A stretch of 64,000 nt of DNA from Ecdyonurus torrentis (Eukaryota; Arthropoda; Insecta; Ephemeroptera; Heptageniidae). The position numbers and the translations under genes are program-made. The notes beneath the pieces were generated by a model that did not search any database, was not told the DNA's origin, and saw only the letters and a list, made by a program, of their open reading frames with translations. The stretch lies in NCBI GenBank assembly GCA_949318235.1, contig OX439132.1, forward strand, positions 26,661,743-26,725,742. Reading direction: 5' to 3'. Shown piece by piece: positions 1 through 64,000 of the stretch (position 1 is the first letter of the stretch; each line of letters starts with the position of its first letter).

Positions 1-491
1 TAAAAATGCAAGATGTATTTTTTTTTCTTCTTCATCTTGTGATATTTTAAGCATTTTTATGAATATTTTGGAGTTTTGCTTAAAATTATGGAAATTATGT
101 TTAAATATTAATTCTTTACTCTACTGTTTTCTTTTTCTTAAGCTTAAAAACAAAAGTAGAAAAAATAAAATAGTAAATAAATAATTAATCCGTCGATAAA
201 GGTCAATAACAAAGCTCTAAAATGTTAAAGTATAAATCTAATATCCGGACAGTAAAAAGCAGATATAAAAAAAAAATATTGTAGAAAAAGAAAATATGTT
301 GCCAAAAAGTTTTGGTTGTATTAGCAGCATGAAAAATGATAGATTATGGGGAAAAAATAAACGAGAAACACGCAAGAATAAAAAAATGAAGTTAGACAAA
401 TAACAAGCCAAAAATTGATTTTCTTATTTACTTTTTTTGTTTGGGTCATTTTTATTTACTTTCAAATGTTGTTCTTAACTGAGTGCTTCAT

Positions 492-494
<3 letters not shown>
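1..494. other. AT-rich non-coding stretch
   Basis: I see no gene, repeat family or RNA here. It is AT-rich sequence with short A and T runs leading into the first CT tract. Confidence 0.6.

Positions 495-570
<76 letters not shown>
495..570. repeat. (CT)n microsatellite, 38 units
   Basis: Uninterrupted CT dinucleotide tract of 76 bp. Reading frames across it give Leu-Ser (plus) or Arg-Glu (minus) repeats and are not genes. Confidence 0.97.
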
Positions 571-577
<7 letters not shown>

Positions 578-1079
578 CTCTTTTAGATGATTGCCAAAAG
601 GTCGTAATTTTTTACGTTCAGATTTTTCTCTTTGTTTATATAAAGCAGCCTTTGTAATAAATTGTATTGCGTCTATTTGTATACATAAATTTGAAACACC
701 CAAGCTGTAAAGTAATTGTGGTTTTTACTTTTTTTTCCATTATATATGTTTCATGAAGTATAAATTTCATATAAATCTGATTCTAATGTCTTACCTATTA
801 CAAATATGTAAATAGATAAATCTACTTTTAACTTAAAAAGAAAATACATTTTTAGAAGTGCGAGCTTTAAACTATTCTTCTAAATTTAAATATTGACGTG
901 AAATTAAAAAAAATAAAAAAAAAAAATAATAATAAAAGTATTGGCTAAATTGATACGATACTAAACAACAGTTTGCAAAAAATTTGAAATAGTCAGTGCA
1001 CATATATATTATATATTTGGACACAAATAAATACCTAATGATTATACTAGACCATTTTCAGCAAAAGTATAGATTATTT
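571..1079. other. AT-rich non-coding stretch
   Basis: No supported gene or repeat, only AT-rich sequence with A runs around 900-930. Confidence 0.6.
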
Positions 1080-1190
1080 CAACGTAATTTATGCTATAAA
1101 GTATACATGTTGTAGCATAATTATTTATGTTGTTACAATTTAGCAATATTTATGCTATAGTGACATAAGTGCAGAATAAATTACTTCATT
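1080..1190 (+). repeat. Dispersed AT-rich repeat family R3, copy 1
   Basis: The part at 1132-1184 aligns with the reverse complement of 43688-43736 and more loosely with 42560-42610. Shared landmarks in order are TTTAGCAA, TTATGCTATA, TGACATAA and TGCAG followed by ATAAATTA. About four fifths of positions match copy 3. The element type is unknown; repeated TAGCATAATT segments suggest a small AT-rich MITE. Boundaries are approximate. Confidence 0.5.
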
Positions 1191-1299
1191 TATTCTGTCC
1201 GTGTGTAAGATAAAGTTTGTATGGATTCTTGTGTAGTATATAACAAAGTCAAGTACGCGGAATAAGCAAACCAAGGCAGCTATATAGACTAAAAATATC

Positions 1300-1301
<2 letters not shown>

Positions 1302-1330
<29 letters not shown>
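1302..1330. repeat. (CT)n microsatellite
   Basis: Short CT tract interrupted once by CCC. Confidence 0.9.
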
Positions 1331-3523
1331 TCTCCTTCTTACCCACCACCACGAGTCTAATTAGAACCATACTAGCTAAATCACCACAGACTTACATCAA
1401 ACCTGATACTACTTCACGTTCAAATAAAAACAAATTGCTTTTTTATATTTATTAAAAACGATTTGCATGCTTCAAGTAATTTAACTAGTTTATAATTTTT
1501 AATACGTACACGTAATACAGACCATACTAAATCGATATGTTTTAATTGGTTTTCTTATAATTTTTCTAGACGTACATATTAAGGTGGCTTATAATTATTA
1601 TATATTATACGAAAATTATTGACTTAATTGTTTCTTCAATACAATTTACGCATTTTATCTTTTAATTTTATTAATGTTATACTATATAACTTTTAAAAAA
1701 TAAATGAATCATAAATACCAGTAAAAGCATTGGAATATTAATTTGAGTAAGATTTACAATAGATAAAATGAAACAGGCATTTTTTTTTTCAAATCCAATA
1801 AAAATTATAAAGTGATGAGCGAAAGAAAATAAGAGTGATAGAGACTGATTTATTACAATGGTTTTATCGAGAATATAAAAATATCTGAAATTCACTGATA
1901 AATACGTTTCCATAACTTTATACGAAATGTATTTTCAACTTATTTATTACAATATTATACCATATCTAACCGTATACACAATTCTATTATTATATTGCTT
2001 CAAATAAAAGCTAGTTTAATACTGTATTATGAAAGGATTAAATTAAATTGTTTTGAATTATTGTGTATTATTTTGATTGTTTTTCTTTTTCTTTTAAAAA
2101 AATAAATACAAAACAAAAATAAAATATAAATAAATCCAAACACCAATGTTATACACATACAGAGAACGAACGTAAAAAGCATTTTACCCAGTTTTATGGT
2201 ATTATAGGGTTTTATGTGGACTATGTAGTGAGTATGAGAGTGAGAGAGTATTAAGCTTTAAATGCAGAACGCCTCATGCAAAGCATTTTGGCAACTTCAG
2301 CAATAGGAAAACCATAAAAAGGAGGAAAAAAATAATAAAATAAAACCCCTTGTGTATAATCCTATATCCATTGGCTAGAATAATAGCATTGTAAGAATTA
2401 TTATATCATAAGGATTGTATTTATATATTTAAAATATTGAAATATGAACCATACATTTTATTTATTTTTTTACGAAAATACTTACTAAAATATTGAATAA
2501 AAATTTGCTGAAACAGCATGTCTAAAAAAAAGTAGTATTTTTTTTTTTTTTTTATACAGAAAAAAATAGTATAGGAATAAAAGTGTGAGACAAATAATAT
2601 TCATATTTTTGTCCATACAAATATTTCATGTGGGATTTTCATGGCAAGTGACAGGTGGAATATTTCACACAGTCGAAGTATTCATTCGATGCTACCATGT
2701 ATCAAAATATCGCCTCAAAAAACAAGCATAATAATACCATACAAAAAAAAAAAAAAAAGTATTTAGAATACAATATGTTGCGTTAAGCAGATTTTAAAAA
2801 GAAAACAAAGAATTTTTACACTTTAAAAATTTAAACATATTTATGGAGTGCATTTTTTATATAACTGTATATTGGTATTGCATTTTGTAAACATTAAACT
2901 ACCCGACTGTGAAAGCTTTGATAAGCAATATAAATTCATTATTGCACTAAAACTATCAATAATTGATAATGTAATGAATAAAATAGAAGAGGGAGGATGA
3001 AAATTATCGTATCAATTAATTGTTAGGTAATTGGCAAAAATACACACCAATTTAATGTAGCATATTATATTGCTTATTTTATGTTTTTGCCTATATGATA
3101 ATTTCCCTTATACTGTTATCTATTTTCTGATAAATAAAATTACTATTTAGTAATAGTTAAAAAATTTAATTGTATCCTCCACTTATAAAAAGTATGTTTA
3201 TTGCTGGTTTATAAATACGAAAATAGCAAGTAAATTAAGTCCAGTTTGGACGAAATTGACAAAATTGAAAAGGAGAATCTTATAAATATAAAAAGGAAGT
3301 TTTTAAAAGTGGTTTTAAACTTTAAATCATGTCAAATAAACTTTTTTGTTATACTAGTTGAACATATAAAATTAAAAAAATTAAAAGCCAAAGAAAAAAA
3401 TTACACTGTAACCGAATTATTTGTATAATATAATATATATTTGTATTTGGTTACCGTCTCGTCGGATAGTTTTTATTTCAAATATAACATGGTTATTTAC
3501 TTAGTAAAATATTATTTTGTTCA

Positions 3524-3528
<5 letters not shown>
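1331..3528. other. AT-rich non-coding stretch
   Basis: About 2.2 kb with no coding frame worth calling and no recognised repeat family. It contains A and T homopolymers (for example 2537-2554 and 2743-2758). Confidence 0.6.

Positions 3529-3605
<77 letters not shown>
3529..3605. repeat. (TA)n microsatellite
   Basis: Uninterrupted TA tract of about 77 bp. Confidence 0.97.
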
Positions 3606-3609
<4 letters not shown>

Positions 3610-6600
3610 TATGAAAAAGGTAATGGTTATTATTTAATCTTATAAAAAGAAACCATTTCTAGTAACATGTATCATAGTTACAATGTAAAATGTTTTCTAA
3701 GAAATATTGTTGCTTAAAAACAAGTTCGCGGAACTAATTATGTTTGTGTAACGTTTGCACCCATAGTGTTCCTAACTCTTTACATTTTAACATTACAACA
3801 ACTACAATGAAGTACATACTTCACAAATTGCTGGAAGATGCCGTATACAAGAGAGAAATAATAATAAAGTATTTTTAAATAAAATTTTATTCAGAGTAGA
3901 ATTTTTTAAAACTATTTTTAAACTCAGCTTTTCAAGGCAATAGCAATTACAATAATGATGTATCTAAAAATACATTTATTCTAAGAGATCTATACTTCAG
4001 TGTGTGACGAAAAATTGATGTACTAAATGAATTCTTTCCTAATATTATCAAGAATGTATTCATTAATGCTTCATTCACTTTATATTAAAATTATTAATTT
4101 TTTATATATTATTAAGTCTGTATTTTTTTTCTCTTTTATTTGTATACTATGATTTATATACTTGTGAGTGTACTACCAATGTATTGGGCAAGTAAAATTG
4201 CCTGTTTTTGGTTAACAATGAACTAAATTAAAAGAAATCAGAGTAAATCTTGTGTTTACTCTCGTATAGAATATTATAATACTATATACTTTATCCGAAT
4301 ACATTGATACTTACTTAAAAATTGATGATATTGGTGTACTTATGTTTACCACACACTCAAGTTTGGAACTTTATACTGGCTTAATTGTGACATTCTGCGT
4401 ATTGTTAATTAGGCAAGATGTTTGTGTTCAACTTAAATTAATGTAGATAAATGTATTTTATTTATTTATTATATGTTAATTGTAAACAATGACTAGATCA
4501 ATGCTTGTTGTAGCAAACTTAATGTTAATATCAACGGCCTTGATCAATAAAATTGATAAAAAAAAATGATATTTTAGACTCATTAAAAATGAAATAAAAT
4601 AAAAATGTTTGACTACAAAAACTGTTTTTTAGCATACCGATCAATATATATATATTTTTGTTATGCAGTAAATTTTATTGTATGCAATCTCCACTTAAAA
4701 TCATTAAATTTTCATGCAATCAAATTTATTACGCAATGTAAACATTGCTCCGTGTGAAAATACCATAATACAAATGTGTTAAGTTAACTGATTTATACGT
4801 TTGTTCCTGTTTTTAAAAAAATGAAGTTTTCAAGGACAAAAATAATATTTATAACAATAAAAGTTGAAGAAATCAATATATGAAGCAAATTTACTTATAT
4901 TTTTTTTTACGCTATAGCAATACTGTATCGTAAATTTTATTTTTTGACCTTGGATACACTGCTATACAAATTTAATATATTAACTTATGCATGATAATCG
5001 ATTATTAACGATTATTATAAAATAATTGAAAAATATATTAATATATACATGAAAAAAAAAATGGTATTTCTTAATATCTTTATGAGATCAAAAGGTAATT
5101 TTAATTTAAATAAAATATACTTTTAGCTAGACTGTGAAGGTTAAAAAAAGGTTATTTTATTATAATATAGTTCAAGACCCGATGAATATATAATAAATGT
5201 TTTGAACATTATAAAATAGTTTCACAAAAAAAAAAGTACAACACGACATGGACTGTATAGTACATTATAAATGAAGTTAGAACAGATTGTGTTGAAGTAA
5301 ATTTTTACCTCCTTTCACCTCCCCCAATGAATATACTAAATTACAACAAGGTTTCAAGTATCCCACAACCTATACATATACGATGCCATACGAATACGAT
5401 ACATCCTTTTCCTTTTTAATATTTGGATACTAACACCCTACTGTTTACATAAAACCTTTTAAATTTTATGTTTTAAACTATGTTTTGCTTATAAAATCAC
5501 TCGATGAAATAAAAAAATAATAAATAAGGGGGAAAAAAAGAGGGAGATTAGGTTTTTGCAGCAATGCCAAAATTGCTTTCATTTTTATGCGTTTAATCAG
5601 TTTTTTTTTTTTTTTTTTTTTGAGTTGATTAAAATTTATAAAAATGACATTATTTAGAGAGAATGAAGCTTGCAGGCAGACGATTTGTACTGTAACTAAT
5701 TAAAGTAATTGGAATTTTTTTTAATGATATTACCAAATACTGTCAAAACCATACCCTCTAAACAAAATAATATAAATTAAAAACAAAAAAAAATCAGTTT
5801 TTCAATTAATACAAAAAATTCTATTATATGATAATCAATAGAAGGGAGTTGTCATTAACACTGACTTGTAAATGGATATTTTATTATAATTGGTATTACA
5901 AAATATTATATAAATAACCACGGAAAATATGACATAATAATTTAAGCGTAAAAAACTAATATTTCATATAAAAAAAAAAGAAATAATTTATATTCTCTTA
6001 ACTTTGTTGGCATATTCGTGTTCAAATTTGTTACAAACATGAAGATGTAACTTATTTTAATTTATAATTTTAATTTTATTTTTTTCTCTCCCCGCTGTCT
6101 TGTCTTTTGAGTCACGATTTTAACTGATATAATTTAAGCCATGTGTATAGGTCATTAAATCATAACCTTTTATGTGAGGTCATCATGCAAAATAATAATA
6201 ATTTTTCTTTTTTTATATTATATAAAATTATGTCCTAATTTATTAAACTTTAAATTTAATGAACTTAATAATTTTTAAACCCCCTTAATAAAAAAAAAAA
6301 GAAAAGAAAAGAAAAACTAAAGGCATTATAAAGTAAAGTGTGTGAAAAAACATAAATTGTGCTTCTTGTTTCTTACAAGTTTTGATACTTTTAATCTTTT
6401 TCTTTTTACTTTTTTTTATTTTGTTTTATTTTATTTTTTTTTTACCGTTCTATTTAAAGCTTCTTACACGCTAAATATTATGTATAAACAAAAAAGGCAA
6501 TATTTCATTTTATTTATTTGTTTATTACTGTACTTTATTTTGAGAAGTTTTGATATAGTAAAAATCAATGATTGTGATTTTAATATAAAAATTTTATATT

Positions 6601-8154
6601 TTGTGTGAGGTATTTATAATATTGTGGATTTTGCTATCGTTATTTTTAATATTTATCATGTTTTGATGATTTTTCCAACTTAATTTGAATAGCTAAACAT
6701 AATAATTGACAAAGAATTATCTAAAATAAAAAGGTACATTGACTGCATTATCGCTATATTTCCTTTAATATATTATATTAATGTCAAATATTAATGTTAT
6801 GAATTTGTGTAATTTAGAATAAAATGTAATTATTATGCTCTCAGTATTTTGCTTGGTATTCAAAAGATGGGGAAAAAAATGTTGTAAATAAGTCAAAGAA
6901 CCATGTATTTTTATTTTTATTTTTCTTCATCTTCTTTTTGTGTATATTTTTTATGGACTCTAAATAAAAAACTTTTATTATTATTATTTCAAGGTATTTT
7001 GAGTGTTCAAATGTTTTAATGCTTTAATCACAATGGGCAAAAAATATGCATCAATAGTTGTTACCGGTGGTTAGATGTAAACAATCAGATGCCTGCGGGA
7101 AAATCGTAGGGGATCCCTTACGTATATTTTTTGCCTATAAACTTTTATTATTGCGGGGACCATGTGATTTTTAAAAACTGCAAATATAAAGTAGAAATTT
7201 TAAGTACGCAAACTGGTAATACTTTTATATGTTGTTAGCTAATAAAAAATTATAATTAATATACCAAGAATTTTCATTAGGAAGAAGCATTAAAGAAAAT
7301 ACTTTTTTTTAATATAGAATTAAACTAAAAAAATATATAAATGTTAACTTTAGCAATAATAATTTTTTGTTAATAAATAAAATAACTTATTTTACTAACA
7401 TAGTTTTTATTACTTTAACATGGAAAGAAAATATTCACGTAGAGTTTTATATTATTTTGAATTTAATATTAATATTTTTTTTTTACTGTATATCGTAAAA
7501 TAACATCAGATATAAAAATAAAATCATAATTTATAGCTGTTGAGATACAGTTGTTGGATTTGAATAAACTTTAAAAAGTAACCTAAAATAAATAAACAGT
7601 AATTTGCTTACAAGTATAACTTACTACTGCAGGTACTTTTTTTTTATCACATAAAAATAACTGACACAAAAAAATTTAATATGACTAAAGTTTTAAACTT
7701 TAGTTTCTTATCGAATAGTTTTATATTTTATTGTAGCTGTTAATAATATATTTATATATTTTATATTTATATTTCTCGGAAAAGGAAATGATCTTTCGGT
7801 TTAAACTTTATTTTCTTTGTGTTTTCTTATTTCCGTAATGCATAAAAACTTATAACGTTTTTAAATTGATATCCATACACTAGAAAACGGATATTCTTTG
7901 AACCAATTATTTTTTTGTTTTAAAATCTTTTTACGAATAACCACACATTCACGTTACTGTAGGGTGGTTGCATTTATATAAAAGTCAACGCCATAATATA
8001 CGTCAGCACTAAATAACAAGGGTAGGTTTGGGGAAATTACTCATTTTGCCAGTTTAAAAATACTTATTAGAATTTTTTTAGTGCATTGATTCTGTTAATA
8101 GTTTACATTAGGTTTTCAAGAATGAAAATAATAATAACCAAAAACACAAATAAT
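3606..8154. other. AT-rich non-coding stretch
   Basis: About 4.5 kb without a gene. A frame at 6342-6608 is a Phe/Leu-rich chance translation of T-rich DNA. The stretch ends in an 11-C run at 8155-8165. A segment at about 4664-4740 resembles the last 80 bases of the window and is listed separately. Confidence 0.6.
4664..4740 (+). repeat. Possible dispersed repeat, copy 1
   Basis: Contains AAATTTTATTG, then ATGCAATCTC and TTAAAA, in the same order and spacing as 63926-63962. The far part carries a related ATTACGCAAT motif. The similarity covers only about 40 bp, so this is a weak call. Confidence 0.35.
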
Positions 8155-8182
8155 CCCCCCCCCCCAAAAAAACGTCTTCTGA

Positions 8183-8259
8183 TGAGCAATGTTATTCATT
8201 GCTCCAGTATGGCGTCGAAGTGCATTCAGTATGACGTCATGTGCATATACCCTATACTG
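8183..8259 (+). repeat. Dispersed repeat family R2, copy 1
   Basis: Shares TGAGCAATGTTATTCA, CTCCAGTATGG, a TATGACGTCATG / TATGATGTCATG core and a downstream TACCCYCTATA-type end with 19860-19933. I see no terminal inverted repeat or coding content. This copy retains a full TGACGTCA palindrome. It may be a fragment of a larger element. Confidence 0.6.
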
Positions 8260-9092
8260 TAGTAACTCGCTAGACGTCAATATAATTTGACGATAGAGAA
8301 TGTTTTAAATAGTAAGATAATAGACAGTAGTATATTTCAATGTTAATCTCTATGATATATTTTTTTATACTTGTATGAAGAGCAAACATTTTTCCATGTT
8401 GTTAGTTTAAATAAAGTTTAGCATTTGTTGCACTAGTTTCTCTTGTTTCCTCACTAATGTAAAAAGTAGTACTGTGATGCAAAGGCAAAATGACTAACAA
8501 TAGAATGTCCTACTTTTATGAACAAAAACAAAATGATGCAAAGTAATTTAATTATATAGTATATTATTATAAAACTACAAACAATATATTGACATAACTT
8601 ATTGTGAGTTATTGAATATTTAATCATATTATTTATTATTCAATAATCTGGAATGAAATTCATTATATATGCATAAACAATGCAAAACTAATTTTATTTC
8701 CTGAGTTGTCAATTTTATTAACTTTCACGTAAAGTTTAAGTCTTGTTTTTTATTTTCTAAGCAAAGGTATAATTAATTTTTTTTTAGCTATTCGTAAATT
8801 ATTATAAAATTATTTTGCATACATTAGATATATAAAAAAAACCAGCTCACTTTGTATAATATAAAATACAACTGCATAAAAAGTGTGGCATCATTTATTT
8901 AAAACTACTATAAAAGATCTAATGAATAAAAATTAATGAAACTTTTTGTATATACTCCAATTAAAAATAAAATAATATAAAGTAATTTTCTAAGAATTAG
9001 CAATTAAATAAAATTTAATGTTCAGAAATAGATTTTCTAAACTTACATATAAACACAAAGAACAATGGAAAGAAAACTGTTGTGGGGAGATA
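8260..9092. other. AT-rich non-coding stretch
   Basis: I see no gene or repeat here. Confidence 0.6.

Positions 9093-9163
<71 letters not shown>
9093..9163. repeat. (GA)n microsatellite
   Basis: GA tract of about 70 bp with one AAAG interruption near its start. It produces spurious Arg-Glu and Leu-Ser frames on the two strands. Confidence 0.96.
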
Positions 9164-9166
<3 letters not shown>

Positions 9167-9741
9167 GGTGCTAATGTTGCAAATTGTCGAGCCAAAGTGA
9201 CAGTCCTGTATAAAACACGACATCGTTAGAAATACAACAGAAAGCAAGTGGTTTTGTTACTTCTACTTTTTACATGTTATTTCTTTTTAAAAACACATGC
9301 ATGCCTTTCTTCTATAATATACAAAACTATAAATTGTATCTATATGTAAGTAAAATGTTAGAAGGTTAGTATAATATGTAAATTTTAAAAAAAGAAATAT
9401 AAATTACTTTTTCAAGTTTTATTTTTATTATACTATTTTTAGCTCCACCTTTGTATTTGACTCCTATCAAAGTTTTAAAAAGTTGATATGTATACTAAAG
9501 TAAACATGTTTATTTTCTTTTTATAATTTGTGTTATATTCTTACTAACCATACATGTAAAAGTTACATTTTAAATTACTTCTATAGTCTTATTGTGTTAA
9601 ATTTCAATTATATTGTTTTCAATTTACGTTTTCAATTTGTCGGGCAGGTTTAGTACTCTTTTTTTTTTTGTAGAAGTTAATACAACTTTTGTGTTCCTTT
9701 TTTTTTATGTGTGAGAACAGAAGACTTATTGGGAGATTGGT
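9164..9741. other. AT-rich non-coding stretch
   Basis: No supported feature. Confidence 0.55.
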
Positions 9742-9763
9742 TAGAGAGAGAGAGAGAGAGAGA
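9742..9763. repeat. (GA)n microsatellite, short
   Basis: Eleven GA units. Confidence 0.9.
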
Positions 9764-9855
9764 AGAGTTAACATTCGTTTCACGACTAGTTTTACCTTTC
9801 CTATCGTGATCGCCCCGAAATCGCAATAAATAAAATTGTCTTGTACAAAACTTAC

Positions 9856-9890
9856 TTTCAAGAGTTTCAAATACAAATTGTTTGTCACGT
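9856..9890 (-). other. Candidate 35-nt microexon
   Basis: On the minus strand a pyrimidine-rich stretch ends in TTTTGTTGCAG immediately before this segment. The segment is followed by GTAAGT, a consensus donor. Two of the three frames are open through it. Nothing around it gives a recognisable protein, and splice-like pairs arise by chance in AT-rich DNA, so this is a weak call made from sites alone. Confidence 0.15.
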
Positions 9891-10189
9891 CTGCAACAAA
9901 ATACACTTAAAAAAAATAAATGTTTACTCTCAAAGCACAAAAGATTAGAGCCTATCTATATACGAAATGATTTAATTGTATGTCAGAGCACGTGTGTATT
10001 TTCACTAAATATTCAATATTTTTGAGGCTAGTGTCAATGCAAGTATGATGAATACAAAAGAAAAGTGGTTTCTCTGTAAACAATAGAGTATACTCTCTAT
10101 GCTCTCTACTTTACAAATTTTCATAGTACCCATGCACTTGCAGTGAGTAAACATTTAATATGCTTAATCTCTTGTTTGGAATTTTAAAA

Positions 10190-10445
10190 ATCGATGCTGT
10201 TGCGGCTAAAACACACTTCTACTTTTAGCGGTTTTCCTTACATTCACGCAACTACATTTATAGGGATACCCATAGAAACACACATTTACATTTATCGTGA
10301 CAACAGGTAAAAGAAGAAAAAAAACTTCTGCATAGGAACACAGGTGTAGGCGTGTTTTATACCTGTTGTCGCGATAAATGTAGATGCGTGAAAATAAGCA
10401 AACTCGCTAAAAGTAGAAGTGCGGTTTATCCGCAACAGCATCGAT
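10190..10445. mobile_element. Foldback MITE with long terminal inverted repeats
   Basis: The left end starts ATCGATGCTGTTGCGG and the right end is its reverse complement. The complementarity continues through CACTTCTACTTTTAGCG, TTCACGCA and CTACATTTAT, giving arms of roughly 75-80 bp (10190-10267 and 10372-10445). The left arm also holds a second ACATTTATCG–GACAACAGGTA block, suggesting a short internal duplication or insertion. There is no coding capacity, and I could not identify a target-site duplication. It is best read as a non-autonomous DNA transposon of unassigned superfamily. Confidence 0.75.
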
Positions 10446-10599
10446 AACTTTAGTTCCACTCTACGTATTAGAATTTAATCATGAATGTTTAGAGATAATA
10501 CACAAGATGTTTAGTATCAGTTTTAAACTACTATAGCCCCTACGATACTTTGTATTCTAACAGTGTTCAGAACAACAACTAATAATAATAACAATAATA

Positions 10600-10830
10600 A
10601 TAATGGTCTGGTTAGCAAAGATTGGTTGACAGCAAGAGACAAGTTGAACTTGCATTTACGTGTCATGCAGAAAGCTGCAGTTCTTGGCACAGCTAACATC
10701 GTGTTCAAAGTTCAAAGTGCTTAGTTTGTGATCCCTCTTTTTGCCACCTGCAGTTTCTATCAGATAATTGGTACTGGGTTATTCTCACCTTCACCTTGAA
10801 TCAAGTAGGATTCCGGTGTTGGTATTACAG
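10600..10830. other. Unclassified GC-richer island
   Basis: This segment is clearly less AT-rich than its surroundings. It contains TTCAAAGTTCAAAG, which includes the HNF4-type motif CAAAGTTCA, near 10697-10717. A minus-strand frame (10523-10708) includes a Leu run from an AAT/AAC trinucleotide tract and shows no domain I recognise. It could be an old transposon fragment, a regulatory patch or a decayed exon. Confidence 0.3.
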
Positions 10831-10861
10831 AAGAAAGAAAGCAAAAAAACTAATAATAATA

Positions 10862-11260
10862 ATAACAACACATTTTATATAATATTTAAGTAAAAGTTGA
10901 CTCCAATAAAAATGTATTTCGCATTATTTAGTAAAATATATAATGTTAAAATATTTACAATAAATAAGCCCGTAATTTATTGATAATTGTTTTAGTATAT
11001 TTGATACAAATAGTTACGTTGCAGTAGTTCTTGCTTTGAATAGCAAGCTCGTGCATAGCTTTTATTTAATATACATTAAGACGTCAATAAAAAAGTATTT
11101 TACTAGATTTCTATTATATTTTATGTGCATAATAATATTGCATGTACATAATAGACGTCTATTTAAAAATGATAAATTTGTTCATATTATGTGCATCAGT
11201 ATTGTCTTAAACGATAATAACTTTTTTATTCCACTATTGAGTAAAAAACTCACGTTATTA

Positions 11261-11295
<35 letters not shown>

Positions 11296-11844
11296 AATTT
11301 CCTGATAAACTTGAAAAAAAAAAGTCCATATAAAATTACAGATGCGTTTTTCATACAACCTCATTTCCATCAACTTAATACTATTTCACCCCTCAAATAT
11401 GGATACTATAAAATAGAATATTATATTCTTTTGCATAATAAAGCTCTTTTCCAACTCCTTACTTTTTTTTTTAACTCCTTTGTAGTTTTGTACAAAAATC
11501 CTTTTCTTTCTCTCTTTCCTGTTCTCAAATAAAATTTTATGTGAACGATTTCCTTTTATATATTTTTTTCTTTGATAAAGATTTTCACCCGGAAAAAAAG
11601 TTAAAGAAAAGTAGCTGAAACGTCTTTCTTTTTTTCTTTTTTTTTTTTTAGTAGTAGTTACAAAATAAGTATTTTACAAGTAGTACAACTTTTGTAATAA
11701 AATGTTTAAAAAGTTTAATCTATCGATAAAATAAATAATTTCAAGAAGGAGAAAAGGAAAATGAATGGTCACTTTTCCTGATAATGATATTGTGATTAAC
11801 ATATGAATGTGCTTCTAGATCAAAGATGACTATCTATCAATGTA

Positions 11845-11849
<5 letters not shown>
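10862..11849. other. AT-rich stretch with a poly(T) run
   Basis: No gene seen. It includes a 30-base T run at 11264-11293 and T-rich stretches near 11620-11650. Confidence 0.6.
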
Positions 11850-11850
<1 letters not shown>

Positions 11851-11879
<29 letters not shown>

Positions 11880-11941
11880 AGTCTTCAGATATACATCCAC
11901 ACACAATACTCTCACTCTCACTCTCTCTATCTCTATCTCTA

Positions 11942-12026
<85 letters not shown>
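11851..12026. repeat. Compound (CT)n … (CA)n microsatellite
   Basis: CT tract at 11851-11876, a 65-bp mixed CTCA/CTAT transition, then an uninterrupted CA tract at 11943-12026. The overlapping frames read as His-Thr, Cys-Val or Leu-Ser repeats and are not genes. Confidence 0.96.
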
Positions 12027-12030
<4 letters not shown>

Positions 12031-12140
12031 ACACATGATACACACACATACACACTACATCCATATTAAATTAAAGATTCGTCGCTATGGTATGTAATGT
12101 ACACTGTATACAGTATACGTAAGAATTAAAAATTTGAAAT

Positions 12141-12192
12141 ACTATATAATATAGTATAGTAGCATGTATATAACTATACTATATTATATAGT
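12141..12192. repeat. Perfect 20-bp inverted repeat (hairpin)
   Basis: ACTATATAATATAGTATAGT at 12141-12160 is exactly reverse-complemented at 12173-12192 across a 12-base loop. It could extrude as a cruciform or be the remains of a tiny MITE. No terminator or gene context applies. Confidence 0.8.
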
Positions 12193-15286
<3,094 letters not shown>

Positions 15287-15412
15287 TTAAAATATCATAT
15301 AGGATCCATATTATTACCGATGCAAAGAGCTATTTATTTTAAAAGTTTGTACTTTCAAACAAACGTTTTTATAAACTTAACTAATACATAATATTGAAAA
15401 TATGCTTATTAT
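15287..15412 (+). repeat. Duplicated segment, copy 1
   Basis: Matches 16885-16998: ATCATAT, then AGGATCCAT, ATTACCGATGCA, AGAGCTA, then CTAATACATA and TATTGAAAAT in the same order. The copies differ by several substitutions and small indels. Copy 1 ends at the left edge of a TTAA-flanked MITE, so the MITE may have landed in or beside it. Confidence 0.55.
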
Positions 15413-15739
15413 TTAAGCCATAGATCACATAAAACAACATGTGCTTTTTAATGAATAAACACAAAATGGGATCTTCAAAACGGATGACAATTTTTTCCAG
15501 CTACGAGAGAGCGTGAAAATACTGTAAAGTATGCAATTTCCGTGACTTTTAATGTTTCTGACGTTAGAAACATGCAAAAATTAGTGAAAAATGTTGTGCG
15601 GGTTGAATTAATTGAAATTTTCTGATCACTACTACGTAGCTATAGTTGGGTTTTGAGACAAACTAAAGTTATTAATGTAAGTCTCATCAAGTGTTTTGTG
15701 ATACAAATGCTTATATTTTCTTCTGGTCTATTCCTTTAA
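15413..15739 (+). mobile_element. TTAA-flanked MITE family, copy A
   Basis: Non-coding element of about 330 bp. The left end reads TTAAGCCATAGA and the right end GGTCTATTCCTTTAA. The family consensus starts TTAAAGCCATAGACCA and ends TGGTCTATTCCTTTAA, giving imperfect terminal inverted repeats of about 12 bp inside flanking TTAA. The TTAA flanks suggest mobilisation by a piggyBac-type transposase, which is an inference. Internal landmarks are GAGAGAGCGTGAAAATACTGTAAAGTATGCAAT-type sequence and a hairpin at 15552-15573 around TGACGTTA. Confidence 0.8.
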
Positions 15740-16884
15740 GGCTGAAAATAAGGTAATGCAAAGATTTGAAATAGGGTGTTTTTTTTTTTGTTTTTTTCTA
15801 AATACTGGATTACGGATTAAGATAAATTAATTACAAATATCCAATGAAAAAAAATGTGGAATCACGTGGCAAAATTTTGAATTAAGAATTTTAAAATAAA
15901 TTAAACCCTTAAGGCCCCACATTATTTGTTCCCCTACTTCTTTCTTGCTAATGGTCTCGGGTCCTGAGTTTTTTTTTGTGTTGAATAAACGAAGAATAAT
16001 TTTTAATAAATATAAATTCATTGAAATAAATTGAACGTTTCTTAATATACACAATACATAAATTTTATGTACAGATAAATTTTATTAACATACTTAAAAA
16101 ACATAATTACATTGTAGTAAATTTGTAGAATAAAATTTGAATAATAATGCTGTGTAAAATAATGAACAAAAAATAAACATACTTTGATGAACATGAAAAA
16201 CATAATCAACAAAAAGATAAACACATAAAAAAATTAGAATAACATTATTGTAAATTAATGAATTTTTATTGTTTTAATGAGAATAACATATTATAATGAA
16301 TTTAAACAAGAATTTAGAGGTGAAATATGTTGATAATATTCGTGGTATAAAACATAATTTAATTTATATTCACATAATATACTGATATTAATATTCAATT
16401 GTATAACTAAATGAAGGGTATAGATAATATAGAATTTAATATCTTTATAACAAAATATTATTATAAATGGATTTTACATGGTTAAATTGTCAAATTATAA
16501 AATATATACATTGATATTTTATTATAGATTTGATATAATTTGTTGTTTAATTAGTTATTTTCTAAATTAGAAGTTATAGCAATATGTCATAAGTACAGTA
16601 TAATATTCTCAAATTATTATAATGCATTGTAAATAAATATTATATTCATGACAAATTTACTTTCGTGTGTAATATTTTAATTTCCTTTATTGTACTTCAA
16701 AGTTAAATGGTTTATTTGGATCTTTTGATTGTTGCAGTTAACAAAGTTACAGTGATCAACATATTCTTGTCAAATAATATAATTAACTTGCATTACTTAA
16801 GATTAAGTTTCAAATATACTGTTGATTTATAGTAAATATTTTAAACATATATGTTTTTCCGTTATTAATATCTTTAATATTCTG
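15740..16884. other. AT-rich non-coding stretch
   Basis: No gene. The minus frames at 15827-16054 and 16042-16224 show no domain. Confidence 0.6.
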
Positions 16885-16998
16885 AAAACATCATATTTTA
16901 GGATCCATTACCGATGCACAGAGCTAAAAAGGAATAAGTTAGTACTTCTTAAAAAGTATTTTTATTTACTTACCTAATACATAGTATTGAAAATAATA
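16885..16998 (+). repeat. Duplicated segment, copy 2
   Basis: Counterpart of 15287-15412. Here AGGATCCATTACCGATGCA lacks a few bases present in copy 1, and the end is followed by AT-rich sequence instead of a MITE. Confidence 0.55.
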
Positions 16999-17555
16999 AT
17001 AATTATCTACTGTATGTTATATAATAATTTTAATGTTTGTTTTTTTCTAACATATAATAGCATAATTCTTATTTATCGTTTTCGTATAAAACTTGTAATT
17101 AATTATTAGTCATTCAATAAATAAATGAAATAATTGGGTGTTCTGAGGTTAAAGAACACACATCTTTTAAATACAATATTTGCACTTTTTCCCCCAATTT
17201 TTTGTTTATTATATTTGTCAAGTGTGTAAATTGATTCTCTTACACTCTGTTTGGCTGCTATAATGAATTTTTTGTTTAAATGCGTATTACCCGTATTATG
17301 AGTAAATTTTATATTTACATTAAAATTTCAGAATAAACTATTGTTGATGGTACTTTTCTTTTCAGGTGTCAATTATTAGCTTTAATTTGAGTTGATAATG
17401 CGGCATTGTGGCTGCACCTAAACTAAGTGCTTTTGTTTTTGACACTCACAAGTAAACCGCGGGTAATTAACAGAGGATCAATTACACGCGCTTGTTATAT
17501 ATATTTGCTCTGCACTAGACAAAGAGAGCTTTTCACACTCTTCGTGACATATCAA

Positions 17556-17558
<3 letters not shown>
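16999..17558. other. AT-rich non-coding stretch
   Basis: A good splice-acceptor-like site (ACTTTTCTTTTCAG, ending at 17365) is present, but all three frames after it close within about 10 codons. No gene is called. Confidence 0.5.

Positions 17559-17632
<74 letters not shown>
17559..17632. repeat. (CT)n microsatellite
   Basis: Uninterrupted CT tract of about 74 bp. Confidence 0.97.
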
Positions 17633-17633
<1 letters not shown>

Positions 17634-17835
17634 ATTACGTCCCTGTCACTGATGTTCCGGAGGTAAAAATAATACCAGTTTAAATTCACTTAAAACTTAA
17701 AACAATTTAAACCCGGAAATATGTGCTTTTATATCAACATAAAAAATTGGTAATAAAATATTTCAAAAGATCACTCTCTAACTTGTTTTAGCTTAGATTT
17801 TAAATACCATAAAAATACATCGTAAAAGTACTTAT

Positions 17836-18178
17836 TTAAAGGAATAGACCAGAGAAAAACATAAGCATTTATATCACAAAACACTTGATGAGATTTACAT
17901 AAATAACATTAGTTTATCTCAAAACCCAACAGTAGCCCTGTAGCAGTGATCTGCAGAAAATTCGATTTATGCAACCCGCACAACATTTTCATACTAATTT
18001 TTCATAAACATGAATTTTCACGCAAATTGCATACTTAACAGTACTTTCACGCTCTCTCGTGGGGCTTCATTAAAATTCTGGTAAAAATTGTCATCAGTTT
18101 TGAAGATCCCATTTCATGTTTATTCATTAAAAAGCACATGTTGTTTTATGTAGTCTATATGGCTTTAATACTAATACT
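17836..18178 (-). mobile_element. TTAA-flanked MITE family, copy B
   Basis: Inverted full-length copy of the family seen at 15413. It starts TTAAAGGAATAGACC and ends GGCTTTAA on the plus strand. The internal hairpin is mostly gone: only CATAAACATG remains at 18003-18012 where other copies have a 24-bp palindrome. Confidence 0.8.
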
Positions 18179-18908
18179 TGAAATACAATACGTTAATATA
18201 TTAATGCTATAAATATAAATCATAATTGCTTCAAGTATTTCCAGTATTATTTTTCTCGACTTTTTAGTGAGTATCGAGTTATTATATTATATTTCAATAT
18301 ATATTTCATAAGTGTACTGTTCAGTATTATTTATTTGTATTTATATGCATTACGTACCATTATGTGCATAGTTATTTTTTATAGTAACATTACACTACAG
18401 TATATGAATTATGTATCTCACCAATGTATGAAGAAAAAAAATATATATACGTATAGAGAAATAGAAATATATAACATTTACTATTTATATTACACATGCT
18501 CTAATAAATATTCAATTACAATTTTAAATACATTTATTTTAATGCATGAATTACTTTTAATGTATTATTATTATTATTAATGTTAAATGCAGTAGGATTG
18601 ATATTGTAAATTTATATTGTATAGTTTGGTGCATAATATGCACATATTACACGAAGTGAAAATAATTAATGAATGCTCGAGTAAATAATGTAGTTTTTAT
18701 TGTGCGAAGCATTTATGTTTCTACTGTGGAATTTTGAAATAACTGACAATTTTGTAGTAACTTTTTTACATTTTTAGTTTGTAAACACGCTGTTTAGTAA
18801 TATTAAATTACTAATTTGTTCAGTATAGATTGATTGATTTGTTTTCCATTATATAAGGTATGTGCATATTTTTACTATAAAAATAAAGTTGAAAATTTTG
18901 CGCGATTA
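18179..18908. other. AT-rich non-coding stretch
   Basis: No gene. A short ATT trinucleotide run at about 18558-18579. Confidence 0.6.
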
Positions 18909-19072
18909 TTGACTAATAAAGGAACAACTGTTTTGAGGCTGTCTTTAAGCGATTTCGCTCACATCCGCTTCCGTTTTTACTTACTACGCATGCGCAGTAC
19001 ATCAAAACGGAGGCGGATGTAAACAAAATTGCTTAAAGTTAGCCTCAAATCAGTTGTTTATTTATTAATCAA
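18909..19072. mobile_element. Near-complete palindromic MITE, 164 bp
   Basis: The whole unit reads nearly the same on both strands. It runs TTGACTAATAAAGG…CAACTG…TTGAGGCT…TTTAAGC…ACATCCGC on the left, and the reverse complement on the right ends TTATTAATCAA. The arms meet at a central ACGCATGCGCAGTA. That centre resembles the NRF-1 consensus (GCGCATGCGC) with a mismatch. There is no coding capacity. Superfamily and target duplication are not identifiable from one copy. Confidence 0.75.
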
Positions 19073-19859
19073 TTTCACTGATTGAAAATTTAATCTGGTT
19101 CGAGATTATAGTACGTACGTTATATTTTGACTGAATATTTGTGATTCTTTTCTCATCCCGTAAACAATAAATTGGGTGTTCAAATTTTAATGCGATTGAG
19201 AATAAACATAACAATATCTCACAAACTTATAATACAAAATTGTGTTCCGTCTATTTCTAGGTTCACAAAGCCGTTGTACTTTAACGTATTTTGATCGTTC
19301 TTGAACGTAAGATATCGAAATAAAACAGTACAAATACATGAGGTTGTTCACAGCACTGTGCTTCGTCGTAAAAATAAAAAGTAATAAATTGTACAAAGCT
19401 GACAATGTGTAAACTTTCGTGACGTTTTCTTATACGATCGTTACGAACACTTTGGTTTGATTAAACTAGGTTTTACTTTCTATATGTTGTAGAATGGATC
19501 ACAGTGAACACGCTTACAAAACAGCTATATAAATATTGTGTGCATTTTCCATACAAGGACGTTGTGTTTTATTACGGCGTTATGAAACTTTTTTTAAATT
19601 TTTTTTTTATTATTATTCCTGAAGTTGTGTTTTCTTATTACTATAAATGTACGATCTAGTTTTGCCCAAGTATTCGGCGCTGTGAAGACTCTCATTTTGA
19701 GAAGTGAACTTTCTTATTTATTCAGCAACAGAGTAATTTCACAAATATTGCATACAATAAAGTCAAGCATCACGAATTATACAATACAAAAATAGCAATA
19801 ACAAATTTTTTTTACCGATTTCCCAAAGAAAGTAGCCAAAAATGAAGTTTGTCCTATGC
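19073..19859. other. AT-rich non-coding stretch
   Basis: No supported gene or RNA. Confidence 0.55.
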
Positions 19860-19933
19860 TGAGCAATGTTATTCACTACTCCAGTATGGAATCTAAGCAC
19901 ATTAAATATGATGTCATGCGGATACCCCCTATA
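19860..19933 (+). repeat. Dispersed repeat family R2, copy 2
   Basis: Aligns with 8183-8259 over about 75 bp. The TGACGTCA of copy 1 is TGATGTCA here. Confidence 0.6.
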
Positions 19934-20698
19934 TCAGTCAGTTTATTTGTCAATATAAAATCATTATAATGCAAGCTGAAGAAGAGAGTTGTAATCAAGA
20001 GTTGTTATTAAACCAGATTAAGTAACACAAACTTATTCATCTCAAGTGCACTAGTGCTTGTTGACTCATACTTACATCCCATATAAAAATAACATATTAA
20101 TATTCTCATCGTATATAATTTACTTTACTCGAATGAAAACAAGTTATTAACATGATTTTGCTTTTATAAACAATATAATAAATAAAGTTTTAATATATTA
20201 TTATTTTGAAACTTTTCTAGTAAAATGTTGAGTTTTGCATCTTTATTTAGGTTTTATTAGAATAATATTTCTATAAGTAAACCTAAATCTTTATGGATAG
20301 AAAAAAAATCTTGCCTTTGTCTTTTACTTGATTTGGTTGTGATAGAAATTAGTTTTGTATTATTGTTATAGCTCTGATCACAATCAACTGCGTCTCTATT
20401 GTTGATACCAATTCAATTCACAATAATCTGATTATCACTTTGTGTCTTATGAGATCGATGTGTATTAAATGCATTCACGTAATGCCTGATGCTATTTATG
20501 AAGGCGCCTGCATTGCATTGCAAATACATTAGATACACAGCACATAGGATATTACGTATGACTAATCATAGTAATCATTTTAACTTAGGGAGGGGGGGGG
20601 TGAGTTGGCATTTATATAGCTGCCCACGTTATAAACAATACAATATATATTATACTGTATACACCCACTCGGGAATATCTCAGTATTGTCCCACTCTA

Positions 20699-20702
<4 letters not shown>
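19934..20702. other. AT-rich non-coding stretch
   Basis: No gene. A GC-richer patch with an 8-G run near 20592-20600 precedes the CT tract. Confidence 0.55.

Positions 20703-20758
<56 letters not shown>
20703..20758. repeat. (CT)n microsatellite
   Basis: Uninterrupted CT tract of about 56 bp. Confidence 0.97.
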
Positions 20759-20759
<1 letters not shown>

Positions 20760-22224
20760 ACAACTAACTAGTACAATAAAAAGTTGTTAGTTTTGTTTTA
20801 CAATAACCTCATAGTGAAGTCTGATTTAACGAACGGAAATGTTAATATGTATTTAGAAGTTTAAAAAAAAAAAAAAAGAAAAACAGTTAAAAAAGAAGTC
20901 AAAATTTCGTTTCAAAAGTTTGAATTCTAAATGGTTCTTGATCTTACATTTTTATAGTTACATAATTAATATTAAAGTTATTACAAATTTTTTATACTAT
21001 AATTTCTCTTTCTTTTGCAATATACTGATTCAAAAAATCAAACTTAAAAAAAAAAAAATCTGACTGGCATTGTATTGGCACTAATTAGTTTTTTGGATTT
21101 GTTGAATAAATTTTGTATGATCAGATATCCAATATGCATTTTTTTCCCTTTGTTCTTTCCTTCCTTTCAAATATATGTAGCAGTAGTTAAATTTAAAAGA
21201 AACAACATTTACAAAATGCATTATGTGTACGTACACTATGTGTATATAAAAAAATCCAATTGAATAGATTAAAAGCTTTCCAATATATAAAAAGTTATTT
21301 CGTTCTATATGATAAACAATATTGAAATGTATAACAATCTCCATGGTAACAAGAAGAGAAGTAATTAGCAAGTTACATGTTGCATACATGTATGAAATTG
21401 CTATAATGTAGAGAGAGATGAATAATATAGCTTATATATAGCTCTCTCAACCTAACTCATGTTATGATAGGAGAAACATTAGTAAGCCTTATTACAAGAG
21501 AAGTGGATGAAAATGATTCTTGTGATTACATGCATGTTACATCAATTATTATTCCTACCATTATTTTTATTATTAAAATAGAACTATAAAATACGGATAT
21601 ACTAAAAACTTCGATTAAAAAAAAAAAAAAAGTACAGTACAGTACATTAAAGTAAAACAAAGGGGGTACTTTTGTCTATGGGTATTATGGGTATTAAAAA
21701 GTCTTTATTTCGTATCTGTTGAATATTTTTACTATTCTTATGACTGATTGTGAGTTATATTTGCACTGCGTAATAAATATAATCAAATGGAAATTCAATA
21801 CTATTCAATATTTATACTACAGTATAGTGCTATAAATTTCATAACATACGATATTAATACGGACTTAAATATGGTATATTTTCATATTTTAATAAGTATA
21901 GTCATAATATATAAGTATAGCCAATAAAAGATCCAAAAATGTTTTTTTTTAATTTTAAAAAAGTTTCTAATTTACTAGTTTCTAATTTTCTTGGCACTAA
22001 AATTTAAAATTTCACATTTAGACGTTATCTTATAAATAGAATAACTTCATTATTTGGCCGTGTTTGCATGTGTAATAACTAACATTTTAAGTAACATTTC
22101 ATTGTTATGTTAATTTTATATTTCGCGACCGTTCAGTTTGTGAGATAGAAGTCGGTCACCTACTTACTACTTTCAGTATTATTATATCATTCAAATATGG
22201 TTTAAAGTTTGTAAGCTATATATC
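20759..22224. other. AT-rich non-coding stretch
   Basis: No gene. The minus frame at 21081-21389 (102 codons, Ile/Tyr/Asn-rich) has no recognisable domain and looks like chance. Confidence 0.6.
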
Positions 22225-22578
22225 TTAAAGAAATAGACTAGAAGAAAACATAAGCATTCATATCACAAAACACTTAATGGGACTTACATAAATAACTTTA
22301 GTTTGTCTCAAAACCCAACTGTAGCTCCGTAGCAGTGATCAGAAAATTTTGATTTATGCAACTCGCACAACATTCTTCATTCTTTACTAATTTTTGCATG
22401 TTTCTGACGTCGGAAACATGAATATGAATAGTCACACAAATTGCATACTTTATAGTATTTTCACGCTCTCTCGTGGGGCTACATTAACATTCCGGTAAAA
22501 ATTATCATCAGTTTTGAAGATCCCAATTCATGTTTATTCATTCTAGCACATGTTGTTTTATGTGGTCTATGGCTTTAA
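22225..22578 (-). mobile_element. TTAA-flanked MITE family, copy C
   Basis: Inverted copy with both ends: TTAAAGAAATAGACTAG on the left and GGTCTATGGCTTTAA on the right. The internal palindrome at 22397-22420 is intact except for TGACGTCG in its centre. Confidence 0.85.
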
Positions 22579-23259
22579 ATATTGAATTCGTCAAGTAAAT
22601 GTAAGAAATGTGTTGCCAACACAGGAGACTTCAGTTTTGTAATATAAAAGTTCTGTCTGCTACAAACTTCAATAGTCTTGTGTATTTTACCTTTATACTT
22701 CTTATAATATTAAAGATTAAGCATTATTTAATGTTCAAAGAATTGAAACTTTAAACCTACATTAAATTTTAATATCTTAGGTATATATAACAATATTGAT
22801 TTTTTAAGAAACGATATTAACTTTTTTATTATTATTCCATGTACATTTCATCAAAATAATAACTTACTTTTAACGGGTTGTTAATAAAATATTTTTATAT
22901 TTTTAATTACTGTTGGAGTTATGCGAATGATATATTTGCTTTTAGGATGAAAAGCAAAGTCATAAAATTGAAATGACGAGAGATATTAAAATTCCTCACT
23001 CATATCTCCATACAAAATATTACTTATATATTTTAATATTCAAAATATTTTACAATGATGTCAAAAAATAGACGCCATTTTGATAAAAACGCCTGAAAGA
23101 TATACAACCAGTTGAGTACAAATGTTAAGCAGGTAGCATATACGTAGGAGCTTATTCAAGTATTAAAAATTCTTCCTTTTCTTTTTGTTATATTTTTATT
23201 TACAATATGTCATATTTTTTGTGTTCATTATTATTTCAAAGAGTTTCTATTTTTAGTAC

Positions 23260-23261
<2 letters not shown>
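22579..23261. other. AT-rich non-coding stretch
   Basis: No supported feature. Confidence 0.6.

Positions 23262-23329
<68 letters not shown>
23262..23329. repeat. (TA)n microsatellite
   Basis: Uninterrupted TA tract of about 67 bp. Confidence 0.97.
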
Positions 23330-23333
<4 letters not shown>

Positions 23334-23653
23334 GGCTATATATAGCTGATCGTGTAGCTCTGAAGAAGAAAAAAATGTAGATATGTTTTTATTTATTTAT
23401 CCATTTTAATTCAATTTCCTTTTATTGAACTAAAACATGAAATAATAAACTTAAAATTAAATTTACTACATACAGCTTTTATAGAAGGCGTATAGAACAA
23501 AAATTATAAGGTTACCGTCCTTAAATAGTTTATTACTTTATAATACTTATAATGCCTGTAAATACTTTTATTTTTAATAACAATTACAGTAGTTAATATG
23601 TTTATGTAATTCCTTCGAAATCATGCTAACCATGTAATTTTCTTTTGTTTCAG

Positions 23654-23695
23654 GTATGTACGCTGTTAATTTGAACGTTTTCAAGTTTTCTAAAG
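23654..23695 (+). other. Candidate 42-nt microexon
   Basis: Preceded by TTTTCTTTTGTTTCAG, a good acceptor, and followed by GTGCGT, an acceptable donor. Length is a multiple of three. The open frame reads MYAVNLNVFKFSK with one and two bases left over at the borders. No homologous domain is recognised, and no neighbouring exon could be tied to it. Confidence 0.2.
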
Positions 23696-24077
23696 GTGCG
23701 TGGTACGTAAAAAAAAAAAATTAATTCTAAAAATATTGTTTTGTTAATTGTATTAAATTTCATATCAATTTAAAAAGAATAACGATAAAATGAGAATTCA
23801 ATTTGTTTTTAATATATTCAGTATATATATATACTCAAATAACCTTCTTTTCTTGCCTGCCACAAATACATGTTTTTATATAAAGTCACATTATATCTCT
23901 AAAATATTAGTATTAAATATTATTTTATTTGAAGAAATGGAAGCAAATATGGTATAATAAATTGAAATTAATCTAAAGAAGAAAAAATCTGTTGTTGAGT
24001 ATTGAGTTGTAGCTATAAATAGAAGCTATATTATAAAGCCTTAAAATTCTTGCTTTATAAACAGTGGAGGGGTTTAA

Positions 24078-24079
<2 letters not shown>

Positions 24080-24151
<72 letters not shown>
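24080..24151. repeat. (CT)n microsatellite
   Basis: Uninterrupted CT tract of about 70 bp. Confidence 0.97.
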
Positions 24152-24154
<3 letters not shown>

Positions 24155-24432
24155 ATTGTATAGAGGTAGGTAAATGGAATATTGGTATTTTAAGACTTTA
24201 CAGAAATAATGCTTACATTTGAAAAGATTTTCATTTCTCTCAAAATTATCTGATAATTAATATTTTCAAAAACCTTTTACCACATTGAGATTTGCTCTTA
24301 AATCTGTAAATTCCACTGTTTTTTTGCGAACGTAGCTTAGCTAATCTAAAACTTTATCTTTTCCCTTTATAAAGAGAAAGATAAATGTAAAATATTATAC
24401 AAAGTCAAAATAAATTAGGTACATTAAATTTT

Positions 24433-24467
<35 letters not shown>

Positions 24468-25901
24468 ACGCCTACCATTTTATTACGTCTCTGATTTAAA
24501 ATAATACTGATTGACGTATACATGTTACTTAAGCACATCAAGGTAGAGTTTTTGTTATAAAACATGAAAATGTTTCAAAATTCTAAAAATACGTTACTGT
24601 GTAATATATTATATTACATCATTAATAAATTCTTTGAGATTTTCATTGCATAAATTTATAATATTATAATTATAAAATTAAGAAAAACATTTTTATAGTG
24701 TAATAACAACTTCCGGTGTCTTTTTACAAATTACAAATTTCAAGTTTTTATTTCTTTTTCTTCCTTACTACGTATACACTTGTAATATTTTTTTTAAGTG
24801 TTTTTAATAGGGCTTATCTAAATTTGTTTCTTTTTTTTTCTTTTTTTTTAAATGTTTTTGTTGGAGTAATATCTTGAAAAAAAACTATTGTTTTAAACAA
24901 CAACGTAAAGAAAGGCAAGATAAAAGTTTGGAGTTAGAAAGTTCATATCTCTACAATTACAAAATTAATCTTCTACTATCATAAGTCTGTGGAATAGTTA
25001 CCTAAGCAAAAATTTTCAAATTTTTTGAAATAAACAGAACTATTTTTCCAATCTAATATAAAACTTAATGGAGTCAAATTCCCATAATTCCTTATTCAAA
25101 ATTTTGTATGGTTCCCACGTATATTTTTTTGTATATACATAAAGTTATGATTTTTTTTTTACAGTTATTTTATCCAAATAAGTGTTATGGTGAAAAAAAA
25201 AAAATCTGCCTTTACAACTGTTGATTTATGTAAGCACAGTACATTATTTTAAAGTTTTAAACAACACACTAAAGATAAAATTATTTTAAGTTAATGTTTA
25301 TTTAGTTTATTGATAGTATAATCAAATAGTACTCTACCGTATTTATGATAATAATTAATTAAAAACTATTAATACAAAAATGTATATTGAATACTCAAAT
25401 AAAACTTCATTCGCTTTATAAATATATTCGCGAAATAAATTTTAAAAATTTCGATCATTTTCACCTTTCTCAGATTTATTACATTTTAAAAACATACTTT
25501 TTAAAAACAGAGATTGATTTATTATTCACATGTCTTAATTTAAAAATACTAAAATATTAAAACAAATTGTGCTGTTATAAAAAGTAGAAACACTTATAAA
25601 ATTTAATTATTCAATTATACTGACACACTATATTTAAAATAAACGAGTTAAAAAAATAGAATAAAAATTCAGCATTATTTTGTACATCAATCATATAAAG
25701 AACAAAAATTTACATTAACATTTTACTTTCATAAGTCAATACTGCACCAAAAAAGTTCTCATATTTAACCTATAGCAATTTTTATAAGTCATAGTGAATG
25801 TATAAAAAAACGCTGACTAATGCTACCACTATAATGTAGTAGTGAGTTTATTACCATCGTGCCAAATGACCAAAAAGATATGCAGTATAATGTTATATAG
25901 C

Positions 25902-25903
<2 letters not shown>
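24152..25903. other. AT-rich stretch with a poly(T) run
   Basis: No gene. A 30-base T run at 24435-24464 is the main landmark. Confidence 0.6.

Positions 25904-25989
<86 letters not shown>
25904..25989. repeat. (TA)n microsatellite
   Basis: Uninterrupted TA tract of about 86 bp. The Ile-Tyr frames across it are artefacts. Confidence 0.97.
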
Positions 25990-26065
25990 CATAATAAAAA
26001 ATTGTTAGAAGGATTTTTACCAGATCAAATGATAGAATAAAAACGATGATCATCAAACCCCATCT

Positions 26066-26167
<102 letters not shown>

Positions 26168-26426
26168 TAAAAGTATTAACAACTAACGTTCGTATTGATA
26201 CCTTAACTCTCTAATGATAAAATCAATAATAAAAATATATATAATAGTTAAAAGGTTAAAAACGTGCTGCCTACGTTTTTGATGAAGGTCTTCTGTTAAA
26301 TACCATTAAAGTTCGTAACAACAAATGATACTGTCACATATAATCTTATAAAACTTTTATACGCGTTATGAATATTAAATAAGTTGAAAATAAATAAAAA
26401 CTTTTGCGTATATTTACAATATATAT

Positions 26427-26446
26427 TCTCTCTCTCCCTCTCTCTG

Positions 26447-26510
<64 letters not shown>
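26427..26510. repeat. (CT)n microsatellite, imperfect 5' part
   Basis: CT tract with CCC and two GT interruptions in the first third, then pure CT. Confidence 0.95.
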
Positions 26511-26513
<3 letters not shown>

Positions 26514-27307
26514 GTAAGAACAATTTTCTTGAAACCAATATTTATTCATGCATCAAATTATTCATTTTATTTTATACATAAAAAAAAAGTTTTACGTCAA
26601 TGTTTTACTTAACAATATTTTTCTACGTACAGTTTTTTATTACTTTTTTTCTATCCCTTAGAAAGAATTTAGATTTATTCCTATTCTTATTTTACTACCG
26701 TTTTTTTATTATTTAGATGTAAAAGTAATAAAAATTTTAATTTCTTAAGATTATACTTTAAATTCGTTCTTATAGGAAAAGTTTTGCAAAATTTTTATGT
26801 TAATCTTGAAATTTGCAGAAGATACTGAGATTTTTAAGTGTTAGAGTTTATATTGCAACTGGACGTTACTTTTTTTTTTTAAGACTTGCTCTACTTTAGC
26901 AAAAGAGTATAATTTGTAGCTATTTCCATTTTAACAACTGGGATTTGTATTAAAATAAATGTAAAATTTTAAGTACGTAGATATTCTTGCAACGTCATGT
27001 TTTAACAAAGTAAAAGATTCAATATTTCAAATACATTGAAAAGCTTTTTAATTTGTGTTATAATAATGTTAAAATTGATATTTTAATAACTTTTATATGA
27101 AAGTTAATAATCTATTTAGGTTAAGTTACTGATTATTTCTAAACAACTTTTTTTTATTACATTCAATTCAATATAGAAAAAAATGTAAGTAAAATAATAA
27201 TAAAAAAAGAGGTGCAAGAGTCATAACGAGTTACAGTATAACAAAATGAAAAATAAAGTAAACAATTAGGTCACTCAAAAGTCACTATATTGACAATAGA
27301 TAATAGA
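26511..27307. other. AT-rich non-coding stretch
   Basis: I see no gene or repeat family here. Confidence 0.6.
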
Positions 27308-27324
27308 GGGGGGGGGGGGGGGGG
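27308..27324. repeat. 17-base G run
   Basis: Uninterrupted G homopolymer, rare in such an AT-rich setting and lying just upstream of the long CT tract. Likely polymorphic and error-prone in assembly. Confidence 0.9.
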
Positions 27325-27344
27325 ATTTTAACTCGCGGTCACCG

Positions 27345-27471
<127 letters not shown>

Positions 27472-27547
27472 CATCATGAAACACAGAGAAATCAATCTAA
27501 TCCAATATTTCACTTTCATGTCTGTTTTAATATCACACAACATTGCA

Positions 27548-27584
27548 TTTTGGTATCAGCTTGTAACCCTTTATGATACCAAAA
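27548..27584. repeat. 10-bp inverted repeat between CT and GA tracts
   Basis: TTTTGGTATC at 27548-27557 and GATACCAAAA at 27575-27584 are exact reverse complements across a 17-base loop. They lie inside the interval bounded by complementary CT and GA tracts. Confidence 0.6.
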
Positions 27585-27628
27585 TATGGTACCACGGTAT
27601 GATCTGGGGACGCAGTGGTTAGAGATAG

Positions 27629-27631
<3 letters not shown>

Positions 27632-27702
<71 letters not shown>
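27632..27702. repeat. (GA)n microsatellite
   Basis: GA tract of about 71 bp, the reverse-complement partner of the CT tract at 27349-27468. Confidence 0.97.
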
Positions 27703-27704
<2 letters not shown>

Positions 27705-28159
27705 TTCAAAACAAAATAAAGAAATCCAATTATACTGTAAACAAAAGTGAAATTGGAGAAAAAATGTGCTGACGTTTTATACGATCAACAAAAGAATTTA
27801 TATTAATTAATTAACAAATAAAATTAGTTTCTCATCTGTCTCTCTCTCTCTCTCTCTCTGCCTCCTCAAATACAGTACAGTAGTTATAATTCAGCGTATT
27901 CATGTGTTATTATAAAAATTGGTTGATATTAATAACATTAATAGTTAAATTTTGGCATTATTACGATGTATATAATAGATAATAAGATTACTTAAATTGA
28001 AGAAATTCCACACAAAACATTTAAATTGAATAATATATATAATTAAATACAAAGTATTGAATATATCCTACTAAATACCACTATAAAACATAATACATAA
28101 AATACTATAGAACAATCATAAAATTATACGATTATGTATTACACAGCAGTATAATACTG

Positions 28160-30929
<2,770 letters not shown>

Positions 30930-30955
30930 TGAGAGAGAGAGAGAGAGAGAGAGAG
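30930..30955. repeat. (GA)n microsatellite, short
   Basis: Thirteen GA units. Confidence 0.92.
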
Positions 30956-32394
30956 CGTTGTTTGTTGTTGAGTTAATCTCTATTAAATGAGGATACTTAG
31001 AGAAAGAAAACAACTAGCGTATAGTAATCCACGACATCGTAATTCCTCAGGACTTTGGACAGCTGTGGAACACACAGACTTCTAATAAAACCAGCCATTT
31101 TTACCCAGCAACAAGAAGAAGAAGGGATGGGAAAAAAAAAAAAAAAAAAAAAAAACGCTCTATACTATTCTGGCATTTTTTTCCCACTTAAAATTAGATA
31201 AAATTTTTATCACACTAAAGTTTATAAGTTTATATACAATAATAGTTTGTTTTTTTTAATTTAAAAGTCACTGGAGTTCAAATTAAACTATGTTGTTTAA
31301 AGGATATTAAATTTAACTATACAGTATAACTAAAATAAATGTTGAGTATCACTATTTTTTTGCATGTTGAATTGTTTACGATTGTACTGTATTTAAAGTA
31401 AAAATAGCATAGAAGTACTAGACTATACGTATTTTAGGGTGTTTTTAGGCAAAAGAAAACTTTTTTTTTTATCTAGCAAATTTTATAATATTTGTAATAG
31501 GTAATGAACAGTTTCTAAACTCTTCACTTGCTCTATAGTTATAAAGTATTTTAATGTTATAAACTGATGGAAATTAGTGATGTTTAAATTCAAGAATGTC
31601 CGTAATTATACTTTAAAAATTCAGCATACCGGCTGAAGCTGTAACATCGTTTAAGTTTTAAAAAGATACACTGTATAATATATGTAAAAAAAAAAAGTAT
31701 AATTATATAAACGATGCTATATAACAAAGTCCTTATAAAAATGTTAAAATTGATTAAGAGATCCAAATTAATTAAGTAGATAAGCAGATAAAAAATCTTT
31801 ACAATTTATACATGGTTTTATGTTCATTATTTAACTTAACATTATAAGGATTACAATCTTGCACCAAGCACATGGTATATATATACATTTTTTTAAACTT
31901 TACCAGAACTATGTAGTGGTTTATATAACCCCATTTATATAAATCTTCTTTATATAGCAGTAAAAACACACACACACAACGTATGTAACTCTATACTTGT
32001 AATAAATAATATGAAATATTCAGGACACGGTCCATTTTTATATACATAATAGAATTATTATTATTATAATATCAAGAAGAAAAAAAAAGAGAAAGGAGAA
32101 AGCAAAGAGAGAAAAAGTATAGTTGAAAAATACGAAGTGATTTACTTGGCGTTGACGTAAGTGTGCAAATCAATCGGTTTAGCGAAAAAAAAAAACTTTT
32201 TGCTGGGTATAGGAAAACCCAACTATTGGTTTGTGGTGAAAGAGAGAGAGAGAGAGAGAACAAACACTGCATGCCAGCTCTGAAAATAGAAAGAGAGAAA
32301 GACGATGAAATCGATTTGTATTATTTTCTTTCCACTTTTTTCTTTCCACTTTTTTCTTTCCTTTACTCACTTTTTTCGTTCACTCTCTTCTAAC

Positions 32395-32396
<2 letters not shown>
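30956..32396. other. AT-rich stretch with a poly(A) run
   Basis: No gene. A 24-base A run at 31132-31155, and a tandem repeat of TTTCCACTTTTTTC near 32328-32360. Confidence 0.55.

Positions 32397-32431
<35 letters not shown>
32397..32431. repeat. (CT)n microsatellite
   Basis: Seventeen CT units following a pyrimidine-rich stretch. Confidence 0.95.
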
Positions 32432-32433
<2 letters not shown>

Positions 32434-32846
32434 ACCCCCTACCACCCTCACCAAGCACTCAGTCTGCTTACTTGACTGTCAGTTTGATTTGGCTTCTATC
32501 TTTTACATCTTCTTACATAAGAAAATATAAATTCCAAAGGTGTGAAATCGTATATATTGAAATGTCAGTAAAATACCGCATACAATTGTTATAGTAAAAA
32601 AGAAACGAAAGGAAAACTTCTACTTTTTTTTTTTTTTTCTTTTTATGCCTTCCAAATTTACACGCAAAAAAAGAAGAAAAAATTCTTTCGACATTGAGAT
32701 CTTTATTACAGTGTTGTTTGTAACCATTTAAAAAGATAGAGAGCGACAATTTGTTTTCTTTTATTTTCAATTCTGCGATAACAATGTAATAAATTTAGCT
32801 TTCTTTAATTGTAAGATTTTTTTTTTCTATTTGTTGTTGTTACAGG

Positions 32847-32897
32847 AAGTCACAAAATACAACAAAGAAACATTTTATTGGAAATATATTGAATGAT
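32847..32897 (+). other. Candidate terminal coding exon
   Basis: A strong acceptor (T-rich tract, then TTGTTGTTGTTACAG) ends at 32846. The zero-phase frame after it reads EVTKYNKETFYWKYIE and stops at TGA. There is no recognised domain or matching upstream exon. Terminal frames of this length arise easily by chance. Confidence 0.15.
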
Positions 32898-33859
32898 TGC
32901 TATAGTAAAGAAACCACAATGGTAGTTTTGCATAGAATCTTTTTAACAATATGTTATTGTAATATGAATACACTGACCATAAAAACTTTGTGTTATATAC
33001 CAACTTATATAGCAAACGTTAAAAAAAGAAGTTTTACTGTCAGTTGCACTATTCAATTACATTTTTATTATATCTTTTAACTTTCAAGCCAAACAAAACA
33101 ATAAACACTTTGATATAAAATTTTACTATATTGCTTCCTGTACTGAGACACGAAGACTCTAATTAATGTAATGTTCCATATGAATAAATAATTGCTATAA
33201 TGCCTTAAAGCAATATATAGTAAAATTATATTTCACAGTGTCTAGATACAAGTGCACTTGATTTGCATAAAATATTTAACCACTAAAACTCCGTCTTAGA
33301 AGTTACATAAAATCAAAACGTTTAAAGTAAATATATGAATTATTAAAAAAACATATCACAATCTACTATAGTTACTGAGAAACACGTAGACTTCATTGCG
33401 ATTCAAGCTTTCAAGTTTTTTTCTTTTTATGTATATATTTTTTATCATTTTGAGCGTTAAAAACAATTTTACTATTTATTTTATAACAAATACTATGGAA
33501 ATTACTAAAATGTTACTACAAATTATCATATAGTAACCTGCGTACTAATTATTCTAATTTTATTGCTATTATAGTATGAGTGTAAGAATCCGATGAAACA
33601 GTATGGTGCATTCACATATCATTCATTTATTTGTTGTATCTGTGTGTTGATAATTGTTTAAAACATAGAACATCTTGAACTTGTCTAATATCCTAACATA
33701 CCTAAATAGTAATACCAACATTGATTTTGCCGAAGTCAATGATTTCTAATTTATTTTCCACTCTCGAAACGGCAGATGCAGTTTTATACCATCACAGTTC
33801 GCTTGTTTCCACGCGCTTGGATTAGCGAGCTCAAGCTTCAGGGTGTTCAAGGTGATATA

Positions 33860-33893
<34 letters not shown>

Positions 33894-35866
33894 ATGTGTG
33901 TGTGTGTGTGTTGTATGAATGCACTTTTATATTACAATATACTCTTGCAATAAAACTAATTGAGTTTTAGAGTATTTCATTGACATTTTATAAAATAATT
34001 CGTATAAAGTGCATTTGATAATTCCATTATTTCCATATATAAGTTACAATATAGAAAGAACTGTAGATGCAATCTCATGACACAAAAAAAGACAGTTGGT
34101 TTACCAATGATGCAATATTTTACAACTTCTTCTAAAGTGCAAAACACCACATGTCACGTGTTATTAAAAGTAATATTACATTTTTATCCCTAATAGAAAA
34201 GAGAAGAATTCTTATATAAAAACTTCTTTATTATCTAACATATTGAGGGTATATACACCATGCAGTAAAAAAATATATCATCTTATGTTTTATATATATA
34301 TATAAAAAAAAGAAGTGTGTCGTCATTTATAGTTTTTTGAAGAAATAAAATGAACGTGAAAAAAAAAAGTTATCGAAGAAAAAAAAAAAAAAAAAACGTT
34401 ATACGTTTATGATTTGAAGACATGTCTTAAAGATTTTGTGCGAATGAAAAGAGCTAGTTTAACCCTCTATAAGTTCTTACTTTATTTTTCTTCTTTTCTT
34501 CATCACGATGACATTAATCATTTTTAATGCTGCGTTTTTTTTTGGGTCGGCTTATATACGTAGAAAAACTTTACTTTGGCTTCGTTAACGTTAGTATAAT
34601 ACTGTGTAGCCTTTCAAATGCTGATCGCAAAAATTGGAGTACAGATAATGACTCAGCGTTATTCATTTGTTTTTTTATATAAAAAATATATATATTCTCT
34701 TCGTTATATTGATCTACATATTGATTTTATTTTTAAGTCAATGCCAGATGTTTTATAAACAAAGTTAGTTTAACGAACAATAACAAAAAAATATATAAAA
34801 AAAATCTTATTTGACCACTAATATATAGATTAAAAAACTGTACCACCATAAAATGTTTATAGCAATCATGAAAATTGCTTCTTAAGAAGTTCTATTTTTA
34901 GACTTTACAAAAAAAATTTGGCACACATTCATTTCGTTTTATTCAAGGAGGAGGGGGGGGGGGGAATGCTTTGACCAAATACATAAAAAAGGTAATTTAA
35001 AAAAAATGATATAACATAAAAAGATGAAATATTTTTTCATGAATCAAAAGTATAAAGAATAAAGCAGAGGGAGTTGCTTTTTGTCACGAACTTTGCGTGT
35101 ATTGTTGTTACTCAGAAGAGTTGTATGTAACTCAATTGAAACAATCGCGGAGATTTTTTTTTCTCCCCTAACAAAATGTAATTTTCTTTTTAAAACTGCA
35201 CACATAGGGCCAATAACGAAGAAAAATTTCTGCTTGTTTTTTTTATATATAAATGCTGTAACAAAAATACGTTGATGAAATTTCTTTTTTATATTCTTTA
35301 TTTTTTTTTTCAATTCTGTTTATTTTACAAAGCCTATATTGACCAAAAAGTTTGTTATACTAATTTTCTTTTAGAGTGAAGTGCATTAATTTTACAAAAT
35401 GAAAAGAAAAGTTTTTTAATTATTTTTTCATTCCCTTGATGCAAATTTTTAAATTTTGCGTGGGAAATGAAATCAGTAAATCAAGTATAAAGTAGTGTTA
35501 AACGTCTAAAATGCTTATAAATTTTTACTTCAGTAATAGTATACTCAAATTTAGAATAAAAAAAAATCGGGCACTAAAATTCAATATAAATTTCTAAATC
35601 AAAATAGCTGTAGGTATTATCCATTTTTTAATTCTTTTCATTTCACTTTCATATTTTCAATATTTACTTTCAAATTTACTTCCAAAAATATATGTAAATA
35701 TATCCATACATATACAAATAAAAGGCATAAATTTAAATATTAATTATAATACTGAATGATTGCTTACACGCTTTGAAAAAAAGTGTGTTTTTATAAATAC
35801 GATCACAGGAATACTCAAGCAAGTATAAATGAAAATTATGGCACCATACGTTCCATGGCTAATATC

Positions 35867-35898
<32 letters not shown>

Positions 35899-36291
35899 CC
35901 TTCCAATTTTTAATTGATCTGAACTTAGAACATCATTCAAGTGAAATATTGCCATCAGTTTTATAACTCTGCGTTAATCCGACTTCATATTCCACTCTAA
36001 CTTAAAACTTTAGATTTTTAGTAAAATACACTTAAAATTATGAAATTTTCTTACGACATTTTCTCACAAATACAAAACAAACAAGAAAATATTACCAACA
36101 GGCTGTGTATACCTACGACTTCGTATCCAAACTTAACTATTATACAGACTTAATTTTTAATAAAAACACACTTAAAATTATGTACAGAATAAATTATGAA
36201 ATTTTCTTAAAACATTAATTCAGTATAAAATAGACAAGAAAGTGACATATTATTATTACGTTGAAAATTTATGATTTGATGCTGAAATAGC
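32898..36291. other. AT-rich stretch with simple tracts
   Basis: No gene. It holds a TA/TG tract at about 33870-33911, an A run near 34377-34396, a G-rich run near 34952-34973 and a 31-base T run at 35868-35898. A slightly GC-richer patch at 33765-33845 is unexplained. Confidence 0.55.
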
Positions 36292-36640
36292 TTAAAGCCA
36301 TAGACCAAATAAAACAACATGTGCTTTTTAATGAATAAACACAAAAAGGGATCTTCAAAACTGATGACAATTTTTACCAGAATGTTAATTGTTAATTTAG
36401 CCCCTTGAGAGAGCATGAAAAAACTGTAAAGTATGCAATTTGCGTGAAAATTCATGTTTATGACGTCAGAAACATGCCAAAAGTAGTAAGGAAATGTTGT
36501 TCGGGTTGCATAAATCGAATTTTCTGATCACTGCTACGGAGCTACTGTTGGGTTTTGAGACAAACTAATGGTATTTATGTAAATCCCATAAGTGTTTTGT
36601 GATATAAATGCTTACGTTTTTCTCTGGTCTATTCCTTTAA
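36292..36640 (+). mobile_element. TTAA-flanked MITE family, copy D
   Basis: Full-length copy with both ends matching the family consensus: TTAAAGCCATAGACCA at the start and TCTGGTCTATTCCTTTAA at the end. The internal palindrome at 36453-36476 keeps an intact TGACGTCA centre with one arm mismatch. This is the best reference copy in the window. Confidence 0.87.
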
Positions 36641-37270
36641 ATATTATAACAACATTAGAACGAGAGTCACTTTTAATATAAATAAAAAACCTCTGGAGGA
36701 AGTTAATATGCTAAATAAAATAGTATCATCATCTAAAACTGTATATGCATACTTGCAGAAGAAGAGTTTTGCTATCTTTTTGACAAAGCATTCAATTTAA
36801 TGAGAATAGTGAAGGAAACATTATCTTTAAGTCTTAACAGAAAACACATAAAAGACAAACAACAACAACAACAACTTTAAATAAAAGCATTAGGATTCTT
36901 TCAGCTAACGCTCAATATAGTTATAATAATAAACTATAACTTTTTTTTTTACTTTATTCTAATATAAACAAAGCTTATATTATTTTATGTTTTCTTTGTA
37001 TTCTATTAAAATTAATGATTTTGAAAATTTAAGTTTTAAATTTTATTATGATTTTATTCATTTACAATTTACAACTTACATTATTATAATAGAAATTTTA
37101 ATTTGTATTGTTTGAAACTATAATAATTATATTCTCTATTAACATTTTCTTATATTAACATCATTTATTCACAATTTGAAAAATTAAGTTTTTACAGAAC
37201 TTATTTTATTTTATAACCCTTTGCTGTTGTTTTTAATTGTTCGTAAATCAGGAAAAAAAACCTGCATTCT

Positions 37271-37308
<38 letters not shown>

Positions 37309-37718
37309 GAAGTTTAGTTACTAAGTTCCCTATAGTAGAATATGATTATATTTCAAATTTTATTTTAAAAGTTGATATGTAAGCATTTTTTAGTCATATA
37401 CTTCACAAGAAAGAGACGTTTAAAAAAAAGATTATAAAAGTTACTATCTCTGTAAGAAGAAAACAAAAAGATTTTAAAAACCATTTATAATTTTTGTGTG
37501 TAAAACTCCTTGTCTTTGGAGAATTAGGAAGTGCGTAAAATGGAATCATATATCAGCGTGATTTAGTCGGCAATGTAATTCTTTTTGAACACTGACTTGA
37601 ACGGATTTCATTATAAATTAATGTTTCTGTACAATTTTCTCGTGCGTAATAATCAAGTGAGCTCAACAAAGAAAATTAATCGTTATTTTTTTTTTAAGTT
37701 TTTTTTCCTTATATATTA
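36641..37718. other. AT-rich non-coding stretch
   Basis: No gene. A T run at about 37278-37302. Confidence 0.6.
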
Positions 37719-37744
37719 CAGTCAACCGGGGTGAAATTGAACGC
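37719..37744 (+). repeat. Left terminal inverted repeat of the pogo-type element
   Basis: Starts CAGTCAACCGGGG and ends GAAATTGAACGC. It is identical to the reverse complement of 40414-40439. TA precedes it at 37717-37718. Confidence 0.95.
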
Positions 37745-37896
37745 TTTTGGTAACATATTATAACATATCTCAGCCAATAAATTTTTTTCAGCAAAACAAA
37801 AAATAATGGTGGTGTAACTTACTTAGTACTAGCTAAATCAAGTCCAATATTTAAATTTTCATTTCACACCACAGAGAAAAAAAATCAAAATAGGTG

Positions 37897-37935
37897 TGTT
37901 CAATTTCACCCCGGCAACGGGGTGAAATTGAACGC
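37897..37935. repeat. Subterminal inverted pair of the terminal motif
   Basis: Two further copies of the CGGGGTGAAATTGAACGC motif, facing each other: minus orientation at 37897-37914 (TGTTCAATTTCACCCCGG) and plus at 37918-37935, three bases apart. They are probable transposase-binding sites by analogy with other pogo elements. Confidence 0.85.
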
Positions 37936-38211
37936 TTTGTGAAATACTTACATTCTTGGTGTTTCATGCTTGGCAGTTCTCTAGAAACATTGTATATTCA
38001 AAAATAAAGTGAATTTTAGTTAAAAATAAGTAAAAATAATAGATTTATAATAGAAATAGTAAATTTTATTACAAATTGTGTTGATATTAACAGTAGTATG
38101 ATAATTAATATAGATATTTACATAAAATTTAAAATCAAACCTACTATAACAATATACTATGACATCTTACAATTAAATTGCAAACACAAAATATAAATTT
38201 AAAACTAAAAA

Positions 38212-38934
38212 GAAAGATAGAATGCTACTACGTAGACTTCTCGGACATCAACAGGTTGACTGAACTGGTAGGTAAAACGGCTTCCAGCTACTACGAGAAT
38301 AGGATTTGGTAGCACTGCAACAATATCATTGTGACCAATAACAGAAATACCAGTTTATGGACAAAGATGAAAACGTTGAAAAAGAATATAATTAGTGCAT
38401 TCAAAGCTACAGGCATCATCGCCCTCAATTTGAGTGCTAAGCTGAAGAGACTGCCAGGCCATGAGGACCCTGAGAAAGTACAAAGTGAAGCCTGCAAGGA
38501 GCTGGTGGTGAACTTCTACAAACAACAGCACTTCACAGACAAGCCAGTGACTGAGAGGAGGCACAGGACTAGATTGAATGTAGTACCTGGCAAGAGAGTA
38601 GCTGCTACCCAAGACTCAGAGAGTGAGAGTAATGCTAGCCATTCTGACATTGACTCGGACAGCAGCTCTGCATCTGAGGAAGATGGTGATGAGGAGGAAG
38701 AGGAACTGAGCCATGTTGAGTCATCTCAATCTTATACCTGCCAATAGCTATCTCTTTGTTGAGTTTCAGGGAGGCAGTCGTAGACAAATTGTATGGTATC
38801 GTTACGTCTGTGTTGTAGAGAGAGTTGCTGCTGAAGGGCTGCAGGTTATGGGATTCAGATCTCTTCACTCTAGCAAGACTGTATTTGAGCCAAAAGAAAC
38901 TGAAATTGGTCACAACAACAATATCAACAATATC
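38212..38934 (+). pseudogene. Pogo-type transposase C-terminal fragment, left palindrome arm
   Basis: The arm is 38212-38880 and the spacer continues the frame. From a GTG at 38331, 138 codons run to TAG at 38745. Upstream, the same frame is open back past 38232 but is cut by TAG at 38310. Early in the fragment KKNIISAFKATGI matches the motif that closes the DDE domain in pogo/jerky-type transposases, usually followed by PLNP. Here the next residues are IALN, an unusual change. Then come KRLPGHEDPEK, a basic stretch and a Ser/Asp/Glu-rich tract (about residues 96-129). The conserved tail continues in the +1 frame (38713 onward: ANSYLFVEFQGG, YRYVCVVERVAAEGLQVMGF, then VFEPKETEIG inside the spacer), so a frameshift separates the two parts. 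There is no catalytic core. Confidence 0.8.
38881..38934 (+). other. Palindrome spacer (loop)
   Basis: 54 bp of unique sequence between the two arms. On the plus strand it extends the left arm's tail frame with VFEPKETEIG, then becomes a CAA/TAT-rich repeat. On the minus strand it gives nothing transposase-like. This asymmetry shows which way the original tail ran into the loop. Confidence 0.75.
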
Positions 38935-39713
38935 AGTCTTGCTAGAGTGAAGAGATCTGAATCCCATAACCTGCAGCCCTTCAGCAGCAACTCTCTCTAC
39001 AACACAGACGTAACGATACCATACAATTTGTCTACAACTGCCTCCCTGAAACTCAACAAAGAGATAGCTATTGGCAGGTATAAGATTGAGATGACTCAAC
39101 ATGGCTCAGTTCCTCTTCCTCCTCATCACCATCTTCCTCAGATGCAGAGCTGCTGTCCGAGTCAATGTCAGAATGGCTAGCATTACTCTCACTCTCTGAG
39201 TCTTGGGTAGCAGCTACTCTCTTGCCAGGTACTACATTCAATCTAGTCCTGTGCCTCCTCTCAGTCACTGGCTTGTCTGTGAAGTGCTGTTGCTTGTAGA
39301 AGTTCACCACCAGCTCCTTGCAGGCTTCACTTTGTACTTTCTCAGGGTCCTCATGGCCTGGCAGTCTCTTCAGCTTAGCACTCAAATTGAGGGGGACGAT
39401 GCCTGTAGCTTTGAATGCACTAATTATATTCTTTTTCACCGTTTTCATCTTTGTCCATAAACTGATATTTCTGTTATTGGTCACAATGATATTGTTGCAG
39501 TGCTACCAAATCCTATTCTCGTACAAGCTGGAAGCCGTTTTACCTACCAATTCAGTTGATGTCTGAGAAGTCAAGAAGCATTCTATCTTTCCAGCTGCTC
39601 TTCTAAGAGAAATATGTCCCTTTTTAACATTTTCTTTGGTTTGCTCAAGAGTCTCAGGTTTTTAGTTCTTGTAGCTTCAAGTGCCAGTAGGACTGGGTGT
39701 ATGTTCGTGGCAT
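38935..39713 (-). pseudogene. Pogo-type transposase pseudogene: N-terminus fused to C-terminus, right arm
   Basis: On the minus strand a splice-acceptor-like TTTTATTTCAG ends at 39730 and the start codon lies at 39713-39711, opening MPRTYTQSYW, typical of pogo-type proteins. The frame stops after 20 codons. The HTH reads on in another frame (39658-39592: ETLEQTKENVKKGHISLRRA then AGK), matching the psq helix-turn-helix. At about 39591 it jumps to the C-terminal segment: GTG at 39484, KKNIISAFKATGIVPLN, then the acidic tract and a TAG at 39068-39070. The GIVPLN here is closer to the family form than the left arm. The core between the HTH and the C-terminus, normally several hundred residues with the DDE triad, is absent. 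At least two frameshifts and one large deletion make it non-functional. Confidence 0.8.
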
Positions 39714-40044
39714 TTTGTCCAACACAAAACTGAAATAAAACAACACATCATTAAAATTTAATGTCACATGTTTTTAAAGCACTAACTTATTGATATACAG
39801 TTGTTCTTACAGGATCTTGAAATAAAAATTAAGAAAAAAAAAAGCTCTTATCTATTGTGATATGAATGACTTAAATTTTGGGCATATGTACTCAAAATTA
39901 GTCACTATACTGCATGAAATAAAACAGAAGTAAAAAAAGTTCTAATTATTGCACCATGGTTCTCATTTGTAGTTTTTTTCATTTACTTAGTATTTCAAAG
40001 AAGGTTTTGCTCTTATGCCAAAAATTAAAATTCAATCAGCGGGT

Positions 40045-40061
40045 GTTCAATTTCACCCCGG
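40045..40061 (-). repeat. Subterminal copy of the pogo terminal motif
   Basis: GTTCAATTTCACCCCGG, the same motif as in the terminal repeats, 17 bp. Confidence 0.85.
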
Positions 40062-40394
40062 AGGAACTTTGTGCTAATAAAATCACAACTGATCATGCAA
40101 TCAATGCAATTTTTGGTACAGGTGTTCACAAGGGTATTTGTGGCAAGTTAATAATAGGTAGGATGTTCAAATTTATTTTATTTACCTTGTAGAGTCCTTG
40201 TTTGTGGAGCTTCATTTTTCTTTCGTTTTCTTCATGTTCAACAAATAATTTTTTTACCCCAAAAAGATGGTATGTTTCCCACCAAAAGTAACAAAAACTG
40301 AAAACATAACTCCTCATCCATCTATTCAGTAAAAAAAATAGATCAAAAAGTGCACCAGTTTTTTAAAAACGTTATTTTAGTAAAATTTGGCCAA

Positions 40395-40439
40395 GCGTTC
40401 AATTTCACCCCGGGCGTTCAATTTCACCCCGGTTGACTG
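40395..40439 (-). repeat. Right terminal inverted repeat with tandem motif
   Basis: Two head-to-tail copies of GCGTTCAATTTCACCCCGG (40395-40413 and 40414-40432), the outer one being part of the 26-bp terminal repeat (40414-40439). TA follows at 40440-40441. Confidence 0.93.
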
Positions 40440-40889
40440 TATATAAATTAAATATTTTATTACTTTTCAATTTCTACATTTTTTGTCTTATATAGCGTAT
40501 GTAATTTATTTATATTTCTCCCACATACAAAGACCAATAATACCATGTAACATTTTTACTATAGTTATTGATATAGTTATAGGTATTAGCTTTAAGTGCT
40601 TCTATTTGTTATCCTTGAAAAATATCGTAAATTCACATTTTATTTAGAGAACTTTAGTATATAATTATGCAGATTCATTTACGATGAAAGTTATTGTAGA
40701 ATTATAAGGATCAACAACCAATTTACTTAAAGTAGTTTTTATTACAGCTGGTGCTAATATAGTGACTTTAATTGGTTAGATTACGAGCAAAATACTATAG
40801 TACTATAGTTATAATGATAGATATGATATTTTTGTCGATTGGCCAAAAATTTTTTTTTAATAAATAATAATAATAAAAAAAAAAAAAGC
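40440..40889. other. AT-rich non-coding stretch
   Basis: No gene between the pogo-type element and the next MITE. Confidence 0.6.
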
Positions 40890-41219
40890 TTAAAGCCATA
40901 GACCACGTAAAACAACATGTGCTTTTTAATGAACGAACACGAAATGGGATCTTCAAAACTGATGATGATGACAATTTTTACCAGAAATGTAGCCCCACGA
41001 GAGAGCGTGAAAATACTGTAAAATATGCAATTTATGTAACTATTCATGTTTCGGACGTCAGAAACATGCAAGAATTAGTAAAAAATGTTGTGTGGGTTGC
41101 ATAAATCGAAATTTTCTGATCACTGCTACGGGGTTTTGAGACAAACTAAAGTTATTTATGTAAGTCCCATCAAGTGTTTTGTGATATAAATGCTTATTTT
41201 TTCTGGTCTATTCCTTTAC
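40890..41219 (+). mobile_element. TTAA-flanked MITE family, copy E
   Basis: Starts TTAAAGCCATAGACCA and ends TCTGGTCTATTCCTTTA, where the last TTAA has become TTAC. The palindrome at 41044-41067 is intact apart from one base pair (GGACGTCA). A short deletion removes part of the block after GATCACTGCTACGG. Confidence 0.85.
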
Positions 41220-42419
41220 AAAACAGTTCATATAAGAATCGAAATAATAATAATAATAAAAAAACTGTACTGATAATTTTTTTAAATACTACAGTATATA
41301 GAAAAGCAAATTAAATTAAGAAACAAATTTTAAAACTTAAACAAACAACAATCATTATAATATTTCATCCTAAAAATTAACATTAATTAGAATAAAAGTT
41401 ATATTAAACAAATAAACTTTATTATAACTATAAAATAAGATTTTAAAATGTTATGTTGCTCAAAAATTATTTTAATAAATTATATTATTTTTACAGTCAT
41501 TAAAAAGTTGCTAAGATTACATTTTGTAACACGCAATATCTGACAAGAAAAGACGTTTGTATCTTGTTGTTTCTTACACAAAAGTTTCTCTTTCTCTCCT
41601 TAACAGCTGTTCTGATGATGAATCTGGGGAATGAGAGAGAAGTCCCACACTATTCTCCATTATGTTTTAGTCGAACAAAAAAAGTAACAAAACTTTCCTC
41701 GTTATACTGTATAGTATATATTATACAATGTGGAATAATTTAATAATAGTTAAAAATAATTGTAACAATAACACTATGCATATTATTACTTTTACGTAGT
41801 ATATATACCTTTAAAAAAAATCCCACAATATTATTAAAGTAATAATTGAAATTTCTATTTAAAATAATTTTTTTATGTAGTAAAGATGTAAAATATTATG
41901 TTTTATGATTTCGTTTTATAGTTCATAAAAAAGTTGAAAAAAAAAAGTTTTTCTAATTTATAAAAGTTAAATCTTTGAAAGAAATGCAAAAAGTTAGAAA
42001 GTTAGAGATTCAATTTTCTGTCCCCATTTTTTTTCTCTCTCTCTCTCTCTCATGTTTATGTAGACATTTTTAGGGAAATTTTTGAAAGAAATAGAGGCTG
42101 TGCTTATCTTTCTGAGATTCAAAGAAAATAGAATATTCTTTATAGCAAGAGAATATTAAAATGTTATACACAACCAAGTATGTTTTAGAAATTTTATTTT
42201 CGTCAAAGTAATTAGTTAATATCACTGCACACATTTAGTTGCATTTAAAGAAACTAAACGTAGTTGTTACTATAGGCTTTCTTGTGTTTATTTTTTAAGA
42301 ATAACTTGAAATATTGACTGATATTATTACATTTATTTATACTTATTAACGTGTGAAACTTCAAGTGATCTTTTAATTTGTAATAGTAGATTTCACAGAC
42401 AAAAATAAATACGTAATAA
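41220..42419. other. AT-rich non-coding stretch
   Basis: Apart from the exon candidate at 41607 and a short CT tract at 42034-42051, I see nothing. Confidence 0.55.
41607..41634 (+). other. Candidate terminal coding exon
   Basis: One of the strongest acceptors in the window: TTTCTCTTTCTCTCCTTAACAG ends at 41606 (a run of pyrimidines, then CAG). In one frame it reads CSDDESGE and stops at TGA 41632-41634, which looks like an acidic protein tail. In another frame it stays open for about 45 codons. No partner exon or polyadenylation context is clear. Confidence 0.2.
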
Positions 42420-42612
42420 TCATGCTAGCTCAAAGCAGCAACATTCATTCATAACAGCATAATTACTGCAGTATTGTATAAAGATTATACTACTAGCATT
42501 AAAGCATAATAGTTTTTATGTTCAGCATAATTACTTACACATACATTATTTTAAAATAGCAACATTTGTGCTCTATAATAAAGTAATTTTTTAATGCAGC
42601 ATAAAGTACGGG
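42420..42612 (+). repeat. Dispersed AT-rich repeat family R3, copy 2 (loose)
   Basis: Contains CAGCATAATTAC twice, then TAGCAACATTTGTGCTCTATAAT, a T-rich insertion and ATGCAGCATAAAGTA, in the order seen at 1080-1190. It is more diverged than the other two copies. Confidence 0.4.
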
Positions 42613-42945
42613 ATCTATTTTTTCCGAGTTGGTGCATAAATAAATTTTAATACAGTATTTAAGCGTAACAGACATTTCATTATTTTTTTTTTAACCAGAT
42701 CTATTATAATGCTAATAAAATTATAGAGTTAAAATATTAATATTTAGAATTATAATAAAAATAAATAAGTGTTAGAAATGTACAGTCAAAAAACATTAAA
42801 TAAAAACTACCCCTCTATTATATTTTAAAAATACGAGCGATTATATACTTTAAAACATTTTTCATTAAAATAAACTTTTTTAACTATCATAATTCTGTTT
42901 TAGAGTACTCAAAGTTAACACTTATTTTAATTATCTACAATTTTT

Positions 42946-42948
<3 letters not shown>
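42613..42948. other. AT-rich non-coding stretch
   Basis: Nothing further seen. Confidence 0.6.

Positions 42949-43001
<53 letters not shown>
42949..43001. repeat. (CT)n microsatellite
   Basis: CT tract of about 52 bp. It faces a GA tract at 43045-43073. Confidence 0.97.
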
Positions 43002-43005
<4 letters not shown>

Positions 43006-43037
43006 TCTCTTCTTGTTATGTTTATCAGTAAAGTGTC

Positions 43038-43044
<7 letters not shown>

Positions 43045-43073
<29 letters not shown>
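43045..43073. repeat. (GA)n microsatellite
   Basis: GA tract of about 28 bp, 44 bp downstream of the CT tract and complementary to it. Confidence 0.95.
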
Positions 43074-43679
43074 CTACTTTCCTGCCACTCTCATGCTACG
43101 TAATATTCCACCCTGCTAAGTTAGCATAGTTTTAAAATGTAATGAGTACAATGGCATTCAGTACATATACAGCTAGTACGTACATTCCCCTCACACTCAT
43201 GCATGTTATGTGTCGAGGTATAGCCACGTAATTGTTGCGGTTCCTAGATAAACACGTTCTCCCCCCTTTACATTACATGGGGGAGAAAATTTTATGCTGT
43301 ATAGTTCCTAAGTAATAGCACAAAAAAATAACAGTGTATATATGTGTTGTTATAAATTTTAAAATTTTCCTTTCTTTTTTAATATAATTTTTACAAAGAA
43401 AAAAAAATAGTAATATCATGCACCATTTTAAAAATTGAATAAATTATTCATAGAGAAGGTATATTTTTATGCTTGCATATACTATAAAAAAAAAAGTGCA
43501 CCCTTATATACTCGTACTATAAATGTTTGTCTCAGAATAAGAAAAAAATGCAAATGTTGCATTCTTTTAATATTATTAATTTTTATTTTTAAAATATTGC
43601 GTTGCAGCACAAATTATAAATAAAATTTCATTTTATTCTAACTAAGCTAAATTTTATAATGGTACACGGAAGTAAGAAG
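43074..43679. other. Non-coding stretch, partly GC-richer
   Basis: A slightly GC-richer patch at 43080-43290 holds a CCCCCC…GGGGGA short inverted repeat near 43261-43285. No gene. Confidence 0.5.
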
Positions 43680-43820
43680 TTATATAATTTATGCTGCATT
43701 TATGTCATTATAGCATAATTGTTGCTAAATTGAAACAGCAGTACCAACTATGATATTTAATATAATATTTATGTTATATAATATAGCTATTATGCAGTAT
43801 AACATAAATTATTTTGTAAT
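43680..43820 (-). repeat. Dispersed AT-rich repeat family R3, copy 3
   Basis: The reverse complement of 43688-43736 matches 1132-1184 at about four fifths of positions (CAATTTAGCAA, ATTATGCTATAATGACATAA, ATGCAG-ATAAATTA). The remaining part shares TATGCAGTATAACATAAATTA-type sequence. Confidence 0.5.
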
Positions 43821-43981
43821 GAACAAATAGTGCTAGAAATGTGCCAGAATAAATATTAATAAGTATTCAATTTTTTCTTTGTATAAAATAATTAAACTGA
43901 AAAGTAAATTTAGTAAAACTTTTGCATATTAGACTTGCTTTTTTTTTCTCTGCATATAAGAAGTTGAATGTATTTGAATGC

Positions 43982-43986
<5 letters not shown>

Positions 43987-44027
<41 letters not shown>
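43987..44027. repeat. (CT)n microsatellite
   Basis: Uninterrupted CT tract of about 40 bp. Confidence 0.96.
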
Positions 44028-44030
<3 letters not shown>

Positions 44031-45195
44031 TATGAGCATTTTTCTTTTTAAAGGTACATAAATTTAAGTATATCATATTATGTGAGGCAGTAATAATTAT
44101 ATCCATGTATAACACACATTTTGAATAATATGCTCGTTTACTATTACGCTGGTTGAAAAAAAATCTTATAATACACAGCAATTCCAAAGTTGTAATTTAA
44201 AAGTCATCACGATATACATAAAGCAAAAGACTCTGAAAAGTCATATACAAGAGAAAAGTAATTTAAGATTATAAAATGTTTCATACTGTAAAGAAAAAAA
44301 GGGCTGAGAGAAAAAGAAAGAGAGAGAGAGGTGAGTGACTCTCTCTTGACCCCAGCATAGTAAAGAAGTCCTGTCACAAAACACAAGGTAATAAACTCTG
44401 ACAAGTCACCTAATTACTACAAAAAAAAAAAAAAGAACCATACTCCACACTTGTGCACCACTAATTAATTTCATATTTCACTGGCAATAGAGCTGCCACA
44501 ATGATATAGTATATTATATTATTTCTATGACTTATACATGGTATATCATATCACGTTACTAACTCCTTAATTAGTTTTTACTATACTTTGTAAGTGTTAC
44601 TGTCATTTTACGTTAGATAAAGTCAAAAGTTTTTTGTTTTGTTGAAGGTTTCAATTATAAATGACAATCAATAAAATGATAATGCTTTATTTTTTTTTAT
44701 GTTTAAATTTCTAATAACGAAACGTGATATGAAATCCGTATTAAAATTTTTATATCATGTGTCACTAATTAACAGTATTCAACATAAACAAATGATATTC
44801 TATTTTATTATATTGGAAACTTTAGAGTATATAAAACTTTTAATTAGTATACCGTAACCTACACTACTTAATAATAAAAAAAAAAACGCAGGTAATTTTA
44901 ACTACCATTGAAATGAACACTAACTTTTTTTTTCTATATTCCGCAGTAGTTATATAAAAATTGTAGAAAAAAAGTTTTTTATTCTGTTTGAAACTGATTC
45001 TAAAGTTTTTTTCATTCCTCTAATTTTTCTTCTTTTCATATTATAAACTCGTACTAAAGTTTAACTATCTTTTGAGTTTGAAATTAAAATTTTAAAATTG
45101 AATGTAGCAGCAGTAACAGCTAGTGGAATTTTAGTGTAATGTTGCTTCAAGCTCGCAGTCTAATGTTGCCTAATATTACCCACTGTGTGTGTCGT

Positions 45196-45226
<31 letters not shown>

Positions 45227-46028
45227 CGAAAACGAAAAACGAAATTTTAATGATATGATTAGATGGTAGTTTTTATTCGCATGAACCGTAGAACTTTTAA
45301 AACAAATACATAAAAATATATTAATAAAAAAATCAAAGTTAAAATCTACTTTTAAAACAAAAAATATATTGTATACAACGTAAAATTTATATGTTAACAT
45401 TATTTTGAGTTTTATCCATAAAATTTATGTGAATTTTTATTTTAATATAAAAAAGTTTAGTTTCAAAAAAGATTCAGCGTATTGTTGCTACAGTTTGTTT
45501 TATGTAATATTTCTTATCCTCAAAAATTATTAAAGTTTTTAATCGCAATGCATTAGAACTACAGATGCATATATTTTAACTACGATTAAAAAGTATTATA
45601 ATAACCTTTTAGATTAAAAGATTAACACTCATTTAAATTTTACATTATATAAATCAATATAATGCAGCTGCGATGCATTATTACAAATTTATTACGAACT
45701 TATGTAAATATTTATTATTATTAATGACAATGTTAATTAAAATATTACTTCTCTTAAAAAAACACATTCCTATATTTTGTAAGGTCCCAGATGCAAGGGT
45801 TCTAAACTTTAATATTATTAATTCAATTTGTATTATAAAATGATTTATTTGATAATATGAAATATTAAAGTTTAATTGTTGTACTATACCTAATAATATA
45901 ACTCTAGAGAAGTAGTATACGCTCTGGGTGGGTATATGAACACACAGTACTTGAAACTTGCTAAATTTGACGTTTCGTTTTATTTATGTTTACTATGTGT
46001 AATGAAGGCAAAAGTAGTGGCACTTGTA

Positions 46029-46032
<4 letters not shown>
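44028..46032. other. AT-rich non-coding stretch
   Basis: About 2 kb with no gene. A run at 45201-45226 and a short GA tract near 44318-44330. Confidence 0.6.

Positions 46033-46122
<90 letters not shown>
46033..46122. repeat. (CT)n microsatellite
   Basis: Uninterrupted CT tract of about 90 bp. Confidence 0.97.
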
Positions 46123-49188
<3,066 letters not shown>

Positions 49189-49232
49189 GGGGGCGGGGGC
49201 GGGGGTCAAAGTAGCTTGCCTGAGGGTATAAA
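49189..49232 (+). promoter_or_regulatory. GC-box array plus TATA-like element
   Basis: Three G5 runs separated by single C (49189-49205) form Sp1/KLF-type GC boxes and a possible G-quadruplex. About 20 bp later GGGTATAAATG places TATAAA at 49227-49232. Such a G-rich block is rare in this window. No recognisable gene begins downstream, so promoter function is inference. Confidence 0.25.
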
Positions 49233-49473
49233 TGCATGCATATAGAAAGAGTATAAAATAAGATACAGAAATACGACAGTATCAAGACAAGTTTCCTATG
49301 TTGTTTCTTCTTTTTTTTTTCTCTCACTCACCCTTATATACACTTTTCTGTATATTGCTACTATTGTAGTAATACATTAGTGTCAGCACAAACTTACCCT
49401 TGCATCCTTTATTCTTCTTCTTCTTCTTTTTTCCAACTCCCTGTAACATTTCTCTCTATCTGCCATGTGTATG

Positions 49474-49477
<4 letters not shown>

Positions 49478-49524
<47 letters not shown>
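49478..49524. repeat. (TA)n microsatellite
   Basis: TA tract of about 46 bp. Confidence 0.96.
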
Positions 49525-49528
<4 letters not shown>

Positions 49529-49760
49529 AGTCGTTGTAGTGGAAATATCGTCTACAATCTTCTTTCTTTCCTTCCTTCCACCCCTTTAATATCGATTTAT
49601 ATAAATCCACTCATACTTATATACTATCTATCTGTGTGTGTGTGTGATTCACTGTATATGAGGGTGGCTAAGCTAATCAATACCATACACGCAAATTCTC
49701 ACGCACTCGTCTTTTTCTTTACTAATTTCCTATACCAAATGTTGTTAAAGACATCGTTTT

Positions 49761-49761
<1 letters not shown>

Positions 49762-49848
<87 letters not shown>
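49762..49848. repeat. (CT)n microsatellite
   Basis: Uninterrupted CT tract of about 87 bp. Confidence 0.97.
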
Positions 49849-51038
<1,190 letters not shown>

Positions 51039-51101
51039 AACTTGTGATTTAAAGCTCAGGCTAATGTCGCCCAATTACTGTATGCGTAATGGAAGTGTCG
51101 T

Positions 51102-51102
<1 letters not shown>

Positions 51103-51165
<63 letters not shown>
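51103..51165. repeat. (GA)n microsatellite
   Basis: Second GA tract of about 62 bp, 66 bp after the first and in the same orientation. Confidence 0.97.
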
Positions 51166-51170
<5 letters not shown>

Positions 51171-53085
51171 AGAGTCTCTCCTCTAATGAGATATGGCCAT
51201 GCAATGCAGATAGCAGCTCCACTTGAAATAAGCTTCCCTCTACCTCATGCCTTGTTGTCCCAAAGTGTGAAAGTTACATGAAAAAAAAAATTACTCTCGC
51301 GTCACAACCAGTGATAAAAATACGAGTACTTGAAACTAATGTCCATAATTAAGCTTAAATATCAAATCAAAGAGGATACTTTTCTCTACCATTATTATTT
51401 TAAAATAATCAATATTATATGGTAGATATAAAATTAGAAGAATTTTATAAAGAACTTTTTGAAGATTAAAGCAATGTTATTTTGAAATAATAGAAGAAAA
51501 CTTTTAAAGATGAGGGATCAGTAGATGACAACTACAAAAGTTAGATCAACAAAATATTTATACAAATCTGAGACATTTTTATCAAATTTGAATGTTACTT
51601 TTTCGTTTATAGGTATTAATAATTGCGTTTATAATTCAGCATTATTGCAAATGGTTCTACATTTGTGTGCAAAAAATTATCAATTTTGTTATTGTCATTT
51701 TTATGCAAAAAAAAAATCAATTTTTTAATGTTATTTTTGTGTATTCAACTTTTACAAATTAGCAGTAAGTTATCAGTATTTTTCAATAGTTTATTTATAT
51801 AAAAAAATAATAAACGTATATTTTCCCATTTAAAAAACTGAATTCACCATTTTCAGTTATACATTTTTTTTTTTAGAAATTGATGACTTAAATAGTCATT
51901 GACTCTCTTCGTTATGAATATACAAAAAAAAATCGTCACATCGCCTTAAAATAATAATAATATGAAATTACCAATTATAGTTATTTGAATTTTTATTTTT
52001 AATATCAGTGTAGCATTTATATGACATGAACGAACAAAATTATACTCAATAACTTAATAAATCTATCTTCGTTGCGTAAAAAATATATAATATGTGCGTA
52101 ACATAAATTTAGCATAACTTACGCATGCTAAATTTGTAAATGTCAAATTTATTTTTAATGATGTTACTACATTATTTCACATATTATATATAAGCTGATG
52201 TCAAAAAGCTTTCAGTATAAGATTTTCATACAAGAGAAATTTATTTTTCTTCTATTTAATATACATCATTAATTTTGCTTCAAAATATTATATATATCTT
52301 AAGTCAGTAAGTACTTTGAAATCAATACAAAAACTAAAATGTGATATCAAAATTTTGAACATCATTTATGTGGTTTTACATCACCGTAAAACAAGTTTGA
52401 ATGGCAAAATTTGTATGTAAAACTATTTGATATGTAATTGACAGTTATAGCATGATGTACCAAACGTAGAGACATGGAATGAAGTTTTAACCGCAAAAGA
52501 ATTAAAGCTTCGTTTTGCAAAGTTTCTCTACTGCATTACATCTAGTGATAAAATAAAGTCTCAGCGGCAAAGTATTTTATTATAAAAGCGCATAATTATA
52601 AATATTAAAAAAAAAAAAAAAAAACGTTTATTCCACAGAAGAATTTTATATTATACATAGTTTCAGTACTGCAAAATATGAAAATAAAAATAATAAATAG
52701 GGAATACTGTACATAAATTTTTACGTAACAAAAGTTATTAATATTATAGTGAAATTAATATCACATTTGATTTTATACTATATTATACAGAGCATTTAAT
52801 TTACTAATACAACTATTCATATTTCAAACCTTATTGTAGTTTTTTTTTTCTGCACGATTGTTATAAAATAAAAACAAGATTAAAATGTTGTTACTTTATA
52901 AATATAACAACAGTCATTAAAACAATATATTAATTAATATTTTATAGCATAGTGTAATTAAAATGAAACTAGATACTTACAAAAACTATGTTACAATGTA
53001 TAGACAAACAGTGCACTGTATTCTCTAAAATATATACTATATATTTATTTTTTTCCCTTTATATATTATATTACCTTGAAAATTC

Positions 53086-53089
<4 letters not shown>
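51166..53089. other. AT-rich non-coding stretch
   Basis: No gene. The frame at 51525-51728 has no domain. An A run lies at about 52607-52624. Confidence 0.6.

Positions 53090-53131
<42 letters not shown>
53090..53131. repeat. (TA)n microsatellite
   Basis: TA tract of about 42 bp. The 118-codon minus frame across it is AT-rich noise. Confidence 0.96.
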
Positions 53132-53136
<5 letters not shown>

Positions 53137-54593
53137 AGAGAATAGGATTGTGTAATTAAGCAAATGGTTCGGTTGAGAGAGAAAATGGTTAACATTAAAT
53201 CACGTTTAGAGTATAATATAGTACGTATACGTATAACTATATATATATATAGAAAATAAATCCTATACTTAATTATATTGAACTTGTAACTAAAGAGTGT
53301 AATCGTGCATGTAGTTAAATGTTTTTGGAACACATTTTTAATGCTTAAAAAAAAATGAAATGAAATGAAATGGTTGAATAAAATTATGTTCATGATATAA
53401 AATAGTATATTTGTAAGTAAAATAATTGCAATGTCAATGATTTATTCATGAATTTTAGAATGAAAAATTGCATTGAAAATCAATTGCTAACTTTTTTTAT
53501 TGAAATCCAGCGTGTGCAGTACAAAAAAAAATGTAGATAAGGAAATTAAAAAAAATCTTGAAAATTCATCATAAAAATAAGTTTCTTTTTAGCTTTATAT
53601 CAAATTGAACATAAAAATATATTTACTTTTTATATGATTCATACAAAATCAATTACTTAATTAATTAATAGTAAGTCAGAAAATTAAAAAATATAATAAT
53701 TTAGAGTTACAAGTAAATATTATATAATTAAGCAGTAAAAAAAAAGTGACTTACTAATTAATTACTTATAATAATAAGAAAAAAAATATACTATGTTATA
53801 TTATATAATGAAAAAGTTATAAAATTAATTAAATTAATATTAATGCAAATCAAATTAAAAACTTATTAATTAGAAAATAATGAAGTAGCTACATTTTCTA
53901 TTGTTTTGTTAGTTTTAACAAGTCAAGTGACGCAAAGAGACAAATGGGTTTTGTTTCAAACTTTGTGAATAAAAGTAAGGGACAAAAAACTTTTCTAAAA
54001 ACAACTTTTCTAACTGTTTTTTTTTTTTTCTTTTTGTCACCAAAAGATAATAAAAGAAAGAAGTAAGAAAAAAAATCAGGACCACCTGTGTTAAAAGTAA
54101 AATTAAAATAACATTTTATATCAACTTTATTTTGTGAATTACAAAAAAAAAAAGGTGAAATATATTTTTAAACTTTTTTTGTAAGTATACTTATACACCA
54201 AAAATGAAGACGTAATATTAAAATATAATTTTATTATAAAATATTATTCAATATTTTAAAGTTGAGTTTTATTTGAATCAATGAGTCCAAATTACCCCCC
54301 AAAAAAATATGAAAAAATGAAACTAATAAGGGTATATCATTATTATTATTATTATGATATATTGAATTATATTTATGTATGATTTAAGTTCCATTAATGC
54401 TTTATATTATATAAGAGTTGTAGTTAGGTGGTTTGTATCTCTGAAATTCAAAGGTTGATCCCTTCTATCTGTATGTCATTTAATTTTCATTGGCATTCAA
54501 AATTAAGCTGACAATTTCATTTATAAAAAATTAAGTAAAAAAAAATAATAATAATAAAAAAAAAAGATTACTCTAGATGCAGAACAATATTAC
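53132..54593. other. AT-rich non-coding stretch
   Basis: No gene. An A/ATA-rich run at 54534-54566 sits just before the SINE-like repeat. Confidence 0.6.
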
Positions 54594-54990
54594 GCTGGTA
54601 TGGCTGAGTAATGAAGGAAGCTGACTTGTTACTCGGTGCTCCTTACTGGGCGCAGGTTCAAGCCACTGTTGCGGGTGAATACATAAAGTGTGAAAGAATA
54701 AACACAACACGTTGTTTGACACGCATTTCATGACGACGCACAGCATTCGGAAGGTATATTATGATTTATGAGATTGCACCAATCCACCTGTCTCGACGTT
54801 TCCACGGTGTCTCTAGGCTGCCATTGCAAATGCCGGACTATGTATAAGGCCGTGGCTGACTCGTGTGTATGTTTTTCATTGAAGCTGTTGACTTCTATCT
54901 TGACAGGACTGTGGAGAAGGTGTGTAAAACGATAAAACAATATCGGGTGAGGGGGATACTCTGTGCACAATCGTAAACTCATAAGTGTAT
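54594..54990 (+). repeat. tRNA-derived SINE-like repeat
   Basis: The head resembles a class II (Ser/Leu-type) tRNA. GCTGGTA is followed by an A-box region TGGCTGAGTAATGAAGG (54601-54617), then GACTTGTTACTC, a stretch like a long variable arm, and GCGCAGGTTCAAGCC with B box GGTTCAAGCC at 54655-54664. The T and acceptor stems do not pair well, so it is not a working tRNA. A GC-richer body of about 300 bp follows (ACACGTTG, CACCTGTCTCGACG, GGCCGTGGCTGACTC). No other copy is in the window, so the 3' boundary is approximate. A 97-codon minus frame across it is not a gene. Confidence 0.55.
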
Positions 54991-55667
54991 TAATCTTGAT
55001 CTTGGAATTACAATATTTCAATATTTAGAATCTTGTATATTAAAAAATAATGAACCTATAATGTTGAGTTCATACACTTAATTTAGTTTCTTAAATTACA
55101 TTTAAGTTAATATAGCTTATAAGTGTAGTGCTACGTGCTACGTAACAATATACCTAAGGCGTAACTTTACAATAAATGTAGGCAATTATATATCAACAAA
55201 GCCAGTATAATTACATAGGTAACATAAGTAACCAAATTATAACTTTGATAAATACATTTTAGTTATAACTTAAAATAAAGGTCAAACGTAATTTTCACAG
55301 TATTCATAGTTCTTGCTACATTATACTTTCAGGAAGAAAACAAAACAAAAACTTAATTGACTGTATTTACAGTTTCATTGCATAATTATAGAATTCATCA
55401 ATTAAATAAATGAATAAAATATACATTTACTCCATTTCCAGAAGTTTGTATACCTTTTGTGTTCTCTAAATAAAAACCATTTATAATTATTATTTATAAA
55501 CTTTTTAGTGCTAGTTTTATTGAAACTAAAGTCACATATTCATTTAAAAAACAATGTATTTTACATAACATAACAATACAACAAAAGTAAATGTCAAAAC
55601 TATTACACTTTTGTGTTATGCCTCGGTATATATTTAATTTTAATCACAAAGAACGTAAAAGTTTATT

Positions 55668-55712
<45 letters not shown>

Positions 55713-56343
55713 TTCTTTTACAAGAAAATGTAAATATCTAACAAGGGGTAAAAAGAGAGAGAGAGAGAAAAAAATGTGTCACCATAGCCGTGTGGTAAGC
55801 AAGGTAAAATTTACACCTTTTTATGTACTGTTGTGACCCTCTAAATTATTTTAATTACTTTAGTAAAATAAAAAAGAGAGAAATATGTGATAATGTTAAA
55901 GTGTGTTTTGCATACTGTAGGCTAGTTTGTATATTAAACTTAATAATATATTATAGTATGAGGTTGGTATTTTAAAATAAAAAGGAAATGAAAATAAAGT
56001 TGATATAATTTAGTTGTTGTTATTGTGGTTATGTACACACTAATTTTAGATAAGATTTTTTGTGTGTGTGTGTGCGTTTGGTATAATTATTTTTAATTTA
56101 AATTGTAACATTTTTATTTTAAAGTACCTTTTTGTATGTTTACTGGATGAATGTTGAAGCTATGTGTAATAATAGTAAGGAAAATATTATATGGTGTGAT
56201 TACTTTTAATTTGTAAAACTATACATTTTAATGATAAGAATCGTATTTATGAAGGTTTCAAGATAAGCAATTAAAAAAAAATGAAAAAGTTCTGGTGTAA
56301 TCTATCAGAATTTCATACCTTTCGTTCATAAATTACGTAAAAG
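54991..56343. other. AT-rich non-coding stretch
   Basis: No gene. A TA tract at 55674-55709 and a short GA tract near 55754-55768. Confidence 0.6.
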
Positions 56344-56653
56344 TATTGACTATTAGAAAACATAAGCATTTATATCACAAAACACTTGATGAGAATGGGA
56401 CTTTACATAAATAACTTTAGTTTGTCTCAAAATTGCAATCAGTGATCAGAAAATTACGACTTATGCAACCCGCACAACATTTTATACTAATTTTGCCGGT
56501 TTCTGACGTTAGAAACCGGAATTGTCACTTAAATAGTATGCTTTATAGTATTTTTACGCTCTCTTGTGGAGCCATATTTACATTCTGATAAAATTTGTCA
56601 ACAGTTTTAAAAATCCCATTTTGTGTTTAATCATTAATCATTAAAAAGCACAT
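56344..56653 (-). mobile_element. TTAA-flanked MITE family, copy F (degraded)
   Basis: Inverted copy that keeps the interior (AAACATAAGCATTTATATCACA, CACTTGATGAG, GTTTGTCTCAAAA, CGCACAACATT, ACGCTCTCTTGTGG, AAAAAGCACAT) but has lost both recognisable ends. The internal hairpin at 56496-56519 has CCGG…CCGG where the other copies have CATG…CATG. Confidence 0.8.
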
Positions 56654-57139
56654 ATATAAAAATGATGTAAGACGTACTACTAGAAGACTTTTTTTTGAAA
56701 AATATTAAATACACGGAAACTATATTTTTGTGCATTATGATAAAATTGTAATTCTCGACTGATTTTTTTAATTTAAAAGAATGAATTAATAATAACTATT
56801 AATAATTATTCATGAACGTTTTACTCGCAAAATATTGTCTATTCTACTTCCACGATGTTTTAATTAAATCAATTTTTAATGAAGCACTGGCTATGTAATA
56901 AAGACTCATAAATTTTTTATGAAATAACATTGTTTTTGTTTAATGTAATTAGATGTACTAGAATATGCTGACATACTATGTTTCATAGTTACATAGAGTA
57001 GAGGTGTATGCCGTATCGTCATACATATTACAAGACAAAATTAGATTTTATAAAAGTTTTTGTATCTTCTTTATTTTCTGCTTTGAAAGTTAATACAGTA
57101 ATATTTTGTTATACTTTGCTTCGGAGTTAATGGAACACG

Positions 57140-57142
<3 letters not shown>
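56654..57142. other. AT-rich non-coding stretch
   Basis: No supported feature. Confidence 0.6.

Positions 57143-57205
<63 letters not shown>
57143..57205. repeat. (CT)n microsatellite
   Basis: Uninterrupted CT tract of about 62 bp. Confidence 0.97.
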
Positions 57206-57211
<6 letters not shown>

Positions 57212-57700
57212 TTATGTGTGTATTAATGTATGTCTCAAGTCTCAAACCTTTACTATGCAGAAAACTTTAACTATAACTGTATACGTGGAGAAAAGAAGTT
57301 GTTCTTAATTTAAATAAAATTTTAAATTTCATATCATATGTCCAGAATCTTATTACATATCTTATACAAGTTTGAAATTTGTTTGTAAAAATTTGCTTGT
57401 GTTTGGAGAAGTTTTTATAAAAAAAAAAGTTAAATAAAAATCTTAAAGTAATTGTATTTACATATAAAATAGTGTTCAATTTTTGAAATAATAAAAATAC
57501 ATACTTGAAGTTTTAATAAAATTATATTACGTGAAATAAAAATACATGTCTCTTTGTAAAAATTGAATTAAAATTTTTTTGTTCCTATAAAAGTGTAAAG
57601 GCGGGGCAGTTTTGAAGTGTTGGTAGCTTTATCTTTTGATGCTTGCGACATACGTTTTCCTGTGATGTTACAACACATACATACAACTAACCTGGTACTA

Positions 57701-57723
57701 AATTAGAAGTGAGTCTTCTAATT
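57701..57723. repeat. 9-bp hairpin
   Basis: AATTAGAAG and CTTCTAATT are exact reverse complements across the loop TGAGT. Confidence 0.6.
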
Positions 57724-58244
57724 AGTTTTACTCTCGATGTGGCGGATGACGTCATACGAAGTTGTCCTCCAAAACACAAAGGATCACAAAAGTCAAAAGT
57801 AAATTCAATTAAAATTCAAATTTAAACTATACAAAACAACAAACAACACAGTAAAATCAAGTTACTACCATTTAAAATCAAATTTTAATTTATCATATCT
57901 CATTAAGCAAACATTTTATATACAGTTCATGCCCAGTGCATTTTATCAATTTTATAAAGTACACACAGTTTTGATAGTGTTGTTCGTAAACCCTGTATTT
58001 TTTGAACCAAAAGATGCGTATTCTATTTAAATAACCAAAGTTGATAGTCATTATTTTAGGAACAGAGAAACGCATTACGAACAGCATTCATATATTTTAC
58101 TATTTAAAAACTTGCCTTAAATTTGAATATTTGTTCCGAAAATATCACGCTCTGAATTTGAGTGTTATCACAGTCGTGTGTACATACTCTGTGTATGTCA
58201 CTGTAGGTCAAGGGCTTTGTTACCTGCATAATTATTTTTGAGAC

Positions 58245-58425
58245 GGACAAATGCATGTCAAGTACAGGAAATGTGCAATGCTTTTTTTTTTTCTCTAGCT
58301 CTAAAATGGAAATGTTTTATGACACAATAAATGCACTTTTCTTGTATCTGTCAAATGCATATATTTATAACTTAAAGTGCAAGACAAGTGCATTTTCCTG
58401 AGTGCACAAGTCTTGTAGCTTATTC
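58245..58425. repeat. Possible decayed foldback element
   Basis: Several related blocks alternate in orientation. ATGCATGTCAAGTACAGGAAATGTGCA near 58252 resembles the reverse complement of TGCACTTTTCTTGTATCTGTCAAATGCAT near 58332. Then AGTGCAAGACAAGTGCATT faces GAGTGCACAAGTCTTGTAG. The pairing is imperfect and the boundaries unclear. Confidence 0.35.
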
Positions 58426-59720
58426 AAATAATATTATTCAGAAATTTATTGTTGGTATCATAATATATAAAAGAACAACATACATTTAGAAAGGAAAAAT
58501 AATCAGTACTTTTGAATAATATTTTAATGGAAATCAAATTTGAATCAGTGTAACTCACTCTAATATCAATTACCACCTTCATATCATTTAAAAATAATTA
58601 AAATTATAACATTTATTTAATTTGTTTGAAAAGTTATTTTGTATGTACGTTATTGAATTGAATTTATCTTATATTGACTGATTTTTGTCTCTAATTGAAA
58701 TTGTTTTTTTTATTTAAATATAGTTTTAAATTTTTTTTTTTTTTTAAATTTTAATGTTTTAACATTTTATAAATTGCAATGCAAGTTCACATTCTAAAAC
58801 AAATATAATTCAGAATAGTATAACATATATTTATACTATTATATAATATAATATATAGACTCCAAATCATTTATTCAGAAACAAATTTTTTATTCGTATT
58901 CAGTAACAACATTTATTTTATTAAGTAAATTAAACAATTAAATTATTTTTAGAAAATATAAAATCATGTAAAATGTCACCAAACAAATAAAAAATAATAA
59001 TAAAAATTGTACGGTAGCTTTTTATTTATTTCGTTTTAGTTTTTAACCATTAATAATTGAGATTTCATAAACTCATGGTGTAATAATTGTTTATACTGTT
59101 TTTACACTCCATAAAAGCAAAAATTAAAGCGTAAATATATATAGATATGAAATTTAACATCAATCCAACAAAATCCCACATATTATAAACACAATTAATA
59201 TTGAAATTCATAACCATCAACAATGCTTCATAATAATAATTCTATGTATTGTTTTCTTTGAAACAATATACCATTTTTTTGTGTGTATGTGTTTATGAAT
59301 ATATATGAAGTACATAGAATAATATTGATCGATAAACATAAACAAATTATTTAAAAGTCACATTGTTTGGTGGTTTATTATTATTTTTTTATATGAGTGT
59401 GAAATTTAATGACTGTTATAACATTGTTTTCATGTAAATACTTTACTTCATAAATATAAAATAATTATATTTCAGTGTCTCAACATGACAGCATAAATTA
59501 CAATATATATTTGGTTAAAACTTATTTTATATTATTATGCGTATGTACGTACATATTATATACTATACATAATATAATACACACAAACAAAAAATAATTA
59601 ATTTACTATATATAATAACGTATTATATCATAATAATATTAAATTATAATGCTCAAGGCTTTATTATTTTTCAAATATTTCTATTTAACCATGCAGTGAA
59701 AATATTTTTACTTATTTTAT

Positions 59721-59723
<3 letters not shown>

Positions 59724-59772
<49 letters not shown>
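59724..59772. repeat. Poly(T) run, 49 bases
   Basis: Longest homopolymer in the window. Length is likely uncertain in the assembly. Confidence 0.95.
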
Positions 59773-59773
<1 letters not shown>

Positions 59774-61697
59774 TATTTGTGGCAGATAAAATATACAGTC
59801 GATACTGGATAATAAAAAATGGGTGTTTACTCATAGTAAATGTAATAAATAATATAAAGAAATAGGAATGAAACTATTGAGATTAAGGCAGATAGAGAAT
59901 TTTATACGTTGCTAGTTTAAGTAAAAATTTAAAATAATAGTGATAAAAAAACTACATTATCAAAATGCATGGAAACCTGGAAACTAAAAAAAAATAAAAT
60001 AAAAAAAAAAATGTAAATGACGCATGAAACTCATTTTACTTCGTTTTAGCAACTTCACATCATCTTCATTTACTGAAAAAAAAATAATATTCACAAATTC
60101 TGCAGTACAATATATTTATGCATTTCTGCAAAATAAACTCAAGAATTTATTGGAATAACAAAAAGTAAATTTGGCTGTACACATGATTGTGATAATATAT
60201 TTTACCATTCAAACACAGATGCTAAAATTCCAATGTTATTCTTACAAGAAAAAAATGCGCTGTATTTAAATGGTAAATTATCACAGTTATGTGATATGTA
60301 CAGCATGTAGTCCAGACAACATTGTAAAATCTTTCAAACTGTTCAAACGTGTTGACAAAATATGATAATGAAAAGACCATAAAAATTCTCCATACTAAAA
60401 GAAAGTAAAGGAACCTTTATTATTATTTATTTATTTATTCACTTTGTTATTATCATCATAATTTATTTACTGTATTTTATTACTCTTTGAATTTAAATAA
60501 ATTAAATTATTAACTTGGAAACACTATAATTTTAATCAATAGTATTTTCTTTAAATTGATTCCTGTTTACTTTTATGGCATACAAATGTGTTTTAATTAT
60601 GGGGAAAAAAACTACTGCAAGTGACATAAAGTTTTATTCTACCATCTTATGGAAACACCATTTACTTGTATAGAGCGTTAATTTAAGTCTTGACACGCAT
60701 TTATTGAACTGTCATAAGCTAATTTTAATATAATTTGTATAGCATATAAACTCTGAACAACGCGTGTTAATAAAATCAAAAATTTTAGAGCACTTTTTTT
60801 CCCCCCTTTCTTTTTTATCGTTTGTTATAAAAATATGTACATTTAAAGTTAGCTACATGTATAAAAGTTTGATGGGCATGAGTGAATTGTTTTTTACGTA
60901 GCAGATGACGATGGTTTTGTAGAACACTTGAGTTGCATGTAAATTACCTTACTAAACGCAATGCGTGAGAATGTGACCTATAACGGCGTAGTATTTTCGT
61001 ACTTAAATGTCATCTGAAATACATATTAACATCTTATTATAATACATTACAAAAATATGTTAACTTTTTTATGTTATTTATTGTACCATTATAACTTTTT
61101 CTAAAACTTAACATATGTGTAACATAACATTTATTTTAACTTCGTGATATTAATTTTAAAATGAATTGTATATAGTAAATTTAATAATAAGAATTGAAAC
61201 TTCTTTTTGTTACAAGATATAAATATATACATAAAAAATAGTGTGAGGTTTTTTATAATAATTGTTAAAGGTATAATTTTTAGTTCTAATTAACAAAAAA
61301 ATGAATATTTATACATCAAAGAACTATTAGAAAAGTTTAATTCATTTAAAAAATATATGTAACCATGACAGTTTTACAAATGATTATAATATTACAGATA
61401 AACCTAAAAAAAAAAATTAACTAAAAAAAAAAATTTATTATAAATATGCTGAAGGTTAAAACCTCACCATTAAATTTTTACTTTGAACTACTAGAATTTA
61501 CTGTAATGTGGTTTATATATACAAAAAAAAATGTGTAAAAATATTTTTGCCTTATATTTTTAAGAGGAAAAAAATTGCAGCTAAAATATCATTAAAAACT
61601 GAGATCAGAAGGAAAAGGTGGGATTAAATTCTATGTACCAAGTGACAACATTATTGCTGCTGTGTAAAATGTAGAAACGAATACTTGCAAATATAGA

Positions 61698-61699
<2 letters not shown>

Positions 61700-61737
<38 letters not shown>
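61700..61737. repeat. (GA)n microsatellite
   Basis: GA tract of about 38 bp. Confidence 0.95.
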
Positions 61738-61740
<3 letters not shown>

Positions 61741-63144
61741 AATTTCGTGACACGTAAATAACATAGAGATATAGAAAATTCAAAGTGCGGAACATTTTAA
61801 TGATATTCACAAGTTTAAAAAAAAGTAAAAAATGCCTCCCCCCCCCCCTATTTTTTCTCTTCTTCAAAATATCAACATTTTTATTTATTTGACACAAAAA
61901 CATTTCATTAAAACACAGCAGTAAAGGTATTAATGAAAATTGTAATAACTGACACCAAAAAACTTTTGTTGTTGGGAGAAAGGAAAAAAAAAACTTTTTT
62001 ATTTTGTATATTTTTAAACTGTGCTATATACAATCCTCTCCTCCATCTTAGAAAATGCTCCTGCTAGGTGAAATAAAATTTACATAATTTACAACATAGG
62101 GGGTCTTGCCTTTTTTGTTAATGACTACGGAAGTTTAAAATAATATGCAAATTAGAGCTTAACTACCCCAAGACTTTTTGGTTAACAATTTTCTTTCAAA
62201 TATACCCTACATCCGTTGTATCGACTTGAGAGAGAGAGAGAGAGAGTAAAAAGAAAAAATCGATACAAAACAAAATAAATTACAACGAAACGTCATATCT
62301 GAAAATGACATTTGAAAAAGAGAGAATTGTATTTTATTATTTATAGTATTATAAGTATATACTTAACGATATATTAAAATTATGCTAGAAAATGCGAGGA
62401 TAAAATTTAATGAAGCATCTTATGAAACGTAAAGGTTAGTGTACCAAAACATAATGTATATTATATAGCAGGTTGTGCGAAGATGGTAATATAAAAATGA
62501 CGTCATTTTTGTTTAATATCACATTCTAATTAAAGGATATAATTAAGCGTAATTTTTGCTTCCCTGATTAGTGATTATGTTAAAGTATTATTACAGTACA
62601 TTTTTTCTTCATTTCCGTACTATGAAAGAAATAACTATATTTTCTAATTAAGAAATGTTGAGACCTATAAAAAAAAAAAAAAAAAAAAAAAAAGGCCTGG
62701 ACATTTTAAAACTTACTTGTATTACCGGTGAAAAAATATTTGTGAGAAAAATTTAATTACTTATTAAAAAATTGCTTAAACATTAAAACATTTAATTGCT
62801 TATTAGAACTCATTTAAATTTTTCTACCCTTGGTGCAGTATGGTTTTTTGAAATACAGTAATCGTTAAGAGGATGGTTCCGCAATGCTTAAAGATAGGAA
62901 TAATTATAATATAATTATAATAATATATAATAATAATCTTTAAGAAGGTGCATAATACATAGGACTTTTTCATACATACATCAACATTACGCACCAACTG
63001 TGATTGGCTAGAGCATTATGCCAGTAACTGCCATTAACATATAAAAAAGTTACAAAAATATAACTCATATCACAATCATAAGAAGGTTACATACATGAGA
63101 ATTAATAAAATTTGAAGTGAACTGATTATAATATAAAAAGTTTG

Positions 63145-63147
<3 letters not shown>

Positions 63148-63201
<54 letters not shown>
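63148..63201. repeat. (TA)n microsatellite
   Basis: TA tract of about 53 bp. Confidence 0.97.
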
Positions 63202-63204
<3 letters not shown>

Positions 63205-63537
63205 CTGTACTTTTTTACAGCAGCAAATATCGTAAGTGGATGCATTAAAGTATATTTCCTAGTGGAGGAGAGGAATAAGACAGAGATATCATATTATGCT
63301 GTTCACGTCACAAAAACTTGATATTAACTTCCAGCTATATAGCAAGAGCAAAAGTCATTTCAAGAAATATGCTTTGCTCTCTATACATGTAAATAACAGT
63401 ATAGCTCGGATAAAAAAAATGTAAATAAAAAGTCATAAAAAAAAAAACTTAATCCTATACGATGTAGAATTTTGTAAAAGAAAATTATAACTTTTTAAAT
63501 TATATCATTTAAATTGTAATTTCTATGAATATGACGA

Positions 63538-63541
<4 letters not shown>
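63202..63541. other. AT-rich non-coding stretch
   Basis: Nothing seen between the two TA tracts. Confidence 0.6.

Positions 63542-63600
<59 letters not shown>
63542..63600. repeat. (TA)n microsatellite
   Basis: TA tract of about 58 bp. Confidence 0.97.
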
Positions 63601-63609
<9 letters not shown>

Positions 63610-63726
63610 TTAATACAATAATTTTTAATTGGATTATGAAAGAAATTAATATGTTCCAGTTTTAGGTAATCTTACTGATGTGTCTGTTATGGTGTGTTTA
63701 CATGGTGTAATATATTTAAAATCTAT

Positions 63727-63912
63727 GCTTACCCGTCGAAGTGAACGTACTACACTTTACAAATTTTGTGAAAAATGAACGATCTACACTTTACAAATTC
63801 CAATAAGTTCCCCCATTTAGTTTTCATGTTAAAACGCGTAGAAGCGCCAAACGTTGATCGTTCATTTTGAGTGAAATTTGTAAAGTGTAGTGCATTCACT
63901 TTGACGGGTAAA
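63727..63912. mobile_element. Foldback MITE with arms of about 57 bp
   Basis: The left arm (63727-63784) starts GCTTACCCGTCGAAGTGAA, continues CTACACTTTACAAATTT and ends AAAATGAACGATC. The right arm (63856-63912) is its reverse complement with about ten mismatches. The loop starts with a second partial copy of TACACTTTACAAATT. There is no coding capacity and no clear target duplication. Confidence 0.75.
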
Positions 63913-63921
63913 CATCAAAAT

Positions 63922-64000
63922 GTGTAATAAATTTTATTGCATGCAATCTCTATTTAAAACCATTTCAAAGTTTCGTGTATTTAAGTTTATTGCATATTGC
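63922..64000 (+). repeat. Possible dispersed repeat, copy 2 (cut by window end)
   Basis: Shares AAATTTTATTG, ATGCAATCTC and TTAAAA with 4664-4740. It also ends in TTTATTGCATATTGC, a related motif. It runs off the window and its limits are unknown. Confidence 0.35.

What the first reader, a model, noticed from the sequence alone, without database searches (positions are those of the whole stretch)
37719..40439. A pogo-type transposon turned into a long natural hairpin
Seen: perfect 26-bp terminal repeats with TA flanks enclose a palindrome of the transposase 3' half, with arms of about 660 bp and a 54-bp loop. In the inner 550 bp I counted about six differences between the arms, so they are roughly 99% identical. 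Known: inverted duplications of DNA transposons can produce hairpin RNA that silences the family; the maize Mu killer derivative of MuDR is the classic case. Inference: this locus could be a trans-acting silencer of its pogo family.
Basis: partly seen in the sequence, partly recalled or inferred. Interest (0 to 1): 0.75.

Follow-up and report, generated by a model that had tools for sequence, protein, structure and literature searches.

The report
Mobile pogo element carrying long hairpin
A jumping-gene derivative whose middle was rebuilt as a 660-base mirror-image repeat is not a lone wreck but has spread to several places in its genome; it would give a long double-stranded RNA matching its own family if transcribed, which is untested.

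Summary
In detail: 37719-40439 has 26/26-bp TIRs with TA flanks around a palindrome (arms 670/658 nt, loop 52 nt). Relatives place it in the pogo superfamily.

Both native ends are kept, the catalytic domain is absent, and each arm is a mosaic: residues ~564-600 are inverted relative to ~378-564. The loop holds the trace of a fold-back template switch.

The host genome search, finally answered, changed the reading. The same palindrome, with the same junctions, lies at other sites with unrelated flanks: five complete copies including this one, plus broken ones. Divergence as low as 0.44% between complete copies means recent movement. In two lineages the inner arms resemble each other more than any other copy, a sign of arm-to-arm gene conversion.

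So this is a transposing, non-autonomous hairpin element. Silencing remains untested; no catalytic-domain copy of this family was seen among the candidates scored, which speaks against a present target.

The parts
37717..37718 (.). TA target dinucleotide, left
37719..37744 (-). 26-bp TIR at the 3' end of the element
   Evidence: 193 forward and 195 reverse matches to the TIR at up to 2 mismatches in the genome, control 0 and 0
37726..37933 (.). three copies of the 17-bp end motif: 37726-37742 (+), 37898-37914 (-), 37917-37933 (+, 1 mismatch); binding-site role inferred
   Evidence: 6 matches in the window, all inside the element; shuffles mean 0.03
37745..38211 (-). native 3' terminal region
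   Evidence: first 220 nt of the element align to the 3' side of same-genome relatives L155-L159, L161-L163
38212..38881 (.). left arm: residues ~564-600 on minus (38348-38238), then residues ~387-564 on plus (38385 on, running into the loop to 38907)
38882..38933 (+). loop: continues the plus-strand frame, then ATTGGTCACAA (38905-38915) and CAACAATATCA (38916-38926), abutting native 11-mers in opposite orientation; a 9-nt repeat unit in it is absent from two other copies (C12, C26c)
38934..39591 (.). right arm: residues ~554-384 on minus (38938-39439), residues ~563-593 on plus (39464-39556)
39592..39713 (-). degenerate N-terminal remnant, residues ~1-40, stops and frame break
   Evidence: tblastn E 0.025 here and 0.004-0.022 in other copies; no Pfam hit
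39714..40413 (-). native 5' terminal region with end motifs 40045-40061 and 40397-40413 (-)
   Evidence: last 394 nt of the element align to the 5' side of relatives L155-L163
40414..40439 (-). 26-bp TIR at the 5' end; motif 40416-40432 (-)
40440..40441 (.). TA target dinucleotide, right

Best explanation
A non-autonomous pogo-superfamily element with a hairpin interior. SHOWN: anatomy, several copies with the same junctions at unrelated sites, recent divergence. INFERRED for its birth: once, during repair of a break in a parent element, synthesis inward from the 3' end ran through residues 601 to ~563, switched strand to residue ~378, ran to ~565, folded back and copied its own new strand, and was joined to the N-terminal stub. 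INFERRED for its life: the kept ends let transposase supplied in trans move it as a unit; gene conversion between the arms, at least in the window's lineage and in the C21 lineage, from time to time makes the inner duplex near perfect again. If transcribed, from the native 5' side or from outside, its RNA would fold into a ~660-bp duplex that Dicer could cut. I put a single fold-back origin at about 0.85, movement by transposition at about 0.95, some siRNA production in some tissue at about 0.4, and a real effect on a family member at about 0.12.
For: Copies: 20 arm matches (lower bound by the tool's note). Fetched: complete copies C26a, C26b, C20 and C21 besides the window; C21 has a ~0.4-kb insertion near its 3' tip, and TA stands on both sides in 4 of these 5 (C20's left tip is altered). 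Two copies in a C8 cluster keep both arms but are damaged; C12 runs into an N run; C26c has lost one arm. Junctions shared, loop identical in the five complete copies. Flanks of 2 kb (8 copies): 9 matches of 50 bp or more, 6 of them the dispersed ~350-bp repeat, none marking a duplicated site. Divergence: WIN-C12 3/1718, C26a-C26b 12/2720, these two to C20 0.7-0.9%, others 2.7-4.5%. Normal order: 6 of 6 relatives matching both segments, P0001 included, and 9 of 9 same-genome relatives L155-L163. Ends: element 1-220 and 2328-2721 match the 3' and 5' sides of those relatives. Conversion: in the inner segment WIN arms pair (support 0.991) and C21 arms pair (0.997), the outer segment groups by side (0.968); WIN has 3 substitutions and 5 gap columns, C21 6 substitutions, private to one copy and shared by both arms, while side-fixed substitutions are 0 inner and 3 outer. 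Fold.
Against: No transposase source seen: of 79 places listed for P0001 none covers residues 160-353 except a 619-aa frame at 31% identity (C1:504594), another family (73 of 224 candidates scored). None of 16 other TIR-bearing loci fetched holds transposase sequence at E <= 0.01. A search aimed at the catalytic domain did not complete. In C26a, C26b and C20 the arms differ by 2.2-3.0% and group by side, so conversion is not general. The two ends, motifs masked, show an AT-rich alignment above 200 simple shuffles (31 against a maximum of 24). The N-terminal stub is a weak match. No RNA data; the promoter scan is bacterial; AATAAA at 40182 and 40177 on the coding strand, no more than chance, could cut transcripts short.
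Confidence: 0.8

Rival explanations
1. A working trans-acting silencer: the hairpin RNA is diced (or seeds piRNAs) and represses family members. Not exclusive with the best explanation.
For: Long duplex kept in five complete copies; in the window copy 466 of 650 left-arm 21-mers have a perfect partner; hairpin lies between native 5' and 3' ends; precedents Mu killer and D. simulans hp-ODox2 with BS2/Jockey arms (PMC10317233 passages).
Against: No RNA data; no target with a catalytic domain seen; same-genome relatives match the arm segments at only about 61-65% in DNA.
Confidence: 0.12
2. Arm likeness is kept by selection for pairing, not by gene conversion alone.
For: Arms of WIN and C21 nearly identical.
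Against: Shared changes include a stop in both C21 arms and the frame change in both WIN arms, as conversion gives; arms of three young copies differ by 2-3%.
Confidence: 0.04
3. A one-off defective copy, merely duplicated with its surroundings.
For: The C8 cluster has several copies close together.
Against: Unrelated flanks and TA at the other sites.
Confidence: 0.03
4. Tail-to-tail or nested insertion of two elements.
For: Opposite orientation of the two C-terminal copies.
Against: All six motif matches lie towards the outer ends, none at an arm border; both arms share the mosaic junction.
Confidence: 0.02
5. Assembly or read artefact.
For: No reads available.
Against: Arms differ in 24 columns; the same palindrome with the same loop at several sites.
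Confidence: 0.02

Closest known systems
Mu killer (maize MuDR derivative)
   Same: Inverted duplication of transposase sequence between transposon ends; RNA could fold back.
   Different: Two copies of one end (TIRA), arms colinear with mudrA, ~1.3 kb, one locus between two maize genes (PMC3440606 passages). Here the ends differ, arms are C-terminal and mosaic, and copies have spread. Muk silences genetically; the paper ties this to short antisense transcripts and leaves the hairpin as possible.
Drosophila hpRNA loci, e.g. D. simulans hp-ODox2
   Same: Inverted repeat with TE-derived arms.
   Different: hp-ODox2 is transcribed and gives Dcr-2-dependent small RNAs (PMC10317233 passages); here no RNA data, and the hairpin is itself inside a DNA transposon.
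Foldback / Galileo-type elements
   Same: Mobile DNA elements with long inverted repeats.
   Different: There the long repeats are the ends (recalled; Galileo seen only in a listing, PMC2775673); here the palindrome is internal and the TIR is 26 bp.
pogo superfamily, DD35D groups
   Same: TA target, TIR, DDE_1 relative with HTH.
   Different: P0001 has HTH_psq with DD35D; passages of PMC7386202 give HTH_psq for Fot/Fot-like and DD35D for Passer and Fot/Fot-like, so the family is unsettled.

Membership tests
pogo superfamily derivative | TA target and TIRs | tested here: met
pogo superfamily derivative | transposase homologous to DDE_1 proteins with DDxD triad | tested here: met
   P0001 E 5.5e-44, DDE_1 E 9.8e-22, D177/D297/D333; the element itself lacks the domain
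pogo superfamily derivative | N-terminal HTH | tested here: inconclusive
   weak remnant, no Pfam hit
pogo superfamily derivative | placement in a named pogo family by tree | not tested
   no typed reference set
non-autonomous mobile element | several copies at unrelated sites with intact ends | tested here: met
Mu killer-like locus | inverted transposase duplication between ends | tested here: met
Mu killer-like locus | both ends from the same element end | tested here: not met
   (ends match opposite sides of relatives)
Mu killer-like locus | heritable silencing of the family | not testable with these tools
   needs genetics or RNA data
hpRNA locus | long hairpin | tested here: met
hpRNA locus | transcript and Dicer-dependent siRNAs | not testable with these tools
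   no RNA data
hpRNA locus | matching target in the genome | tested here: inconclusive
   none with a catalytic domain of this family listed (not all candidates scored); the aimed search did not complete
Foldback/Galileo type | long inverted repeats form the element's ends | tested here: not met
   palindrome internal, TIR 26 bp

The most novel reading that the evidence does not exclude
A self-limiting mobile RNAi trigger: a pogo element that spreads by family transposase while carrying, inside the family's own transcription unit, a ~660-bp hairpin of that transposase, with arm-to-arm gene conversion restoring the duplex; it may have helped to silence its family to the point where no catalytic copy was seen in this assembly.
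Probability: 0.1. Interest if true: 0.88.

Novelty: new variant of a known kind. Interest (0 to 1): 0.55.

Why it matters
The hairpin derivative of a transposon that I could compare with, Mu killer, is a single locus. Here the hairpin itself is mobile and multi-copy, with arms that evolve in concert in some copies, so the idea that a transposon family can breed its own RNAi trigger becomes testable by mapping small RNAs to a handful of defined loci. Even if silent, it is a readable case of fold-back repair captured and multiplied by transposition.

Tried and rejected
Flanking direct repeats as LTRs: they are two of six copies of a dispersed repeat.

Led nowhere: Pfam on fragments; 144-aa protein search (0 of 42); PDB sequences (one hit at E 0.26); viral contigs (0); an 18-mer in genome contigs (118 stretches up to its limit, the 80 listed bacterial by title, taken as unrelated, not examined); Rfam and tRNA (0); ORF scan for host genes. 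Literature (listings only): no title describing a pogo or mobile hairpin transposon among those listed (20 of 550; 20 of 36; 1 of 1; 2 of 2; 6 of 6; 7 of 7); the end motif is in 0 papers. The C26c rows (7.5-11%) were dropped because that copy lacks an arm and is misaligned. The segment test (7/127 against 5/531, Fisher p 0.0029, split chosen after seeing the data) is superseded (realigned: 6/126).

Odds changed from the returned draft because: mobility up from 0.1, one-off repair down, silencing slightly down because no target was seen, the novel case up from 0.05.

Full report
Observation. 37717-37744 and 40414-40441 are 100% complementary: a 26-bp TIR plus TA on each side of 2,721 bp. Inside lies a palindrome, arms 38212-38881 and 38934-39591, loop 52 nt, with 24 of 670 columns different, 12 of them substitutions. 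The inner 991 nt folds at -984.6 kcal/mol against -314.6 +/- 8.9 for 20 shuffles.

What it is. A padded query scored over its C-terminal part found one protein at E <= 0.1 among 468 candidates: P0001, Ephemera danica, 601 aa, 51% identity, 91% coverage as listed, E 5.5e-44. It has DDE_1 and HTH_psq and a DD35D triad. P0001 gave 303 proteins at E <= 1e-20 among 7,996 scored, 120 listed; 98 of those 120 match the window at E <= 0.01, none outside the element. The element is a pogo-superfamily derivative; its family within pogo was not placed by a tree.

Anatomy. Along the plus strand: residues 600-564 (minus), 387-564 (plus, in two frames), 554-384 (minus, in two frames), 563-593 (plus), and weakly 40-10 (minus, E 0.025). 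Residues 41-383 have no meaningful match in the window. The last ~37 residues are flipped within each arm: 6 of 6 relatives matching both segments, P0001 included, and 9 of 9 same-genome relatives L155-L163 have the normal order. The first 220 and last 394 nt of the element match the 3' and 5' sides of eight of those relatives at about 69%, and less completely of L160, so both native ends are kept. A direct test of the two ends against each other, motifs masked, gave a score of 31 against at most 24 in 200 simple shuffles in inverted orientation, an AT-rich, gappy alignment; I do not read it as the same end twice, given.

The loop continues the plus-strand frame and then holds ATTGGTCACAA and CAACAATATCA. 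In the native gene the first is directly followed by the reverse complement of the second: a turn-around of synthesis.

The genome. After 12 unanswered tries the host genome (503 Mb, 117 contigs, unnamed) was searched with the arm: 20 matches, a lower bound. Fetched loci show the same 2.7-kb element complete at C26:26.0 Mb, C26:59.4 Mb, C20:12.57 Mb and C21:21.5 Mb besides the window. C21 has a ~0.4-kb insertion near its 3' tip, and the left tip of C20 is altered. Broken versions lie at C8:34.73-34.75 Mb (two with both arms, two single-arm pieces), C12:7.99 Mb (beside an N run) and C26:31.07 Mb (one arm lost). Junctions are shared, and the loop is identical in the five complete copies; C12 and C26c lack a 9-nt repeat unit in the loop and C8b differs there. 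TA stands on both sides in 4 of the 5 complete copies. Flanks are unrelated apart from dispersed repeats and short matches. Divergence: 3/1718 between the window and the readable part of C12, 12/2720 between C26a and C26b, 0.7-0.9% from these to C20, 2.7-4.5% otherwise. So the rearrangement happened once and the product moved, some of it recently.

The arms. In the inner segment the two arms of the window copy group together (support 0.991), as do those of C21 (0.997), while C26a, C26b and C20 group by side; in the outer segment the arms group by side (0.968). Private changes shared by both arms: 3 substitutions and 5 gap columns in WIN, 6 substitutions in C21. Within-copy inner divergence runs from 1/538 (C21) and 5/531 (WIN) to 16/532 (C26a). 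This is what occasional arm-to-arm gene conversion of the inner ~530 bp would leave.

Family and target. The TIR occurs 193 times forward and 195 reverse at up to 2 mismatches, control 0 and 0. Of 16 other TIR-bearing loci fetched, 0 hold transposase sequence at E <= 0.01; many are MITE-like, sharing the first ~220 nt. P0001 gave 79 places (73 of 224 candidates scored), among them 32 with the N-terminal ~100 residues of a related element; in the eight such loci fetched the catalytic domain has no match. Residues 160-353 are matched only by a 619-aa frame at 31% identity. No same-family transposase source was seen, which weakens a present silencing role and leaves the mover unknown; the aimed search did not complete.

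Comparison. Mu killer has the same idea but two TIRA ends, colinear arms and one locus, and the paper ties silencing to short antisense transcripts (PMC3440606 passages). hp-ODox2 shows TE-armed hairpins feeding siRNAs in a fly (PMC10317233 passages). Aedes is reported to use siRNAs on TEs only as an auxiliary, with long hairpins possibly overlooked (PMC12076837 passages), and mollusks to show no evidence of a dedicated endo-siRNA pathway (PMC12479628 passages); so much depends on the host, which I could not name.

Verdict. Real, mobile, multi-copy; origin readable; silencing open.

Noticed in passing
15410-15740 (+), 17832-18168 (-), 22220-22578 (-), 36292-36640 (+), 40890-41218 (+), 56333-56637 (-): Six copies of a dispersed ~350-bp repeat, 67-86% alike in pairs, with imperfect inverted ends and TTAA beside some copies (my reading): MITE-like. 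Also found in flanks of other hairpin copies.
   Followed up: partly
own genome, e.g. L155-L159, L161-L163: 32 listed places with P0001 residues ~1-101; in the eight loci fetched these are followed by C-terminal residues ~372-592 but no match to the catalytic domain: another amplified, domain-deleted pogo element of ~3 kb with ends ~69% like the hairpin element's.
   Followed up: partly
own genome, L165-L180: 388 copies of the TIR at up to 2 mismatches in the genome; of the 16 loci fetched, those with two TIRs are mostly MITE-like elements of 1.4-2.9 kb without transposase sequence.
   Followed up: partly
L164 (C1:503000-507500): A 619-aa open frame at about 30% identity to P0001 over residues 10-406: a different, apparently intact pogo-like gene or transposase.
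   Followed up: no
L128, L129 (C8:34.73-34.75 Mb): A cluster of hairpin copies in which two are single-arm pieces ending at the palindrome centre, as centre breakage would leave.
   Followed up: partly
10177-10458 and 63709-63933: Two imperfect palindromes (about 68% self-match), MITE-like; 10177-10458 has matching ends ATCGATGCTGTTGCGG / CCGCAACAGCATCGAT.
   Followed up: no
54576-55024: A 0.42-0.46 GC island with open frames up to 98 aa in a gene-poor window; could hold an exon.
   Followed up: no
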